Below are positions 1-64,000 of a stretch of 64,000 bases of DNA, in pieces; positions within the stretch are counted from its first letter, which is position 1; the number at the start of each line of letters is the position of its first letter. Below the pieces are notes generated by a model, which made no database searches, was not told where the DNA came from, and saw nothing but the letters and a program-made list of their open reading frames with translations. The stretch comes from Aurantimonas aggregata (GTDB taxonomy: Bacteria > Pseudomonadota > Alphaproteobacteria > Rhizobiales > Rhizobiaceae). The DNA lies in contig NZ_JAAAMJ010000011.1 of assembly GCF_010500835.1 (NCBI RefSeq), forward strand, positions 1 to 64,000. The letters run 5' to 3'. A program made the position numbers and the translations under genes.

Positions 1-28
1 GCGGCGTAGTCTCGTCCTTGGCGGGCAT
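1..28 (-). CDS. First codons of an unidentified gene leaving the left edge
   Basis: On the minus strand an ATG at 28-26 follows a GGAGGG ribosome-binding sequence (33-38 region) after a 4-base gap, and reads M-P-A-K-D-E-T-T-P before the window ends. The product cannot be told. Its position at the edge of a disrupted methyltransferase would suit an insertion-sequence transposase, but nothing in nine codons shows that. Confidence 0.3.
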
Positions 29-118
29 GGTCCCTCCGATCTGGAGTTTTTGGCGTCAGCACCCAAAAACTACGCCGGATCAGAGGCTTGGGCTAGGCCC
101 GCCAGCCATGACGCATAA

Positions 119-547
119 TGCGGGCTAGAGCACATCCCGAGACCAGAACTGCTCGAAGCCTACATTGAAGCGATGGCTCATGCAGTGAAACAGATTCTCG
201 TAACAGTTCCTGTCGAGATCGGACCGGTCTTCGCCTCGAAGTACATATACAAGCGCGTGACACAGGGGAAGGGTCACGCGTATTCGTTGAGTGATTACAT
301 TTATCAAAGCGTCGGCATGAGCCACAAGGTTGAGCAGGATAATCATAAGGGCTTTGACTATCGCCGCCTCGTATCAATGATGGAAAGGCACTTCCACATT
401 GAGAGGGTTTCTGGAATCACGGGCTTGCCGACCATACTAAACACGCAGGTTGGTATTATTGCTGCATCCAAATACGGAAAGAGAAATCAATACCTTCGGA
501 CAGGGGACGCTGCAGCGGCAATCACGGACGGCCAGAAAATTGTATGA
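119..547 (+). pseudogene. 5'-truncated SAM-dependent methyltransferase (C-terminal part)
   Basis: The reading frame is open from 119 just after a TAA at 116-118 and has no credible start. It begins with LEHIPRPELLEAY, which resembles the post-motif region (LEHI) of class I SAM methyltransferases. It continues through VPVEIGP and MSHKVEQDNHKGFDY to a typical C-terminal LNTQVGII segment. The Rossmann-fold motif I that binds SAM is missing. An ATG at 173 gives a 124-residue ORF but starts in mid-domain. I read this as a remnant cut off by recombination or insertion on the left; the family normally has 200 or more residues. It probably belonged to a surface-polysaccharide locus together with the EpsG gene. 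Its 3' end overlaps the convergent gene at 487-795. Confidence 0.55.
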
Positions 548-795
548 GCTACGTCAGTCAGGCTCTTTCCGAGATTGACCGCACCCGTCCATCTTATCCA
601 GTCAACAGCATCGAGCGCTTCATTTCCCAAGGCGAAAACCACTAGTACGAGCCAAGCCAAGAGCCATCGGTGCCTCAACTTCCCGAAGACGGTTAAGGCA
701 ACCAAAAATATCACCATTCCGACGTGGATATGGACGGCTTCTCGGGAGAAGCCGGCCGCCTGAACGATAGGTTCTTTGATGTCGAGCCACCGCAT
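487..795 (-). CDS. Small two- to three-helix membrane protein, unknown function
   Basis: This 102-residue protein starts at an internal ATG (MRWLDIKEP); a TTG 15 bases upstream is possible but weaker. It has hydrophobic segments at about residues 22-40 and 46-60 and a third near the C-terminus (DVAHTIFWPSVIAA). The pattern of a VHIHVG start, a central NEALDAVDW and a C-terminal FWP resembles small conserved membrane proteins of unknown function in alphaproteobacteria. No catalytic motif is visible. Its 3' end overlaps the truncated methyltransferase by 61 bp, so the C-terminus may be altered at a junction. It lies in the AT-richer accessory block. Confidence 0.5.
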   Translation of the reverse strand: MRWLDIKEPIVQAAGFSREAVHIHVGMVIFLVALTVFGKLRHRWLLAWLVLVVFALGNEALDAVDWIRWTGAVNLGKSLTDVAHTIFWPSVIAAAASPVRRY

Positions 796-858
796 ACCGA
801 GTGTCACCAATTTCCGTTCTGCGTCTTTGATCGAGCAGACAATTGCCTAAAGGCGCGA

Positions 859-1911
859 TCAAACCTGTTCGACTAGTGGGTAAAACGTGTACGGGACCCA
901 GTACTCCGCATACGCAGAGAAGTTGAGCCAGACGAACAATATTGCCATCGAATAAAGCACAATCGCGACAACGCCCAACGTGTGCTGTTTAACGAGAAGC
1001 GGCATTCGGGACAATACAGCTATCTGGATGGGGAGCATGTAGAGTGCGATGCGGTCAACAAGGGTCGAGGACGGAAGGGCCCACCATGCGATCAGCGTCG
1101 CGAAGGAGCCAATCGAAATCCACCACCAGAGTTTCAGTTCGCGCGGGCGGAAGGGTAATCGCCTCTGGAGTATAAGAAATAAAGACGCGGGGATCACATT
1201 CATGATGACTCGTATCAGTGCTCCGTCCGATTCAAGACCACGGTCCAGATACAATGATTGAATGCGATCAATTTCGTCCTCAGACGAAAAGAATAATAAC
1301 GCAAACAGCCCCCCCAAAGCTATAACGATCCCTGCCCGTCCACGCAATGTAGCTAGAATAATAAAAGGCAGTACTATCGCAGCGGATCTATGGAAGAGAG
1401 CAGCGGCCACTATAAGTATTATGGCCCGTACACCTCGCCCTTCCGGCACATAGGTCAGCGCAAACATGACCAACCCAAGAGCAATTCCCTGTCGGGAGTA
1501 TCCCATCGCCACCACGACGACCAAGTAGGGCACCGCTATAACCATAGCGAGCCAGGGAAAAGGCTGGGCTCTACAAAAGGCTACAAGTCCGGCCGCGAAA
1601 ATAATACCGCAGATAAGATTTACCCCATGGATACCCCATCCTAGTTGATTGGAGATCCAATTTAGAAAAGCATATCCTGGGTCGCGACCTGTAAGAAGGT
1701 CACCGAGGTCTGTGTATCCAGCTACCGAATAGTGGTAAAGATAGCGGTTCCAGTCTGCTCCGACATTATGTCGTAGCCCGATAAATATAGCTAAAGCTAG
1801 AGCGCCGACCGCAGCGGCTGCCGTTAGGCGCGGCACCCGCGCAAAATTCGGGCGACTTTGGACAATTGCAGCCAGTGCGGGCCAGGCGAAGAGAATCCAG
1901 TACGGTACCAT
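859..1911 (-). CDS. EpsG-family polysaccharide polymerase (Wzy-like)
   Basis: A 350-residue integral membrane protein with about nine or ten hydrophobic segments over nearly its whole length. The segment FIGLRHNVGADWNRY, followed by the GRDPGYAFLNWIS motif, is characteristic of the EpsG family, which polymerises repeat units of exopolysaccharide or O-antigen at the periplasmic face of the inner membrane. The ATG at 1911 (MVPYWILF) begins the first helix directly. The frame stays open upstream to 2250, but that stretch is basic, Ser/Arg-rich and overlaps the lysozyme gene antisense, so I reject it. Local base composition is more AT-rich than the later genes, which suggests transfer. Beside phage lysis genes it could be a lysogenic-conversion gene that changes surface polysaccharide; this is inference. 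Confidence 0.75.
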   Translation of the reverse strand: MVPYWILFAWPALAAIVQSRPNFARVPRLTAAAAVGALALAIFIGLRHNVGADWNRYLYHYSVAGYTDLGDLLTGRDPGYAFLNWISNQLGWGIHGVNLICGIIFAAGLVAFCRAQPFPWLAMVIAVPYLVVVVAMGYSRQGIALGLVMFALTYVPEGRGVRAIILIVAAALFHRSAAIVLPFIILATLRGRAGIVIALGGLFALLFFSSEDEIDRIQSLYLDRGLESDGALIRVIMNVIPASLFLILQRRLPFRPRELKLWWWISIGSFATLIAWWALPSSTLVDRIALYMLPIQIAVLSRMPLLVKQHTLGVVAIVLYSMAILFVWLNFSAYAEYWVPYTFYPLVEQV

Positions 1912-2116
1912 TTTGCTCGCTACGGTTTTCGCCGCCGTCTTAGCGAAGCAGACACGGCCTTCAACCTCTGCGGAAGTTTTTGCTCCGCGAGTAGCCCATC
2001 CCTTACCACAGCGCCCGATACGGTAAAGCTGGCGCAAACCGCGCGCTGCACTTGAGGCCGATCGACTGCGGCTACACTGCCACAATCGCCACCACTGGCA
2101 GACGAGGAGCCGCAGC

Positions 2117-2932
2117 ATGACCTCCGAGCAGATCTTCCGCTCAAAGGCGCCATGGATCATGGCGACGCTGATGCAGGATTTCCCAATCGGCGTCGATGAT
2201 GCCGCGGCGATCCTCGGCAATCTCGGCCATGAAAGCGGCGGCCTTACCAAGCTACAGGAGATCTCCCCGACCGCCGCGGGCTCGCGCGGCGGTTACGGCT
2301 GGCCGCAATGGACTGGCCCGCGCCGGCGCGCCTACGAAGCCTATTGTGCACGCAACCGGCTCGACCCCGCCAGCGACCGCGCGAACTACGCCTATCTCTT
2401 CCTCGAGCTAAAAGGCCCCGAGAGGAAGGCGATCGCCAAGCTGGTCGCGGCCGACGGCCTCGATCGCAAGGTCGAGGCGTTCGAGCTGGCCTTCGAGCGC
2501 GCCGGCGCAAAGCACTATCCGTCGCGCAAGCATTGGGCCCGCATCGCCCGCGAGGCATGGAACGCGTCGACGGCCGAACAGCGCCAGGCGCCGCATCTGC
2601 CGGCTCCGGCGACGCTGCCGGAGGCCGGCACGGTGCTCGAGCCGGAGATCCTGCCACCAACGGGGAATGAGATCGTGACCACTGATGGCCTGACGCCGAT
2701 CGAGCAGATGAACAAGCCCGTCCAGGGCGCGATCGCCGGCATGGCGACCACGACGGTGACCGGCGCGATCCTGTTCCTGGCCGCGTCGGCCGGTTGGTTG
2801 CCGGACGCGTGGGAATCGCCGGAGGCTCTGGTGGCTCTCGCCCTGGTTGCCACCAACCTGCCGACGCAGATTACAAATTTTATCGCGTCCTATTGGGCCT
2901 GCGACAAGCGATTTGCCGGGCCCACGTCGTGA
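2117..2932 (+). CDS. Phage-type lysozyme/endolysin with C-terminal holin-like membrane segment
   Basis: The 271-residue protein has an N-terminal phage tail lysozyme-like domain at about residues 10-150. It shows GNLGHESGG, in which the Glu is the expected catalytic residue, then GGYGWPQWTG and a conserved KHWARIAREAW helix. A Pro/Glu-rich linker at about 155-190 leads to a C-terminal part with two hydrophobic stretches (about 210-232 and 240-262). This is an unusual tail for a soluble endolysin and resembles the helix pairs of holin-like domains. There is no N-terminal signal peptide. The stop overlaps the GTG of the next gene (GTGA). Degrading peptidoglycan during phage release is the expected role; coupling of enzyme and membrane anchor or pore in one chain is inference. 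Confidence 0.75.
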   Translation: MTSEQIFRSKAPWIMATLMQDFPIGVDDAAAILGNLGHESGGLTKLQEISPTAAGSRGGYGWPQWTGPRRRAYEAYCARNRLDPASDRANYAYLFLELKGPERKAIAKLVAADGLDRKVEAFELAFERAGAKHYPSRKHWARIAREAWNASTAEQRQAPHLPAPATLPEAGTVLEPEILPPTGNEIVTTDGLTPIEQMNKPVQGAIAGMATTTVTGAILFLAASAGWLPDAWESPEALVALALVATNLPTQITNFIASYWACDKRFAGPTS

Positions 2933-3303
2933 ACTATGCTGACTTGCAGTCGAACGTTTTCTTCATCCTGGCTCTGGTCGGCTCGCTGGCGGCGTTCTGG
3001 TGGCGCGTGGAAGGCAAGATCGATGCGGCCAAGGCAGACGCGCTCCGCGCCGCCGAGGCGGCCGAGCGGGATGCAACGCTTCGCGCAGACGGTGCTCACA
3101 CGATCGCCAACCTGTCAGTGACGCAGCTCGCCGAGTATAAGACCCACGTGGCTGAGCACTACGTCACCAAGGTCGGCCTACGGGAATCGACAGAGCACAT
3201 CATGGAAGCCATTGCCGGCGTGCGAGGATCTGTCGACGCGATCGGGCAGCGGATGGACCGAGTCCTCGAGCGGCGGCCGCACGTAGATACGCGCCGAGAC
3301 TGA
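2929..3303 (+). CDS. Membrane-anchored coiled-coil protein of the phage lysis module
   Basis: This starts at a GTG inside the stop of the lysozyme gene (4-base GTGA overlap), giving 124 residues. One N-terminal transmembrane helix (about residues 8-24, FFILALVGSLAAFWW) is followed by a long Ala/Glu/Arg-rich helix (about 28-60) and a second helical segment to the end, so the protein looks like an N-in, coiled-coil-out anchored protein. This architecture and its place directly after an endolysin resemble inner-membrane spanin-like or accessory lysis proteins, but no specific family motif is visible. A longer reading frame opens at 2794 but lies inside the lysozyme gene. Confidence 0.6.
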   Translation: MNYADLQSNVFFILALVGSLAAFWWRVEGKIDAAKADALRAAEAAERDATLRADGAHTIANLSVTQLAEYKTHVAEHYVTKVGLRESTEHIMEAIAGVRGSVDAIGQRMDRVLERRPHVDTRRD

Positions 3304-3387
3304 CGGATCTGCGAGCGATCCATTGCGGCCGTGAGACGCGGGCGCGCCCCGCGAAACCAAGGCATTGATTTCGGCTGTTTCTCGGAT

Positions 3388-3434
3388 AATTCGTAATGAT
3401 GGGGTCGCAGGTTCGAGTCCTGCAAGCGGCACCA
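3388..3434 (+). other. tRNA-Thr(CGU) 3'-half duplication: attachment-site scar
   Basis: The sequence runs from an anticodon loop with CGT at 3392-3394 through a perfect T-arm (GCAGG 3407-3411, loop 3412-3418, CCTGC 3419-3423) to the acceptor strand AAGCGGC (3424-3430), discriminator A and CCA at 3432-3434. Just upstream of the loop the expected anticodon stem and the whole D-arm and 5' acceptor half are absent. The expected 5' acceptor strand would be GCCGCTT, as in tRNA-Thr. This is the classic footprint of an element integrated at a tRNA gene, with identity starting near the anticodon loop. It is not a functional tRNA. Confidence 0.8.
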
Positions 3435-3645
3435 TTTCTCCGACAGATCAGCCGCGTCAACTTCGATGCCCTTTCGCCAGGCACTGTGGTCCGGCAGGGT
3501 TTCTTTCCCTACATATGAGGACGCACCTAACCCGACCGATGTTCGCGCTCGCCTCCAGCGCTGAACCCGGGATAAGCTCGCGCAGAGACCCGAGCAGCGC
3601 ATTGACTCTTTCGACGCCAAGCTCATGCAGGATCGCGGTATAGGT

Positions 3646-4434
3646 ATGAATACATGTCCCCGGACGGTTTACTTTCTCCACATCCCCAAGTCGGGTGGCA
3701 TGAGCGCGTCACGATTTTTCCAGGACTCCTTCCCCAGCGAAGAACAGTGTCCCCACAAACTCTGGGATGATCTGGTACGGACCGAACCTGACCCTCGATG
3801 GCGCGTCTACTATGGCCATTGCGGCGGGCTCCTGCCTGTCTGGCTGCGCTCATGGCCGACCACCGTCAGCCTCCTGCGCGATCCGACGGCGCGGACCATC
3901 AGCCTCATCAAGCACGTCCTGCGGGCGAAGATACATCCGCTTCACCAATTGGCTCAGGGCCGGACGGTGGCCGAGTACTGCCTGCACCCGGTCCTGTCGC
4001 GATCCGTCCAGAACACCCAGGCCCGGTTTCTGTCCAGCCTTGCGCTTTCCCGGCAACTCGTCGCGCAGGACTCGACTGCCCATGCTGCCGTCCAGTTTGC
4101 CTTCTCCAACAGCCTTTACGCGCTGGACAGTCCCGCAGCCTTGCTGGAAACGGCTCTCACATCGATGGACGCCCTGGCTGCGGTTGGCGTCGCTGAAAAA
4201 CACGATATGAGCCTCACGCTTTTCGCCAGGGTCATCGGGTTGCCGGAACCGACCGCGAGTATCCGAGAAAACGTCGCGCCGCAGTGGCAGCCCGCACTGG
4301 ACGTCACCGCCGACGATTACGCCGCCGTGCAGAGCGTGACCGAGATCGACCGAATACTTTACGAACGCGGGCTCGAACGCTTCACGCAGCAGTGCAGGGA
4401 GTATGGCGTAGCGGAACACGTTCACCCTGACTGA
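3646..4434 (+). CDS. Sulfotransferase family protein
   Basis: The 262-residue protein opens with FLHIPKSGGMS (about residues 9-19), the 5'-phosphosulfate-binding loop of PAPS-dependent sulfotransferases. It then has LLRDPTARTISLIKH (about 81-95), which matches the 3'-phosphate-binding RDP...R...S motif. There is no signal peptide or transmembrane segment. The family moves sulfate from PAPS to hydroxyls of sugars or other acceptors; the acceptor here is unknown. I chose the ATG at 3646 because it sits immediately before the first beta strand; an in-frame ATG at 3625 would add seven residues. The gene lies alone just outside the attachment-site scar, so it may be native or part of a neighbouring accessory insertion. 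Confidence 0.75.
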   Translation: MNTCPRTVYFLHIPKSGGMSASRFFQDSFPSEEQCPHKLWDDLVRTEPDPRWRVYYGHCGGLLPVWLRSWPTTVSLLRDPTARTISLIKHVLRAKIHPLHQLAQGRTVAEYCLHPVLSRSVQNTQARFLSSLALSRQLVAQDSTAHAAVQFAFSNSLYALDSPAALLETALTSMDALAAVGVAEKHDMSLTLFARVIGLPEPTASIRENVAPQWQPALDVTADDYAAVQSVTEIDRILYERGLERFTQQCREYGVAEHVHPD

Positions 4435-4680
4435 TCATCCACACGCAACGCCGGGCCTCGTCCGACCCGCTGATCTTCCGTTCTGCCGCCCGCAGGCCTG
4501 CATCGCACCCCCGGTTGCGGCCGGATGGATTTGTGGACAGCTCGAACATCATTCAACCCAGAGCGGACAGGCGGCAGGAGCCGTCAGAACCGGCTCCATC
4601 CCCGCATCCGATCAAGCGGTACAGGTAGCTTCACCGCGAAGACGAAGCCTGAGTTCGCGCGCATGCCGCGTGGCCGGATT
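4435..4680. other. Intergenic, nothing recognised
   Basis: There is no convincing ORF with a ribosome-binding site, no RNA gene and no terminator with a T-run here. The plus-strand frame at 4525-4713 is rich in Arg and Pro and antisense to the DUF2934 gene, so I treat it as a shadow. Confidence 0.5.
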
Positions 4681-5037
4681 CTAGAGCCGCGGCGCGGGCG
4701 TCCACGTCTGTGAATTTGCGTCCGGCAGCGCTGCCCGGCCACGACGCCAGCGGGGGGCCTTGCGGCCTTCGGTGCCGAACAATTCCTGCGAGAATGGTTC
4801 GGGCGTCCAGAGGGCGCGGCGCAGGGCGTCGGCTTCCTGGCGTTCGGCGGCGGACCGATCCCAGCTGGCGCGATGGTCGTTCTGTCCTTCGGCTGCCGGC
4901 TCGGCTGGATAAAGCCGGGCGAACGCGCGATTGGCGTCGGCCCAATGCTCGTGTTCGCGACCCGTCGGGCGCCCTTCGCGTTCCCAGATTTCGTAGGCAA
5001 GCGTGCGGATGATTTCCGCCTCGTCGCTCCTGCGCAT
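4681..5037 (-). CDS. DUF2934 domain protein
   Basis: This 118-residue soluble protein carries an N-terminal DUF2934-type helix pair: IRTLAYEIWEREGRP then a GREHEHWADA motif (about residues 8-36). It is followed by a low-complexity, charged C-terminal region rich in Arg, Ala and Pro. The start at 5037 follows GGGAGGAG with good spacing; an upstream ATG at 5067 lies before that ribosome-binding site. The family is common in Hyphomicrobiales and its function is unknown. Confidence 0.7.
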   Translation of the reverse strand: MRRSDEAEIIRTLAYEIWEREGRPTGREHEHWADANRAFARLYPAEPAAEGQNDHRASWDRSAAERQEADALRRALWTPEPFSQELFGTEGRKAPRWRRGRAALPDANSQTWTPAPRL

Positions 5038-5319
5038 TGCCGCTCCTCCCGTATGATTTTGCATCAAAGATAGGGCAGACTTATCGACTCCAAGACGGAC
5101 GCATCATGAGGAAATACGCAGCCGGCAACTGACTGCTGCAACCGGCGTTCCGGACGCCGGATCAACGACGGCGGCCGGCATCCGATGATCGCGTCCCAGC
5201 AACAACGCAACTTCGCGTTATCCTCTGCCACAACGGTTCCGAGTGCAATGCAAAAACCATGAGGCAAAGCCATCGGTTCGACGATCGGGGCGCACCCTTC
5301 TCGAGGGCGAGCCGGGCGG
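5038..5319. other. Intergenic, nothing recognised
   Basis: The stretch holds a minus-strand frame of 69 codons (5064-5273) with no recognisable domain, mixed composition and no clear ribosome-binding site; I do not call it. It presumably carries the promoter for the DUF2934 gene. No terminator for gph with a T-run was seen. Confidence 0.4.
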
Positions 5320-6000
5320 TCACCCGGCGTCGTTGCGGAGCGAGGCCAGAAGTTCCGGGATCGCGTCGAGCCGGTCGACCAGCGCCGTCGCGCCGAGCGT
5401 TTCCGGCGCCCGGCTGGTATAGCCGCCCCGTACCGCGATCACCCGCATGCCCGCCGCGCGGGCCGCATCCACGTCGTTCTCGCTGTCGCCGACGAAGACG
5501 ACGTCGTCCACCGGCAGGTCCAGGCGCTCGCAGGCAAGGAAAAGCAGGCCGGGCTCGGGCTTCTTGGCCGGCCCGGCATCGCCGCCGACAATGATGTCGA
5601 GTAGGTCGACGAGGCCGAAATGCGCCAGGATCTCGCGCGTCGCGACTTCCGGCTTGTTGGTGACGACGCCGAGGCGAATGCCGCGCTCGCGCAGGATGCG
5701 CGTCGCCTCGCTGGCGCCCGCCGTCAGGGTGGTTAGTTCCGTCGCCCGCGGCTCGTAGATCGCCAGGAAGCGCTCGACCGCCTTGTCGCGGCTGGCCGGA
5801 TTGATGTCCTTGCCCAGCGCCGCATAGGCGCGCTCGATCAGCACCGGCACGCCGCGCCCGACCATGCCGGTGACAGCCGCGAGGGTGAAGGGCGGCTCGC
5901 CGTAGCTGGCGAGTGTCTCGTTGAGCGCGGCGTGGATGTCAGGCGCCGAGTCGATGAGCGTGCCGTCGAGATCGAACAGAACCGCCTTCGGCCAGTTCAT
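5320..6000 (-). CDS. gph: Phosphoglycolate phosphatase (HAD superfamily)
   Basis: This 226-residue HAD hydrolase dephosphorylates 2-phosphoglycolate to glycolate. Motif I is FDLDGTLIDS (nucleophile Asp10, acid Asp12), the cap domain follows at about residues 17-85, motif II lies around VVTNKP, motif III is the Lys of AKKPEPGL, and motif IV is FVGDSENDVDAA. Length and motifs fit bacterial Gph closely, although related HAD phosphatases with other sugar-phosphate substrates cannot be excluded. The start at 6000 overlaps the stop of the upstream thioredoxin-like gene (ATGA), so the two are translationally coupled. Confidence 0.85.
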   Translation of the reverse strand: MNWPKAVLFDLDGTLIDSAPDIHAALNETLASYGEPPFTLAAVTGMVGRGVPVLIERAYAALGKDINPASRDKAVERFLAIYEPRATELTTLTAGASEATRILRERGIRLGVVTNKPEVATREILAHFGLVDLLDIIVGGDAGPAKKPEPGLLFLACERLDLPVDDVVFVGDSENDVDAARAAGMRVIAVRGGYTSRAPETLGATALVDRLDAIPELLASLRNDAG

Positions 6001-6554
6001 GCCGCGTCCTTCCACTTGATCGAGCAGCCGATCGAGGCAACCTGCTCGCGCGGTCCCTCGCCCGTCTCGGCGATCTGGCGCATGGCGTTGAAGAGATCGC
6101 GTTCCGTGCCATCCGGCGCCGCCTCCTTGCGCGAGGCATCGATGCGGCCGCGATATTGCAGGCCGAGATCGGCGTTGAAGCCGAAGAAGTCGGGCGTGCA
6201 GACGGCGCCATAGGCGCGCGCGACGCTCTGGTCCTCGTCGTAGAGATAGGGAAAGGCGAAGCCGTGCGCGTCGGCGAAGGCGCGCATGTTGTCGAAGGAA
6301 TCCTGCGGGTAGGCGGTCGCGTCGTTGGAGGAGATCGCGACGGTACCGATGCCGAGGTCTTTCAGCTCCGCCGCATCACGGACCAGCCGGTCGATCACCG
6401 CCTTCACATAGGGGCAGTGATTGCAGATAAAGACCACCAGCAGTCCGTTCGGGCCCTTGTGGTCGAAGATCCGGTGGGTCTTCCCATCGACGCCGGGAAG
6501 TTCGGCATCCACGGCCTGCCAGCCGAAATCGCAGATCGGAGGATGCGCCGCCAT
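5997..6554 (-). CDS. Thioredoxin-fold (AhpC/TSA-like) redox protein
   Basis: A 185-residue cytosolic protein of the redoxin/AhpC-TSA class. It contains VVFICNHCPYVK, a CxxC site at Cys44/Cys47 with the following cis-Pro region typical of thioredoxin-like peroxidases. FPYLYDEDQSVARAYGAVCTPDFF gives the second conserved Thr-Pro turn, where a third Cys precedes TPD. There is no signal peptide. Start at 6554 is chosen for the ribosome-binding sequence GAAAGGAAA; an in-frame start at 6590 lacks one. It overlaps gph by ATGA. Its substrate is unknown; reduction of peroxide or protein disulfide is the family expectation. Confidence 0.75.
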   Translation of the reverse strand: MAAHPPICDFGWQAVDAELPGVDGKTHRIFDHKGPNGLLVVFICNHCPYVKAVIDRLVRDAAELKDLGIGTVAISSNDATAYPQDSFDNMRAFADAHGFAFPYLYDEDQSVARAYGAVCTPDFFGFNADLGLQYRGRIDASRKEAAPDGTERDLFNAMRQIAETGEGPREQVASIGCSIKWKDAA

Positions 6555-6629
6555 GGCCGTTTCCTTTCTCGCTTGGTGCCTCAGAGGCAATGAAGGGCGG
6601 CCAACACGAAAATCGAGCCGGCGCCCCGC

Positions 6630-7676
6630 TCACGCGTCTTCGTGGATGAGTTCGACAGCCAGCCCGGCCAGCACCGGCACGTTGCGACCGAAGATCGCCG
6701 CCTTCTCCGGATTGGAAGCGTTGCCGTCGAGCGAGCGCTTGTAGACGCCCTGCAGGATGGCCGCGAGGCGGAAGAACGAGAAGGCGAGGTAGAATGGCCA
6801 GTGCTCGATCGCGTCGAGAGCGCGCCGATCGCAGTAGCGCCGGACATAGTCGGCTTCCGAAGGGATGCCCTGGGCGGCGCGATCGACATTGCCGAGGCCC
6901 TTGAAGGCGCCGAGATTGGGCAGGCGCCACTGCATGCACTGATAGGCGAGATCGGCGAGCGGGTGACCCAGCGTCGACAGTTCCCAGTCGAGGATCGCCA
7001 GGATCTCCGGCCGGTCCTTGGCGAACATGATGTTGTCGAGGCGATAGTCGCCGTGCACGAGGCTCACCGCGCCGTCGTCCGGCGGCAGGTTATCGGCGAG
7101 CCAGGCCGCCAGTGTCTCCATGTCGTCGATCTGGTCGACCTTGGACTGGCGGTACTGCTCGGACCAGCGCGTCAGCTGGCGCTCGAAATAGTTGCCGGGC
7201 CGGCCGAAATCCTCGAGCCCCAGCGCTTCCACATCGAGATCGTGCAGGGCGGCCAGCGCGGCGTTCATCGCATCGAAGATCGCCGCGCGCTCGGTCGGAT
7301 CGTCGATCTCCGGCAACGCCGGATCCCAGAAGATGCGGCCGTCGCAATATTCCATGACGTAGAACATCCGGCCGAAGGGCGAGGCCCGCTCGTCCGCCAG
7401 ATGCAGCGGCTGCGGCACCGGCACGGCGGTGCCGGCGAGCGCCCGCATCACGCGGAACTCGCGGTCGACCTGATGGGCGGATTTCAGCAGCGGTCCCGGC
7501 GGCTTGGTCCGCAGCACATAGATGCCGCTCGCCGCATCGATCCGGTAGGTGGGGTTTGACTGGCCGGCCTGGAATTGCACCAGATGTTCCAGGCCCTCGA
7601 AACCGTCGACATGCGCCTCGAGATAGCGGCCGAGCGCCAGTTCGTCGATCGGCTGGTCGGCGGACTCGCGGCTCAT
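6630..7676 (-). CDS. APH-family phosphotransferase, ACAD10/11- and LvaA-like (candidate 4-hydroxyacyl-CoA kinase)
   Basis: The 348-residue kinase-like protein has an ATP-lobe with LRTKPPG (catalytic-lysine strand), the catalytic loop HGDYRLDNIMF (His208, Asp210) and a metal-binding DWELSTLGHP. These match the APH-type phosphotransferases that sit as a domain in ACAD10/ACAD11 and as LvaA in levulinate catabolism. Those enzymes phosphorylate the 4-hydroxyl of 4-hydroxyacyl-CoA so that an acyl-CoA dehydrogenase-like partner can eliminate it. The start overlaps the MaoC stop (ATGA), and an acyl-CoA dehydrogenase gene lies divergently at 9876. The substrate assignment rests on family and context; the kinase fold is clear. 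Antibiotic resistance is unlikely for this subfamily. Confidence 0.8.
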   Translation of the reverse strand: MSRESADQPIDELALGRYLEAHVDGFEGLEHLVQFQAGQSNPTYRIDAASGIYVLRTKPPGPLLKSAHQVDREFRVMRALAGTAVPVPQPLHLADERASPFGRMFYVMEYCDGRIFWDPALPEIDDPTERAAIFDAMNAALAALHDLDVEALGLEDFGRPGNYFERQLTRWSEQYRQSKVDQIDDMETLAAWLADNLPPDDGAVSLVHGDYRLDNIMFAKDRPEILAILDWELSTLGHPLADLAYQCMQWRLPNLGAFKGLGNVDRAAQGIPSEADYVRRYCDRRALDAIEHWPFYLAFSFFRLAAILQGVYKRSLDGNASNPEKAAIFGRNVPVLAGLAVELIHEDA

Positions 7677-8185
7677 TGCGCCGGCGGCTCGAGCACGGCG
7701 ACGGTGATCCACTGCGCCGAAAGGGCCGGCTTGACGCCACCCTCGATCTCCACCGCTGCATCCCAGCTGGTCTGCAGCGTCACCGCCCGCTCGTTGAGAC
7801 CGATCATCCTGAAGCGGCCGCGGACCCGCGTGCCGACGCGGACCGGATTGAGGAAGCGGACTTTGTCGAAGCCGTAATTGACGCCCATCTTCGTCCCGAT
7901 GACGCCGGGCAAGGCATCGTAGGCGAGCGTCGACAGCAGCGACAGGGTCAGGAATCCGTGCGCGATCGTGCCGCCATAGGGGCTTTCTTCCCTTGCGCGA
8001 ACCGGATCGACATGGATGAACTGGTGGTCGTGGGTCGCGGCGGCGAAACGGTCGATCATCTCCTGATCGACAGTGAGCCAGTCTGAGACGAATTCGTCCT
8101 TATCGAGATGCGCCCGGTAGGCCTCGATCGGAATCAGGCGTGCGCGGAGCATCGTCTCCGTTTCCGCCACGGATGCCAGTGCCAT
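7673..8185 (-). CDS. MaoC-family (R)-specific enoyl-CoA hydratase/dehydratase
   Basis: This 170-residue hot-dog-fold protein carries the hydratase-2 signature DHQFIHVD, with Asp and His in the D-x4-H arrangement, followed by GGTIAHGFLTLSLL. It hydrates trans-2-enoyl-CoA to 3-hydroxyacyl-CoA. The start at 8185 overlaps the SDR stop (TGATG) and the stop overlaps the kinase start, so the three minus-strand genes form one coupled operon. Here it could hydrate the enoyl-CoA made by the acyl-CoA dehydrogenase/kinase pair. Confidence 0.85.
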   Translation of the reverse strand: MALASVAETETMLRARLIPIEAYRAHLDKDEFVSDWLTVDQEMIDRFAAATHDHQFIHVDPVRAREESPYGGTIAHGFLTLSLLSTLAYDALPGVIGTKMGVNYGFDKVRFLNPVRVGTRVRGRFRMIGLNERAVTLQTSWDAAVEIEGGVKPALSAQWITVAVLEPPAQ

Positions 8186-9009
8186 CAGGCCTCCTCGAAG
8201 AGTTCGTGTCCGGTTTCCACCGCGATGCCGCCGTCGATCGGCAGGATCGCTCCGGTGATATATGCCCCGCCGCGGCCGCAAAGGAACAGCGCCGCACCGG
8301 CAATGTCGTCGGGCGAGCCGATCCGCCCCAGCGGCACGCCGCGCCCGACCGCCGCCGCCTGTTCGTCCGTACCCGTGGCGAAGGCCGTCATCTTCGACTG
8401 GAAGGGACCCGGCGCAAAAGCGTTGACGGTGACGTGGCGGCCGGCGAGTTCCTTGGCGAGGCAGCGGGTCAGATGATGCACCGCGGCCTTGGACGCGGCG
8501 TAGGAATAGACGTTCTGGCCGAGCGGCGCCGAGCCCATCACAGAGCCGAGATTGACGATTCGGGCCGGGTCGTCCGGCGTGGACGACGCCTCGAGCAGCG
8601 GCAGCAGGCGCTGCGTCACGGTGAACAGCCCGGCAACGTTGACGTCCATCACCTTCTGCCAGGCGGCGTGCGGAAACGTCTCGAGTGGCGCGCCCCAGGA
8701 GACACCGGCATTGTTGAACAGGATCTCCAGCCGGTCCGTCCGCGCCTCGACGGCTTCTGCGAGGGTTGCGATCCCGGCCTCGCTCGAGACGTCGCCGGCA
8801 AACCCCTCGACCGTGCCGGGATGGCCCTCGGCGTTGATCGCGGCCGCGGCAGCCTCGCAGGCCTCGGCCTTGCGGGAGGCGATGAGCACCCGCGCCCCGG
8901 CGCCGGCCAAAGCGGTGGCGATCATCCGGCCGATGCCGGTCGCCCCGCCGGTGACCAGCGCGGTCTTGCCCTCCAGCGAGAACAGGCGTTGCAGGATCGG
9001 CATGTCCAT
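8185..9009 (-). CDS. Short-chain dehydrogenase/reductase
   Basis: A 274-residue classical SDR. It has cofactor motif TGGATGIG (about residues 17-24), NNAG, catalytic Ser in the LGSVMGS strand, and YSYAASK with catalytic Tyr and Lys. The start at 9009 follows AAGGGA; longer in-frame starts to 9096 run into the regulator's operator. It is the first gene of the minus-strand operon. It probably oxidises a hydroxyacyl intermediate to the keto compound, since LvaD in the levulinate system is also an SDR. The exact substrate cannot be read from the sequence. Confidence 0.85.
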   Translation of the reverse strand: MDMPILQRLFSLEGKTALVTGGATGIGRMIATALAGAGARVLIASRKAEACEAAAAAINAEGHPGTVEGFAGDVSSEAGIATLAEAVEARTDRLEILFNNAGVSWGAPLETFPHAAWQKVMDVNVAGLFTVTQRLLPLLEASSTPDDPARIVNLGSVMGSAPLGQNVYSYAASKAAVHHLTRCLAKELAGRHVTVNAFAPGPFQSKMTAFATGTDEQAAAVGRGVPLGRIGSPDDIAGAALFLCGRGGAYITGAILPIDGGIAVETGHELFEEA

Positions 9010-9102
9010 GGGCACTCCCTTGCATGCGGCGTCAGGTAGCCGGCGAGCGCATCCTGGCGCGATCGTTGCCAGAGCCGGAAAGCACGCCCCCTTCATCGGC
9101 AG

Positions 9103-9131
9103 TTGACATCATACCCGTTGGTATGTCCAGA
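9103..9131. promoter_or_regulatory. TetR operator between the divergent SDR operon and TetR gene
   Basis: A perfect inverted repeat, CATACC-CGTT-GGTATG, lies at 9110-9125, immediately after a TTGACA -35-like hexamer at 9103-9108 and upstream of the TetR ATG at 9139. It is the only strong palindrome in the divergent gap and is the size and type bound by TetR dimers. By inference it controls both directions. Confidence 0.6.
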
Positions 9132-9138
9132 CTTCGCC

Positions 9139-9879
9139 ATGGAGACCGACGACCGCCCTTCCGGGGAAGGCAACCCGACCGCAAAAGCCGGCGGCCGGTC
9201 CCGGTCGACACGCGACTTTACCGTCGCCCGGGCCCATGCCGAGGCAGACGAGACGCTGGCGGCGATCCTGTCGGCGGCGGCAGCGGCCTTCCGCGAGCAT
9301 GGCTTTGCCGCCGCGTCGATCGACGACGTGGCGCGCCGGCTCGGCGCGACGAAGGGGCTCGTCTATCACTACTACCGCTCGAAGAACGATCTTTTCCTCG
9401 ATGTGTGCCAGCGGGGCATGGCGATCGACTTCGCGGCGGTGGCGGCGCCGGCCGCGTCGCGCGACCGTGCGGTGACGCGGCTACGGGCGATGGCCGAGGC
9501 GCATCTGACGACGATGCTGCAGCATAACGATTTCCAGCACGCGATCCTGCAGGCCGTCGCCCGCCATCTGGGCGGCCCGGCAACCGGCCAGGACGGCGAG
9601 CGGCTGGCCGGGGTAATCGCGGCGCGCGACCGCTATGAAATGCTGTTTCGCCGGACTCTTGCCGAGGCCGTCGCCGAGGGCGATCTGGCCGGCTGGGCGG
9701 ATGCATCGCTCACCGGCAAGGCGTTCCTGGCGGTGCTGAATGCGCCGGTCTTCTGGTATCGCGAACAGCCGAACGAGACGGAAGCGGATCGCCGCGCCCT
9801 TGTCCGCGAACTGGCGCTATTCGCCTTGCGAGGCGCCGGGGCAAGCGAAGCCATCATCGAGGAGGAATTCGGCTCATGA
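9139..9879 (+). CDS. TetR-family transcriptional regulator
   Basis: The 246-residue protein has an N-terminal extension of about 45 residues and then a TetR helix-turn-helix (AFREHGFAAASIDDVARRLGATKG, then VYHYYRSKNDLF). The C-terminal ligand domain is all helical. I choose the ATG at 9139; a TTG at 9103 would start inside the operator. The stop overlaps the acyl-CoA dehydrogenase start (ATGA), so regulator and enzyme are cotranscribed. It probably represses both divergent arms and responds to an acyl-CoA or the hydroxyacid. Confidence 0.85.
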   Translation: METDDRPSGEGNPTAKAGGRSRSTRDFTVARAHAEADETLAAILSAAAAAFREHGFAAASIDDVARRLGATKGLVYHYYRSKNDLFLDVCQRGMAIDFAAVAAPAASRDRAVTRLRAMAEAHLTTMLQHNDFQHAILQAVARHLGGPATGQDGERLAGVIAARDRYEMLFRRTLAEAVAEGDLAGWADASLTGKAFLAVLNAPVFWYREQPNETEADRRALVRELALFALRGAGASEAIIEEEFGS

Positions 9880-11108
9880 CCATCATGGCGCTTGGCATGA
9901 CCGACCGGCTGAAACCACTCCATGCCGCCGTGCGGGACATGGTCCGCGACGAGATCGCGCCGGCCAGCGAGGAATTCCTTGCCGAAGTGCCGAAGGAAAG
10001 CCGATGGGTCTACACCGCCCGGCAGACGGCAATTCTCGAAGGGCTGAAGGCGCGGGCGAAGGCGCGGGGCCTGTGGAACTTCTGGCTGACGGATTCGGCC
10101 CGCGGCTACGGCCTGACGACGGTCGAATACGCCTATCTCGCCGAGGAGATGGGCAAGGCGCATCTGGGCGCCGAGACCTTCAACTGCTCGGCGCCCGATA
10201 CCGGCAACATGGAGGTGTTCGAGCGCTACTGCACGCCGGAGCAGCAGGCGCCCTGGCTGCCGAGGCTGCTCGAGGGCGAGATCCGCTCGGCCTATCTGAT
10301 GACCGAGCCGGACGTCGCTTCGTCCGACGCCAGCAACATCGCCATGGCCTGCGTCGCCGACGGCGACGACTATGTCATCGATGGCGAGAAATGGTGGTCG
10401 TCCGGCGCCGGCGACCCGCGCTGCGCGATCTACATCGTCATGGTCCGGACCGCCGGCGACGAAGCGCCGAAGCACCAGCGCCACTCGATGATCCTGGTGC
10501 CGGCAGACACGCCGGGCGTCGAGGTGCTGCGGGCGATGACCGTCTTCGGCGACGACGACGCGCCGCACGGCCACATGCATATCCGCTTTTCCGGCGTGCG
10601 GGTACCGAAGGCGAACCTGATCCTTGGCGAAGGCCGCGGCTTCGAGATCGCGCAGGGGCGGCTCGGCCCCGGCCGCATCCACCATTGCATGCGGGCGATC
10701 GGCCAGGCGGAGGTGGCGCTGGAGATGATGTGCCAGCGGGCGCTGCGGCGCGAGGCCTTCGGCCGGCAACTGGCCGATCTCGGGGCCAATCACGACATCA
10801 TCGCCGATTGCCGGATGGAGATCGAGATGGTGCGCCTGCTCTGCCTGAAGGCGGCGTGGATGATGGACCAGGGCGACCGGCGCGCCGCCGCCCCGTGGAT
10901 CAGCCAGATCAAGGTCGCGGCGCCGCGGATGGCGCTGAAGGTCGCCGACGAGGCGATCCAGATGCACGGCGCCGAAGGCATCAGCCAGGACCAGCCCCTC
11001 GCCCGCCTCTGGACGCATCTGCGCACGCTCCGGCTGGTCGACGGGCCGGACGCGGTGCACCGCCGGCAGGTGGCCCGGTGGGAGCTGGCGAAGCATGTGG
11101 AGGTGTGA
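9876..11108 (+). CDS. Acyl-CoA dehydrogenase family protein, ACAD10/11-like
   Basis: A 410-residue flavoprotein of the acyl-CoA dehydrogenase fold. It has a helical N-terminal domain, the FAD/substrate beta domain (MTEPDVASSDASNIA; EKWWSSGAGDPRC) and a C-terminal helical domain with RREAFGRQLADLGA and MHGAEGISQDQPLA. The MTEPDVASSD and WWSSGAGD motifs are typical of the ACAD10/11 and LvaC group that works with an APH-type kinase on 4-hydroxyacyl-CoA. It is coupled to the TetR gene by ATGA and lies divergent from the kinase operon. A role as an ordinary alpha,beta-dehydrogenase remains possible. Confidence 0.85.
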   Translation: MTIMALGMTDRLKPLHAAVRDMVRDEIAPASEEFLAEVPKESRWVYTARQTAILEGLKARAKARGLWNFWLTDSARGYGLTTVEYAYLAEEMGKAHLGAETFNCSAPDTGNMEVFERYCTPEQQAPWLPRLLEGEIRSAYLMTEPDVASSDASNIAMACVADGDDYVIDGEKWWSSGAGDPRCAIYIVMVRTAGDEAPKHQRHSMILVPADTPGVEVLRAMTVFGDDDAPHGHMHIRFSGVRVPKANLILGEGRGFEIAQGRLGPGRIHHCMRAIGQAEVALEMMCQRALRREAFGRQLADLGANHDIIADCRMEIEMVRLLCLKAAWMMDQGDRRAAAPWISQIKVAAPRMALKVADEAIQMHGAEGISQDQPLARLWTHLRTLRLVDGPDAVHRRQVARWELAKHVEV

Positions 11109-11120
11109 GCGGAGCCCGTG

Positions 11121-11315
11121 TCAGGCGGCCTCGGCGAGCATGGAAGGCGACAGATGGCGGCTGGCTTCCATCACCTCCATCCCGACGATGCGCCCGTCCG
11201 CATCGTAGTCGAGGACGATGCCGTCGGAGACTTCTTCGCTCTCGAGAACGGCTTCGGGCGAAAAGCGGATGTATGCCGCGTCGGATTCGCGATCGTAGCG
11301 AACAGTCAGGGTCAT
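11121..11315 (-). CDS. DUF2283 protein (possible antitoxin partner)
   Basis: This small 64-residue protein (MTLTVRYDRESDAAYIRFS...GIVLDYDADGRIVGMEVMEAS) shows the DUF2283 pattern clearly. The start at 11315 overlaps the stop of the DUF4258 gene (ATGA). DUF2283/DUF4258 gene pairs are widespread and are often listed as toxin-antitoxin-like; which member would be toxic is not established by the sequence. Confidence 0.75.
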   Translation of the reverse strand: MTLTVRYDRESDAAYIRFSPEAVLESEEVSDGIVLDYDADGRIVGMEVMEASRHLSPSMLAEAA

Positions 11316-11569
11316 GGTCGGCGCGCCCTTCGATCGAAGAATGCGGTGATTATGCGGATTTCGTCGGATTTTTCCATCACCACCACCCGAAGGATGCGAT
11401 TGCCGTGCTCGGGGATCGCTCGATAACGTCGCTCGACGCCGGGACGCCGCGGATCGGGCAGGATCCATTCAGGCTTGTGGATCGTGCGCACGATCCACGT
11501 AAAGGCCAATTCGCGCTCGCCGATGGCATCGCTCGCATGAGCGGAGTATGCCAAGCGCTTCTCTTCCAT
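11312..11569 (-). CDS. DUF4258 protein (possible toxin of a small gene pair)
   Basis: The 85-residue protein begins with a YSAHASDAIGEREL segment, then IHKPEWILPDP, a basic RRYRAIPEHG strand and LRVVVMEKSDEIRIITAFF. This matches the DUF4258 fold, which is related to RelE/BrnT-like RNases. The translation stop overlaps the following DUF2283 start. The role in a toxin-antitoxin pair is inference from composition and pairing. Confidence 0.65.
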   Translation of the reverse strand: MEEKRLAYSAHASDAIGERELAFTWIVRTIHKPEWILPDPRRPGVERRYRAIPEHGNRILRVVVMEKSDEIRIITAFFDRRARRP

Positions 11570-11631
11570 CGCATCGGCCCCGATCGCCTTTTTCCGTCAG
11601 CCGACGATACACCGACAACGAAAGCCGGATC

Positions 11632-12600
11632 ATGAAAGCCATCGTCTGCGAGGCCTACGGGCCGATCGAGACCCTCGCCTATCGCGACATGCCGGACCCT
11701 GTCGCGGGGCCGGGTGAGGTGATCGTCGAGGCCGAGGCGATCGGCGTGAACTATCCGGACGGGCTGCTGGTGCAGGGGCTTTACCAGGCGCGGCCGGCGC
11801 TGCCCTTCGTGCCCGGCATGGAGGTCGCGGGACGGGTGATCGCGATCGGCGCCGAGGTGATGCGGCTGGCGGTGGGCGACCGGGTCGTCGCATCGCTGCA
11901 GTTCGGCGGCTATGCCGAGAAGGTCGCGGTCACCGAAGCAGCGGCGACCCAGCTGCCCGAGGACTTCGACGCCGGTGTCGCCTGCGCCCTCGTCTGCGCC
12001 TATGGCACCGCCTATCACGCGCTGAAGCAGCGGGCAGCGCTGCAGCCGGACGAGACCCTGCTGGTGCTGGGCGCGGCGGGCGCCACCGGCCTTGCCGCGG
12101 TGCAGATCGGCCAGGCGATGGGCGCCCGGGTCATCGCCGTCGCATCCTCGGAGGACAAGCGGTCGCTCGCAGTCGGCGAAGGCGCCGACGTCGCCATCGG
12201 CTACGACGACCTTCGCGAGGACCTGAAGCGGCTGACCGACGGCAAGGGCATCGACGTGGCGTTCGACCCGGTCGGCGGCGACGCGTTCGACGCGGTCGCG
12301 CGGTCAATGGCGTGGAATGGGCGCCTGCTGGTGGTGGGCTTTGCCTCCGGCACGATCCCGCAGCTGCCGGTGAACCTTGCGCTGGTCAAGGGCTTCAGCG
12401 CCGTCGGCGTGTTCTGGGGCGCCTTCGTCGAGAAGGAGCCGGAGCAGGCCGCCGCCAACATGGCGGAGCTGATCGCCTGGACCGCCGAGGAACGGCTGCA
12501 GCCGGTGATCACCGAACGCGGACGGCTGGCCGATGCGGCGGAGATCCTCGGGCGTATCCACGCCCGCCAGACGACCGGCAAGCTGATCCTGGTACCGTAG
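11632..12600 (+). CDS. NADPH:quinone oxidoreductase family protein (MDR)
   Basis: The 322-residue zinc-free medium-chain dehydrogenase/reductase starts MKAIVCEAYG, has an N-terminal GroES-like domain (GVNYPDGLLVQGLY, PFVPGMEVAGRV) and a C-terminal Rossmann domain (LGAAGATGLAAVQIG at about residue 144). It lacks the structural-zinc cysteines of alcohol dehydrogenases. The family reduces quinones or enones with NADPH. The start at 11632 is preferred over an in-frame start at 11548, which overlaps the DUF4258 gene antisense. Confidence 0.8.
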   Translation: MKAIVCEAYGPIETLAYRDMPDPVAGPGEVIVEAEAIGVNYPDGLLVQGLYQARPALPFVPGMEVAGRVIAIGAEVMRLAVGDRVVASLQFGGYAEKVAVTEAAATQLPEDFDAGVACALVCAYGTAYHALKQRAALQPDETLLVLGAAGATGLAAVQIGQAMGARVIAVASSEDKRSLAVGEGADVAIGYDDLREDLKRLTDGKGIDVAFDPVGGDAFDAVARSMAWNGRLLVVGFASGTIPQLPVNLALVKGFSAVGVFWGAFVEKEPEQAAANMAELIAWTAEERLQPVITERGRLADAAEILGRIHARQTTGKLILVP

Positions 12601-12698
12601 CCGATAGGGCGGGGCCGGCTGCCGATTTGGCGGCTCATTCGAACCTCGGCCGCTCCGACGCGTTCCGGGACAGACCTCGTTTTATCCGGAGACATGCT

Positions 12699-13745
12699 AT
12701 GGCCGCCCTGCCCGACACGATGCACGCGCTCGTCCTCAAACATGACGGCTATTCGGGCACGTCCGACGGCCCGACGATCACCGACCTGAAGGACTGGGTC
12801 TCGCTGGAGGAGATTTCGGTGCCGAAGCCCGGCGCGCGTCAGGTCCTGATCAAGATCGGCCTCGCCAACGTCAATCCGTCGGACCTGCATTACATCAAGG
12901 GCGAATATGGCCAGCCGCGCCGGCAGGGCGCCGCCGCCGGCTTCGAGGGGATGGGCGAGGTCGTCGCCGCGGGCGAGGACGAGGCCTCGCGAACGCTGAT
13001 CGGCCAGCGCGTCGCGGTCGCTGCCGGGCGCACCGGCACGGGCGTCTGGGCCGAGTACGCGCTGGCGGATGCGGCCGCCGTGGTGCCGCTGGCGCCGGGC
13101 CTGCGCGACGAGGACGCGGCGGCCCTGATCGTCAACCCGATGACCGCCTGGGCGATGGTCGACCTCGTCAGGGACTACGGATCGTCCGCCTTCGTCATGA
13201 CCGCCGGCGCCAGCCAGCTGTGCAAGCTGATGGCGTCGCTGGCGCGTGACCGCGACATGCATGCGATCGCCGTCGTGCGGCGCGAGGAGCATCGCGCGAT
13301 GCTCGAAGGCCTCGGCGCCGGCACCGTGCTGAATTCGGCTCGCGAGGATTTCGACGAGCTGCTGGTCCAGGCGATGAAGGAGACGAAGCCGCGGGTGCTG
13401 CTCGATGCCGTCGCCGACCAGGATGCGGCCACCATCTTCACCGCGATGCCGGCCGGCGCGCGCTGGGTGATCTACGGCAAGCTCTCGCCAGAGGCGCCGA
13501 AGCTGCCGGGGCTCGGCCAGATGGTGTTCATGAAGAAGGTCATCGAAGGCTTCTGGCTGGCCGAATGGATGGCGCGGGCAACGCCCGAGCAGCGGGTCGA
13601 GGGCTTCACCGAGGTCCAGAAGCGCTTTCTTTCGGGCGCCTGGCAGACCGACGTGGCCGAGACGATTCCACTGGCCGAGGCACCGGATCGTCTGGCCGCA
13701 GCGCTGGATGGGATGAACCGCGGCAAGGTTTTCCTGCGCCCCTGA
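12699..13745 (+). CDS. Zinc-type alcohol dehydrogenase-like/MDR oxidoreductase
   Basis: This 348-residue medium-chain dehydrogenase/reductase has a GroES-like N-terminal half (NPSDLHYIKGEYG, GFEGMGEVVAAG) and a nucleotide-binding C-terminal half (VMTAGASQLCKLM region). The catalytic zinc Cys/His set is not evident. It resembles enoyl reductase/crotonyl-CoA-reductase-like MDR proteins. It follows another MDR gene after 98 bp on the same strand, so the two may be cotranscribed, but they are not close copies. Substrate unknown. Confidence 0.75.
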   Translation: MAALPDTMHALVLKHDGYSGTSDGPTITDLKDWVSLEEISVPKPGARQVLIKIGLANVNPSDLHYIKGEYGQPRRQGAAAGFEGMGEVVAAGEDEASRTLIGQRVAVAAGRTGTGVWAEYALADAAAVVPLAPGLRDEDAAALIVNPMTAWAMVDLVRDYGSSAFVMTAGASQLCKLMASLARDRDMHAIAVVRREEHRAMLEGLGAGTVLNSAREDFDELLVQAMKETKPRVLLDAVADQDAATIFTAMPAGARWVIYGKLSPEAPKLPGLGQMVFMKKVIEGFWLAEWMARATPEQRVEGFTEVQKRFLSGAWQTDVAETIPLAEAPDRLAAALDGMNRGKVFLRP

Positions 13746-13878
13746 CGGCCGCCCAAGCGGCGCGCTGCGACACCTCATTCTCCCGCAGCGCGGCAAAAAC
13801 GACGGCTTCCCGGTTCATATGAGGCAGCATGCTTCTATATGGCCGGGGATAGAGCGCAGCGAGCAGACAGGAGACGAC

Positions 13879-15654
13879 ATGTGCGGCATTTGCGGTGAGG
13901 TCCGGTTCGACGGAAAATCAGCGTCGCCCGAACGGATCTCGCAGATGGCCGCCTGCCTGGAGCGGCGCGGGCCGGACGGGGCCGGCCAGGTGGTGCGCGG
14001 CCGGGTGGGCCTCGGCCATCGCCGGCTGAAGATCATCGACCTGACCGACAAGGCCGAGCAGCCGATGGTCGATCCCGACCTTGGGCTGACCATCGCCTTC
14101 AACGGCTGCATCTACAACTATCCGGAGCTGCGCCAGGAGCTCTCCGGCCTCGGCTACCGCTTCTTCTCGCATGGCGATACCGAGGTCATCCTCAAGGCGT
14201 ACCACGCCTGGGGCCGGGACTGCGTCAAGCGCTTCCACGGCATGTTCGCCTTCGCGATCCACGAGCGCGACAGCGGCCGTGTGATGCTGGCGCGCGACCG
14301 CTTCGGTATCAAGCCGCTGTATCTGTCGCAGGACGACAAGCGCCTCTACATCGGCTCGTCGCTCCAGGCCATCCTGCGGACCGGCGACGTCGACACCTCG
14401 ATCGACCGCGAGGCGCTGCACCATTACATGACGTTCCACGCCGTCGTCCCCCCGCCGCTGACCATCGTCAAGGGCGTGCGCAAGCTGCCGCCGGCGACGA
14501 CGCGGATGATCGAGGCGGATGGCAGCTTCACCGACGAGGTCTACTGGGAGGCGGTCTTCGGCTCCCGCCCGGGCGACGAAAAGCTTTCCTCAAACGACTG
14601 GCGCGACCTCGTGCTGGAATCGCTGAAGACCGCCGTCGGCCGGCGCATGGTCGCCGACGTGCCGGTCGGGGTGCTCTTGTCGGGCGGGGTGGATTCGTCG
14701 CTGATCGTCGGGCTGCTGGCGGAAGCCGGGCAGGCCAATCTCAACACCTTCTCGATCGGCTTCGAGGATGCCAATGGCGAGGTCGGCAACGAGTTCGAGT
14801 TCTCCGACCTGATCGCGCGCCATTACGGCACCGAGCACCACCGCATCTTCATCCCCGGCTCGGAACTGATGGAGCACCTGCCCGGTACGATCCAGGCGAT
14901 GTCCGAGCCGATGGTTTCCTACGACAATGTCGGCTTCTACCTGCTGTCGCGCGAGGTCTCCAAGCACATCAAGGTGGTGCAGTCCGGCCAGGGCGCCGAC
15001 GAGGTGTTCGGCGGCTATCACTGGTACCCGCCGATGGTGGGCTCGAACGATCCGCTGGCGGCCTATTCGAGCGCGTTCTTCGACCGCTCCGACGCGACGC
15101 TGCGCCAGCAGATCTCCCCGGAATGGCATGCCGAGGGCGACGTCAGCCGCGACTTCGTCGCGCGCCATTTCGCCCAGCCCGGCGCCGAGAACCCGGTCGA
15201 CAAGGCGCTGCGGATCGACGCGCACGTGATGCTGGTCGACGATCCGGTGAAGCGGGTAGACAACATGACCATGGCCTGGGGCCTCGAGGCCCGCGTGCCC
15301 TTCCTCGACCACGAGCTGGTCGAGCTGGCGGCGCGCGTGCCGGCGTCGGAAAAGCTCAAGCAGGACGGCAAGGGCGTGTTGAAGGAAGCCGCCCGGCTGG
15401 TGGTCCCGCACGAGGTCATCGACCGCAAGAAGGGCTATTTCCCGGTGCCGCAGCTGAAATACATCTCCGGCCCGTATCTCGAGATGGTCCGCGATACGCT
15501 CGGCTCGGAAGCCGCACGCTCGCGCGGCCTGTTCCGGCAGGATTATCTCGACACGCTGTTCGCGGCACCCTCCGACCACATCACGCCGCTGCGCGGCTCC
15601 GAACTCTGGCAGGTCTCGCTGCTGGAGATGTGGCTCCAGCAGCAGGGACTGTAG
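13879..15654 (+). CDS. asnO: N-acetylglutaminylglutamine amidotransferase (asparagine synthetase-like)
   Basis: The 591-residue class II amidotransferase starts MCGICGE, with Cys2 as the glutaminase nucleophile after Met removal. An N-terminal glutamine-hydrolysing domain covers about residues 2-190. The C-terminal synthetase domain carries the ATP pyrophosphatase loop LSGGVDSSL at about 266-274. It resembles asparagine synthetase B, but its place before a GNAT/ATP-grasp gene and an M42 peptidase identifies the NAGGN osmolyte operon. There it amidates N-acetylglutaminylglutamine to give the amide. The start is at 13879 (after AGGAG), since in-frame sequence upstream would mask the catalytic Cys. 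Confidence 0.88.
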   Translation: MCGICGEVRFDGKSASPERISQMAACLERRGPDGAGQVVRGRVGLGHRRLKIIDLTDKAEQPMVDPDLGLTIAFNGCIYNYPELRQELSGLGYRFFSHGDTEVILKAYHAWGRDCVKRFHGMFAFAIHERDSGRVMLARDRFGIKPLYLSQDDKRLYIGSSLQAILRTGDVDTSIDREALHHYMTFHAVVPPPLTIVKGVRKLPPATTRMIEADGSFTDEVYWEAVFGSRPGDEKLSSNDWRDLVLESLKTAVGRRMVADVPVGVLLSGGVDSSLIVGLLAEAGQANLNTFSIGFEDANGEVGNEFEFSDLIARHYGTEHHRIFIPGSELMEHLPGTIQAMSEPMVSYDNVGFYLLSREVSKHIKVVQSGQGADEVFGGYHWYPPMVGSNDPLAAYSSAFFDRSDATLRQQISPEWHAEGDVSRDFVARHFAQPGAENPVDKALRIDAHVMLVDDPVKRVDNMTMAWGLEARVPFLDHELVELAARVPASEKLKQDGKGVLKEAARLVVPHEVIDRKKGYFPVPQLKYISGPYLEMVRDTLGSEAARSRGLFRQDYLDTLFAAPSDHITPLRGSELWQVSLLEMWLQQQGL

Positions 15655-15660
15655 TCTCCG

Positions 15661-17463
15661 ATGGCGGACAACCGGCCGAAGAACCCCTCGCAGCACCGGC
15701 TGATGCGGATGCGGACGCAGGCGCTGAAGGCGCCGATCAACCAGCAGCGGGCTGACGGCGGTGGGCCGGAGGAGAACGCCTATCTCGACTGCGGCTGGGG
15801 GCGGCTGGTGTTCGCCCAGACCTTCGACGATCCGAAGGAACTCGTCAGCAGCCTGCGCGAGGAAGGCAACGACCGGCGCGACATCGCCTTCTATGTCCGC
15901 GACCCGCACGTGCTGCTCAGCCATGCGCCGCAGGAGTTGTTCCTCGACCCGTCGCACACCTACCGCCTGGACCTTTCGACCTACCGCGCCGGCTCGCGGC
16001 GGCCGCGCGGCTATTTCATCCGCCGGCTGTCCTCGGAACTCGACGCGACGGAGGTCAACCGCATCTACCAGAGCCGGCACATGGTGCAGGTGCACCCGGC
16101 CTTCTTCTGGTCGAACCGCGACAACCGGGCGCTGACCTATTTCGTCGCCGAGGACGAGACGACCGGCGCGATCATCGGCACGGTCACCGGCGTCCACAGC
16201 CGCCGTGCCTTCTCGGACCCGGAGAACGGCTCGTCGCTCTGGTGCCTCGCCGTCGATCCGCAGGCGACGCATCCGGGCATCGGCGAAAGCCTGGTGCGGC
16301 GGCTCGCCGAGCATTTCCAGGCGCGCAGCTGCGCGTTCATGGATCTCTCGGTCATGCACGATAACGAGATGGCCATCGCCCTCTACGAGAAGCTCGGCTT
16401 CTACCGCGTCCCGTATTTCGCGGTGAAGCGGAAGAACGAGATCAACGAGAAGCTCTTCACCGGCTCCGGCGCCGATTACGATGGCCTGAACCCCTACGCT
16501 CGGATCATCGTCGACGAGGCGCGGCGTCGCGGCATCCATGCCGAGGTGACGGACGCGGCCGGCGGCTTCTTCCGCCTGACCCAGGGCGGCCGGTCGATCC
16601 ATTGCCGCGAAAGCCTGACCGACCTCACGTCGGGCGTCGCCATGTCGATCTGCGACGACAAGGCGGTCACCCGGCGTGTCGTGGAAGCGGCCGGGGTCGC
16701 CGTGCCCGAGCAGATCGACGCCGATATCGACGAGGCGGCGATCGAGGCGTTCATCGAGAAGCACGGGCAGATCGTCGTGAAGCCGGCGCGCGGCGAACAA
16801 GGTCGCGGCATCGCCGTCGGCATCGACAATCTTGCCGATGCCAAGGCCGCCATCGAGGCAGCCCGCCTGCAGTCGGACCGTGTGCTGCTCGAGGCCTGCT
16901 TCGAGGGCAGCGACCTGCGCCTCATCGTCATCGACTATCGCCTCGTCGCCGCAGCCCTGCGGCAGCCGCCGGTGGTGACCGGCGACGGCCACACCAGCGT
17001 GCGCGAACTGATCGAGCGCCTGTCGCGCCGCCGCGCGGCGGCGACGGGCGGCGAGAGTCGGGTGCCGCTGGACGCCGAGACCGAGCGCTGCGTGAAGTCC
17101 GCCGGGTTCGGCCTCGACGACGTCCCGCCGGAAGGCGAGCGGCTCACCGTGCGCAAGACCGCCAATCTCCATACGGGCGGGACGATCCACGACGTCACCG
17201 GCGACGTGCATCCGCGGCTGGTCGAGGCGGCGGTGGCCGCGGCCCGGGCGATCGAGATCCCGGTCACCGGCATCGACTTCATGGTCAAGGCGCCGCATCG
17301 GCCGGAATACGTCTTCATCGAAGCCAACGAACGGCCGGGCCTCGCCAATCACGAGCCGCAGCCGACCGCAGAGCGCTTCATCGACCTCTTGTTTCCGTTG
17401 TCGATTCCGTTTTCAGTGCGCGCCGCCAGGAATCAACGGCAGAAGCCGAGGAAGGACGAGTAG
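15661..17463 (+). CDS. ngg: N-acetylglutaminylglutamine synthetase (GNAT + ATP-grasp)
   Basis: A 600-residue fusion. The N-terminal half contains a GNAT acetyltransferase domain (about residues 110-265; IIGTVTGVHSRRAF and CLAVDPQATHPGIGESLV are the acetyl-CoA-binding region). The C-terminal half is an ATP-grasp ligase (about 280-585; IVVKPARGEQGRGIAVG and FIEANERPG). Together they would acetylate glutamine and ligate two glutamines into N-acetylglutaminylglutamine. This pairing is diagnostic of the NAGGN synthetase. It starts 6 bp after asnO and its TAG stop overlaps the next GTG start. Confidence 0.9.
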   Translation: MADNRPKNPSQHRLMRMRTQALKAPINQQRADGGGPEENAYLDCGWGRLVFAQTFDDPKELVSSLREEGNDRRDIAFYVRDPHVLLSHAPQELFLDPSHTYRLDLSTYRAGSRRPRGYFIRRLSSELDATEVNRIYQSRHMVQVHPAFFWSNRDNRALTYFVAEDETTGAIIGTVTGVHSRRAFSDPENGSSLWCLAVDPQATHPGIGESLVRRLAEHFQARSCAFMDLSVMHDNEMAIALYEKLGFYRVPYFAVKRKNEINEKLFTGSGADYDGLNPYARIIVDEARRRGIHAEVTDAAGGFFRLTQGGRSIHCRESLTDLTSGVAMSICDDKAVTRRVVEAAGVAVPEQIDADIDEAAIEAFIEKHGQIVVKPARGEQGRGIAVGIDNLADAKAAIEAARLQSDRVLLEACFEGSDLRLIVIDYRLVAAALRQPPVVTGDGHTSVRELIERLSRRRAAATGGESRVPLDAETERCVKSAGFGLDDVPPEGERLTVRKTANLHTGGTIHDVTGDVHPRLVEAAVAAARAIEIPVTGIDFMVKAPHRPEYVFIEANERPGLANHEPQPTAERFIDLLFPLSIPFSVRAARNQRQKPRKDE

Positions 17464-18617
17464 TGCCAAGGCTCGCCATCGATGCCCAGTATCTGACGGA
17501 CCAGCTCAAGGCGCTCCTGAACATACCCAGCCCGACGGGCTATACCGACACGGTCGTCCGCCATGTCGCCAAGGAGCTCGAGCGGCTCGGCCTGACCGTC
17601 GAGCTCACCCGCCGCGGTGCGATCTCGGCGCTGCGCCAGGGCTCGCGGCGCGCGTCGGCACGCGCCATCGTCAGCCATCTCGACACGCTGGGCGCCCAGG
17701 TGAAGCGGCTGAAGGAGAACGGCCGGCTGGAGCTCGTTCCGATCGGCAACTGGTCCGCCCGCTTCGCCGAGGGCGCGCGGGTCACCGTGTTTTCGGAAGC
17801 CGGGACCTATCGTGGCACGATCCTGCCGCTGAAGGCTTCCGGCCACACCTATAACGACGAGATCGACAGCCTGCCGGTGGGCTGGGACTATATCGAGCTT
17901 CGGGTCGACGCACTGGCGCGCGACCGCACCGAGCTCGACCGGCTCTGTATCGAGGTCGGCGACACGGTGGCGATCGATCCGCAGCCGGAATTCATGGACA
18001 ACGGCTTCATCGTCTCGCGCCATCTCGACAACAAGGCGGGCGTCGCCGTGATGCTCGCCGCGATCGAATCGATGGAGCGGACCGCTGCCGCGACGCCCGT
18101 CGACATCCACTGGCTGTTCACCATCGCCGAGGAGGTCGGCGTCGGCGCCGCCTCGATCCTGACGCCGGACGTCGCCTCGATGATCGCCGTCGACAACGGC
18201 ACGTCCGCGCCCGGTCAGAACTCGTCGGAATTCGGCGTGACCATCGCGATGGCCGACCAGTCCGGGCCGTTCGACTACCATCTGACCAAGAAGCTGGTGC
18301 GGCTCTGCCAGGACGAGGACATCCGCTACCAGAAGGACATCTTCCGCTACTACCGTTCCGATTCCGCTTCGGCCATCGAGGCCGGACACGACGTGCGCAC
18401 GGCGCTGATCACCTTCGGCGTCGACGCTTCGCACGGCTACGAGCGCATCCACACCCATTCGCTGCGCTCGCTGGCCGAGCTGATCACCGCCTATGCGACC
18501 TCGCCCGTCGAGATCGAGCGCGACCGCAACATCCATGCCGGGATCAAGGGCTTCACCCGCCAGCCGGCGGTCGAGGCAGCGCAGGCGCGGGCCGAGGACC
18601 TTGACCCGGCGGAGTGA
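17463..18617 (+). CDS. NAGGN-system M42 family metallopeptidase
   Basis: The 384-residue M42 (glutamyl/deblocking aminopeptidase-like) protein has HLDTLG and HLDNKAG (zinc ligands), EEVG (general base Glu and ligand) and a late HGYERIHTHS zinc-binding strand. It begins at a GTG that overlaps the TAG stop of ngg (TAGTG), so it is the third gene of the NAGGN operon, matching the known gene order. Its likely role is turnover of the dipeptide osmolyte when osmolarity falls; this is inference from the cluster. Confidence 0.85.
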   Translation: MPRLAIDAQYLTDQLKALLNIPSPTGYTDTVVRHVAKELERLGLTVELTRRGAISALRQGSRRASARAIVSHLDTLGAQVKRLKENGRLELVPIGNWSARFAEGARVTVFSEAGTYRGTILPLKASGHTYNDEIDSLPVGWDYIELRVDALARDRTELDRLCIEVGDTVAIDPQPEFMDNGFIVSRHLDNKAGVAVMLAAIESMERTAAATPVDIHWLFTIAEEVGVGAASILTPDVASMIAVDNGTSAPGQNSSEFGVTIAMADQSGPFDYHLTKKLVRLCQDEDIRYQKDIFRYYRSDSASAIEAGHDVRTALITFGVDASHGYERIHTHSLRSLAELITAYATSPVEIERDRNIHAGIKGFTRQPAVEAAQARAEDLDPAE

Positions 18618-18735
18618 GATCCGGTCGCCCGGCATTCGCCGGAGCGACATCGCCAGTGGCGCTCCCGATGCATCTCGCTAATCTCCTGCTCCGGGCCCAC
18701 GCCGCTGATGCGGCGGGGCCGCATGGGAGCCCGTC

Positions 18736-19161
18736 ATGCCATCGGATGCAATTCTGGCCACGGCGCTGGCCTGGTGGGGCGAGTTGCAGGTAGCTGCGTT
18801 CGCCCATCCCGTGGTCGCCACGATCGGACTGACGCTGGTACTGTTGTCGCTGCTCCTCTCGCGCAGCCTCACGATCCTCGTCGCCGCGACATTCCTGGCG
18901 ATCGCGGCGGTGTTCGGCAGCGAGCCCGTCACCGATCCGCTGAAGCGGCTGGTGTTTGCCGCAGGCTGCTTCGCCGTGATCCTCGTCGTCTCGCTGACGG
19001 CGATGACGCTGCGGCTCCGGCTGCGCGATGCGCGCGCCACGGCACGGCAGTCCAGCGCCGAGGCCGCCGAGTGGCGCCGCCTTTACGAGCAAGAGGCAGC
19101 CAGCCACGATTCCGCCGACGTTGCGCCCGCATCAGCCAGGTCCACGTTACCCGACGCTTAG
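18736..19161 (+). CDS. Hypothetical membrane protein with C-terminal coiled coil
   Basis: This 141-residue protein has three hydrophobic segments (about residues 18-40, 45-62 and 72-93). A basic helix (RLRLRDARATARQSSAEAAEWRRLYEQEA) follows, likely cytoplasmic. It lies 118 bp after the NAGGN operon on the same strand and overlaps the convergent fdhD stop by 4 bp. I do not recognise its family. Confidence 0.6.
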   Translation: MPSDAILATALAWWGELQVAAFAHPVVATIGLTLVLLSLLLSRSLTILVAATFLAIAAVFGSEPVTDPLKRLVFAAGCFAVILVVSLTAMTLRLRLRDARATARQSSAEAAEWRRLYEQEAASHDSADVAPASARSTLPDA

Positions 19162-20036
19162 GCGCCCCCCGTAGCCGGTGCACCGGTGATGCGCGCCGGA
19201 TGGCTGAAGATCTCGAACTCCGCCCTGCGCACCACCGCGACCAGCGTGATCCCCGCCGCCTCGGCCTCGCTGATCGCCAGCGCCGTCGGGGCCGAAACCG
19301 CGGCGATCAGCCCGCAGCCCATCACCGCGGCCTTCTGGATCAATTCCACCGAGACCCGGCTGGTAATGGTGAGGAAGCCCGTCGCCGGGTCGATGCCCGC
19401 TTCGGCGAGGTGGCCGGCGACCTTGTCCAGCGCGTTGTGTCGGCCGACATCCTCGCGCGCGACCACAAGCCCCTGCCCCGGCACATGGAAGGCAGCCGCG
19501 TGGACGGCGCGGGTTCGCCGGCTCAGCCCCTGCGCCTTCGCCATGGCGGTGACGGCAGTTTCAAGGGTGGCGGGCGTCAGCGACAGCCCCCCGGCGACGA
19601 CCGGCGGCAGGGCGCGCTGCGCGAGCTCCAGCGATTCCACCCCGCAAAGCCCGCAGCCGACCGGGCCGGTCATCTGGCGGCGGCGGACGGTGTAGCCGGC
19701 CGCCCGGGCCTCGCAGAGCCAGATCCGGCAATCGACGCCGAGGTCGCTCGAGACGATCTCGATCCGCTCGATCTCGGCGGCGGATTCCACGATCCGCTCG
19801 TTCAGCGCCAGGCCGATCGCCAGCTCCCGAAGGTGCGACGGTGTCGCCATCATCACGGCGTGGGTCGAGCCGCCCACCGAGATGGCGACGGCGGTCTCCT
19901 CCGGCACGTCGCGCGTGGCGGCGGCGAAGACCCCGCCCTTGAAGGCGAGCGTCGCGACGGTGCGCGAGACCGGCTGCGTCACGCGGATCTCGGCCGGGCC
20001 CGTCGGAACGGGGCGATCGTCGGATTGCTTGCTCAT
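19158..20036 (-). CDS. fdhD: Formate dehydrogenase accessory sulfurtransferase FdhD
   Basis: The 292-residue protein contains the CxxC sulfur-transfer loop GCGLCG (Cys128, Cys131), the VAREDVGRHNALDKV strand and a C-terminal SAPTALAISEAE segment, all typical of FdhD. FdhD accepts sulfur from IscS and passes it to the bis-MGD molybdenum cofactor so that formate dehydrogenase becomes active. No formate dehydrogenase gene is in this window, so its client is encoded elsewhere. Confidence 0.9.
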   Translation of the reverse strand: MSKQSDDRPVPTGPAEIRVTQPVSRTVATLAFKGGVFAAATRDVPEETAVAISVGGSTHAVMMATPSHLRELAIGLALNERIVESAAEIERIEIVSSDLGVDCRIWLCEARAAGYTVRRRQMTGPVGCGLCGVESLELAQRALPPVVAGGLSLTPATLETAVTAMAKAQGLSRRTRAVHAAAFHVPGQGLVVAREDVGRHNALDKVAGHLAEAGIDPATGFLTITSRVSVELIQKAAVMGCGLIAAVSAPTALAISEAEAAGITLVAVVRRAEFEIFSHPARITGAPATGGA

Positions 20037-20094
20037 CGACTCTTTCTAGCAAGCGTCGGCTCACGCTCATACCTGTCCGAAGCGTCAGCCGAAC

Positions 20095-20115
20095 GGGCGA
20101 ACGCGCCGTTCGCCC
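20095..20115. other. 8-bp stem-loop upstream of ribB
   Basis: A perfect inverted repeat GGGCGAAC / GTTCGCCC (20095-20102 and 20108-20115) with a 5-base loop lies between the divergent fdhD and ribB genes. It has no T-run for a terminator. An FMN riboswitch core was sought upstream of ribB and not recognised, so this may be an operator or transcript-leader hairpin. Confidence 0.4.
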
Positions 20116-20189
20116 CTCGGACATTGCTGTCGATGGCAAGGCCCCGTAGATAGCGCTGACCGGCGACGCCGCGAAGATGGACGGGAAGC

Positions 20190-21314
20190 ATGACGGACCA
20201 GGATACACCGCTCGACCGGATCGAGGATGCGATCGAAGCGATCGCCAATGGCGAGCTCGTCGTCGTCGTGGACGACACCGATCGGGAGAACGAGGGCGAC
20301 CTGATCATGGCGGCGTCCAAGGCGACGCCGGAGAAGATGGCGTTCATGATCCGCCACACCAGCGGCATCATCTGCGTGCCGATGACCGCCGACCGCGCCG
20401 ACCGGCTCAACCTGCCGCCGATGGTCGCCAACAATCTCGATCCGATGCGCACCGCCTTCACCGTCTCCGTCGACTATCGGGAAGGGATGACCACCGGCAT
20501 CTCGGCCGAGGAGCGCGCCAACACCGCGCGAGCGCTGACCAATGACAACTGCACCGGCAACGATTTCCTGCGGCCCGGCCATATCTTTCCGCTGATCGCG
20601 CGGGACGGCGGCGTGCTGACCCGTTCCGGCCATACCGAGGCCGGCACCGACCTCGCCAAGCTGGCGGGACTCGAACCGGCCGGCGTGCTCGCCGAAATCG
20701 TCAATGACGACGGCACGGTGAAACGGCTGCCGGAGCTCATCCCGTTCGCCCGCGAGCACGGGCTGAAGATCATTTCCATCGAGGATCTGATCTCCTATCG
20801 AGTGCGGCGGGAATCCTTCGTCACCTGCGTCAAGGAAGAGCCGCTGACGATCGACGGGCTCAACGGCGTGCTGCGCATCTACGAAACGCCCTTCGACGAC
20901 ATGCAGCATGTCGTCGCCGTCTTCGGCGACGTGCGCGCCCGCGAGAAGGTGCCGACCCGCATCCACCGCGAACAGCCGGTGCTCGATCTCTTCGGCCGCG
21001 CCAGCGGAACGCGGACCTGGGTGGAGATCGCCGTCGAGAAGCTCAAGAACCACGGCCACGGCGTCCTGATGCTGCTGCGCCAGCCGAATGTCGACCAGGT
21101 CAGCCCGCTGGCGGCACCCGAGCCCGTCGACGGCGAGATGCACGGCAGCGCGCTCAAGCGGCAGCAGCGCTGGCGCGAGATCGGCATCGGCGCGCAGATC
21201 CTGCGGGACCTCGACATTCGCTCGATCTCCGTACTGGCGACGCACGAGCGCGCCTATGTCGGCCTCACCGGCTTCGGGATCGAGGTCGCCGGCACCATCC
21301 TCGTCGAGGACTGA
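20190..21314 (+). CDS. ribB: 3,4-dihydroxy-2-butanone 4-phosphate synthase with degenerate GTP cyclohydrolase II domain
   Basis: The 374-residue protein has a complete RibB domain at about residues 5-205 (RENEGDLIMAA acidic metal site, HTSGIICVPM, RSGHTEAGTDLA). It converts ribulose 5-phosphate to the four-carbon riboflavin precursor. The C-terminal half has the length and position of a RibA domain. However, it lacks the zinc-binding cysteine cluster (GSRRCDC-type), and the expected HSECLTGD is replaced by HREQPVLDLFG. It is therefore probably monofunctional, a form known in rhizobia; a separate ribA would be needed. Confidence 0.88.
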   Translation: MTDQDTPLDRIEDAIEAIANGELVVVVDDTDRENEGDLIMAASKATPEKMAFMIRHTSGIICVPMTADRADRLNLPPMVANNLDPMRTAFTVSVDYREGMTTGISAEERANTARALTNDNCTGNDFLRPGHIFPLIARDGGVLTRSGHTEAGTDLAKLAGLEPAGVLAEIVNDDGTVKRLPELIPFAREHGLKIISIEDLISYRVRRESFVTCVKEEPLTIDGLNGVLRIYETPFDDMQHVVAVFGDVRAREKVPTRIHREQPVLDLFGRASGTRTWVEIAVEKLKNHGHGVLMLLRQPNVDQVSPLAAPEPVDGEMHGSALKRQQRWREIGIGAQILRDLDIRSISVLATHERAYVGLTGFGIEVAGTILVED

Positions 21315-21483
21315 CTGCAGAAGGTCCGACGGCCGGGCTTCCCGCCCTCGCCCGGCCACGCGTACCGCGCTGTCCACCGAACGGCGCGGCAACTCCCAGG
21401 CAGGATATTCCATCAGCCTGTCTTTCCATCGGCCGTGACATTTGCGAGCCTCGGTGCCGGGTGGAGTCGGCATGGGAGGTGTC
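21315..21483. other. Intergenic leader of the pca operon
   Basis: No PcaQ-like regulator gene lies nearby, and no confident promoter hexamers or palindrome could be picked in this 169-bp gap. The GGGAGG just before 21484 is the ribosome-binding site of pcaC. Confidence 0.35.
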
Positions 21484-21888
21484 ATGGGCGTCGGGAGTGG
21501 AGACCGTGACCGGCTGGCGCTCGGCATGGCGACCCGTCGCGCCGTGCTGGGCGACCCGCATGTCGATCGCGCCACGGCGCAGGCGACGGAATTCGATGCC
21601 GATTTCCAGACCTACATCACCGAGAACGCTTGGGGCGCGGTGTGGTCGCGGCCGCATTTCACCAGGCGCGAGCGCTCCATCGTGACGATCGCGTTGCTCG
21701 CCGCGCTCGGTCAGGACGACGAGGTCGCGATGCATGTGCGGGCGACGGCCAATACCGGCGCGAGCCGCGAGGACGTGATCGAGGCGCTGCTGCACGTTGC
21801 CGTCTACGCCGGCGTGCCGGCCGCCAACCATGCCATCAAGATCGCCAAGGCGGTCTATGCCGAGATGGATGCGGGAGACGCGGCTTGA
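21484..21888 (+). CDS. pcaC: 4-carboxymuconolactone decarboxylase
   Basis: This 134-residue AhpD-fold protein has [27 protein letters not shown] and [26 protein letters not shown], the family hallmarks (Glu, His and Arg near the active site). It decarboxylates 4-carboxymuconolactone to 3-oxoadipate enol-lactone. I choose the ATG at 21484 after GGGAGG; earlier ATGs at 21442 and 21472 are in frame. Its stop overlaps the TTG start of pcaH. Confidence 0.88.
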
Positions 21889-22607
21889 GCGACGGGTCGT
21901 TCTACCAGCGCGACCGGAGCCGGCATCCGCCGGCCTTCTCGCCGGGCTACAAGACCTCGGTGACGCGCTCGCCGCAGAAGGCGCCGATCTCGCTGGACAA
22001 CACGATTTCCGAGATGACCGGCCCGGTCTTCGGTCACGGCCTGATCGGCGAGCTCGACAACGACCTCACCCGCAATTTCGCCCATGGCGGCGAGCCGATC
22101 GGCCAACGGATCATCGTGCACGGACGCGTGCTGGACGAGGATGGCCGCGCCGTTCCGGAGGTGTTGCTGGAGTTCTGGCAGGCCAATGCCGGCGGGCGCT
22201 ACCGCCACCGCAAGGAAACCTACCTCGCGCCGCTCGACCCGAATTTCGGCGGTTGCGGGCGAACGCTCACCGGGCCCGACGGCAGCTACCGCTTCCGGAC
22301 CGTCAAGCCCGGCGCCTATCCCTGGCCGAACGGGCCGAACGACTGGCGGCCGGCGCATATCCATTTCTCGGTGTTCGGCCTCGGCTTCGCCCAGCGGCTG
22401 ATCACCCAGATGTATTTCGAGGGCGATCCCCTGATCTGGCAGTGCCCGATCGTCCGCACGATCTCCGACCGGGCGGCGATCGAACAACTGATCGCGCCGC
22501 TCGACATGGCGAACAGCGTGCCGATGGACGCGCGGGCGTACAAATTCGACATCGTCCTGCGCGGCCGCCGCTCGACCCTCTTCGAGAACCGGCTGGAGGG
22601 CAATTGA
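21885..22607 (+). CDS. pcaH: Protocatechuate 3,4-dioxygenase beta subunit
   Basis: The 240-residue beta subunit holds the iron ligands: Tyr in GRYRHR, Tyr in GAYPWP and the two His of RPAHIHFSV. With PcaG it cleaves protocatechuate between the hydroxyls to 3-carboxymuconate. The start is a TTG inside the pcaC stop (TTGA overlap), the only start that keeps the conserved N-terminal [10 protein letters not shown] region; a rare start codon in a coupled position. Confidence 0.92.
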
Positions 22608-23233
22608 TGGTGCAGACCCTGGACCGCCTGAAGGAGACCGCCTCGCAGACCGCCGGCCCCTACGTGCATATCGGCTGCACGCCGAACACTTGCGGCATCG
22701 AGGGCGTGTTCGCCGAGGATCTCGGCGCCCGGATGGTCGACGCGGAGACCAAGGGCGAGCGGATCCGCATCGTCGGGCGGGTGTTCGACGGCGTCGGCAC
22801 GGTGCTGAAGGATGCGATGGTCGAGATCTGGCAGGCCGATGCGGCGGGGCTCTACCCGTCGCCGCAGGAAAAGCGCGGGACGGCCGATCCGCATTTTTCC
22901 GGCTTCGGGCGGTCGGCGGGCGACATGACCACCGGCGAATTCGTGTTCGAGACGATCAAGCCCGGCCCGGTGCCGTTCAAGGACGGCCGGCCGCAGGCGC
23001 CGCACGTGACGGTCTGGATCGTCGCGCGCGGCATCAATCTTGGCCTGCACACGCGGATGTATTTCGGCGACGAGGCAGCCGCGAACGAGGCCGATCCGGT
23101 GCTGTCGCGCATCGAGCATCGCGCGCGGGTCGCGACTCTCATCGCGCCGCGCAGCGAGGAGGACGGGGTGCCGACCTACCGGTTCGACATCGTCCTGCAG
23201 GGCGCGAACGAGACGATCTTCTTCGACATCTGA
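22607..23233 (+). CDS. pcaG: Protocatechuate 3,4-dioxygenase alpha subunit
   Basis: The 208-residue alpha subunit shows TAGPYVHIGC at the N-terminus, VEIWQADAAGLY, and a C-terminal RFDIVLQGANETIFFDI, all typical of PcaG. It pairs with the iron-bearing PcaH. The ATG at 22607 shares one base with the pcaH TGA stop. Confidence 0.92.
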   Translation: MVQTLDRLKETASQTAGPYVHIGCTPNTCGIEGVFAEDLGARMVDAETKGERIRIVGRVFDGVGTVLKDAMVEIWQADAAGLYPSPQEKRGTADPHFSGFGRSAGDMTTGEFVFETIKPGPVPFKDGRPQAPHVTVWIVARGINLGLHTRMYFGDEAAANEADPVLSRIEHRARVATLIAPRSEEDGVPTYRFDIVLQGANETIFFDI

Positions 23234-23252
23234 CCACCAACCAGCGAGACCC

Positions 23253-26130
<2,878 letters not shown>

Positions 26131-26149
26131 TGTCCGGGAGCCGGATCGA

Positions 26150-27019
26150 TCAGGCGGCGGTGGCGATCCAGTCGGCGAAGGCTTCCATGGCCGGCGTCGG
26201 CGTGCGCGACTGCACCCGCGTCAGCCAGTAGCTGCCCATCGAGGTATAGATCTCGAACGGCTGCCTGACCGCGCCCATCGCCAGATGCCGGGCGAACATC
26301 ATCGGCGGCGCCAGCGCGACGCCTGCGCCCTGCAGCGCCGCCTCCATCATCGCCAGCGAGGAATCGAAGACGATCCCGCGCAGCAGCGACGACGGCTCGG
26401 CGATGCCGGCCGCGGCGAACCAGCTGGTCCACTCGTCGCTGCGATAGGAGCGCAGCAGCGTCTGGTTGGTGAGGTCGGCGGGCCGGCGCAACTCGTCGGC
26501 GATGGCCGGCACGCACAGTACCGACAGCGGTGCCTCGAACAGCGGCACCGCATCGATGCCCTGCCAGGCGCCGCGGCCGAAGCGAATCGCATAGTCGAGG
26601 CCCTCAGCGGCGAGATCGACGCGGTTGTTGTTGGTCGACAGGCGCAGATCGACATGCGGGTATTTCTCGCGGAAGGCCGGCAGGCGCGGCAGCAGCCACC
26701 CGACGGCGAAGGTCCCGACGGCGCCGACCATGACCACCTCGCGCACATGGCCGTTCTCGAAACGCTCCAGCATGTCCGCCATGCGATCGAAGGAGTCGCG
26801 CAGCACCGGCAGCAGCGCCTCGCCCTCGGCGGTGATCATCAGGCCGCGCGGCAGGCGCTTGAACAGGATCACGTTGAGCCGGGTCTCCAGCACCTTCACC
26901 TGGTGGCTGACCGCCGCCTGGGTGACGTGAAGTTCGATCGCCGCGCGGGTGAAGCTGAGATGCCGGGCCGAGGCCTCGAACGCCCGGAGGGCATTGAGCG
27001 GCAAGTATGGCCTGACCAT
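26150..27019 (-). CDS. ampR: LysR-family regulator AmpR
   Basis: The 289-residue protein matches AmpR along its length: YLPLNALRAFEASARHLSF, a LysR helix-turn-helix (AAIELHVTQAAVSHQVKVLE) and RGLMITAEGEALLPVL. Later come NNNRVDLAAEGLDYAIRFG and SYWLTRVQSRTPTPAMEAF. AmpR senses UDP-MurNAc-pentapeptide and anhydromuropeptides and controls a divergently transcribed beta-lactamase, which is exactly the arrangement here. Its 3' end faces pobA with a 19-bp gap, so it is not the pca regulator. Confidence 0.9.
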   Translation of the reverse strand: MVRPYLPLNALRAFEASARHLSFTRAAIELHVTQAAVSHQVKVLETRLNVILFKRLPRGLMITAEGEALLPVLRDSFDRMADMLERFENGHVREVVMVGAVGTFAVGWLLPRLPAFREKYPHVDLRLSTNNNRVDLAAEGLDYAIRFGRGAWQGIDAVPLFEAPLSVLCVPAIADELRRPADLTNQTLLRSYRSDEWTSWFAAAGIAEPSSLLRGIVFDSSLAMMEAALQGAGVALAPPMMFARHLAMGAVRQPFEIYTSMGSYWLTRVQSRTPTPAMEAFADWIATAA

Positions 27020-27227
27020 GGATGCCCCAATTCAATTCATGGCAGATGGCAAATATCGTGGTTTGTGACTGCTGCGCCGGGCAGGTAATCTCTTCCTTGT
27101 CGGCAGGGCAAGCGGCAGACATGTCCGATTGTCATTAATTCTTCGAGGGCTCCGCTGCGGCGAGCCGTCGATCGATGCTGGCCGACGCACTGCCGAATTC
27201 ACCCGATGATCGACCCTGGAGGGCAAC
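27020..27227. promoter_or_regulatory. ampR-bla divergent intergenic region
   Basis: This 208-bp gap must carry the AmpR binding site and both promoters, since regulator and target start at its two edges. It is the most AT-rich part of the neighbourhood, for example around 27030-27060 and 27130-27142. I could not assign a single T-N11-A box with confidence. Confidence 0.55.
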
Positions 27228-28130
27228 GTGAAACACACGCTGACGCGGCGCAGCTTTTCGATGATGCTTGGCACGGCACTGGCCGGAGGGTTCACCCTCG
27301 GCGGCACGGCCCGCGCTTTTTCGCAAACGGGCGAGGACGGCTTCGCGCGGCGCCTCGCCGAGATCGAGGATGGCCTGACGGCTCGCCTCGGCGTCGCCGT
27401 CCTCGACACCGAGACGGGTCAGAGATGGACGCGCCGCGGCAACGAGCGTTTTCCGATGTGCAGCACGTTCAAGGCGGTCGCCAGCGGCGCTGTTCTCGCC
27501 CGGGTCGATGCCGGCGAGGAAGACCTCGGCCGCCGGATCGTCTTCGCAAAGAGCGACCTCGTCCCCTATTCCCCGGGTACCGAGAACCGGGTCGGCGGCG
27601 ATGGCATGACGCTGGCGGAGCTTTGCGAGGCCGCCGTGACCCTCAGCGACAACACGGCGGCGAACCTCATCCTGGCAAGCCTCGGCGGTCCATCGGCTGT
27701 AACCGCGTTCGCCCGTTCGCTGGGCGACACCGCCACGCGTCTCGACCGGATCGAGCCCGATCTCAACGAGGCGACGCCGGGCGACCCACGCGACACCACG
27801 ACGCCGGACGGCATGGTGACGAGCCTTGCCGCGCTGACCGTCGACGGCAGCCTCTCCCCGGCCTCGACCAGGCAGTTCGCCGACTGGATGCTTGCCAACA
27901 AGACCGGCGACACGCGGCTGCGCGCTGGCGTGCCCCGGGATTGGCGGGTCGGCGACAAGACCGGCACCGGCGCCTACGGCACGGCGAACGACATCGCCAT
28001 CCTCTATCCGCCGAACCGCAAGCCGGTGATCGTCAGCGTCTACATCACCGAGACCGAGGCGACGATCGACGACCGCAACGCCGCGATCGCCGATGTTGGC
28101 CGCGCCCTCGCGGGCGCTCTGCAAGCCTGA
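27228..28130 (+). CDS. Class A beta-lactamase
   Basis: The 300-residue serine beta-lactamase has all class A motifs: STFK (Ser79, Lys82), SDN (140-142), EPDLN (Glu176 to Asn180, the omega-loop ExxLN) and KTG (244-246). The N-terminus (LTRRSFSMMLG, then ALAGG and ARA) is a twin-arginine signal, so it is exported folded to the periplasm. The GTG start at 27228 follows GGAGGG. It is controlled by the divergent ampR. Spectrum cannot be read from the motifs alone. Confidence 0.93.
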   Translation: MKHTLTRRSFSMMLGTALAGGFTLGGTARAFSQTGEDGFARRLAEIEDGLTARLGVAVLDTETGQRWTRRGNERFPMCSTFKAVASGAVLARVDAGEEDLGRRIVFAKSDLVPYSPGTENRVGGDGMTLAELCEAAVTLSDNTAANLILASLGGPSAVTAFARSLGDTATRLDRIEPDLNEATPGDPRDTTTPDGMVTSLAALTVDGSLSPASTRQFADWMLANKTGDTRLRAGVPRDWRVGDKTGTGAYGTANDIAILYPPNRKPVIVSVYITETEATIDDRNAAIADVGRALAGALQA

Positions 28131-28147
28131 TTACGCGATGATCGAGC

Positions 28148-28179
28148 AGGCAGGGCGGGACGTTCGCGGCGCCCTGCCT
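28148..28179 (+). terminator. Stem-loop after the beta-lactamase gene
   Basis: A perfect 10-bp inverted repeat, AGGCAGGGCG / CGCCCTGCCT with a 12-base loop, begins 18 bp after the bla stop. It lacks a strong T-run, so it may be a weak intrinsic terminator or mRNA-stabilising hairpin. Confidence 0.55.
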
Positions 28180-28316
28180 CTAGACCTTCATCCACGTCAC
28201 GGCCGCTTCCGAGCGGCTGTGGCCATCGATCCAAGCCGGCTGCCCCGACTTTCTGCCGGATGTCGGGCGCTGCCGCCCTATCTGCGTTCCGGCCGACAAA
28301 CTCCATGGAGCGCCGG

Positions 28317-29942
28317 ATGCTGAACCTCTGGTACAAGAACGCCGTCATCTACTGCGTCGACGTCGACGCATTCTACGACCAAGACGGCGACGGGGTGGGC
28401 GATTTCAAGGGCCTGACCGACCGTCTCGACCATATCGAGGCGCTCGGAGCCAACTGCATCTGGCTGCTGCCGTTCTATCCTTCGCCGAACAAGGACAACG
28501 GCTACGACATCTCCGACTATTTCGGCGTCGATTCCCGCCTCGGCACGCTCGGCGACTTCGTCGAATTCGCCCATGCGGCCCGCGACCGGGGGTTGAAGGT
28601 CATCGTCGACCTCGTGGTCAACCATTCCTCGATCGACCATCCCTGGTTCCAGGCGAGCCGGGCCGGCCACCCGAAATACAAGGACTGGTATGTCTGGCAG
28701 AAGGAGCGGCCGGCGGACCACGCCAAGGGCGTCATCTTCCCCGGCGTCCAGGAGACCACCTGGACCTTCGACCGCAAGCGGCAGGAATATTACTTCCACC
28801 GCTTCTACGAGCACCAGGCCGACCTCAACATCGCCAATCCGGAAGTACGCGAGGAGATCGACCGGATCATGGGGTTCTGGCTGGCGCTCGGCGTCTCCGG
28901 CTTCCGGATCGACGCGGTGCCGTTCCTGATCGAGGACCTCGCCGACTCCGAGACGGGCGCCTCACCCTACGACTATCTCGGCCGGATGCGCCAGTTCCTC
29001 GACTGGCGGCAGGCAAAGGCGATCCTGCTGGCCGAGGCGAACATCCCGATGGAGGAAGCCGGCGACTATTTCGGCGACGGCGACCGGCTCAACCTGATCT
29101 TCAATTTCCCGCTGAACCAGCGCCTGTTCCTGGCGCTGGCGCGCCGCGATGGCGCACCGGTCCGGGAGTTTCTCGAGGCGCTACCGGAAATCCCGGCGAC
29201 GTCGCAATGGGCGACGTTCCTGCGCAATCACGACGAGATCGACCTCGGCCGGCTGTCGGACGAGGAGCGCCAGGAAGCGTTTGCGGCCTTCGGCCCCGAG
29301 AAGTCGATGCAGATCTACGATCGCGGCATCCGGCGGCGCCTGGCGCCGATGCTCGGCGGCGACGAGCGGCGCATCGAGATGGCGATGAGCCTGATGCTCT
29401 CGCTGCCCGGCACCCCGGTCATCTGGTACGGCGACGAGATCGGCATGGGCGACAATCTCGACCTGCCGGAGCGGATGGCGGTCCGCACCCCCATGCAGTG
29501 GTCGACCGAACCCAATGGCGGCTTCTCGACGGCGGCGGCGGAAGACTGCGTGCGCCAGCCCGTGTCGGAGGGGCCGTTTGCCTATGCGCATGTGAATGCG
29601 GAGAGCCAGCGGGTCGACCCGACCTCGATGTTCTCGGTCACCCAGCGCCTGATCCGCGCAAGGCGCAGCGCGCCGGAGATCGGCTGGGGCAGTTGCCGGG
29701 TGATCGACCTCGGCGAGACCAGCGTGATCGCGCTGCTCGCCGAATGGCGGGGCGGCCGGGTCCTGACGCTGCACAATCTCAGCGAAGAACCGGTGACGAT
29801 CGATTGCGGCGAAACGGTCGCCGGCGCGCCTGTCCGGCCGCTGCTGCAGTCGGGCATCGACATCGACCGGACGGATGGGGCCTGCCGCATCCGCCTCGGC
29901 CCCTATGGCTACGAATGGCTGCGGGTCGCGGCGGGCAACTGA
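28317..29942 (+). CDS. GH13 alpha-amylase family enzyme, trehalose synthase-like
   Basis: The 541-residue protein begins LWYKNAVIYCVDVD and has GLTDRLDHIEALG and WLLPFYPSPNKDNGYD. The catalytic triad is GFRIDAVPF (nucleophile Asp), ILLAEANI (acid Glu) and LRNHDEID (transition-state Asp). These strands resemble the trehalose synthase/maltose-converting subfamily more than secreted amylases, and there is no signal peptide, so it acts in the cytosol on maltose, trehalose or small glucans. It lacks a maltokinase domain. An ATG at 28305 is an alternative start. Confidence 0.8.
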   Translation: MLNLWYKNAVIYCVDVDAFYDQDGDGVGDFKGLTDRLDHIEALGANCIWLLPFYPSPNKDNGYDISDYFGVDSRLGTLGDFVEFAHAARDRGLKVIVDLVVNHSSIDHPWFQASRAGHPKYKDWYVWQKERPADHAKGVIFPGVQETTWTFDRKRQEYYFHRFYEHQADLNIANPEVREEIDRIMGFWLALGVSGFRIDAVPFLIEDLADSETGASPYDYLGRMRQFLDWRQAKAILLAEANIPMEEAGDYFGDGDRLNLIFNFPLNQRLFLALARRDGAPVREFLEALPEIPATSQWATFLRNHDEIDLGRLSDEERQEAFAAFGPEKSMQIYDRGIRRRLAPMLGGDERRIEMAMSLMLSLPGTPVIWYGDEIGMGDNLDLPERMAVRTPMQWSTEPNGGFSTAAAEDCVRQPVSEGPFAYAHVNAESQRVDPTSMFSVTQRLIRARRSAPEIGWGSCRVIDLGETSVIALLAEWRGGRVLTLHNLSEEPVTIDCGETVAGAPVRPLLQSGIDIDRTDGACRIRLGPYGYEWLRVAAGN

Positions 29943-30106
29943 CGCTCTCACGGACAAATGAGGCCTTTGGGGGCGATCGTCCTGTGCATCGGGGCTTCGC
30001 CCCAAGGATGATCTCCCGGCGGCGGCAGGCGCGGAAAAATTGATCTCGCCTGCCGGGCGAGCAGGGTCTATCCATGGGTCGAGTACGCGAATCCGAGGAT
30101 GCGATC

Positions 30107-31666
30107 ATGGCCGAGCGCCCGCATATCCAGCCCGTCGAGACACCGGCGCAAGACCTGACCGGCTCGTCGGAGCGACCGGCGCGGATGGGTCCGCTGTCGA
30201 GCCTGCCGGTGTTCTTCGGGCTCTCCGGCCGCCGTGTGGTGATGGCGGGCGGCGGGCCGGGCGCGGCCTGGAAGGTGGAACTGCTGCGCGCAGCCGGCGC
30301 GCGCGTCGACCTCTACGTGCCTGTCGACGAGATCGATCCGGAAATGGCCGAACTCCTGGCGACCTCCGGCGGTGCCACGGACGAGACGAACGCGGTCGCA
30401 TCGGTCGGAACGATCCTCCATCACGACCGGCCATGGGCGGTGGACATCTTCGACCATGCCGCGCTGGCCATCGCCGATACAGAGAGCAACGCCGAAGGCC
30501 AGGCCTTTGCCTGTGCCGCCCGGGCGGCGGGCGTGCCGGTCAACGTCGTCGACAAGCGGGCCTTCTGCGACTTCAATTTCGGCTCGATCGTCAACCGCTC
30601 GCCGGTGGTCGTCGGCATCTCCACCGATGGCGCCGCGCCGATCCTCGGCCAGGCCATTCGCCGCCGTATCGAGACGCTGCTGCCGCCGGCGCTCGCCGGC
30701 TGGGCGCAGATGGCGGTGCGGCTACGCGGCGCGGCGATGGAGAAGCTGGCGCCCGGCCCGCTGCGGCGCGCCTTCTGGGAGCGCTTCACCGACGCGGCCT
30801 TCTCGCCGCGCGACCCCGGCCCGATCGACGAGGCGACCGCCAACCGGCTGATCGAGGAACTGGCGCGCGGCCCGGTCTCCGGCGAGGCGACTGGCCGGGT
30901 GACCCTCGTCGGCGCCGGTCCCGGCGAAGCGGAACTCCTGACGCTGAAGGCCGTCCGCGCCTTGCAGTCGGCCGACGTCATCCTGTTCGACGACCTGATC
31001 TCCGATGCCGTACTGGAACTCGCCCGGCGCGAGGCGCGCCGCTTCCTGGTCGGCAAGCGGGCCGCCCGCGACAGCTGCCGGCAGGAGGACATCAACCGGA
31101 TGATGGTGGCCTTCGCCAAGGCCGGCAAGCACGTCGTGCGGCTGAAATCCGGCGACGTGTCGGTCTTCGGCCGGGCCGGCGAGGAGATCGCCGCGCTGAC
31201 GGAAGAGAACATTCCCGTCGCCATCGTGCCCGGGATCACCGCCGCCTCGGCGCTGGCCGCAAGTTTCGGCGTGTCGCTGACGCACCGCGACCGGGCCCAG
31301 CAGCTGCGCTTCGTCACCGGCCATTCCCGCAATGGCGGCCTGCCGGACGATCTCGACTGGGCGGCGCTCGCCGACGACCACGTGACGACCGTGTTCTACA
31401 TGGGCGGGCGGATGGCCGGCCGGATCGCCGAGCAGCTGATCGCCCACGGCCTGTCGCCGGAAACCCCGGTCGCCGTCGCCGCCAATCTCAGCCGCGACGA
31501 CGAGACCCGCGGCGCCAGCACGCTCGCCGGGCTGGCCGCCCTCGTCGGCGAAATCGGCTACGAAAGGCCGATCCTCATCGGCGTCGGCCGCGTCTTCGCC
31601 GAGGCCGCGGCAGCGGCGGGCCTCCTGAACCAGGATACGCCAGCCGCGGCTGCCGAAGCCGGCTAA
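30107..31666 (+). CDS. cysG: Siroheme synthase (uroporphyrinogen methyltransferase / precorrin-2 dehydrogenase-ferrochelatase)
   Basis: This 519-residue CysG fusion has an N-terminal NAD-binding dehydrogenase/ferrochelatase domain at about residues 30-215 (VVMAGGGPGAAWKVELL; the FDFNFGSIVNRSP-like CDFNFGSIVN segment). The C-terminal SAM-dependent methyltransferase domain at about 265-505 has VGAGPGEAELLTL, GKRAARDSCRQEDIN and RLKSGDVSVFGR. It makes siroheme from uroporphyrinogen III for sulfite or nitrite reductase; neither is in this window. The upstream ATG at 30074 is an alternative start with 11 more residues. Confidence 0.9.
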   Translation: MAERPHIQPVETPAQDLTGSSERPARMGPLSSLPVFFGLSGRRVVMAGGGPGAAWKVELLRAAGARVDLYVPVDEIDPEMAELLATSGGATDETNAVASVGTILHHDRPWAVDIFDHAALAIADTESNAEGQAFACAARAAGVPVNVVDKRAFCDFNFGSIVNRSPVVVGISTDGAAPILGQAIRRRIETLLPPALAGWAQMAVRLRGAAMEKLAPGPLRRAFWERFTDAAFSPRDPGPIDEATANRLIEELARGPVSGEATGRVTLVGAGPGEAELLTLKAVRALQSADVILFDDLISDAVLELARREARRFLVGKRAARDSCRQEDINRMMVAFAKAGKHVVRLKSGDVSVFGRAGEEIAALTEENIPVAIVPGITAASALAASFGVSLTHRDRAQQLRFVTGHSRNGGLPDDLDWAALADDHVTTVFYMGGRMAGRIAEQLIAHGLSPETPVAVAANLSRDDETRGASTLAGLAALVGEIGYERPILIGVGRVFAEAAAAAGLLNQDTPAAAAEAG

Positions 31667-31683
31667 GCACGAGGCTCGGCGCT

Positions 31684-31707
31684 TGCGTCCCGGCGCCGCG
31701 GGACGCA
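31684..31707 (+). terminator. Strong GC stem-loop between cysG and ald
   Basis: A 9-bp perfect stem, TGCGTCCCG / CGGGACGCA, with a 6-base loop lies 17 bp after the cysG stop. There is no T-run, so termination is possible but not certain. Confidence 0.5.
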
Positions 31708-31792
31708 CACTCGAACGAGCGACGCCGGTTCTTCAGCCGTGGCGCGGCGATGCCGCGAGCGCCGGGACCGGCCAACCCCCGCAAGGAGCAAC

Positions 31793-32908
31793 ATGCGCGT
31801 CGGCTGCCCCCGAGAGATCAAGAATCATGAATACCGCGTCGGCCTGACGCCGTCGGCCGCCCGCGAATATGTCGCGCACGGCCACAGCGTCCTGGTCGAG
31901 ACCGGCGCCGGCGCCGGCATCGACGCCAGCGATGCCGATTACGAGGCCGCCGGCGCCGAGATCGCCGCCGATGCGGCGACGGTGTTCGCCGGCGCCGACA
32001 TGATCGTGAAGGTCAAGGAGCCGCAGCCGCACGAATGGGTGCAGCTGCGCGAGGGCCAGATCCTCTACACCTACCTCCATCTGGCCCCGGACCCGGCGCA
32101 GACCGAAGGACTGCTCGCCTCCGGCGTCACGGCCATTGCCTACGAGACGGTGACCGACGCGCGCGGCGGCCTGCCACTGCTCGCGCCGATGTCGGAGGTT
32201 GCCGGACGGCTGTCGATCCAGGCGGCAGCGCGGGCCCTCGAAAAGGCGCAGGGCGGTCGTGGCGTGCTGCTCGGCGGCGTGCCGGGCGTTGCCTCCGGCA
32301 AGGTGGTGATCATCGGCGGCGGCGTCGTCGGCAAGGAAGCGGCGAAGATGGCGATCGGCCTCGGCGCCACGGTCACCATTCTCGACCGGTCGATCCCGCG
32401 GCTGCGCGAGCTCGACGACCTCTTCGCTGGCCGCGTCCATACAAGATACTCGACCAAGACCGCCATCGAGGAGGAGGTCTTCGCCGCCGACGCCATCATC
32501 GGCGCGGTGCTGATCCCCGGCGCCTCGGCCCCGCAGCTGGTGACCCGGCAGATGCTGTCCGGCATGAGGAAAGGCGCGGTGCTCGTCGACGTCGCCATCG
32601 ACCAGGGCGGCTGCTTCGAGACCTCGCACCCGACCACCCACGCCGAGCCGACCTTCGAGGTCGACGGCGTCGTACATTACTGCGTCGCCAACATGCCGGG
32701 CGCCGTGCCCATCACCTCGGCGCACGCGCTGAACAATGCGACCCTGCCCTTCGGCCTGGCGCTGGCCGACAATGGGCTGGCGGCGCTGCTTGCGGACCCG
32801 CATCTGCTGCAGGGCCTCAACGTCCATCGCGGCCAGATCACCAACCGCGCCGTCGCCGAATCGCTCGGGCGCGACCTCGTCGATCCGGCGCGGGCGATCG
32901 CCGCCTGA
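31793..32908 (+). CDS. ald: Alanine dehydrogenase
   Basis: The 371-residue enzyme (MRVGCPREIKNHEYRVGLTP) shows the pyruvate-site Lys of IVKVKEPQ, the catalytic His in TYLHLAPD, an NAD motif VVIIGGGVVGKEAAKMA and the Asp in DVAIDQGG. It interconverts L-alanine and pyruvate plus ammonia with NAD. Length and motifs are standard. AAGGAG precedes the ATG at 31793. Confidence 0.93.
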   Translation: MRVGCPREIKNHEYRVGLTPSAAREYVAHGHSVLVETGAGAGIDASDADYEAAGAEIAADAATVFAGADMIVKVKEPQPHEWVQLREGQILYTYLHLAPDPAQTEGLLASGVTAIAYETVTDARGGLPLLAPMSEVAGRLSIQAAARALEKAQGGRGVLLGGVPGVASGKVVIIGGGVVGKEAAKMAIGLGATVTILDRSIPRLRELDDLFAGRVHTRYSTKTAIEEEVFAADAIIGAVLIPGASAPQLVTRQMLSGMRKGAVLVDVAIDQGGCFETSHPTTHAEPTFEVDGVVHYCVANMPGAVPITSAHALNNATLPFGLALADNGLAALLADPHLLQGLNVHRGQITNRAVAESLGRDLVDPARAIAA

Positions 32909-32915
32909 GGCGGCC

Positions 32916-33791
32916 TTAACTGGCCAGCATCTGGCGCTGGCGCTCGCGCAGCGAAGCGGCCTTCTCCGGCGTCAGGTCGTCGATACAGGCCGGGCAGGAA
33001 ACGCCCGGCTCGTATTCCGGCGCCCGCAGGTCTTCCGGCGACAGCGGGTTGCCGCAACCGAAGCAGGCCGTCCAGCCGGTCGGCGCGAGGCCATGCCCGA
33101 CCGCGACACGGCCGTCGAAGACGTAGCATTCGCCCTGCCAGCGGCTGTCTGCCTCGGGCACGTCCTCCAGATATTGCAGGATGCCGCCCTTGAGGTGGAA
33201 GACCTCGGGAAAGCCCTTGGCGCGCATGAAGGCCGAGGCCTTCTCGCAGCGAATGCCGCCGGTGCAGAACATCGCCACCTTGGTGTGGAGCGCCGGGTCG
33301 AGCGCGCTTTCCACGAAGGCCTTGAAGTCGGTGAAATTGTCGAGGCCGGGATCGACGGCGCCGGCAAAGGTCCCGACCTTGGTCTCGTAGCGGTTGCGGG
33401 TGTCGAGCAGTAGCACGTCGGGATCGGCCAAGAGGGCGTTCCAGTCGGCCGGCTCCACATAGGTGCCGGCGAGGACCGCGGGATCGGCTTCCGGCGCGCG
33501 CATGGTGATGATCTCCGGGCGGATCCGGATCTTCAGTCGCGCGAAAGGCCATTCCTCCGCCTGCGACAGCTTCACTTCACCCGAGCGGACGCCGCAGCGC
33601 TCGTCGAGATCACCCAGCATCGCCTCGATGCCGTCGGCGGGACCGGCAAGCGTGCCGTTGATGCCCTCCGAAGCGATCAGGATCGTGCCGCGCAGGCCGT
33701 TTTCGACACAGGCTGCCTGCAGCGCCGGCTGCAGCGAGGGCAGGTCGTCGAGGGGAACGAACCGGTAGAAGGTGGCGACGGTGAGAGTCAT
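32916..33791 (-). CDS. trhO: tRNA uridine(34) hydroxylase, rhodanese-related
   Basis: The 291-residue protein has an N-terminal acylphosphatase-like domain (LRGTILIASEGINGTLAG) and a central rhodanese domain with active-site CTGGIRCEKASAF (Cys at about 176). A C-terminal cysteine-rich segment (ACFGCGNPL ... SCPACI) could bind zinc. This matches TrhO (YceA), which makes 5-hydroxyuridine at tRNA position 34. The start at 33791 is chosen because it begins the conserved MTLTVATFYRF. Confidence 0.88.
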   Translation of the reverse strand: MTLTVATFYRFVPLDDLPSLQPALQAACVENGLRGTILIASEGINGTLAGPADGIEAMLGDLDERCGVRSGEVKLSQAEEWPFARLKIRIRPEIITMRAPEADPAVLAGTYVEPADWNALLADPDVLLLDTRNRYETKVGTFAGAVDPGLDNFTDFKAFVESALDPALHTKVAMFCTGGIRCEKASAFMRAKGFPEVFHLKGGILQYLEDVPEADSRWQGECYVFDGRVAVGHGLAPTGWTACFGCGNPLSPEDLRAPEYEPGVSCPACIDDLTPEKAASLRERQRQMLAS

Positions 33792-33931
33792 TGCGCCGTC
33801 ATAGCCGCCCGGCCCCCGTCTGTTCAACGCAAACGGCACTGCCCACGGGAAATTGCACCGGCGGCGGTGACCGGCGCGCCGGAGATGCTAAGAGAGGAAT
33901 ACTGTCCCTGCCCTCTTCCCGGAGCCCCCGC

Positions 33932-35302
33932 GTGATCGACCGCGCCATCGGTACTGTGCTGATCGTCACGGCGATCGCCGTCGTCCTGCGCGAGTGGATC
34001 GGCAGCGAGACGGCGTCGCTCGTCGCCTCGGCGGGTCTGGTCGCCTTCCTGGTGCTGGCCACCCCGCGGGCGCACTGGTCGCGCCAGGGCTTCGTCGCCG
34101 TCGGGCTGATCCTGGTCGCGGCGGTGGTCGCGCTGCGCCCCGACTGGCAGGCGGTGTCGCTGCGCGGACTGGAACAGGGGGCGTTCATCGCCGCCTTCTT
34201 CATCGCGCTCGCCTCGCTGCGCAACCCGGCGTCCGCCTCCCCGGCGATCGAGCGCTGCGGCCAGTATCTGGCGAGCCAGCCGCCCGGCAAGCGCTATCTG
34301 TCGCTGACGATGGGCGGCCATCTCTTCGCGCTCATCCTCAGCTACGGATCGATCTCGCTGCTGGGCGGCCTCACGGAGAGCATCGCCAGCCGCGAGGCCA
34401 ATGCCGAGCTCCGCGAAATCCGCAACCGCCGCATGCTGCTGGCGATCCAGCGCGGCTTCGTCGCCTCCCTCACCTGGTCACCCTTGGCCTTCGCCATGGC
34501 CATCTCGACCTCGGTGGTTCCCGGCGCGACATGGAGCGGCGCGGCGCCGATCGCGATCGTCAACGCCGTGCTGATCACCTTCGTCGGCTGGGCGCTGGAC
34601 ACGATCTTCAAGCCGAAGCTGACGCAGCCAGCCCCGGCGCGGCGCCCGATGGGCAGCTGGCGGGACCTGCGCCCGCTCCTCATGCTGCTGCTGCTGCTGT
34701 TCGCGGGCGTACTGATCCTCGAGGTGATGACGGGCCTGAGGGTCATCGCGGTGGTGATGCTGCTGGTCCCGGTGATCGCCGTCGCCTGGATCCTCATCCA
34801 GACCCATGCTGAGCCCGCGGCGACCGGTCAGCGGCTTGCCCGGATCGCCTTCGTCGACGTGCCGTCCTACCACTCGGAACTCGTGCTCCTGGTGATGGCC
34901 GGGATCATCGGCACGGTCGGCGGGGCGCTGCTCGAGCCGATCTTCGCCGGGCAGTCGCTGGGGCTTTCAACGCTGCCCGCCTGGGCGATCCTGGTCATGC
35001 TGGTCTGGCTGATCCCGCTGCTCGGCCAGCTCGGCATGAACCCGATCCTGTCGGTGTCGCTGCTCGCGCCGTTGCTACCCGATCCGGCCGCCATGGGCGT
35101 TTCGGCGAACGTCGTCGTCGTGGCGCTGACGGCCGGCTGGGCACTGGCCGGCGCGACGTCGCCGTTCACGGCGACCACGCTGCTGGTCGGCCGGCTCGGT
35201 CACACCAGCGCCTGGCGCGTCGGCGTGGTGTGGAACCGGTCCTTCACCCTCGTGGCCGGATTGGCCCTTTCCGCCTCCGTCGCCGTCGCCGCATTGCTGT
35301 AA
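33932..35302 (+). CDS. Multi-spanning membrane protein, unidentified transporter-like
   Basis: This 456-residue protein has about 11-12 hydrophobic segments with short loops. Conserved-looking polar stretches are GGHLFALILSYGSISLLGGL, TWSPLAFAMAIS and LGQLGMNPILSVSLLAPLL near the C-terminus. The repeated Asn-Pro and Thr-Ser-Pro-Phe turns resemble re-entrant hairpins in ion-transporter (IT) superfamily carriers, such as dicarboxylate or anion transporters, but I cannot name a family. The GTG start at 33932 is preferred because the longer frame to 33791 has no hydrophobic content. It stands alone, divergent from trhO. Confidence 0.6.
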   Translation: MIDRAIGTVLIVTAIAVVLREWIGSETASLVASAGLVAFLVLATPRAHWSRQGFVAVGLILVAAVVALRPDWQAVSLRGLEQGAFIAAFFIALASLRNPASASPAIERCGQYLASQPPGKRYLSLTMGGHLFALILSYGSISLLGGLTESIASREANAELREIRNRRMLLAIQRGFVASLTWSPLAFAMAISTSVVPGATWSGAAPIAIVNAVLITFVGWALDTIFKPKLTQPAPARRPMGSWRDLRPLLMLLLLLFAGVLILEVMTGLRVIAVVMLLVPVIAVAWILIQTHAEPAATGQRLARIAFVDVPSYHSELVLLVMAGIIGTVGGALLEPIFAGQSLGLSTLPAWAILVMLVWLIPLLGQLGMNPILSVSLLAPLLPDPAAMGVSANVVVVALTAGWALAGATSPFTATTLLVGRLGHTSAWRVGVVWNRSFTLVAGLALSASVAVAALL

Positions 35303-35337
35303 CGGCCTTGGCAGAGAGCCTCGCCCGATGCCCGTCG

Positions 35338-36162
35338 TCAGCGTGACATCAGCACCGGCACGGTCATGTGTTCCAGAATGTGCCGCGTGACACCGCCGAA
35401 CAGCAGCTCGCGAAAGCGGGAGTGGCCGTAACAGCCCATCACCAAGAGGTCGGCGCCCCAATCGGAGATGTCGTTGAGCAGCACGTCGCCCGCGGCCACG
35501 TCGCCGCTCTTCGTGCGTGCCGCCTCGATTTGGATCCCATGTCGCGCCAGGGCGACGGCCAGGTCATTGGCGGGGGCAGGACCCGACGACGCGCCGCGCG
35601 GCGCGTCGATCATCAGGACGCGCACCTGGCGCGCTGCCTGCAGCAGCGGAGCGGCATCGAACGCCGCACGCGCTGCCTCCCGGCCGCCATTCCACGCGAT
35701 GAGCACACGGTCGCCGAGCTGCTCGAACGTGCCGGCATAGGGAACGAAGAGGATCGGGCGACCCGAATCGAGCAGGATTTCGGTCAGCAGATCCCCGCCC
35801 CGCCATGCACCACCCTCGGGCTGGCCGGTGACGACCAGATCGGCACAACGCACATGGCGGGTGACGGCAGCTTCATAGCCGGGCCCCTGTGCCGGCTCGA
35901 GCCGCCATTCCGTGGCGAGACCGCTGGCGTCGGCGAGGCCGCGGAAGGTCGCTTCGTTCGCTGCGGCATCGGCCTCGATCTGCTTCTGCGCCTGCTGGAT
36001 GTAATCGAGGGAGACCTCCGTCGGAACGCCGACGAAGACGTCCGGCGTGACGTAGAGGCCGACGAGATGGGCCTCGTGCCGCTCCGCCAGCGCCAGCGCC
36101 ATCGCCGTCAGTGCGGCTGTGCGGCGCGGATCCTTCAGGCAAACCACTATCGTCTTGTACAT
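35338..36162 (-). CDS. Universal stress protein, tandem Usp domains
   Basis: The 274-residue protein has two Usp-like halves. The first (MYKTIVVCLKDPRRTAAL ... RHVRCADLVVTGQP) has a poor nucleotide motif. The second carries WGADLLVMGCYGHSRFRELLFGGVTRHIL, with the G-x2-G-x9-G-S/T-type ATP-binding pattern largely kept. Usp proteins respond to stress and low oxygen. A TTGAC-N4-GTCAA box lies 81 bp upstream of its start, which fits FixK control. Confidence 0.83.
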   Translation of the reverse strand: MYKTIVVCLKDPRRTAALTAMALALAERHEAHLVGLYVTPDVFVGVPTEVSLDYIQQAQKQIEADAAANEATFRGLADASGLATEWRLEPAQGPGYEAAVTRHVRCADLVVTGQPEGGAWRGGDLLTEILLDSGRPILFVPYAGTFEQLGDRVLIAWNGGREAARAAFDAAPLLQAARQVRVLMIDAPRGASSGPAPANDLAVALARHGIQIEAARTKSGDVAAGDVLLNDISDWGADLLVMGCYGHSRFRELLFGGVTRHILEHMTVPVLMSR

Positions 36163-36243
36163 CGACCCTCACTCCCCGTCGTTCGGGACGCTGCCTCGGA
36201 TGCCCCGTCGAAGGCACATTGAGGTTCCCGGCCAGGCCACACC

Positions 36244-36257
36244 TTGACCTGCGTCAA
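36244..36257. promoter_or_regulatory. FixK/FNR-type box
   Basis: TTGACCTGCGTCAA, a perfect dyad TTGAC-N4-GTCAA, fits the FNR/FixK consensus (TTGAT/C-N4-A/GTCAA). It lies between the divergent usp and fixL genes, 82 bp from the usp start and 117 bp from the fixL start. By position it most likely activates usp; feedback on fixL is possible. Confidence 0.7.
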
Positions 36258-36373
36258 GAACGAAGCGGTCACCGGCCTTTACGCGACGCGAGCCTTGATC
36301 CGGCCGCGCAATGCTGGTTCTTGAGCCCGATCCCATCGGGCTGATCCCTGCCCTCCCATCCTGGCAATGCCGC

Positions 36374-37885
36374 ATGTCGACAATCGACCATCTCGCCACC
36401 AACGACCGGGTGATCGGCGCGGCCGCGGGCGTGCGCACCGAGGGTGTGACGGCCTATCTGCTTGCCCTGGCGGCGGCTGCCGTCTGGCTTGCCATCGGCA
36501 TCACCCTTGCCGGTCCCGGCCACGGTCAGCCGGGGCTGTATCTCGCTGTTCCGATCGTCCTCGCCGTGGCGATCTCCGGCGGCGCCGGACCGGCCATTCT
36601 TGCTCTAGGCCTATGCCTCATCGGCGCGCTGGCATTCCCGGACATCGCGGCGGGCGGGGCATGGAGCACCGCGGCCCTTGCGGCAACCGGCCTCGTCATG
36701 GTCGCAGCGGGCGCCCTCTTCCGTCACAGCGTCGACGTCGCCGATCGAGCCAGCCGGGCGCTCGGTGCCAGCGAGATGCATATCGGCTCGATCCTCGACA
36801 CGGTGCTGGACGCCACCGTGGTGATCGAGACCAACGGCAACATCGTCTCCTTCAATGCCGCCGCGAAGCGGCAGTTCGGCTACGGCGAGGACGAGGTGAT
36901 CGGCACGAACGTCCGCATCCTGATGCCGGAGCCCTATCACCGCGAACATGACGGCTACATGCAACGCTACATGGAAACCGGCGAGAAGCGCATCATTGGC
37001 GTCGACCGCGTGGTCTTCGGGCGGCGCAAGGACGGCTCCACCTTCCCGATGAAGCTCGCCGTCGGCGAGTTCAGGGTCGGCAACCGGACGCTCTTTACCG
37101 GCTTCGTCCGCGACCTCACCGAGCGCGAGGAATCGGCGGCGCGCCTCAACGAAATCGAGGGAGAACTGGCGCGGCTCGCCCGGCTCAACGAGCTCGGCGA
37201 AATGGCGTCGACCCTCGCGCACGAGCTCAACCAGCCGCTGTCGGCGATCGCGAATTACGCGCAAGGCTGCGTGCGGCTGCTGCGCGACATGGACGACAGC
37301 CTCGCCTCGCGGATGCGCGAGGCGCTGGAGGAGACCGCGCAGCAATCGCTGCGGGCCGGCCAGATCATCCGGCATCTGCGCGAGTTCGTGACGCGCGGCG
37401 AGAGCCAGAAGCTGCCGGAGGACATTCGCAGCCTCATCGAGGAGGCCGGAACACTGGCGCTCGTCGGCTCGCGCGAGCGCGGGATCCGATCGGATTTCGA
37501 ATTCGCGCAGGGGCCGGCCAAAGTGTTGGTCGACCGGGTGCAGATTCAGCAGGTGCTGATCAACCTCATGCGCAACGCCATGGAAGCGATGCGCGACAGC
37601 CAGCGACGCGAACTTCTGGTAAGAACCGTGTTCAACGGACAGGGCGATGTCATCGTCGAAGTGTCGGACACCGGGCCCGGCATATCCGACGAGGTCGCTG
37701 CCCAATTGTTCCGCCCCTTCGTCACCACGAAGCCGGGCGGCATGGGGATCGGCCTGTCGATCTCCAAGCGGATCGTGGAAGCCCATGGCGGCACGATATC
37801 GATCAGCCGGAATCGGCATGGCGGGGCGACGTTCCGCTTTTCGCTGCCGGCCCTGAAAGGCGAGGATATCCATGGAGAGCGGTAG
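36374..37885 (+). CDS. fixL: Oxygen sensor histidine kinase FixL
   Basis: The 503-residue kinase has an N-terminal membrane part with about four hydrophobic segments (residues 25-120), a heme-PAS domain at about 133-245 and a HisKA/HATPase core. The PAS segment [13 protein letters not shown] followed by [16 protein letters not shown] matches FixL, and His192 lies where the heme-ligating His (194/200) of known FixL proteins is. The H-box is [15 protein letters not shown] (His283), and the ATPase has [17 protein letters not shown] and [11 protein letters not shown]. It autophosphorylates at low oxygen and phosphorylates FixJ; the genes overlap by 14 bp. An ATG at 36311 is an alternative start. 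Confidence 0.93.
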
Positions 37886-38519
37886 CTACACCGTCCATAT
37901 CGTCGACGACGAGGAGGCGGTCCGCAAGTCGCTGGCGTTCCTCCTGACCATGTGCGGCTTCACCGTCCGCGTGCATGCTTCCGCGACGTCCTTCCTGACC
38001 ATCGCGCCGACGCTCGAGAAGGGCTGCCTCGTCACCGATCTGCGGATGCCGGACATGAACGGGGTGGAGCTGCTGCGGCGGCTGGACGAGGCGCAGGCGC
38101 TGATGCCCGCGATCGTCGTCACCGGCCACGGCGACGTGCCGATGGCGGTGGAGGCGATGAAGGCCGGCGCTCTCGACTTCATCGAGAAACCGTTCGAGGA
38201 CGAGGTGCTGGTCGCCGCGGTGCGCAAGGCCGCCGTGGAACTGCTGGCACGCCCCGACAAGGCGCATTCGGTCCCGGCGATCCATGCACGGCTGGACCAA
38301 CTCACCGACCGCGAGCGCCAGGTCCTGTCCGGCGTCGTCGCGGGACTTCCCAACAAGACCATCGCCTTCGATCTCGACATCAGCCCCCGAACGGTCGAGG
38401 TGCACCGCGCCAACATCATGTCCAAGATGCAGGCGGGCAGCCTCGCCGAACTGGTCCGGATGGCGCTGCTCGCCGAACTGGAACCACAAGGCGCCGCAAC
38501 GCGATCGCCGCGCATTTGA
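37872..38519 (+). CDS. fixJ: Response regulator FixJ
   Basis: The 215-residue protein has a receiver domain with acidic pair Asp12-Asp13, phosphoacceptor Asp56 ([11 protein letters not shown]), Thr in VVTGHGDV and Lys in FIEKPFED. A LuxR-type DNA-binding domain ([25 protein letters not shown] ... [14 protein letters not shown]) follows at about 140-205. It overlaps fixL by 14 bp. Phosphorylated FixJ activates fixK, whose promoter region holds a FixJ-like box. Confidence 0.93.
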
Positions 38520-38622
38520 TCTGCCGCAAAGCCTGGCGGTGCCGCGATGGCGTAACGGACGGGTTGCCGGATATTCCGTCCGGCCCTTGAGGCGCTCGCG
38601 CAGAGCATCGTTATTGGCATCG

Positions 38623-39039
38623 ATGGGCGTGATTTTCGTAATTGCCGCAGACAGCGCCCTCCGGCGATCGCTCAAGTTCGCGCTCGAGGCCGAACACCTG
38701 ACCGTCCACGCGTATGACGGGCTCGAGTCGGCTCGGCGCTCGCGCCTCCTCGATCAGGCCAGCTGCGCGGTCGTCGACGAGGACGTCCTCGATGGTCGCG
38801 GCGCCGCGACGGCGGCGTTGAAGCGTTTCGCCAGGCCGGTCATCCTCTTGGTCGACCGGCCGCCGGGATGCGCTGGCCATGACGAGTTGGCGATCCTCGT
38901 CAAGCCGCTGCAGTGGGACGCGCTGATCCGGACGGTGCAGGCGATGACGCGGGACACGATGCCGCCGGGACCTGCCGGCGTGGTTGCCGACCAGCCTGAC
39001 GATGGCAGCGGCAGGCCCCTGCCGGCGGCGACTACGTAG
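38623..39039 (+). CDS. Stand-alone receiver-domain protein (partly degenerate)
   Basis: The 138-residue protein has a receiver fold: IFVIAADSALRRSLKFALE, CAVVDEDVLDGRG with a candidate phosphoacceptor Asp, VILLVDRP and ILVKPLQ with the conserved Lys. The N-terminal acidic pair is reduced to one Asp (AADS), and no output domain follows. Lying between fixJ and fixK, it might compete for phosphoryl groups from FixL or bind FixJ/FixL, in the way small inhibitors of the Fix cascade do; this is inference. Confidence 0.6.
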   Translation: MGVIFVIAADSALRRSLKFALEAEHLTVHAYDGLESARRSRLLDQASCAVVDEDVLDGRGAATAALKRFARPVILLVDRPPGCAGHDELAILVKPLQWDALIRTVQAMTRDTMPPGPAGVVADQPDDGSGRPLPAATT

Positions 39040-39045
39040 TTTCCC
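39033..39045 (+). promoter_or_regulatory. FixJ-like binding site upstream of fixK
   Basis: TACGTAGTTTCCC lies 77 bp before the fixK start and resembles FixJ target sequences in front of fixK genes (GTA-rich half followed by TTTCCC). An inverted GTTTCCCG copy (CGGGAAAC, 39100-39107) lies nearer the gene. The site overlaps the stop of the receiver gene. The match to the consensus is from memory and needs a matrix score. Confidence 0.55.
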
Positions 39046-39121
39046 GCACGGATATAACCGAATACCGGCCGAGGTCCGACTCCGTCATTGCTGCTCCATC
39101 GGGAAACGTTGGAGAACAGCC

Positions 39122-39784
39122 ATGCTCGCCCACAGCACCGTCCATTCGGCTACGCACTTCCACCCGGCGGTTCCGCCGCGCGACGACGAGCGCATGCCCT
39201 CGGTTTTCTCGCCGACGCAGATGCAGCCTCTGAGCTTCTATCTCGCCGGCGCCGAGATCTACGCCGATGGCGGGCGGGCCGAGGCGATCTACCAGGTCGA
39301 GTTCGGAGCGATCCGCATCTATCGGCTGCTCTCCGATGGCCGGCGGCAGATCAGCGCCTTCCATCTCGCCGGCGAGATCTTCGGCTTCGAGGCCGATCAC
39401 GCGCATCATTTCTTCGCCGAGGCGATCACGTCGACTTCGCTCCGCCGGTTCCGCCTTTCTCCTGGCGCCGACATCTCCCGCGACCTGCTGCCGCTCGCCC
39501 TGCGCAGCCTGATGCGGGCGCAGGATCATCTGCTGGTGCTCGGCCGGCACACCGCGATCGAGCGGGTCGCGGCCTTCCTCATCGACATGGCCGAACGCCA
39601 GGGCGGATCCGGCCACGTCGACCTGCCGATGTCGCGGATGGATATCGGCGACTATCTCGGCCTCACCATCGAGACCGTCTCGCGGGTGTTCTCGCGGCTC
39701 AAGGCAGGCAAGGTCATCAAGCTGACCAATTCCCGCAGTGTCGAGATCCTGAAATGGGACGCGCTGCGCCAGATGGGCGAATGA
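39122..39784 (+). CDS. fixK: Crp/Fnr-family regulator FixK
   Basis: The 220-residue protein has a cyclic-nucleotide-type beta-roll (IYQVEFGAIRIYRLLSDGRRQISAFHLAGEIFGFE) and a C-terminal winged helix with LPMSRMDIGDYLGLTIETVSRVFSRLKAGKVI, typical of FixK. It lacks the N-terminal Cys cluster of oxygen-sensing FNR, so it depends on FixLJ for its oxygen response. Its stop overlaps the cytochrome c start (ATGA). Confidence 0.9.
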   Translation: MLAHSTVHSATHFHPAVPPRDDERMPSVFSPTQMQPLSFYLAGAEIYADGGRAEAIYQVEFGAIRIYRLLSDGRRQISAFHLAGEIFGFEADHAHHFFAEAITSTSLRRFRLSPGADISRDLLPLALRSLMRAQDHLLVLGRHTAIERVAAFLIDMAERQGGSGHVDLPMSRMDIGDYLGLTIETVSRVFSRLKAGKVIKLTNSRSVEILKWDALRQMGE

Positions 39785-40119
39785 GCATGATCGGGCGATA
39801 CCGCCTTCTGCCGCTGGCCTTCGGGGCGGCGATCCTGGCCACCAGCGCGGCGGCGCAGGACACTGCCGTCATCGCCGAAGGCCGGGCGGTGCTGGAAGAG
39901 CGTTGCAGCCGCTGCCATGCCATCGATCGGACGGGCGAGAGCCCGCATGCCGAGGCGCCGGCCTTCCGGACGCTGTCGGAGCGCTACCCGGTTTCCGCGC
40001 TTCAGGAAGCGCTGGCGGAGGGCATCGTGACCGGTCATCCCGACATGCCGGAATTCGTCGCCGAGCCTGTGCAGATCGCCGCGATCATCGCCTATCTCGA
40101 GAGCATCCAGACCCACTGA
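39781..40119 (+). CDS. Small c-type cytochrome (class I)
   Basis: The 112-residue precursor has a signal peptide (LLPLAFGAAILATSAAAQ) and one heme c motif, CSRCH (about residues 42-46), with a distal Met candidate in GHPDMPEF. It would be a periplasmic electron carrier. It is translationally coupled to fixK by an ATGA overlap and faces the oxidase operon tail to tail, so it may donate electrons to that oxidase. Confidence 0.85.
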   Translation: MSMIGRYRLLPLAFGAAILATSAAAQDTAVIAEGRAVLEERCSRCHAIDRTGESPHAEAPAFRTLSERYPVSALQEALAEGIVTGHPDMPEFVAEPVQIAAIIAYLESIQTH

Positions 40120-40129
40120 GCCCGTGCTG

Positions 40130-40495
40130 CTACAGGCAGAGCGACAGGCCGAGAATCGGGGCGTAGTTGATGACCGTCGCGACCGCGGCGACGATCGTCG
40201 CCACCAGCACGTTGCCCACGAAGAACGTATCGACTTCGGCCGTCTCGGCGTCGCTCTCCGCCGCCTGCTTGTGCCGGTAAGTCCACCGCAGCAGGCCGGC
40301 GATTAGCGCGAGGTGGAACAGCCAGAGGCCGATCAGGATGGCCCGCAACAGGCTGATCGGGCCGAGGGCCACGTCTTGCCATCCCAGTTCGCAGCCGACC
40401 GACAGTCCGGCGTAGAGGATCAGGAAGGCCGAGCCCCAGATCACCATCCCGGCGATCAGCAGCAGCAGGCTGGAGCCCGTGCTCCGGGCGGTCAT
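40130..40495 (-). CDS. Small membrane protein at the end of the oxidase operon
   Basis: This 121-residue protein has three hydrophobic segments (about residues 9-30, 43-64, 93-117) and no heme or metal motif that I recognise. It starts by ATGA overlap with the fused oxidase gene, so it is the third gene of coxB-coxAC-orf. A role as an accessory or small subunit of the oxidase is inferred from position only. Confidence 0.65.
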   Translation of the reverse strand: MTARSTGSSLLLLIAGMVIWGSAFLILYAGLSVGCELGWQDVALGPISLLRAILIGLWLFHLALIAGLLRWTYRHKQAAESDAETAEVDTFFVGNVLVATIVAAVATVINYAPILGLSLCL

Positions 40496-43020
40496 GGCTG
40501 GGTATCCCGGAAGGTGACGAGCAGCGGCAGCAGATAAACCAGCGCCACCGCCGCGAGGCCAGTGAGCGCCGTGTAGTCGTGCCAGAGGCAGGCGGTGCGT
40601 AGATCGCCGCTGCGCCGCGACGAGACGTAGCCCGCGCGGCTGCGATAGAGCGTGAACAACGCCAGGACGAGCCCGATCCCGGCGTGCAGCGCGACATAGC
40701 CGACCAGCGCCGCCGTGACCGCGAGATAGGCGTGCGAGGTCGGCGCCGGAATGTCTGCGATACAGATCCAGACGGCGAGTCCGGCGGCTACCGCATGGCC
40801 GAGAGCCGCGAGGATCAGACCGAGATCGTTCGCCTCGTCGCGCTTCTTGAGCGGCGCGAGGCCGAGATGGCCGGCGGCGGAAGCGAGCACCAGCGCACCG
40901 GCGAGACCCAAGGCCTTCAGCAGCGGCAGTTCGACGAGAGCGGGCGGCGGCCAGCCCGGCGCGACCAGCCACAGGAACAGCGCTCCGAAGGCCAGTGATC
41001 CGAACAGCGTGGCATTGGCGACGAGCAGAAACAGCATCGCCCACCAGGAGGCCGGATGCGGCACCTCGGCGTGGATCGGCAGGTCGAGACCGTGCCCGAC
41101 CGGCAGCGGGCCGCGGTCGACATCGGCGCCGGTCGCCCGCGTCCACAGGAGGAACATCACCAGCACCGCCGGGACGGCGACGAGCGACAACAGATAGACC
41201 TTGAACAGCAGCGACAGCACGAACACGCCGATGGCGGCGGCGGTGGCCAGCGGCAGGAAGGTCGGTTGCGGCAGGATCGCGATATGCTGCGGCTTGCCGG
41301 TCGCCATGTCGACGACGAGCGTTTCCTGCCAGTCGTTGCGGGTGCCCGCGAGGAATCCCTTTCCGGCGGCGAGTTCCGACCCGAGATCGGGGCGGTCGCG
41401 CAGCGGCGAACGGCTCGACACCTCGGGCAGCGAGGCGAAGCCGTAGGACGGCGGCGGCGTCGCCGTCGCCCATTCCAGCGAGCCGGCGTTCCACGGGTTG
41501 CGCGCCGCGCGCCGGCCGAAGCGCGCCTGCGCGAACATGTCGACGGCGAAGAGCGCGAAGCCCATCGTCATGACGAAGCCGCCGACCGAGGAGATCAGAT
41601 TGAGCCCGGTCCAGCCGAATTCAGGCGCGTAGGTGTAGTAGCGCCGCGGCATGCCGAGCAGGCCGGTGAGATGCATGATCAGGAAGGTCGTGTTGAAGCC
41701 GATGAAGATCAGCCAGAACGCCACCTTGCCGACCCCGTAGAGCGGCTGTCGCCCGGTGAAATGCGGCAGCCAGTAATAGGCCGCAGCCAGCATCGGGAAC
41801 ACGAAGCCGCCGACCAGCACGTAATGCAGATGCGCCACGACGAAATGCGTGTCGTGCGCCTGCCAGTCGAACGGTACGATGGCGAGCATCACGCCGGTCA
41901 GCCCACCGCAGACGAAGACGAAGAAGAAGCCAAGCAGATAGAGCATCGGCACCGACATGCGGGGCCGTCCGGCCATCAGCGTGCCGATCCAGAGGAAGAT
42001 CTGCACCGCCGTCGGGATAGCGACGAGCACGCTGGCGGCCGAGAAGAAGGCCTGCGCCAGATGCGGGATGCCCACCGTGAACATGTGGTGGACCCATAGC
42101 CCGAAGGACAAGAAGCCCATCGCGACCAACGCCACGACGATCCAGGCATAGCCGAGGATGTCGCGCCCGGCGAGCACCGGCAGGATCGTCGAGATGACGC
42201 CCGCCGCCGGCAGGAAGATGATGTAGACCTCCGGATGGCCGAACAGCCAGAACAGATGCTGCCAGAGCAGCGGATCGCCGCCCCGCGTCGGGTCGAAGAA
42301 CGGCAGGTCGAAGGCGCGCTCCAGCTCGAGCAGGATCGAGCCGAGGATCAGCGGCGGAAAGCCGACCAGCATCATCCCGGAGGTCACCAGGATGTACCAG
42401 CCGAACAGCGGCATGCGGGCGAGCGACATGCCCGGGGCGCGGAACTTCAGGATCGAGACGGTGAACTCGACCGCCGCAGCGACAGCCGAAATCTCGACGA
42501 AGGTGACGCCGAGCAGCCAGACATCGGCGTTGATGCCCGGCGAATAGCGACCCGAGGACAGCGGCGTGTACATGAACCAGCCGCTGTCCGGCGCGTAGCC
42601 GGCGATCATCGCGACGATCAGGATCGAGCCGCCGAAGATGTAGCAATAAAAGCCGAAGGCCGAGAGCCGCGGAAAGGCGAGGTCGCGCGCGCCCAGCATC
42701 TTCGGCAGGAAGTAGATCGACAATCCCTCGAACAGCGGGATGGCGAACAGGAACATCATCACCGTGCCGTGCATGGTGAAGATCTGGTTGTAGACGTCCG
42801 GGCCGACGAAGGCGCTGTTCGGCGTCGCCAGCTGGGCGCGGATCAGCATGGCGAGGACGCCGCCGATCGCGAAGAAGGTGAAGGCGGCGATGATGAAACG
42901 CCGGCCGACGATCGTGTGGTTGACGGCGGACAGCCGGCCGAGCCCCGGCGGCGTGCGCCAGATCGCCTCGAGCTCGTGGTGCAGCGTCACCGGTTCGGTC
43001 GTCGCGGTGGTGTTGCTCAC
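40492..43020 (-). CDS. Cytochrome c oxidase, fused subunits I and III
   Basis: The 842-residue protein joins an oxidase subunit I (about residues 1-545) to a subunit III-like domain (about 590-842). In subunit I, FTMHGTVMMF has a heme a ligand, GHPEVYIIFLP holds the CuB His, cross-linked Tyr and the proton-channel Glu, HHMFTVG has two CuB His, and HFVVAHLHYV has the heme ligands. Subunit III is recognised by VPHPASWWAMLFLLVANATLF and its helices. Such I/III fusions are known in some aa3/caa3-type oxidases. The GTG start at 43020 overlaps the coxB stop (GTGA). Confidence 0.9.
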   Translation of the reverse strand: MSNTTATTEPVTLHHELEAIWRTPPGLGRLSAVNHTIVGRRFIIAAFTFFAIGGVLAMLIRAQLATPNSAFVGPDVYNQIFTMHGTVMMFLFAIPLFEGLSIYFLPKMLGARDLAFPRLSAFGFYCYIFGGSILIVAMIAGYAPDSGWFMYTPLSSGRYSPGINADVWLLGVTFVEISAVAAAVEFTVSILKFRAPGMSLARMPLFGWYILVTSGMMLVGFPPLILGSILLELERAFDLPFFDPTRGGDPLLWQHLFWLFGHPEVYIIFLPAAGVISTILPVLAGRDILGYAWIVVALVAMGFLSFGLWVHHMFTVGIPHLAQAFFSAASVLVAIPTAVQIFLWIGTLMAGRPRMSVPMLYLLGFFFVFVCGGLTGVMLAIVPFDWQAHDTHFVVAHLHYVLVGGFVFPMLAAAYYWLPHFTGRQPLYGVGKVAFWLIFIGFNTTFLIMHLTGLLGMPRRYYTYAPEFGWTGLNLISSVGGFVMTMGFALFAVDMFAQARFGRRAARNPWNAGSLEWATATPPPSYGFASLPEVSSRSPLRDRPDLGSELAAGKGFLAGTRNDWQETLVVDMATGKPQHIAILPQPTFLPLATAAAIGVFVLSLLFKVYLLSLVAVPAVLVMFLLWTRATGADVDRGPLPVGHGLDLPIHAEVPHPASWWAMLFLLVANATLFGSLAFGALFLWLVAPGWPPPALVELPLLKALGLAGALVLASAAGHLGLAPLKKRDEANDLGLILAALGHAVAAGLAVWICIADIPAPTSHAYLAVTAALVGYVALHAGIGLVLALFTLYRSRAGYVSSRRSGDLRTACLWHDYTALTGLAAVALVYLLPLLVTFRDTQP

Positions 43021-43733
43021 GGCTGGTCCTGCGTTTCGGGTGAGGGTGTCGCCTGCGCGTCGGCCAGCGCCTGCTCGAAGCCTTCTTCGGGATGGGCGAT
43101 CACCGAAAAGCCCATCGCGACGTGGCCGGTGCCGCAGAACTCCGCGCAGACCCCGCCAAAGGTGCCGGGCCGGTCCGCGGTCAGGCGGATGACGTTGACA
43201 TGGCCGGGTATGGCGTCGATCTTGCCGCCCAACCGCGGCACCCAGAAGGAATGGATGACGTCGGTCCCGACGACGCGGATGTCGACCGGCACGCCGGCCG
43301 GGATGTGCAGGACCTCGTTCGTCACCGTCTCGGTCAGTCCAGGATAGTGGAACTCCCAGTACCATTGATGCGGCCGCGCCTCGACCGTCACGACGCCCGG
43401 CGTCTGCGGGTGCGCGAGCAGCCGCTCGCCGGTCAGGAGGGCAAAGGTCAAGAGGGCGCTGAGGACGATGCTGGGGAAGACCAGGCCGCCCCAGACCAGC
43501 CAGCGCTTGGGATCGACGTCTCGGCCGATGCCCGGGCGCAGGAAGGCGATGGTCAGGAGGACCATGACCAGGATGAAGATCGCCGTCCCGCCGGCGGCCA
43601 TCACCCACCAAAGTGTCGCAGTCGATCGCGCCGCCGGACCGGCCGGATCGAGCGCCGAGAGGTTGCCAGCGCAGCCGGAGAGCCCAATTGGCACGACAAG
43701 GGCGGCAAGACGCGCCGACCGCCATCCCGACAA
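43017..43733 (-). CDS. coxB: Cytochrome c oxidase subunit II
   Basis: Subunit II with a lipoprotein-type signal (VVPIGLSGC, lipobox LSGC), two transmembrane helices and the CuA site: His in VIHSFWVP and CAEFCGTGHVAMGF (two Cys, His, Met). It accepts electrons from cytochrome c. There is no C-terminal fused cytochrome c. The start is uncertain: I take the TTG at 43733, which gives 238 residues with a complete signal peptide; the frame stays open far upstream over the divergent DUF2231 gene. The upstream gene start is only 18 bp away. Confidence 0.82.
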   Translation of the reverse strand: MSGWRSARLAALVVPIGLSGCAGNLSALDPAGPAARSTATLWWVMAAGGTAIFILVMVLLTIAFLRPGIGRDVDPKRWLVWGGLVFPSIVLSALLTFALLTGERLLAHPQTPGVVTVEARPHQWYWEFHYPGLTETVTNEVLHIPAGVPVDIRVVGTDVIHSFWVPRLGGKIDAIPGHVNVIRLTADRPGTFGGVCAEFCGTGHVAMGFSVIAHPEEGFEQALADAQATPSPETQDQP

Positions 43734-43751
43734 AGCGCGCGGAGACGACCC

Positions 43752-44252
43752 ATGAGCAAGACCGAATCGCCCGTCAGCCCGGTGATGAAGCAGATCAGCG
43801 AGATGGACACGAGTTCGGCCGTGGCCGTCGCGGGTCACCCGATCCACGCCATGAGCGTCCATTTCCCGATCGCCCTCGTCATCGCGACGCTCGGTTGCGA
43901 CGTCTTCTACTGGTGGTCGGGCGACGAGTTCTGGCTGCGGGCAAGCGTCTGGTCGGCGGGTTTCGCCTTCTGCCTCGGCGTCGCGGCGGGTATGGCAGGC
44001 ACGGCCGAACTGCTGCTGGTACGCGGCATTCGCAAGCGCGCGGCCAGCTGGACCCACGCCATCGCGGCGATGATGCTGCTGTCCATCGCCGGCATGAACT
44101 GGGGCCTGCGCCTCGTCGATCCGGATGCGGTTCTGCCGCTCGGGCTGGCGCTGTCGGCGCTGGCCAGCGTGTTCACGGGTCTGGCAGGCTGGCATGGGGG
44201 CAAGCTGATCCTTCATCATGGCGTCGGGATCATGGTGTCAGACCAGGAATGA
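43752..44252 (+). CDS. DUF2231 membrane protein
   Basis: The 166-residue protein has the DUF2231 start GHPIHAMSVHFPIALVIATLGCDV and four hydrophobic helices with a conserved WTHAIAAMMLL and GWHGGKLILHHG. The His pairs could bind heme or metal, but function is unknown. It lies divergent from coxB and overlaps the 3' end of the CopD-like gene by 23 bp, which is convergent. Confidence 0.75.
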   Translation: MSKTESPVSPVMKQISEMDTSSAVAVAGHPIHAMSVHFPIALVIATLGCDVFYWWSGDEFWLRASVWSAGFAFCLGVAAGMAGTAELLLVRGIRKRAASWTHAIAAMMLLSIAGMNWGLRLVDPDAVLPLGLALSALASVFTGLAGWHGGKLILHHGVGIMVSDQE

Positions 44253-44739
44253 CATCGGCAGCGAGCCGGCGAAGACCACCCGGCTCCTGGAACACCGATG
44301 GCAGGAAGTCGGTCGAGATGTCCGGCTTGGCAAGCACCACCCACAGGATCGCCGAGATCGTGAGGCTGATCGTCACGACCCCCGATATCGCGCGCCAGGG
44401 GCGGAAATCCTTGCCCGACTTGAAGACGGACAGGACGAGCAGGCCCAGCCAGACGTGCAGGAAGACGAGAAAGCCGACGCAGACCAGCTTGATCGCCAGC
44501 CAGACCGTGAAGATCTCGCGCACCAGGATGAGCGCGGTGCCGGAGCCGATGGCGATGAAGGCGGCAGGCGAGACCAGCGCAATATAGGCGAAGCGGGTAA
44601 ACCGGTGCAGCCGGTCCACTTCCGCGCCGCGGTCCCCGGCGGCTTCCCGCTGGGTCAGAAGGATCGGCAGCGTCAGCAGCCCGCCGCACCAGATCACCAG
44701 CGCCGCGATGTGAAGGCTCTTCAGCCAGACGATGGTCAA
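44230..44739 (-). CDS. CopD/HemJ-like integral membrane protein
   Basis: A 169-residue protein with four helices that opens VWLKSLHIAALVIWCGGLLTLPILL, in which the His and Trp-Cys pattern resembles CopD-family and HemJ-like membrane proteins. Copper import or heme-related function is possible. Its start overlaps ctaG (ATGA), so it is cotranscribed with an oxidase assembly factor, which favours copper handling for the oxidase. Confidence 0.65.
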   Translation of the reverse strand: MTIVWLKSLHIAALVIWCGGLLTLPILLTQREAAGDRGAEVDRLHRFTRFAYIALVSPAAFIAIGSGTALILVREIFTVWLAIKLVCVGFLVFLHVWLGLLVLSVFKSGKDFRPWRAISGVVTISLTISAILWVVLAKPDISTDFLPSVFQEPGGLRRLAADVIPGLTP

Positions 44740-45500
44740 ACTGCCTGTTCCTTCTGCCCAAACCCGTCACGGATCAGGCCGTCGAGCGCCAGCAATGCCG
44801 CCACAAGATACGGCACGATGGCCGGCACCCACATGATCAGCCCGGCGAGTTGCTGGTCGTCCAGCGCCGACAGGCCGTAGGGCGTCGTCGTCAGGAAATG
44901 CGGCGCATAAAGCGGCTCCGGCGCGAAGGTGATGAGGGCGCCAAGAAGGCCCATCTGCACGATCAGCGTCAGATGCGCCAACAGCACGCGCCCGACCGGT
45001 GCCGCCGGCGCGGTGAGCTCGCGCCAGAGCAGGATGCCCGAGACCAGCAGCGTCATCTCCATCGTCCAGTAGATCGCGTCGCTCGACAGCGCCGCCTCGT
45101 AAGGCTGCGGCGCGTGCCAGAACCACACGGCGACGAGATGGACGGCGACGAGCAGCGACAGCAACGCCGTTCCGCCGGCGCGCCGTTTCGGGAAGGCCAG
45201 CGCCAGCATCGGCGCCGCGATGGCAATCAGCAGCAGGTGATGGACGACCCGCGCCGAGAACAGCGCCGATGACAGCGCGCAGAGCGGCGAGAGAAACGCC
45301 GCGACCAGCATCAGCATCGCGCCGGCGTGCCAGAGGCGCGCCCGACCCTGGCCCTCGCCGCGCAAGGCCCAGAAGCCTGCGCCCGTCGCGAATGCGATCA
45401 GGGCGATCAGCACCGGATCGCCGTTCCAGGCGGCAAGAAGCGCACTGGGAGGTGGCGGCGCACCGCAATAGGGATCGAAGGGCGCTGTGAACGGCGTCAT
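44736..45500 (-). CDS. ctaG: caa3-type cytochrome oxidase assembly factor CtaG
   Basis: The 254-residue protein has about seven transmembrane helices and the caa3_CtaG pattern: SARVVHHLLLIAIAAPMLAL, VAVWFWHAPQPYEAAL, LAGLIMWVPAIVPYL. The His residues in VVHH and FWHAP are probable copper-handling sites. This family, found beside caa3/aa3 oxidases, helps deliver CuB. It is in the same block as the fused coxAC/coxB operon. Confidence 0.82.
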   Translation of the reverse strand: MTPFTAPFDPYCGAPPPPSALLAAWNGDPVLIALIAFATGAGFWALRGEGQGRARLWHAGAMLMLVAAFLSPLCALSSALFSARVVHHLLLIAIAAPMLALAFPKRRAGGTALLSLLVAVHLVAVWFWHAPQPYEAALSSDAIYWTMEMTLLVSGILLWRELTAPAAPVGRVLLAHLTLIVQMGLLGALITFAPEPLYAPHFLTTTPYGLSALDDQQLAGLIMWVPAIVPYLVAALLALDGLIRDGFGQKEQAV

Positions 45501-45871
45501 GTCGTGGTGTTTCCCTCGGCTCGACGCAAGGACGTAGGCGCCAACCTATGGCCCGAGGCCCACATGACAATACGAAAAAACCTGGCTGGTGCGGTTTTCC
45601 GGGCAAGGAATTGCCCCGCCGGCGGGGTGGCCGCGGCCGGTTCGGCCGGTCCTCGCTACGCCGACACCCCAATCCAGGCGAGGTGTGCAGATCCTGCCGT
45701 AAAGGAAAGTCGTCTTGACAGGCGTTCCCGCGCCAATATAGATTGAGATATATACTTTACTTCGTCGAATCTGAGTTTCAGACCCTTGGGATAGTCTGAC
45801 AGGTTTCAGCTTGCGGGCCATGGGCTCGCCTGCGGCGTTCGTGCGAAACAAGCTCGTGATGGGAGGTCGCC
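45501..45871. other. Intergenic region between ctaG and the protease
   Basis: No gene is supported here. It carries the protease promoter (45714-45741), an AT-rich start region and a GC-rich repeat stretch at 45615-45660. It should also contain the ctaG promoter; no FixK dyad was found near it. Confidence 0.5.
45714..45741 (+). promoter_or_regulatory. Sigma70-type promoter of the subtilase gene
   Basis: TTGACA at 45714-45719 and TATAGA at 45736-45741, separated by 16 bp, sit 130 bp upstream of the protease ATG. AT-rich sequence follows, so transcription may start near 45748 with a leader of about 120 bases. Confidence 0.6.
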
Positions 45872-47512
45872 ATGGCTGAGGTGCATTTCGGTCGCAAGGA
45901 TGAGCCCGCGACGCCGCTCCGGCAGTCGAACGATTTCATCGCGGTTCGGACCCACCATCCTATCGTCATGAGGCGCCCGCCGGTTCCGGGCCCGCTCGAG
46001 CTCGCGCTGCCGGATACCGGCCTGGCGGCGAGTTTTCCCGAGGCGAACGTCGGCATCTATCGGGTACCGGAAGGGACCGCGGCGGCGGTCGCGGATGCCA
46101 AGGCGCAACTGCGGGAAATGCCCGATGTCCGCTTTGCCGGGCGGGTGCTGGTGGATGAGGCCGGCACGCCCGTCGCCTATACCGAAAACCTGTTCATCAA
46201 GTTCGTCGACCGCATGAGCGAGGCGGATTGCCTCGCCATCCTCGACGAACACGCGGTCACGGTGAAGCACAAGGTCTCCTATGCGCTGAATGCCTGGTTC
46301 ATTGCGGCCGACGGGCAGGGCCAGAAGGTCTTCGACATCGCCGAGGCGCTGCTCGAACGCAAAGGCGTCGAATATTGCCATCCCGAGATCGTCCGCGAAG
46401 GCTCGTCCAAGACGATCTATCCAGAGCAATGGCACCTCGCTGAGACAAAGATCGGCGACACGCCGGTCGTGGCCCATGCCAACGTCGAAGCCGCGCTCGC
46501 CGTCGCCACCGGAAAGGGCGTCACCATCGCGGTCCTCGACGACGGCTTCGACATCGACCATCCCGAGTTCGAAGGCAGAATCGTCGAACCGCGCGATGCC
46601 ATCCTCCGGACCGACGATCCGCGGCCGAAGGATCCCAAACCCCTGGAGCCCGAAAACCACGGTACGGCCTGCGCCGGCGTTGCCTGCGCCGGCGGCGTCC
46701 GCGGGGCGTCCGGCGTTGCCCCTGATGCCAATCTCATGCCCATACGCGTTTCAATGACACTCGGAACGGCGGCGGAGGCGGAAGCCTTTCAATGGGCGGC
46801 GGATAACGGCGCCGACGTGATCTCCTGCAGCTGGGGACCGCCCGACGGCAACTGGCAGAAGGACAACGATCCCGCCCACCACACGCCTTGGCCGATCCCC
46901 GCGAGCACGCGCCTTGCCATCGACTACGCGGCTACGAAGGGTCGTGGCGGGAAGGGCTGCGTCATCGTGTTCTCCGCCGGGAACGGCAACGAGGATGTCG
47001 GGCTAGACGGCTATGCCAGCTACGACAAGGTGATTGCGGTCGCCGCCTGCAACGATCGGGGGGTCCGGAGCGGCTACAGCGACCACGGGGACGCGATCTG
47101 GTGCACGTTCCCGAGCAACGACGCCCCGCACAATCCGACGGGACGCCCGGCGCCTTTGACGACCGGCATCTGGACGACCGACCGGGTCGGCAGCAGGCGC
47201 GGATACAACAGCGGCCACCCGCTCTCGGGGGACGCCGAGGGCTTCTACACCAACAAGTTCGGCGGCACGTCCAGCTCCTGTCCGGGCGTCAGCGGCGTCG
47301 TGGCCCTGATGCTGCAGGTCAATCCGAAGCTCACCCGGGACGAAGTAAGGACGATCCTGGCCGAATCCTGCGACCGCATCGACGAGGAGAACGGCGCATA
47401 TGACGCCCGCGGCTGGAGCCGCTTCTATGGATGGGGCCGGATCAATGCCAAGCGGGCGGTCGACCTGGCTGCCGGCTGGGCCGGCACTGCCTTACGGTCG
47501 GCTGCCGAGTGA
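45872..47512 (+). CDS. Subtilisin-like (S8) serine protease without signal peptide
   Basis: The 546-residue protein has a peptidase S8 domain from about residue 190 to 535. The triad is Asp223 ([13 protein letters not shown]), His263 ([10 protein letters not shown]) and Ser467 ([12 protein letters not shown]). SCSWGPPDG and FSAGNGN give the oxyanion-hole Asn. The N-terminal 180 residues look like two repeated alpha/beta prodomain-like units, but no secretion signal or lipobox is present, so it may be cytosolic or secreted by another route. Ribosome-binding site is GGGAGG. Possible roles are intracellular proteolysis or a defence-linked protease; neighbours give no clue. Confidence 0.85.
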
Positions 47513-47588
47513 CGGGTGCTCGCGCAGATGCTTGAGCCGCTCGACGTCTGGGCGAATAATGGAGAAAGAGAGCGTCTCGGGAAGTTGC

Positions 47589-47665
47589 TGGTCGGAGTGG
47601 CAGGATTCGAACCTGCGACCCCCTCGTCCCGAACGAGGTGCGCTACCAGGCTGCGCTACACTCCG
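47589..47665 (-). tRNA. tRNA-Pro(CGG)
   Basis: A complete 77-base tRNA with encoded CCA. The acceptor CGGAGTG pairs with CACTCCG, the anticodon stem CCTCG/CGAGG encloses a loop with CGG, and the T-arm GCAGG-TTCGAAT-CCTGC is standard. The discriminator base is A. Confidence 0.95.
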
Positions 47666-47956
47666 TGACCTGCGGCGCGGTATATAACCGGGCCACAGGG
47701 ATGCCGCAAGCGACTTCGTCAAATCTCGTCGGGACCGCCCCGAATGGCGGCGGCGACGGAGAATTTCCGGTTGCCTGCCGATTATCCTTGTAATCGCCGG
47801 CGGCGGCGTGCATATAGAGAAGGTCGATAGACGGCCGGACTGGTTGGCCTTGTGCTGTTCGCAGCGCCTTGTTCAAGTATTCGCTCCTGACAGATCGATC
47901 TACAACGCTCCGCGACGAATGCGAAGCGGCCTGAATTATATATGAAAGGGTTTCCC
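47666..47956. other. Leader region of the cold-shock gene
   Basis: This 291-bp stretch has no ORF I can support. The last 60 bases, including AATTATATATG just upstream of the gene, are AT-rich. Cold-shock mRNAs often have long structured leaders, so this may be the csp 5' untranslated region, but no specific motif was identified. Confidence 0.4.
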
Positions 47957-48169
47957 ATGACGACGGGAACCGTAAAATGGTTTGACTCCCAAAAGGGCTT
48001 TGGTTTCATCGCGCCGGATTCCGGCGGCAATGATGCCTTCGTCCACATCAGCGCCGTTGAGCGCGCTGGTCTGAGCGGATTGAAGGATGGCCAGAAGGTC
48101 TCCTACGAGCTCGTCTCCGACCGCAAGAGCGGCAAGATGTCTGCCGACAATCTGTCGATCGTCTCTTAA
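47957..48169 (+). CDS. Cold-shock protein, CspA family
   Basis: The 70-residue OB-fold protein carries RNP1 GTVKWFDSQKGFGFI and RNP2 DAFVHIS, and SYELVSDRKSGKMSADNL at the end, all typical of CspA-type RNA chaperones. The ATG at 47957 is preferred; an ATG at 47942 in frame would add five residues (MKGFP). Confidence 0.92.
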   Translation: MTTGTVKWFDSQKGFGFIAPDSGGNDAFVHISAVERAGLSGLKDGQKVSYELVSDRKSGKMSADNLSIVS

Positions 48170-48635
48170 AGTTTGGCGCGCGGCTGAAAAGCCGCGAGCC
48201 TGCCGCATCGGCACTGGATCGACCACGGATGTACTGGCGGTCTGATGCATGATGCGTAGCGCGTGATCACCCAAGGGTGGTCCGCCTGGTAAGGCCCTGC
48301 TCCCTCTCGGGACGCGGGGCTTTTTGCTGTCTGGGGTCCGAAATGTTCCGGGGTTGGAAGGGCCGACATGGCGCTGCCCCCCTCGTGCGACCCGCCTGGC
48401 CTCTCGCGACCAGTCCACGCACCGGCGCGTGTTGACCGCGGGTTTCCCGAATAGTTTCCTATCCCATGGCCACGCCGCCACCAGCTGCTCGCCGCGATCA
48501 TCTCCCCGGTTCGTGTCGGCGCCGCTGAATTGCGAAGCGACACGAGAGTGCAACAGGCCATCGCTATGGCCGACAGATTGGCATCGCCGCCCGATGGGCC
48601 GATTCGGCGGGCGGCACAGGATCGTTGGGACTTTC
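48170..48635. other. Gap between csp and ugd; possible small RNA
   Basis: This 466-bp gap has no convincing protein gene. It holds a strong intrinsic terminator at 48294-48325, 125 bases after the csp stop, so the transcript extends well past csp or a separate short RNA ends there. The rest is unremarkable, and the ugd promoter must lie in its right half. Confidence 0.45.
48294..48325 (+). terminator. Intrinsic terminator
   Basis: Stem GCCCTGC (48294-48300) pairs with GCGGGGC (48314-48320), extended by TCCC/GGGA, and is followed by TTTTT at 48321-48325. This is the clearest rho-independent terminator in the window. Confidence 0.75.
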
Positions 48636-49952
48636 ATGCGTCTGGTAATGATCGGTTCGGGCTATGTCGGCCTCGTCTCCGGGGCCTGCTTCGCCGATTT
48701 CGGCCATGAGGTCATCTGCATCGACAAGATCGCCACCAAGATCGAGTCGCTGGAACGAGGCGAGATCCCGATCTTCGAGCCGGGGCTCGGCCCGATGGTC
48801 CAGTCGAACCTCGCGGCGGGCCGGCTGCGCTTCACCACCGATTTCACCGGCCCCGTCGCCGAAGCCGATGTCGTCTTCATCGCCGTCGGAACGCCGTCGC
48901 GGCGCGGCGACGGCCATGCCGACCTCAGCTACGTCCATGCCGCTGCGCGCGAGATCGCCCGTGCCATGCAGGGTTTCACCGTGGTCGTGACCAAGTCCAC
49001 CGTGCCGGTCGGCACCGGCGACGAGGTCGAACGCATCATCCGCGAGGAGAACCCGGACGCCGATTTCGCCGTGGTGTCGAACCCCGAATTCCTCCGCGAG
49101 GGGGCGGCGATCGCCGACTTCAAGCGGCCCGACCGCATCGTCATTGGCACGGAAGACCCGCGCGCCGAGAAGGTCATGCGCGAGGTCTATCGCCCGCTCT
49201 ATCTCAACCAGTCGCCGCTGTTCTTCTGCGAGCGCCGGACCTCCGAACTGATCAAATATGCCGGCAACGCGTTCCTGGCGATGAAGATCACCTTCATCAA
49301 CGAGATCGCCGATCTCTGCGAGCAGGTCGGCGCCGACGTCCAGAAGGTCGCCAAGGGGATCGGTCTCGACCGGCGCATCGGCGACAAGTTCCTGCATGCC
49401 GGTCCCGGCTATGGCGGCTCGTGCTTTCCCAAGGACACGGTGGCGCTGGTCAAGACCGCGCAGGATCACGACAGCCCGATGCGGCTCGTCGAGACGACGG
49501 TCGCCGTCAACGACACCCGCAAGCGCGCCATGGCGCGCAAGGTGGTCGCGGCCTGCGGCGGCGACGTGCGCGGCAAGACGCTCGCCATTCTCGGCCTGAC
49601 CTTCAAGCCCAATACCGACGACATGCGCGAGGCCCCTTCCCTCGCCATCATCCAGGCGCTGCAGGACAAGGGCGCGACGATCCGCGCCTACGATCCGGAA
49701 GGCGCCGAGGCGGCGCGGGAAATGACCAGCGGCGTCGTCTTCGGCAAGGACCCCTACGAGATTGCTGACGGCGCCGACGCGCTGGTTCTCGTCACCGAAT
49801 GGGACGAATTCCGCGCCCTCGATTTTGCGCGGCTGCGTGGGCGGATGGCCCAGCCGCTGCTCGTCGACCTGCGCAACGTGTATCCGGCGGAGGAGGTCGA
49901 GCGGCACGGCTTCCGCTATGTCGGCGTCGGGCGCAAGCCGATCGACGCCTGA
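48636..49952 (+). CDS. ugd: UDP-glucose 6-dehydrogenase
   Basis: The 438-residue enzyme has the NAD site MIGSGYVGLVSGACFA, the substrate helix FLREGAAIADF, GNAFLAMKITFINEIADLCE and the catalytic Cys in GPGYGGSCFPKDT. It oxidises UDP-glucose to UDP-glucuronate for exopolysaccharide or LPS. The frame is open upstream to 48324, but the ATG at 48636 starts directly at the Rossmann fold. Confidence 0.93.
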   Translation: MRLVMIGSGYVGLVSGACFADFGHEVICIDKIATKIESLERGEIPIFEPGLGPMVQSNLAAGRLRFTTDFTGPVAEADVVFIAVGTPSRRGDGHADLSYVHAAAREIARAMQGFTVVVTKSTVPVGTGDEVERIIREENPDADFAVVSNPEFLREGAAIADFKRPDRIVIGTEDPRAEKVMREVYRPLYLNQSPLFFCERRTSELIKYAGNAFLAMKITFINEIADLCEQVGADVQKVAKGIGLDRRIGDKFLHAGPGYGGSCFPKDTVALVKTAQDHDSPMRLVETTVAVNDTRKRAMARKVVAACGGDVRGKTLAILGLTFKPNTDDMREAPSLAIIQALQDKGATIRAYDPEGAEAAREMTSGVVFGKDPYEIADGADALVLVTEWDEFRALDFARLRGRMAQPLLVDLRNVYPAEEVERHGFRYVGVGRKPIDA

Positions 49953-50074
49953 TCCCGGCGAGACCTGAGCGGGGCGACCTACCGTTACCCGGCGGGCGCG
50001 AAGGCGGCTTGCCAATCGGCCCGATTTGCTGGTTACCTTGCGACATGCAGGGCAATCGGAAACGGGGCCGTGGC

Positions 50075-50674
50075 ATGAACCCAGCGCAGATCAGCGGGCA
50101 GCGCCGGCCAGGCGTGAACGGCGACGGGCCAGCATCGCCCGGCGCCAGCGCCCGCCGGCGTCGAAACCGGCCGGCCGGGATGACCCGGGTCGTCATCGGC
50201 GCCTTCGGCGTGCTTGCCGTTCTCCTCGCCATCGGCTTTGTCCTGCGCGAGCCGATCGGCGACAAGCCCTATCTGAAGATCGCCGGCGCCGGCTTCATCT
50301 TCAATTACCGTGTCGCCGAGGTGTTCTACGGCTTCACGGCAGAGGTCCAGAAGCCGGTACGCAACCTGTCGCTGCTGGAGGCCACGTTCGAGGATCCGGC
50401 CGGCGGCCCGCCGATTCGCGTCAGCGAACGGCTGAACCCGCGGACGAAGCGCTACTCGCTGCGGACACCACCGGTGCGGGGCGTCCAGAAGGACCGGCCG
50501 TACACGGTGACGGTCCGGCTGATCCAGAACGGCGACAATGCAGTTCTGTTCGAGGATGAACTCACGGTCCGGTCGCAAATGGCCGACGACGTCGTGCCCG
50601 ACCAGCCGCTGACCGTCGGCCCCGGTTACATGCGCAATCCCGCGCTCGCAGAAGACGCACCCGCGCCGCAGTGA
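50075..50674 (+). CDS. Hypothetical protein with one transmembrane helix
   Basis: This protein of about 199 residues starts with a basic, Pro/Arg-rich cytosolic tail, then one hydrophobic helix (GAFGVLAVLLAIGFVL, about residues 43-58). The remaining 140 residues form a beta-rich domain likely in the periplasm (FNYRVAEVFYGFTAEVQ; PYTVTVRLIQNGDNAVLF). I do not recognise its family. ATGs at 50045 and 50180 are alternative starts. It is 122 bp downstream of ugd on the same strand. Confidence 0.6.
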   Translation: MNPAQISGQRRPGVNGDGPASPGASARRRRNRPAGMTRVVIGAFGVLAVLLAIGFVLREPIGDKPYLKIAGAGFIFNYRVAEVFYGFTAEVQKPVRNLSLLEATFEDPAGGPPIRVSERLNPRTKRYSLRTPPVRGVQKDRPYTVTVRLIQNGDNAVLFEDELTVRSQMADDVVPDQPLTVGPGYMRNPALAEDAPAPQ

Positions 50675-50742
50675 CGGGCGGACGCGGACGCTTTCGGGCG
50701 GCCCTTCCGCCCGCTGCGGCAGAATGACAGAGCGCCCGTCCG

Positions 50743-50770
50743 TTGACATTTTAGTTGACGTCAACATATT
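50743..50770 (+). promoter_or_regulatory. MarR promoter with internal operator
   Basis: TTGACA (50743-50748) and CATATT (50765-50770) are spaced by 16 bp. A perfect 12-bp palindrome GTTGACGTCAAC (50754-50765) fills the spacer. A dimeric regulator bound there would block RNA polymerase, as expected for an autorepressing MarR protein. Confidence 0.65.
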
Positions 50771-50776
50771 TTGTGC

Positions 50777-51223
50777 ATGAACATGCGTGAAGACCTGCCG
50801 CTTTCCGTCACCATCGAAGTCCGCGACCATTGCCTTTGCCTGCATATGCAACGGGCCGCCCGGGCCCTCGCCCGTCGTTTCGACGAGGCGTTGCGTCCGC
50901 ACGGCATCACCAGCGGCCAGTTCTCGCTGCTGATGTCGCTCAACCGGCCGTCACCGCCGCGCATCAGCGACATTGCGCCGCTGCTCGGCATGGACCGAAC
51001 GACGCTGACCGCCAATCTGAAGCCGCTCGAACGGCGCGGTCTGGTGGAAGCCGTGCGGGATCCGGAAGACAAGCGCAGTCGGCGCCTGCGACTGACGGCG
51101 GCTGGCCAGGACACGCTGGCGGCGGCCCTGCCCGTGTGGCGCAAGACGCACGAAGCGATAGACCGCCTCCTGCCAGATACCGACCCGGCACAGCTGCGGG
51201 CGGACCTGCGCGCGTTGTCCTGA
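50777..51223 (+). CDS. MarR-family transcriptional regulator
   Basis: The 148-residue winged-helix protein has the MarR pattern: ITSGQFSLLMSL, SDIAPLLGMDRTTLTANLKPLERRGLVE, and RDPEDKRSRRLRLTAAG for the wing. The ATG at 50777 sits only 6 bases after the -10 hexamer. It probably autorepresses, and may regulate the downstream TetR/RND genes. Confidence 0.85.
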   Translation: MNMREDLPLSVTIEVRDHCLCLHMQRAARALARRFDEALRPHGITSGQFSLLMSLNRPSPPRISDIAPLLGMDRTTLTANLKPLERRGLVEAVRDPEDKRSRRLRLTAAGQDTLAAALPVWRKTHEAIDRLLPDTDPAQLRADLRALS

Positions 51224-51324
51224 TCTCTCGGGATCAACGGCGGGACGCTGACCAGGGGATGGACGCGTGCAGCGCGATACGGTATGAGAACGATCATTCG
51301 CTCTCGCTTCATGGGCAAGCCTCG

Positions 51325-51954
51325 ATGAACAGCAGCCTGCCCGTCGATTCGTACGCCTCGGCGGCGACCCTACCGACAGCCCACGACCAGCGCCGGATGC
51401 ATGTCCTGGCGGCGGCGCGGACGTGCTTTGCGCGATCGGGCTTTCATGGCGCGTCGATGCAGCAGATCTGCGCCGAGGCGCAGATGAGCCCCGGGGCCCT
51501 CTATCGGTATTATCCATCCAAGGAAGCAATCATCGAGGCGATCGCCGAGGAGGAGCGGATCGACGCGGCCGCCTGCGTCGCGGCGCTGCACGGCGAGGGC
51601 AGCCTCGTTGACCGGATCACCGCCGTCGGCATGGAATATCTGCGCCAGACTCTCGATCCCGACACCGGCGGGCTGATGGTCGAGATCTGGTCCGAGAGCA
51701 TCCGCAACACGGCGCTCGGCCAGCGCTTCCACGAGATCGAGGCCGAGGTGCGACGGGCTTTCCACGCTGCGCTGCTGCGCGCGCAGGAGGACGGCGAGAT
51801 CGATCCTGGCATCGATATCGACGTCGTTCTGACCGTGCTGTTCGCCATCGGCGACGGCCTGGTCATGCGCCTGCAGATCGAGGACGACGCCGACATCGAG
51901 ACGATCGAGCCGTATCTGCGGCGGGTCATCAAGGGACTGCTGGGCGCGCCCTGA
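51325..51954 (+). CDS. TetR-family regulator of the RND pump
   Basis: A 209-residue TetR with an HTH (ARSGFHGASMQQICAEAQMSPGALYRYYPSKEAI, about residues 36-69) and a helical ligand domain. It lies 91 bp upstream of the RND adaptor gene on the same strand and is probably its local regulator. Confidence 0.85.
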   Translation: MNSSLPVDSYASAATLPTAHDQRRMHVLAAARTCFARSGFHGASMQQICAEAQMSPGALYRYYPSKEAIIEAIAEEERIDAAACVAALHGEGSLVDRITAVGMEYLRQTLDPDTGGLMVEIWSESIRNTALGQRFHEIEAEVRRAFHAALLRAQEDGEIDPGIDIDVVLTVLFAIGDGLVMRLQIEDDADIETIEPYLRRVIKGLLGAP

Positions 51955-52045
51955 CGGGCCTGTCTCTCCGAAGCATGCCGCGCCGGCGCATCCGGCAGTT
52001 TCGAGACCCTTTGATTTCGCGGGATGCCCCGCCAGTGAGGCCACC

Positions 52046-53230
52046 ATGTCCTTCCGCCCCCCGGTTCTGCTGCTGATGCTCGCGGCGATCATCGCCGCGA
52101 CGCCCGGCGCCGCGCAGGAAAGCGATGCGCCCGCCACGGCACCCCAGCCGCCGAGCGTCTCGGTCGTCGAGGCGACGGCGCGCGAGATCGTCGCGACCGT
52201 GGTGGTCACCGGCACGCTGGTGCCGCGCGAGACGGTCGTCGTGGGGGCCGAAGTGGACGGGCTGCGCATCGACGAACTGCTCGCCGACGAAGGCGACACC
52301 GTCGACGCCGGCGCGGTGCTGGCGCGGCTCGAGACCGACATGATCGAGACCGATCTCGCCCGCAACGATTCGCAGGTTGCCCGCGCCGACGCCGCGCTGG
52401 CACAGGCGCAGAGCCAGATCGCCGAGGCGGAGTCGGCCAAGGTCGAGGCCGACGCCGCGCTGGCCCGAACCCGGCCGCTGGCCGACAAGGGCATTGTCGG
52501 CCGCGACGTGCTCGACCAACGCATCTCCGCCGCGGCGGCGACCGCCTCGCGGCTTGCCAGCGCCTATCAGGGCGTCTCGGTCGCCGAAGCCGACAAGGCG
52601 ATGACGCAGGCCGAGCGGCGGCAGCTGGAGCTGAAAAAATCCAAGGCGGTGATCACTGCGCCGACAGCTGGCCTCGTGCTGTCGCGATCGGCGCGGCTCG
52701 GTGCCATCGCCTCGGCATCCGGTGGTGGCCTGTTCGAGATCGCCCGCGACAATCTCATCGAACTGGACGCGGAAGTCACCGAATCGGTGCTGAATTCGCT
52801 GGCCAAGGGCCAGACCGTGACGGTGACGCTGCCCGGCGACCGCGACACGATCGAGGGGACGGTGCGGCTGGTCTCGCCGCTGGTCGACGCGGCCACCCGG
52901 CTTGGCCGGGTCCGCATCGCGCTGCCGCCCTCGGACCTTCTGCGCAGCGGCAGCTTCGCCCGCGGCGCCATCGAGATCGCCCGCAGCCAAGGCATCGTCC
53001 TGCCGAACACCGCCGTCGTCACCGACGGGGACGAGTCGGTCGTCCAGGTGGTGCGCGACGGCACGATCGAGAGCCGGCCGATCCGGATCGGCATCAACAC
53101 CGGCAGCGAGGTGGAAATCCTCGACGGGCTGGCGGAGGGCGAAGCGGTGGTGGCGCTGGCAGGCACCTTCGTGCGCGACGGCGACCGAGTCACCCCGACG
53201 GAGATGCAATCGGCAGAGGTGCAGGGATGA
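52046..53230 (+). CDS. RND efflux periplasmic adaptor (membrane fusion protein)
   Basis: The 394-residue protein has a cleavable signal peptide (VLLLMLAAIIAATPGAAQ), a biotinyl-lipoyl-like hairpin with alpha-helical arms (residues 95-200, with repeated ARADAALAQAQSQ), and a beta-barrel and membrane-proximal domain. It links the inner-membrane RND pump to an outer-membrane channel. The stop overlaps the pump start (ATGA). No outer-membrane channel gene is in the operon. Confidence 0.88.
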   Translation: MSFRPPVLLLMLAAIIAATPGAAQESDAPATAPQPPSVSVVEATAREIVATVVVTGTLVPRETVVVGAEVDGLRIDELLADEGDTVDAGAVLARLETDMIETDLARNDSQVARADAALAQAQSQIAEAESAKVEADAALARTRPLADKGIVGRDVLDQRISAAAATASRLASAYQGVSVAEADKAMTQAERRQLELKKSKAVITAPTAGLVLSRSARLGAIASASGGGLFEIARDNLIELDAEVTESVLNSLAKGQTVTVTLPGDRDTIEGTVRLVSPLVDAATRLGRVRIALPPSDLLRSGSFARGAIEIARSQGIVLPNTAVVTDGDESVVQVVRDGTIESRPIRIGINTGSEVEILDGLAEGEAVVALAGTFVRDGDRVTPTEMQSAEVQG

Positions 53231-56200
53231 ACTGGAACTTCTCCGCCTGGGCGATCCGCAATCCGGTCCCGCCGATCCTCCTGTTCGTCGTGCTGATCGC
53301 GCTCGGCATCGTCAGCTTCATGACGCTGCCAATCACCCGCTTCCCGAATATCGACGTGCCGGTGATCTCGGTGACGATCACCGAATCCGGCGCGGCGCCC
53401 TCGGAGCTCGAAACGCAGGTCACCAAGAAGGTCGAGGACGCCATCGCCGGCATCTCGGGCCTCAAGCACGTGACCTCGACGATCACCGACGGCTCGTCGA
53501 TCACGGCGGCCGAGTTCCGGCTGGAGATCGACGTCGATCGGGCCACCAACGACGTCAAGGACGCCATCGCCAAGATCCGCTCGGACCTGCCGCGCACCAT
53601 CGAGGAGCCGATCGTCCAGCGCATCGAGGTCGAGAACCAGTCAATCGTCACCTACGCCGCCTCCTCCCCCGGCAAGACGCCGGAACAGCTCTCCTGGTTC
53701 GTCGACGACGTCGTGATCCGGGCCTTGCAGGGGCTGAACGGCGTCGGCCGGGTGGAGCGCATGGGCGGCGTCGAGCGCGAGATCCAGGTGCGCCTCGATC
53801 CCGACCGGCTGGCGGCGCTCGGCATCACCGCGGCGGACGTCAACCGGCAGCTGCGCGCCACCAATGTCGACCTCTCCGGCGGCAGGGGCGAGTTCGGCGG
53901 CCAGGAACAGGCGATCCGCACGCTCTCCTCGGCCGACACGGTCCTCGGCCTCGGTACCGCGAAGATCTCGCTGCCGGGCAGCCGCCAGGTGCGGCTGAGC
54001 GAACTCGGCGAGGTCGTCGATTCGTGGGAGGACCCGCGCTCCTTCGCACGGCTGGACGGCCAGCCGGTGGTCGCGTTCTCGATCTATCGCTCGAAGGGCG
54101 CCAGCGACACGACCGTCGCGGATCTCGCCGCCGCCAAGGTGGACCAGCTCGCCGCGGCCAATCCGGACGTGCAGTTCACCAAGATCGACGACAGCGTCAC
54201 CTACACCTACGGCAATTTCGAATCGGCGATGGAGACGCTGGCCGAAGGCGCGCTGCTCGCGGTCATCGTGGTGCTGCTGTTCCTGCGCGACTGGCGGGCG
54301 ACGGCCGTCGCGGCGATCACCCTGCCGCTGGCGGCGATTCCGACCTTCTGGGCGATGGACCTGATGGGGTTCTCGCTCAACCTCGTCAGCCTGCTCGCCA
54401 TCACGCTGGTGACCGGCATTCTCGTCGACGACGCAATCGTCGAGATCGAGAACATCGAACGCCACATGGCGATGGGCAAGCCGCCCTACAAAGCCGCCAT
54501 GGAAGCCGCCGACGAGATCGGCCTTGCCGTCATCGCCATCACCATGACGATCATCGCGGTGTTCGCGCCGGTGAGCTTCATGGGCGGCGTCGCCGGCCAG
54601 TATTTCAAGCAGTTCGGCCTGACGGTGGCGGTGGCGGTGTTCTTCTCGCTGCTGGTGGCGCGGCTGATCACGCCCATGCTGGCAGCATATTTCTTCCATC
54701 CGCACGCGACGACCGGCCCGAGCTTTGGCCGGATGCTCCGCCGCAACCTGCTTGTGGCCGCGCCGCTCGCGGGCATCGCCATCGGGCTCCTGTTCGCGCT
54801 GGCCGCGCTGCCGGGTGCCGCTGCCGAAAACCCGGCCTTCGCCACTGTCGCTGGCTTTGCGGCCATGCTGCCGGCGGTGTCCTTCGACCAGGCGGCCGAT
54901 CTCTCGCTCGCGATCATGGGCGGCGCCGTCGTGCTGGCGATCCTGTTCGCCTATATCGGCATGCCACATCCGGCGGAGCAGCATGACGGCGTGCTGATGC
55001 GGGCCTATACCGGCTTCCTGCGGGCGACCGTGCGCTGGCGCTGGATCACCCTTGCCGCCGGCATCGCGCTGTTCGCGCTGGCCATCGACAGCGTGAAATA
55101 CCTGCCGACGGGCTTCATCCCGAAGGAAGATGCCTCGCGGATCGTGGTTTCGCTGGAACTGCCGCCCGGCTCGACGCTGGAAACGACCCTTGCCGTGACG
55201 GACAAGGCGGTGGCGAGCATTCGCGAACTGCCGGAAGTGCGCAGCGTCCTCGTCATCGGCGGATCCAGTCCCACCGGCACGCTGGAAGTGCGGCGGGCGG
55301 CGCTGACGATCAACCTGACCCGCAAGTTCGAGCGCACCCGCAGCCAGGGCGACCTCGAGCCGGTCATCGCCGACAGGCTGGCGGCGATCCCCGACATCCG
55401 CTCGTTCTACGTCAACGACCGCGGCGAGCGGGAATTGTCGGTCGGCATCCTCGGCGCCGACGGCGCGAAGGTGGCGGCGGTGGCGGCGGAACTCGAAAGC
55501 CAGATGCGGCGCGAGCCGATCTTCGCCAACCCCTCGGCCATGGCCTCCTTCGCCCGGCCGGAAATCCGCATCCGCCCCCGCCTCGACGAGGCGGCGGACC
55601 TTGCCATCGCGCCGGAGACCATCTCGGAGACGGTCCGCGTCGCGACGATCGGCGACGTCGGGGCGAATCTTGCCAAGTTCAATGTCGGCACGCGGCAGGT
55701 GCCGATCCGGGTGCAACTGCGCGAGGATGCGCGTGAGGATCTGTCGACCATCCGCAGCCTGCGTGTGACCACCGGCAGCGGCGCCTCGGTGCCGCTCGAG
55801 AGCGTCGCCGACATCAGCTTCGGCCAGGGCCCGTCGACGATCGACCGCTACGACCGCGACCGTCTGGTCAAGGTCGGCACCTCGATGATGCCGGGCTACG
55901 AGATCGGCCAGGGCAGCGAGGTCATCATGGCCCTGCCGGCGGTCACGGACATGCCGCCGGGCGTGCGGATCCAGGAAGTCGGCGACGCGGAAATCCAGGC
56001 CGAGGTCTTCGCCGGCTTCGCCTCGGCGATGGGCGCCGGCATCATGATGGTGCTGGTCGTGCTGATCCTGCTGTTCGGCAGCTTCTTCCTGCCGATCACC
56101 ATCCTTGCCTCGCTGCCGCTGTCGGTGGGCGGCGTCGTCGGCGCGCTGCTGCTGACCCATACGGCGATCTCGATGCCGGTGGTGATCGGCATCCTGATGC

Positions 56201-56697
56201 TGATGGGCATCGTCACCAAGAACTCGATCATGCTGGTGGACTTCGCCGTCGAGCAGGAAAAGCACGGCGTGAGCCAGACGGAGGCGATCATCGATGCCGG
56301 CCGCAAGCGGGCGCGGCCGATCATCATGACCACGCTGGCCATGGCGGCCGGCATGGTGCCGGCGGCGATGGCGACCGGCGAAGGCGGCGAATTCCGCGCG
56401 CCGATGGCGATCGCCGTGATCGGCGGTCTCCTGGTGTCAACCGTGCTTTCGCTGGTCTTCATCCCCTCGGTCTACACACTGATGGACGACCTCAGCCATC
56501 TGGTCGGGCGGCTGTTCTCGCGGCTCCTGAAGCCCAACAGGGCCGACGAGGACGCGGCCCACGGCAACGAGGCAGTGGCCAATCCGGCGCGCCCCGCGGA
56601 ACCGGATCTCTTCGGGCCCAGCTGGCAGCGCGTCACCGAGTTTCCGCAGCGCGCCAAGCCAGACCGCGACGACCGGCTCCAGCCGGCGGCCGAATAG
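53227..56697 (+). CDS. RND efflux transporter with an extra membrane insertion
   Basis: The 1156-residue pump has the RND proton-relay motifs: GILVDDAIVEIENIERH (Asp401-Asp402 region) in TM4 and GIVTKNSIMLVDF (the Lys) in TM10. Two large periplasmic loops are present, each after an N-terminal TM (TRFPNIDVPVISV). Standard pumps are about 1030-1050 residues. The surplus is an insertion of roughly 100 residues between TM6 and TM7 (about residues 490-596) with two extra hydrophobic segments (LLVAAPLAGIAIGLLF; LSLAIMGGAVVLAILFA). Substrates cannot be told. A C-terminal cytosolic tail of about 60 residues is Pro/Arg-rich. Confidence 0.9.
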   Translation: MNWNFSAWAIRNPVPPILLFVVLIALGIVSFMTLPITRFPNIDVPVISVTITESGAAPSELETQVTKKVEDAIAGISGLKHVTSTITDGSSITAAEFRLEIDVDRATNDVKDAIAKIRSDLPRTIEEPIVQRIEVENQSIVTYAASSPGKTPEQLSWFVDDVVIRALQGLNGVGRVERMGGVEREIQVRLDPDRLAALGITAADVNRQLRATNVDLSGGRGEFGGQEQAIRTLSSADTVLGLGTAKISLPGSRQVRLSELGEVVDSWEDPRSFARLDGQPVVAFSIYRSKGASDTTVADLAAAKVDQLAAANPDVQFTKIDDSVTYTYGNFESAMETLAEGALLAVIVVLLFLRDWRATAVAAITLPLAAIPTFWAMDLMGFSLNLVSLLAITLVTGILVDDAIVEIENIERHMAMGKPPYKAAMEAADEIGLAVIAITMTIIAVFAPVSFMGGVAGQYFKQFGLTVAVAVFFSLLVARLITPMLAAYFFHPHATTGPSFGRMLRRNLLVAAPLAGIAIGLLFALAALPGAAAENPAFATVAGFAAMLPAVSFDQAADLSLAIMGGAVVLAILFAYIGMPHPAEQHDGVLMRAYTGFLRATVRWRWITLAAGIALFALAIDSVKYLPTGFIPKEDASRIVVSLELPPGSTLETTLAVTDKAVASIRELPEVRSVLVIGGSSPTGTLEVRRAALTINLTRKFERTRSQGDLEPVIADRLAAIPDIRSFYVNDRGERELSVGILGADGAKVAAVAAELESQMRREPIFANPSAMASFARPEIRIRPRLDEAADLAIAPETISETVRVATIGDVGANLAKFNVGTRQVPIRVQLREDAREDLSTIRSLRVTTGSGASVPLESVADISFGQGPSTIDRYDRDRLVKVGTSMMPGYEIGQGSEVIMALPAVTDMPPGVRIQEVGDAEIQAEVFAGFASAMGAGIMMVLVVLILLFGSFFLPITILASLPLSVGGVVGALLLTHTAISMPVVIGILMLMGIVTKNSIMLVDFAVEQEKHGVSQTEAIIDAGRKRARPIIMTTLAMAAGMVPAAMATGEGGEFRAPMAIAVIGGLLVSTVLSLVFIPSVYTLMDDLSHLVGRLFSRLLKPNRADEDAAHGNEAVANPARPAEPDLFGPSWQRVTEFPQRAKPDRDDRLQPAAE

Positions 56698-56875
56698 CGC
56701 GGGCGCCGGCCAGAACCGGGAGCTCGCTACCGGAACGTCAAGAACGACTAAGCGGGGCGACAAGTTTATTTGACAGCGGCCGTGTCTCGCCTCCGCCGCC
56801 GCTGTCGGTTACCGTCGCCCTGCCGGCAATGGCACGCGACGCGGCAGCTTCTGCCCGGGGCAACGAAGGGCAGAG

Positions 56876-57724
56876 ATGACACGCACGACAGAGGCCGAGG
56901 GCCTCCGCGCCATCGCCGACGACTACGACGCGTTCTTTCTCGACCAGTTCGGCGTCGTCCACGACGGCATGCGCGCCTACGATGGCGCCGCCGAGGCGGT
57001 GTCGGCCTTTGCGGCGATGGGCAAGCCCGTCGTCTTCGTCACCAATTCGGGTCGGCCGGCGGCGTTCAACGAGGCGCGGCTGGCGCGGCTCGGCGTTTCG
57101 CGCGAGACCTATCTCGCCTGCGTCACCTCGGGGGACGTCGCGATCCAGCTGTGCGAGGATGGCGTGTTTCCGCTGCCGAAGGATCGGCGCATACGATGCC
57201 TGACGATCTCCAGCCTCGACGACTACAACCTCTCCGACCGGCTCGGCTGCGTGCGGACGAATAGCGGAGCGGACGCCGACCTCGTGGTCATCGCCGGCAG
57301 CCAGGCCGACACGATCCCGATGTCAGATTACGAGGCGATGATGCGTCCCGCCGCCGAACGGGGCGTCGCCTGCATCTGCACCAATCCGGACCGGCACATG
57401 CTGACGCCATCGGGCCTGGTGCCGTCTGCCGGGGCGATCGCAGACCTTTATGCCGAGCTCGGCGGGCCGGTCACCTTCGTCGGCAAGCCGCATCCGGAGA
57501 TCTACGAAGCCGCCCTTGCGCTGATACCGGGCGTCGAGAAGCGGCGGATCCTCTGCATCGGTGACAGTATCGACCACGACATTGCCGGCGCCGCCGGCTT
57601 CGGCGCGGCCCGGGCGCTGGTGCGCACCGGTATCCTCGCCGATGTCGAGGAAGCTGCGATCGACGGACGGCTCGCGGCGGCCGGCGTGACCGTCGACCAC
57701 ATCCTGCCGGCCCTGCGCTGGTGA
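56876..57724 (+). CDS. HAD-IIA family hydrolase (TIGR01459-like)
   Basis: The 282-residue HAD protein starts with YDAFFLDQFGVVHDG, in which the second motif I Asp is replaced by a Gly/Val stretch (DQFGV), the feature of this subfamily. It has FVTNSG (motif II), FVGKPHPEIYEAAL (motif III Lys) and CIGDSIDHDIAGAAG (motif IV). The phosphatase substrate is unknown. A related family acts on nucleotide sugars or phosphoglycolate-like compounds. Confidence 0.8.
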   Translation: MTRTTEAEGLRAIADDYDAFFLDQFGVVHDGMRAYDGAAEAVSAFAAMGKPVVFVTNSGRPAAFNEARLARLGVSRETYLACVTSGDVAIQLCEDGVFPLPKDRRIRCLTISSLDDYNLSDRLGCVRTNSGADADLVVIAGSQADTIPMSDYEAMMRPAAERGVACICTNPDRHMLTPSGLVPSAGAIADLYAELGGPVTFVGKPHPEIYEAALALIPGVEKRRILCIGDSIDHDIAGAAGFGAARALVRTGILADVEEAAIDGRLAAAGVTVDHILPALRW

Positions 57725-57734
57725 CGGTCTCCGG

Positions 57735-58658
57735 CTAGGCCACCGCCCGGGGGCGCGGTACGGCGCGCAGATGGCCGCCGGTCTTGCCGCCGGGCAGCGC
57801 CGCGATCCGGTCCGCGACGGCGAGCAGCTTCGCCCGGTCGATGCCGGTGCGGATACCGCCTTCGGCAAAGGCGAAGTCGAGATCCTCGGTGGCGGTGTTG
57901 CCGGTGGCACCCGGCGCAAAGGGACAGCCGCCGAGCCCGGCGGCGGCTCCCTCGATGACCCGCACGCCTGCCTCGTAAGCATAGAGCGCGTTGGCGACGC
58001 CCATGCCGAACGTGTCGTGGCCGTGGAACGCCCATGACGTTTCGGGCGAGTCGGCCATCACGGCAGCAAAGCGCTTGCGCACCGTGAGCGGATCGGCCCG
58101 ACCGGTCGTGTCGCACAGCGCGAACTCCGCGGACGGTGCGATGGCGAGCGCCGCGCGGAAGACGCGCGCGACATCGTCCATCGGCACCGTGCCGATGAAT
58201 GGACAGTCGAAGCTGGTGCCGAGATCCACCCTGAGGCGAAGCCCCTCGGTACCGGCGGTCGCCGCGACGATCGCCCGCAACTGATCGAGCGATTGCGCCA
58301 CGGTCTGGCGGACATTGTTGAGATTGTGCGCCTCGGAGACCGAAACGACGAAGACGATCTCGGGGTAGCCATGCTGGAGCGCGAGTTCCGCGCCTTTGGC
58401 ATTGGGCACCAGAACCGAGAGCCTTGCCCCGGCGTGGCCGCGGAAATGTGCCGCGATCTCGGCCATGTCGGCCATTTGGGGAATCGCCTTCGGGCTGACG
58501 AAGGAGCCGAGTTCCATCCGGGTGATGCCGGCGTCGAGCAACCCCTCGATGACGGCGATCTTCTCCGCCGTCGGCAAGGGCTCGGCGATCGACTGGAAGC
58601 CGTCGCGCGGCGCGACCTCGACGATCTCGACGGACGGCGGCGCCACGGCCTCAGACAT
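57735..58658 (-). CDS. Hydroxymethylglutaryl-CoA lyase (HMGCL-like)
   Basis: The 307-residue TIM-barrel enzyme has EVAPRDGFQ at the metal site, the HGHDTFGMGVAN strand and the lyase signature AAGLGGCPFAPGATGNTATED containing the catalytic Cys. It would cleave 3-hydroxy-3-methylglutaryl-CoA to acetyl-CoA and acetoacetate. The start at 58658 overlaps the TRAP DctQ gene by 8 bp, making it the last gene of a transporter operon, which is unusual for leucine catabolism and points to an imported acid. Related citramalyl- or other 3-hydroxyacyl-CoA lyases are possible. Confidence 0.82.
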   Translation of the reverse strand: MSEAVAPPSVEIVEVAPRDGFQSIAEPLPTAEKIAVIEGLLDAGITRMELGSFVSPKAIPQMADMAEIAAHFRGHAGARLSVLVPNAKGAELALQHGYPEIVFVVSVSEAHNLNNVRQTVAQSLDQLRAIVAATAGTEGLRLRVDLGTSFDCPFIGTVPMDDVARVFRAALAIAPSAEFALCDTTGRADPLTVRKRFAAVMADSPETSWAFHGHDTFGMGVANALYAYEAGVRVIEGAAAGLGGCPFAPGATGNTATEDLDFAFAEGGIRTGIDRAKLLAVADRIAALPGGKTGGHLRAVPRPRAVA

Positions 58659-59157
58659 GATCGGCACCGCCGACGCCGACCGGCTTCTCCCGGAACATGT
58701 TGAAGATGAACTGGAGGCCTAGCGCCCCGAAACCGATGGGCAGCATGGCGTAGGGGATCCACATCGGCGTGCCGAACGCGCTCGACACGCGCTCGCCATA
58801 GCTCCAGGCGTCGTGCGCCATCAGGTAGCCGCGCCAGGTGAGAATCCCGCAGAAGGCGGCGCCCGTCAGGCCGACGACAACCGCCAGAACCCTTCGGGCG
58901 CCATCGCCCACCCCCTCGGTGAGGAAGGTGATGCCGATATGCTCGCCGCGCCGCTCCACGTCGGCAGCGGTCATGATCGCCACGTAGACGAGCAGGAAGC
59001 CGTTGACCTCGAGGCTCCATGACGTCGGCGCGGCGAAGGCGTAGCGCATCGTCGCGTCATAGGTGATCGTCAGGACCATCGAGGCGAGGATGACCTGCCC
59101 GATGATCTGCAGGAACCGCGAGAACTGGTCGACGATCCGGATCGGTACGGCGAGCAT
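58651..59157 (-). CDS. TRAP transporter small permease (DctQ type)
   Basis: The 168-residue four-helix protein contains the DctQ pattern (VLTITYDATMRYAF; PTSWSLEVNGFLLVYVAIM; VERRGEHIGITFL). It pairs with the DctM subunit. GGAGG precedes the ATG at 59157, and its stop overlaps the lyase start. Confidence 0.88.
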   Translation of the reverse strand: MLAVPIRIVDQFSRFLQIIGQVILASMVLTITYDATMRYAFAAPTSWSLEVNGFLLVYVAIMTAADVERRGEHIGITFLTEGVGDGARRVLAVVVGLTGAAFCGILTWRGYLMAHDAWSYGERVSSAFGTPMWIPYAMLPIGFGALGLQFIFNMFREKPVGVGGADHV

Positions 59158-59168
59158 AGTGTTGCCTC

Positions 59169-60206
59169 CTAGGCGTCCTGGCCCATCGCGAGGGCGATCG
59201 CCCGCTCGCCGACCTCGGTGCCGACCTCGTTGATCCAGCTGGTGCGGACATTGGCGCTGACCTCGGCGAAGCGCGCCAGTTCTTCCTCGGTCGGGTCGAT
59301 CACCTCGATGCCCTGCTCGACGAAGGCCGGCCAATACTGCTTCTCGAAATAGTCGACATTGGCGGCACGCGCGCTGTTCTCGTCGAACCACTCGGCGCCG
59401 GCGAGGAAGGCGTTGCGGACAGGCTCGTCGAGTGCTTCCCAGCGATCGGTCTGGACGAAGATGCCGATCGAGAACGCCGTGACCGGCAGGCGGTAGACGT
59501 GCTTGGCCTGTTCCTGGATGCTGCGGCCGTTGATCGTCGAGATGTTCGCGACGGCCGCGTCGATCGTGCCGCGCTGCAGCGCGAGATAGAGCTCCGAGGA
59601 CGGGATCCGCACAGCGCCGCCGCCGAAATCCTCGACCGCCTTGGTGGCCTCGAAGGACACGACGCGGATCCGCTTGCCGCGAATGTCATCGAGGTTGCGC
59701 ACCGGCGAGGCATCGGTGCTCCAGATGTACTCGGGCTCCAGCAGGCCGCCGCCGAGCGACAGCACCGTCAGGCCGTTCTTCTTCAGCTCCTCCTCGACCA
59801 GCTGGAACAGCGGCGTGCCGCGCTTCATCCGGTCGGGGTTCTCGAACAGCGGGCCGACGACACCCGGCAGGCCGGTGATGCCGAGGATCGGCAGCGACCG
59901 GGTGATGTAGGACGTGGTGTGGAACATGAAGTCGATATTGCCGGAGCGCAGCGCCGGCAACTGTTCGTCGGCCGACAGGAGCCGACCGGAATCGTAGAAG
60001 TCGATCGCGACGGCGTCGGCATGGTTCTCGTTGACGAAGTCGACGAAGCCCTGCGAGCCATAAGCGAGGTCGGCGTAGGACGGCGGCAGGTAGGTGACGC
60101 CGGTCAGCGTCTCCTGCGCCGCGGCCGAGCGCATGGAAAGGCCAAGGGCCGAGCCGGCCGCGAGGGCGCCGGTGGCGGTCAGAAAGGTGCGTCTGTCGAT
60201 GGTCAT
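59169..60206 (-). CDS. TRAP transporter substrate-binding protein (DctP type)
   Basis: The 345-residue periplasmic binding protein has a twin-arginine-like signal (DRRTFLTATGALAAGSALG) and DctP features: SADEQLPALRSGNIDF, RGKRIRVVSFEATKAVEDFGG and SSELYLALQRGTIDAA, with the Arg expected to bind a carboxylate. It captures an organic acid for the TRAP membrane subunits. The ribosome-binding site is GAGGAGG. Confidence 0.9.
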   Translation of the reverse strand: MTIDRRTFLTATGALAAGSALGLSMRSAAAQETLTGVTYLPPSYADLAYGSQGFVDFVNENHADAVAIDFYDSGRLLSADEQLPALRSGNIDFMFHTTSYITRSLPILGITGLPGVVGPLFENPDRMKRGTPLFQLVEEELKKNGLTVLSLGGGLLEPEYIWSTDASPVRNLDDIRGKRIRVVSFEATKAVEDFGGGAVRIPSSELYLALQRGTIDAAVANISTINGRSIQEQAKHVYRLPVTAFSIGIFVQTDRWEALDEPVRNAFLAGAEWFDENSARAANVDYFEKQYWPAFVEQGIEVIDPTEEELARFAEVSANVRTSWINEVGTEVGERAIALAMGQDA

Positions 60207-60228
60207 GGTGGTTTCCTCCTCTTGATTG

Positions 60229-61527
60229 TTACCTGAGCAGATTGGGCAGCCAGAGCGTCAGGGCCGGGAACAGCACGAAGATCATCAGCATCACGAACTG
60301 CACCCCGACAAAGGGCACGACGCTGCGGATGATCTCCTCGATCTTCAGCACCGGCGCGACCGCCCGCAGCGTGTAGAGATTGAGACCGACCGGCGGGGTG
60401 ATCACCGCGATCTCGAGGTTCATCACCAGGATGATGCCGAACCAGAGCGGGTCGTAGCCGAGCGCGGTGATCAGCGGCAGAAGGATCGGCGTCGTCACCA
60501 CGATGAGCGATACCGCGTCGACCAGCATGCCGAGCCCGACCAGCACCAGCATGATCAGCAAGAGGATCAGTTCGGGCGGCAGGTCGGTGCCGACCAGGAG
60601 GCCCGAGATCGCGTCGGGCACCCGGACCAGGTTGAGATAGTCGCCGAAGATCCGCGCGCAGCCCATGATCAGCAGGATGGCGCCGGAGATCCGGACACTC
60701 GACCCGAGCACCTTGAGCAGGCCCTTGCCGTCGAGGCTGCGGAAGATCACGGCGGCGATGACGAAGGCACCGAGCGCTCCGAAGGCCGCCGCCTCGCTTG
60801 GCGTGGCGAAGCCGGAATAGATCGTGCCGAGCACCACGGCGATCAGGATCAGGGCGTGCCAGATGCCGCCGATGGCGCGAAAGCGGTCGCCCCAGCTGTA
60901 GTCGACGACGGCCTGCAACGGCGCCTCCTCCGGATGGAGCAGGGCGCGGATGTAGATGTAGACGCAGAGGGCGAAGGCGAGCGCCAGGCCCGGCACGATG
61001 CCGCCGATGAAGAGGTCGGCGACGGAGACGTTGGAGACGGCGCCGTAGATGATCAGCGGGACGCTCGGCGGGATCAGCATGGCCAGGGCGCCAGAGCTGA
61101 CGACGCTGCCGGCCGCCAGACTGCGGCTGTAGCCGCGCTGCAGCATCTCCGGAATGGCAATCGAGCCGACCGCGGCGACACCGGCAATCGAGACACCGCT
61201 GACCGCGCCGAAGACCGTCGAGGCGCCGACCGTCGCGATGGCGAGGCCGCCGCGGAGCCATTGCAGCCAGACCACGGCCGCATGGAACAGGTTCTTGCCG
61301 ACCGGCGTGGCCGCCAGGAGATTTCCCATCAGCACGAAGAGCGGCAGGGCCAGCAATTCGAAGCTGTTGAGCTGGCCGAACAGCGAGGTCGGGCCGAAGA
61401 AGAACGCCATCGAGCCGCGGGCCATGTAGAGCCCAGTGAGTCCCGCGGCCCCGAGCGCCAGGAAGATCGGGGCGCCGATCGCGATTAGCGCGAGCAGGAT
61501 GACGACGACGATGACCGGTTCGATCAT
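60229..61527 (-). CDS. TRAP transporter large permease (DctM type)
   Basis: The 432-residue protein has about 12 transmembrane segments and the DctM signatures LALPLFVLMGNLL, GAVSGVSIAGVAAVGSIAIPEM, PPSVPLIIYGAVSNVSVADLFIGGIVPG and TPPVGLNLY. It makes the sodium-coupled uptake channel with DctQ and DctP. The order in this operon is DctM-DctP-DctQ-lyase. Confidence 0.92.
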   Translation of the reverse strand: MIEPVIVVVILLALIAIGAPIFLALGAAGLTGLYMARGSMAFFFGPTSLFGQLNSFELLALPLFVLMGNLLAATPVGKNLFHAAVVWLQWLRGGLAIATVGASTVFGAVSGVSIAGVAAVGSIAIPEMLQRGYSRSLAAGSVVSSGALAMLIPPSVPLIIYGAVSNVSVADLFIGGIVPGLALAFALCVYIYIRALLHPEEAPLQAVVDYSWGDRFRAIGGIWHALILIAVVLGTIYSGFATPSEAAAFGALGAFVIAAVIFRSLDGKGLLKVLGSSVRISGAILLIMGCARIFGDYLNLVRVPDAISGLLVGTDLPPELILLLIMLVLVGLGMLVDAVSLIVVTTPILLPLITALGYDPLWFGIILVMNLEIAVITPPVGLNLYTLRAVAPVLKIEEIIRSVVPFVGVQFVMLMIFVLFPALTLWLPNLLR

Positions 61528-61671
61528 CGCAGGGTCTCCTGCCCGACCGTCGCGCAGCCAGCCATGTCGGGCAGGTCACGGGGGGCCGATGCCGGCCTGC
61601 TGCGCCGCTTGTGCTTCTGCCTGCTCACGTCGATCCTCCCGAACCCGTTTCGTGCCGCGCGCTGCCGCCCG

Positions 61672-62862
61672 TCATATGATGCCGTCGCCGTGAAGTCCGG
61701 CGATCCGGTTGTCATCATAGTCGAGCCATTCACGCAGGACGGCATCGGTATGCTCGCCCAGCAGCGGCCCCGTGTGACGGACCTCGCCCGGGGAAGCGGA
61801 GAGGCGCGGAAAGACGTTCTGCATGGCCGTCGGGCCGAGCCGCTCGTCGTCGACGCGCACGATCGACTCGCGCGCCTGGAAATGCGGGTCGTTCAGCATG
61901 TCGCGGGCGCGGTAGGTCAGTCCCGCCGGCACGCCGGCCGCAGCGAGCGCCTCAACCAGCCACGCCGCGGTCTTGGTCGCCGTCCACGCACCGACGAGCC
62001 GGTCGATCTCGGCCTGGTTGCGGCCGCGCGCCTGGTGGTTGGCGAAGCGCTCGTCGTCGGCGAGCTCGGGCTGGCCCATCAGCGCCGCCAGTCGCCGGAA
62101 CAGGCTGTCCTGATTGGCGCCGATGATGATCATGTCGCCGTCGGCGGTCGGATAGGCATTGGACGGCGCGATCCCCGGCAGGAAGCTGCCGGAGCGCTCG
62201 CGCACATGGCCGCCGCGGTCATATTCGGTGACAACGCTTTCCATGACCGACAGCACCGCCTCGTAGATCGAGGCGTCGACCATCTGCCCTTCGCCGGTAC
62301 TGTGGCGGTGCTGGAGCGCCAGCAGCGCTCCCTGGAAACCGCTCTGGCCGGCCAGCGTGTCGCCAATCGACAGGCCGACGCGGACCGGCGGCCGGTCGGG
62401 ATAACCGCCGAGATAGCGCAGCCCGCCCATCGCCTCGCAGACGGCGGCAAAGCCTGCCCGTTCCGCATAGGGTCCGGTCTGGCCGAAGCCGGTGACCCGG
62501 ACCATGATCAGGCGGGGATTGATCGCCCGCAGGTCCTCGTAGCCAAGGCCCCATTCCTCCATCCGACCGACGCGAAAATTCTCGACGATGATGTCGGTGC
62601 TAGAGGCAAGTTCCCGGACGATCGACTGGGCGGCGGGCTTGCGCAGGTCGAGGGTGAGCGATTTCTTGTTACGGGCGATGACCGGCCACCAGAGCGGGTT
62701 GCCGTCAGCGTCGGTGCGGCCCCACTGGCGCATCGAATCGCCGCCCTGCGGCGGCTCGATCTTGACGACTTCGGCCCCGAAATCGGCAAGCAGCTGGCCG
62801 CAGAACGGACCGGCGATCAGCTGGCCCATTTCAAGCACGCGTATGCCCTCGAGTGGCCTCAT
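61672..62862 (-). CDS. Family III CoA-transferase (CaiB/BaiF type)
   Basis: The 396-residue protein starts PLEGIRVLEMGQLIAGPFCGQLLADFGAEVVKIE and has ARNKKSLTLDLRKP, ENFRVGRMEEWGLGYEDL and the MVDASIYEA segment with its catalytic Asp. All are standard for family III. Human SUGCT of this family transfers CoA from succinyl-CoA to 3-hydroxy-3-methylglutarate. Here it is divergent from a GntR regulator and upstream of the TRAP and lyase genes, which fits activation of an imported acid for cleavage. The start follows GGGGAGG. Confidence 0.88.
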   Translation of the reverse strand: MRPLEGIRVLEMGQLIAGPFCGQLLADFGAEVVKIEPPQGGDSMRQWGRTDADGNPLWWPVIARNKKSLTLDLRKPAAQSIVRELASSTDIIVENFRVGRMEEWGLGYEDLRAINPRLIMVRVTGFGQTGPYAERAGFAAVCEAMGGLRYLGGYPDRPPVRVGLSIGDTLAGQSGFQGALLALQHRHSTGEGQMVDASIYEAVLSVMESVVTEYDRGGHVRERSGSFLPGIAPSNAYPTADGDMIIIGANQDSLFRRLAALMGQPELADDERFANHQARGRNQAEIDRLVGAWTATKTAAWLVEALAAAGVPAGLTYRARDMLNDPHFQARESIVRVDDERLGPTAMQNVFPRLSASPGEVRHTGPLLGEHTDAVLREWLDYDDNRIAGLHGDGII

Positions 62863-62967
62863 GCCGGCTCATCCTCCCCCGACGGCGCCGACGCGCCCTC
62901 GCCTTGCAGTCGCGCCCTCCCGGCGCGGACGACACCGAACTGGCATCGTCACATCGAGGCTAGACGC

Positions 62968-63042
62968 ATTGTATCCAATTTGTCAAACTGACGTCGGATA
63001 TCGGCATTTGAGGGGGACATATTGCAGTGCAATGTATCCAAT
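62968..63042. promoter_or_regulatory. Two GntR-type operator repeats
   Basis: ATTGTATCCAAT at 62968-62979 and AATGTATCCAAT at 63031-63042 share TGTATCCAAT; the first is an inverted repeat (ATTG-N4-CAAT). Their centres are 63 bp apart, six helical turns. FCD-type GntR regulators bind ATTG/GATACAAT-like sites, so these are probable operators controlling both the GntR gene and the divergent CoA-transferase/TRAP operon. Confidence 0.65.
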
Positions 63043-63070
63043 AACTAATGTCGGGCCTATGGGGACGTGC

Positions 63071-63754
63071 ATGACGGAACGGCGTCGGAACGCGAAGGAA
63101 CGGACGGTCGACCGCGTCTACGACAGCGTTCGGGAAGCCATTCTCGCCGGCGGTCACTCGGGCGAGGCACGGCTGACCGAGGAGATGCTGGCGGAGCGCT
63201 ACGGCGTCAGCCGGACACCGGTCCGCGCGGCGCTGCAGAAGCTGGAGAGCGACGGCTTCGTCGACATGATCCCGCGGGTCGGCGCCGTGGTGAAACGCCG
63301 GACGCTGGCGGAAGTGGCCGAGATCTACGAGGTGCGCTCGCTGCTGGAGAGCCACGCGGCCGGGCTGGCCGCGACACGCCGGCGCGACGAGGATGTCGAC
63401 ACGCTGAAGCGGCTGCAGGACGAGATGGACCGGATCGCCGGCAATGGCGACGTCGAGGGGCTGTCGACATTAAACCGCGATTTCCACACCGTCATCCTGG
63501 AAGCCAGCGGCAATCGCACGCTGACGGGGTCGACGACACGGCTGATGGAGATCGGCTTTTTGGTCCACACCTACGGCAATCTGGGCCGGCAGGACGTGGC
63601 GCGCAGCTTCACCGAACACCGCAACCTGATCGAGGCGATCGGCTCACGCGACGTCGAGTGGGCGGCGACGATCATGCGTGGCCACCTTCTCGGCACCCGC
63701 AACGCGCTCACGCAGATCATGAGCGAGAAGCGGGCCGCGGCAGCGGGTCCGTAA
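63071..63754 (+). CDS. GntR-family regulator, FCD (FadR) subfamily
   Basis: The 227-residue protein has an N-terminal GntR winged helix (LTEEMLAERYGVSRTPVRAALQKLESDGFVDMIPRVGAVV, about residues 36-76). The C-terminal FCD helical domain is at about 85-210 (YEVRSLLESHAAGLAA, NRDFHTVILEASGN, EHRNLIEAIGSRD), whose Asp/His residues hold a metal and organic acid ligand. It most likely controls the divergent transporter/catabolic operon through the repeats at 62968-63042. Confidence 0.88.
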   Translation: MTERRRNAKERTVDRVYDSVREAILAGGHSGEARLTEEMLAERYGVSRTPVRAALQKLESDGFVDMIPRVGAVVKRRTLAEVAEIYEVRSLLESHAAGLAATRRRDEDVDTLKRLQDEMDRIAGNGDVEGLSTLNRDFHTVILEASGNRTLTGSTTRLMEIGFLVHTYGNLGRQDVARSFTEHRNLIEAIGSRDVEWAATIMRGHLLGTRNALTQIMSEKRAAAAGP

Positions 63755-63802
63755 CGAAGCCTCTATCTGCGCCGACCGGTAGCCGGACGGCGCAGGGACG
63801 CG

Positions 63803-64000
63803 TCAGTTCTGCCGCTTGAAGGTCGTGGCAGCGACGACGGTCGAATCGCCGGTATGGGAATAGATCAGTTCCATCGTGTCGTCGTCGGCCAGAGCGCCGT
63901 CGATATGGCCGTCCGTATCCCGTGCGACGATCGATTTGCCGTCGAACCCGATGACGCCCATGAAGGTCTCGCTGCTCTTCGCCGAGGAGAAGGTGCCCCA
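63803..64000 (-). CDS. C-terminal 65 residues of an unidentified protein (truncated at window edge)
   Basis: A minus-strand frame is open from the right edge to a TGA at 63805-63803, reading WGTFSS ... MGVIGFDGKSI ... MELIYSHTGDSTVVAATTFKRQN. Codon usage is like the neighbouring genes, so it is probably real. It looks like the end of a beta-rich protein; no family is recognised. Confidence 0.6.
   Translation of the reverse strand, partial: WGTFSSAKSSETFMGVIGFDGKSIVARDTDGHIDGALADDDTMELIYSHTGDSTVVAATTFKRQN

Follow-up and report, generated by a model that had tools for sequence, protein, structure and literature searches.

A conserved, TetR-linked gene cluster of Aurantimonas aggregata as a likely catabolic module for 4-hydroxyacyl-CoAs

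In the 64,000 nucleotides from Aurantimonas aggregata analysed here (contig NZ_JAAAMJ010000011.1, referred to as the window), the genes for a kinase with APH fold and for an acyl-CoA dehydrogenase (ACAD) lie in one divergent cluster together with genes for a MaoC-type hydratase, an SDR oxidoreductase and a TetR-family regulator. This raises the question which substances such a set of proteins might degrade. As judged from sequence, the cluster very probably degrades 4-hydroxy acids by the phosphorylate-then-eliminate chemistry known from mammals, and we hold the whole proposed scheme, a TetR-controlled catabolic module for 4-hydroxyacyl-CoAs, with considerable confidence. Among open-licence papers, we found no published study of this cluster in Aurantimonas.

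Organization and conservation of the cluster

All five genes that a first-pass annotation had placed in the cluster are present, each with Pfam matches (gene starts are chosen ATG codons and not those of the longest ORFs). The minus strand carries the kinase (6630-7676; PF01636, E 5.8e-50), assigned by homology as an ACAD10/11-type 4-hydroxyacyl-CoA kinase, the MaoC-type protein (7673-8185; PF01575, E 7.7e-23), a proposed 2-enoyl-CoA hydratase, and the SDR (8185-9009; PF13561, E 3.5e-54), which is proposed to be a 3-hydroxyacyl-CoA dehydrogenase or else a 4-ketoacyl-CoA reductase. The plus strand carries the TetR-family regulator (9139-9879; PF00440, E 1.3e-15; PF17932, E 3.2e-10) and the ACAD (9876-11108; PF00441, E 4.2e-36), which is of the ACAD10/11/LvaC type and a proposed 4-phosphoacyl-CoA phosphate eliminase. 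The ATGA coupling described previously was seen at MaoC/kinase and at TetR/ACAD, and SDR and MaoC are coupled by a TGATG overlap. The MaoC sequence contains D-x4-H, which we take to be the motif of MaoC-type hydratases. For the SDR, no NCBIfam model reached its cut-off among the 25 matches listed.

The span of 6630-11108, originally given for the module, does enclose these five genes but is too short, as the conserved module reaches 13745. It includes two more plus-strand genes, namely QOR1 (11632-12600; PF00107, E 7.1e-25; TIGR02824 below cut-off), which encodes a zinc-free quinone/enoyl oxidoreductase-like protein, and QOR2 (12699-13745; PF08240, E 2.8e-13), whose product is another oxidoreductase of that superfamily. 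ACAD and QOR1 are separated by a DUF2283 gene of opposite orientation.

The gene arrangement is not a matter of chance. Of 107 non-redundant loci whose ACAD is close to that of the window, we counted the 83 flanked by 6 kb or more on either side; since they were picked as close ACAD relatives, the counts describe this group only. Within 6 kb of the ACAD gene, a kinase was present at 52 loci, MaoC at 52, an SDR at 47 and a TetR at 41, the latter always on the ACAD strand, where QOR1 (42 loci) and QOR2 (32 loci) were counted as well. Kinase, MaoC, SDR and TetR occur together at 35 of the 83 loci, 29 of which possess QOR1 too. On the other hand, kinase, MaoC and SDR are all missing within this distance at 25 of the 83. 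The usual arms in relatives are SDR2-kinase-MaoC-SDR and, divergently, TetR-ACAD-QOR1-QOR2. In other Aurantimonas species, a thiolase (by Pfam) lies between kinase and MaoC, and the kinase is followed by a second SDR; the 64-kb window yielded neither of the two, and the best match to this thiolase in the present genome has 46% identity. Certain Mesorhizobium loci continue into a Liv-type transporter and an AMP-ligase.

Assignment of the kinase and the dehydrogenase

The closest solved structures to the ACAD are 4hr3 (E 3.4e-123) and mouse ACAD11 (8v3u, E 1.4e-119). Human and mouse ACAD11 match it with E 1e-117 or better, and medium-chain ACADs follow far behind (1e-43). In the alignment, R262, H270, R273 and D389 of the window ACAD correspond to R626, H634, R637 and D753 of mouse ACAD11, and the HCMR motif is kept at H270-R273. 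In the mouse enzyme D753 is used, the HCMR motif is required and R626 probably serves the phosphate, as described in PMC12440821. Placing the family by score bands and residues, we found the full set of four in 165 of the 167 family rows aligned, compared with 6 of 41 lower-scoring ACAD-like ORFs. Of the two family rows with an incomplete set, one has a tyrosine at H634, and the other differs at this position and has a gap at D753. The six outside the family are distant ACADs adjoining kinases linked to DUF6285, which means that the partner kinase cannot be told from the residues alone. The best structural matches and the four residues bear out the earlier view that the dehydrogenase is of the ACAD10/11 kind. 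It is the sole family member found in a search of the genome (next best 34% or less, with partial coverage), and its best named match is from A. endophytica (98%).

The kinase matches 3dxp (E 1.8e-102, 50% identity) and mouse ACAD11 (8v3v, E 3.9e-76, 43% identity). Its R84, R178, D222 and N227 correspond to R86, R176, D220 and N225, which are used by the kinase domain of ACAD11; PMC12440821 links the reported kinase and ACAD residues to CoA, phosphate or catalysis. The four residues are invariant in our kinase alignment A1 and present in 56 of 56 rows of two ACAD-linked kinase clades, whereas none of 11 DUF6285-linked kinases has both arginines. The genome contains five APH-family genes, but only one place matched as a kinase of the ACAD10/11 kind.

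The kinase tree comprises 67 rows, including mouse ACAD11 and 3dxp. The window kinase falls into a clade of 50 rows together with mouse ACAD11 and 3dxp (support 84/96, under the strict mark of 95/80), within which it belongs to a subgroup of six Aurantimonadaceae-like rows (100/99). Six kinases from Pseudomonas, Ideonella and others form a separate clade (98/99), and the 11 DUF6285-linked kinases stand apart from both (100/100). In this tree, which contains ACAD11 but not LvaA itself, the kinase does not show the placement outside the LvaA/ACAD10-11 clades that the first-pass annotation had named as refuting its reading. The first-pass annotation had called it a kinase of the ACAD10/11-LvaA kind. 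The first half of this name holds, given the grouping with ACAD11 and the conserved residues, but "LvaA-like" is the weaker label, because the kinase groups with ACAD11 and not with the Pseudomonas/Ideonella clade.

Kinase and ACAD also occur together far beyond this locus. Among 398 Pseudomonadota genomes, searched for the ACAD at E 1e-90 and with a kinase profile at E 1e-60, the ACAD was found in 129, the kinase in 131 and both in 129. The kinase is thus present in 129 of 129 genomes with the ACAD versus 2 of 269 without it (Fisher p 3e-104, uncorrected for kinship, the genomes not being phylogenetically independent). A first look at co-occurrence scored only up to four candidates per genome. 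Among 60 relatives the ACAD is present in 29, the kinase in 34 and both in 29 (kinase in 29 of 29 genomes with the ACAD versus 5 of 31 without). When ACAD genomes, many of them with no adjoining kinase, were queried for the kinase, it was found somewhere in 41 of 41, and these 41 genomes cover 8 of the 25 loci with an ACAD alone. Of 99 Pseudomonas-like genomes, 96 have one family ACAD, and the two without a kinase match also lack the ACAD. In the search of Pseudomonas genomes, a kinase of the second, Pseudomonas/Ideonella clade was found in 385 of 398.

The APH fold, and a weak NCBIfam match to APH(3') (36 bits, with the cut-off at 205), could also indicate an antibiotic phosphotransferase that has an ordinary dehydrogenase as a chance neighbour. 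The ACAD11-type residues, the near-perfect co-occurrence and the conserved synteny make this extremely improbable, and we rejected it on residues and co-occurrence.

Comparison with known systems and proposed pathway

The mammalian ACAD10 and ACAD11 belong to the same kinase and ACAD subfamilies as the window proteins, which keep the reported binding and catalytic residues. However, they are each one fusion, whereas the window encodes two separate proteins on divergent arms, that is in separate transcription units, and possesses its own TetR, MaoC, SDR and QOR genes. By description, Burkholderia pseudomallei has comparable bacterial proteins of this family, a kinase and an ACAD that are not fused; they were assayed, perform both reactions and replace the ACAD10 domains in vitro, according to PMC11342911. 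The kinase from B. cenocepacia, related to the assayed Burkholderia one, is 58% identical to the window kinase, but its locus differs in that a histidine phosphatase is present and a TetR arm is missing.

The lvaABCDE operon of Pseudomonas putida resembles the window in encoding a kinase, an ACAD and an SDR, there for 4-hydroxyvaleryl-CoA. With two core enzymes in common, the cluster could be a dedicated levulinate/4-hydroxyvalerate pathway, in effect the lva operon under other controls, and P. citronellolis uses levulinate without lvaB, as reported in PMC6692424. Nevertheless, we regard this as unlikely. In the window no ligase or LvaB-like gene was seen, MaoC and QOR genes are added, and the regulator is a divergent TetR rather than a sigma-54 activator such as LvaR of the lva operon. 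The kinase of the window is not part of the Pseudomonas/Ideonella clade and has 43% identity to ACAD11, whereas PMC11342911 gives only 29% identity between LvaA and ACAD10/11 kinases. In the Pseudomonas genomes, no lva operon was found in ten Pseudomonadaceae ACAD regions or in four kinase regions, and the trees therefore lack both LvaA and LvaC.

The reported absence of LvaB/LvaE-like genes agrees with our searches as far as they went. With the Mesorhizobium AMP-ligase as the one query for an LvaE-type CoA ligase, no match was found in the 64-kb window, and the genome contains no DUF6285. Any equivalence of DUF6285 and LvaB is a guess. It was found in 14 of 200 genomes, beside kinases of a separate clade, and because of these neighbours we rejected it as a test for LvaB.

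Gene identity, family residues, co-occurrence, synteny and the palindrome described below are observed here. The residues, the tree and the co-occurrence make the route from 4-hydroxyacyl-CoA via 4-phosphoacyl-CoA to 2-enoyl-CoA well supported by homology, with both the kinase and the phosphate-elimination reaction predicted from assayed homologues. The kinase would use ATP to phosphorylate the 4-hydroxyl of a 4-hydroxyacyl-CoA. The ACAD would then take the proton off C2 of the resulting 4-phosphoacyl-CoA and pass a hydride to FAD, phosphate would be expelled and the hydride returned, so that the 2-enoyl-CoA would be formed without an outside electron acceptor. Such a hydride-return mechanism is proposed in PMC11342911 and PMC12440821.

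The roles of MaoC, SDR and the QOR proteins, as well as the repression and its ligand, we infer solely from gene content. MaoC may hydrate the 2-enoyl-CoA to a 3-hydroxyacyl-CoA, and the SDR may oxidize this to a 3-ketoacyl-CoA for a thiolase encoded elsewhere in the genome. MaoC followed by SDR would constitute the next two steps of beta-oxidation, which fits the gene content and the thiolase of the sister species; in the 64-kb window neither a CoA ligase nor a thiolase was found. With the same core chemistry, the SDR could instead act upstream, like LvaD, and reduce a 4-ketoacyl-CoA to the 4-hydroxyacyl-CoA, while general beta-oxidation enzymes and MaoC finish the degradation. LvaD of P. putida is an SDR with such a role according to PMC6692424, and SDRs adjoin the kinase at many loci, for instance in the order kinase then SDR in Pseudomonas. 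However, the window SDR has 36% identity to the kinase-linked SDR of Pseudomonas and 30% to that of Ideonella (LvaD being outside this comparison), which is no closer than SDRs generally, it is TGATG-coupled to the MaoC hydratase, and the second SDR of the sister species could fill the upstream role. We therefore consider the upstream placement possible but clearly the less probable one.

The superfamily of QOR1 and QOR2 includes alkenal and enoyl reductases. The module could serve specifically for 4-hydroxylated lipid-peroxidation or lactone products. In such a route, QOR1 and QOR2 would reduce a 4-hydroxy-2-enal, -enone or -enoyl-CoA, kinase and ACAD would remove the 4-hydroxyl, the turn would be finished by MaoC and SDR, and TetR would sense an intermediate. 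We judge this more specific version to be rather improbable; if true, the module would be a bacterial, stress-linked equivalent of 4-hydroxynonenal disposal in mammals.

Putative operator and significance of the module

Between SDR and TetR, at 9110-9125 (no strand), lies the palindrome CATACCCGTTGGTATG, detected by pattern match and conservation. Its pattern CATAC-N6-GTATG occurs once in the 64 kb (0.01 expected), directly preceded by TTGACA. In 100 loci of relatives, with some genomes represented twice, it was found at most 1.1 kb upstream of the ACAD gene at 50 of 59 loci with a TetR ORF, but at 1 of 41 without; among non-redundant TetR loci it is present at 36 of 41. In the sequence of locus L073, scored as a miss, this site likewise lies between SDR and TetR. 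Four further copies occur elsewhere in 1.72 Mb. The palindrome is likely an operator bound by TetR, which in the proposed scheme would repress both divergent arms from this site until an acyl-CoA ligand is present.

The Aurantimonas cluster is a conserved, regulated new example of the known ACAD10/11-type kinase-dehydrogenase system that brings its own regulator, accessory genes and putative operator. Through it, a gene pair common among bacteria (129 of 398 sampled Pseudomonadota genomes) is connected with a chemistry so far shown in few proteins, and the MaoC, SDR and QOR genes join the pair as possible partners. A substrate other than levulinate would be indicated if the link to the QOR genes holds, and the conserved regulator with its putative operator offers a handle for finding the true inducer.

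Genes following the dehydrogenase and a structural match of the kinase

Between the ACAD10/11/LvaC-type acyl-CoA dehydrogenase gene (9876-11108, plus strand) and the quinone oxidoreductase-like gene (11632-12600, plus strand), a DUF2283 gene is located on the minus strand (11121-11468), and such a gene also occurs near the dehydrogenase in some other Aurantimonas loci. Further downstream, the translations of consecutive genes at 13819-18617 are asparagine-synthetase-like, acetyltransferase/ATP-grasp-like and peptidase-like, and this region looks like an N-acetylglutaminylglutamine amide cluster.

In the table of solved structures, PDB 3dxp bears the title 'putative acyl-CoA dehydrogenase'; despite this title, it aligns over almost the full length to the APH-fold kinase (6630-7676, minus strand).

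Distantly related dehydrogenase loci

The loci L192-L197 from other genomes encode a distant dehydrogenase (33-36% identity), which retains R626, the HCMR motif and D753 of mouse ACAD11. It is adjoined by an SDR and an APH kinase in which the two CoA-contact arginines are missing and, in most of these loci, by a DUF6285 gene. L193 (5019-10083) is one example and additionally carries AMP-ligase and Liv transporter genes. These loci are perhaps a second, distinct form of the same chemistry as that of the window pair.

The arrangement in Pseudomonas

In Pseudomonas genomes and the loci L260, L261 and L262, the dehydrogenase gene is solitary with an adjoining LysR gene, and the kinase gene lies at another site alongside an SDR gene. 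In L261 and L262, histidine phosphatase and SCP2 protein genes also adjoin the kinase gene. The Pseudomonas arrangement is an uncharacterised version of the pathway, split between sites.
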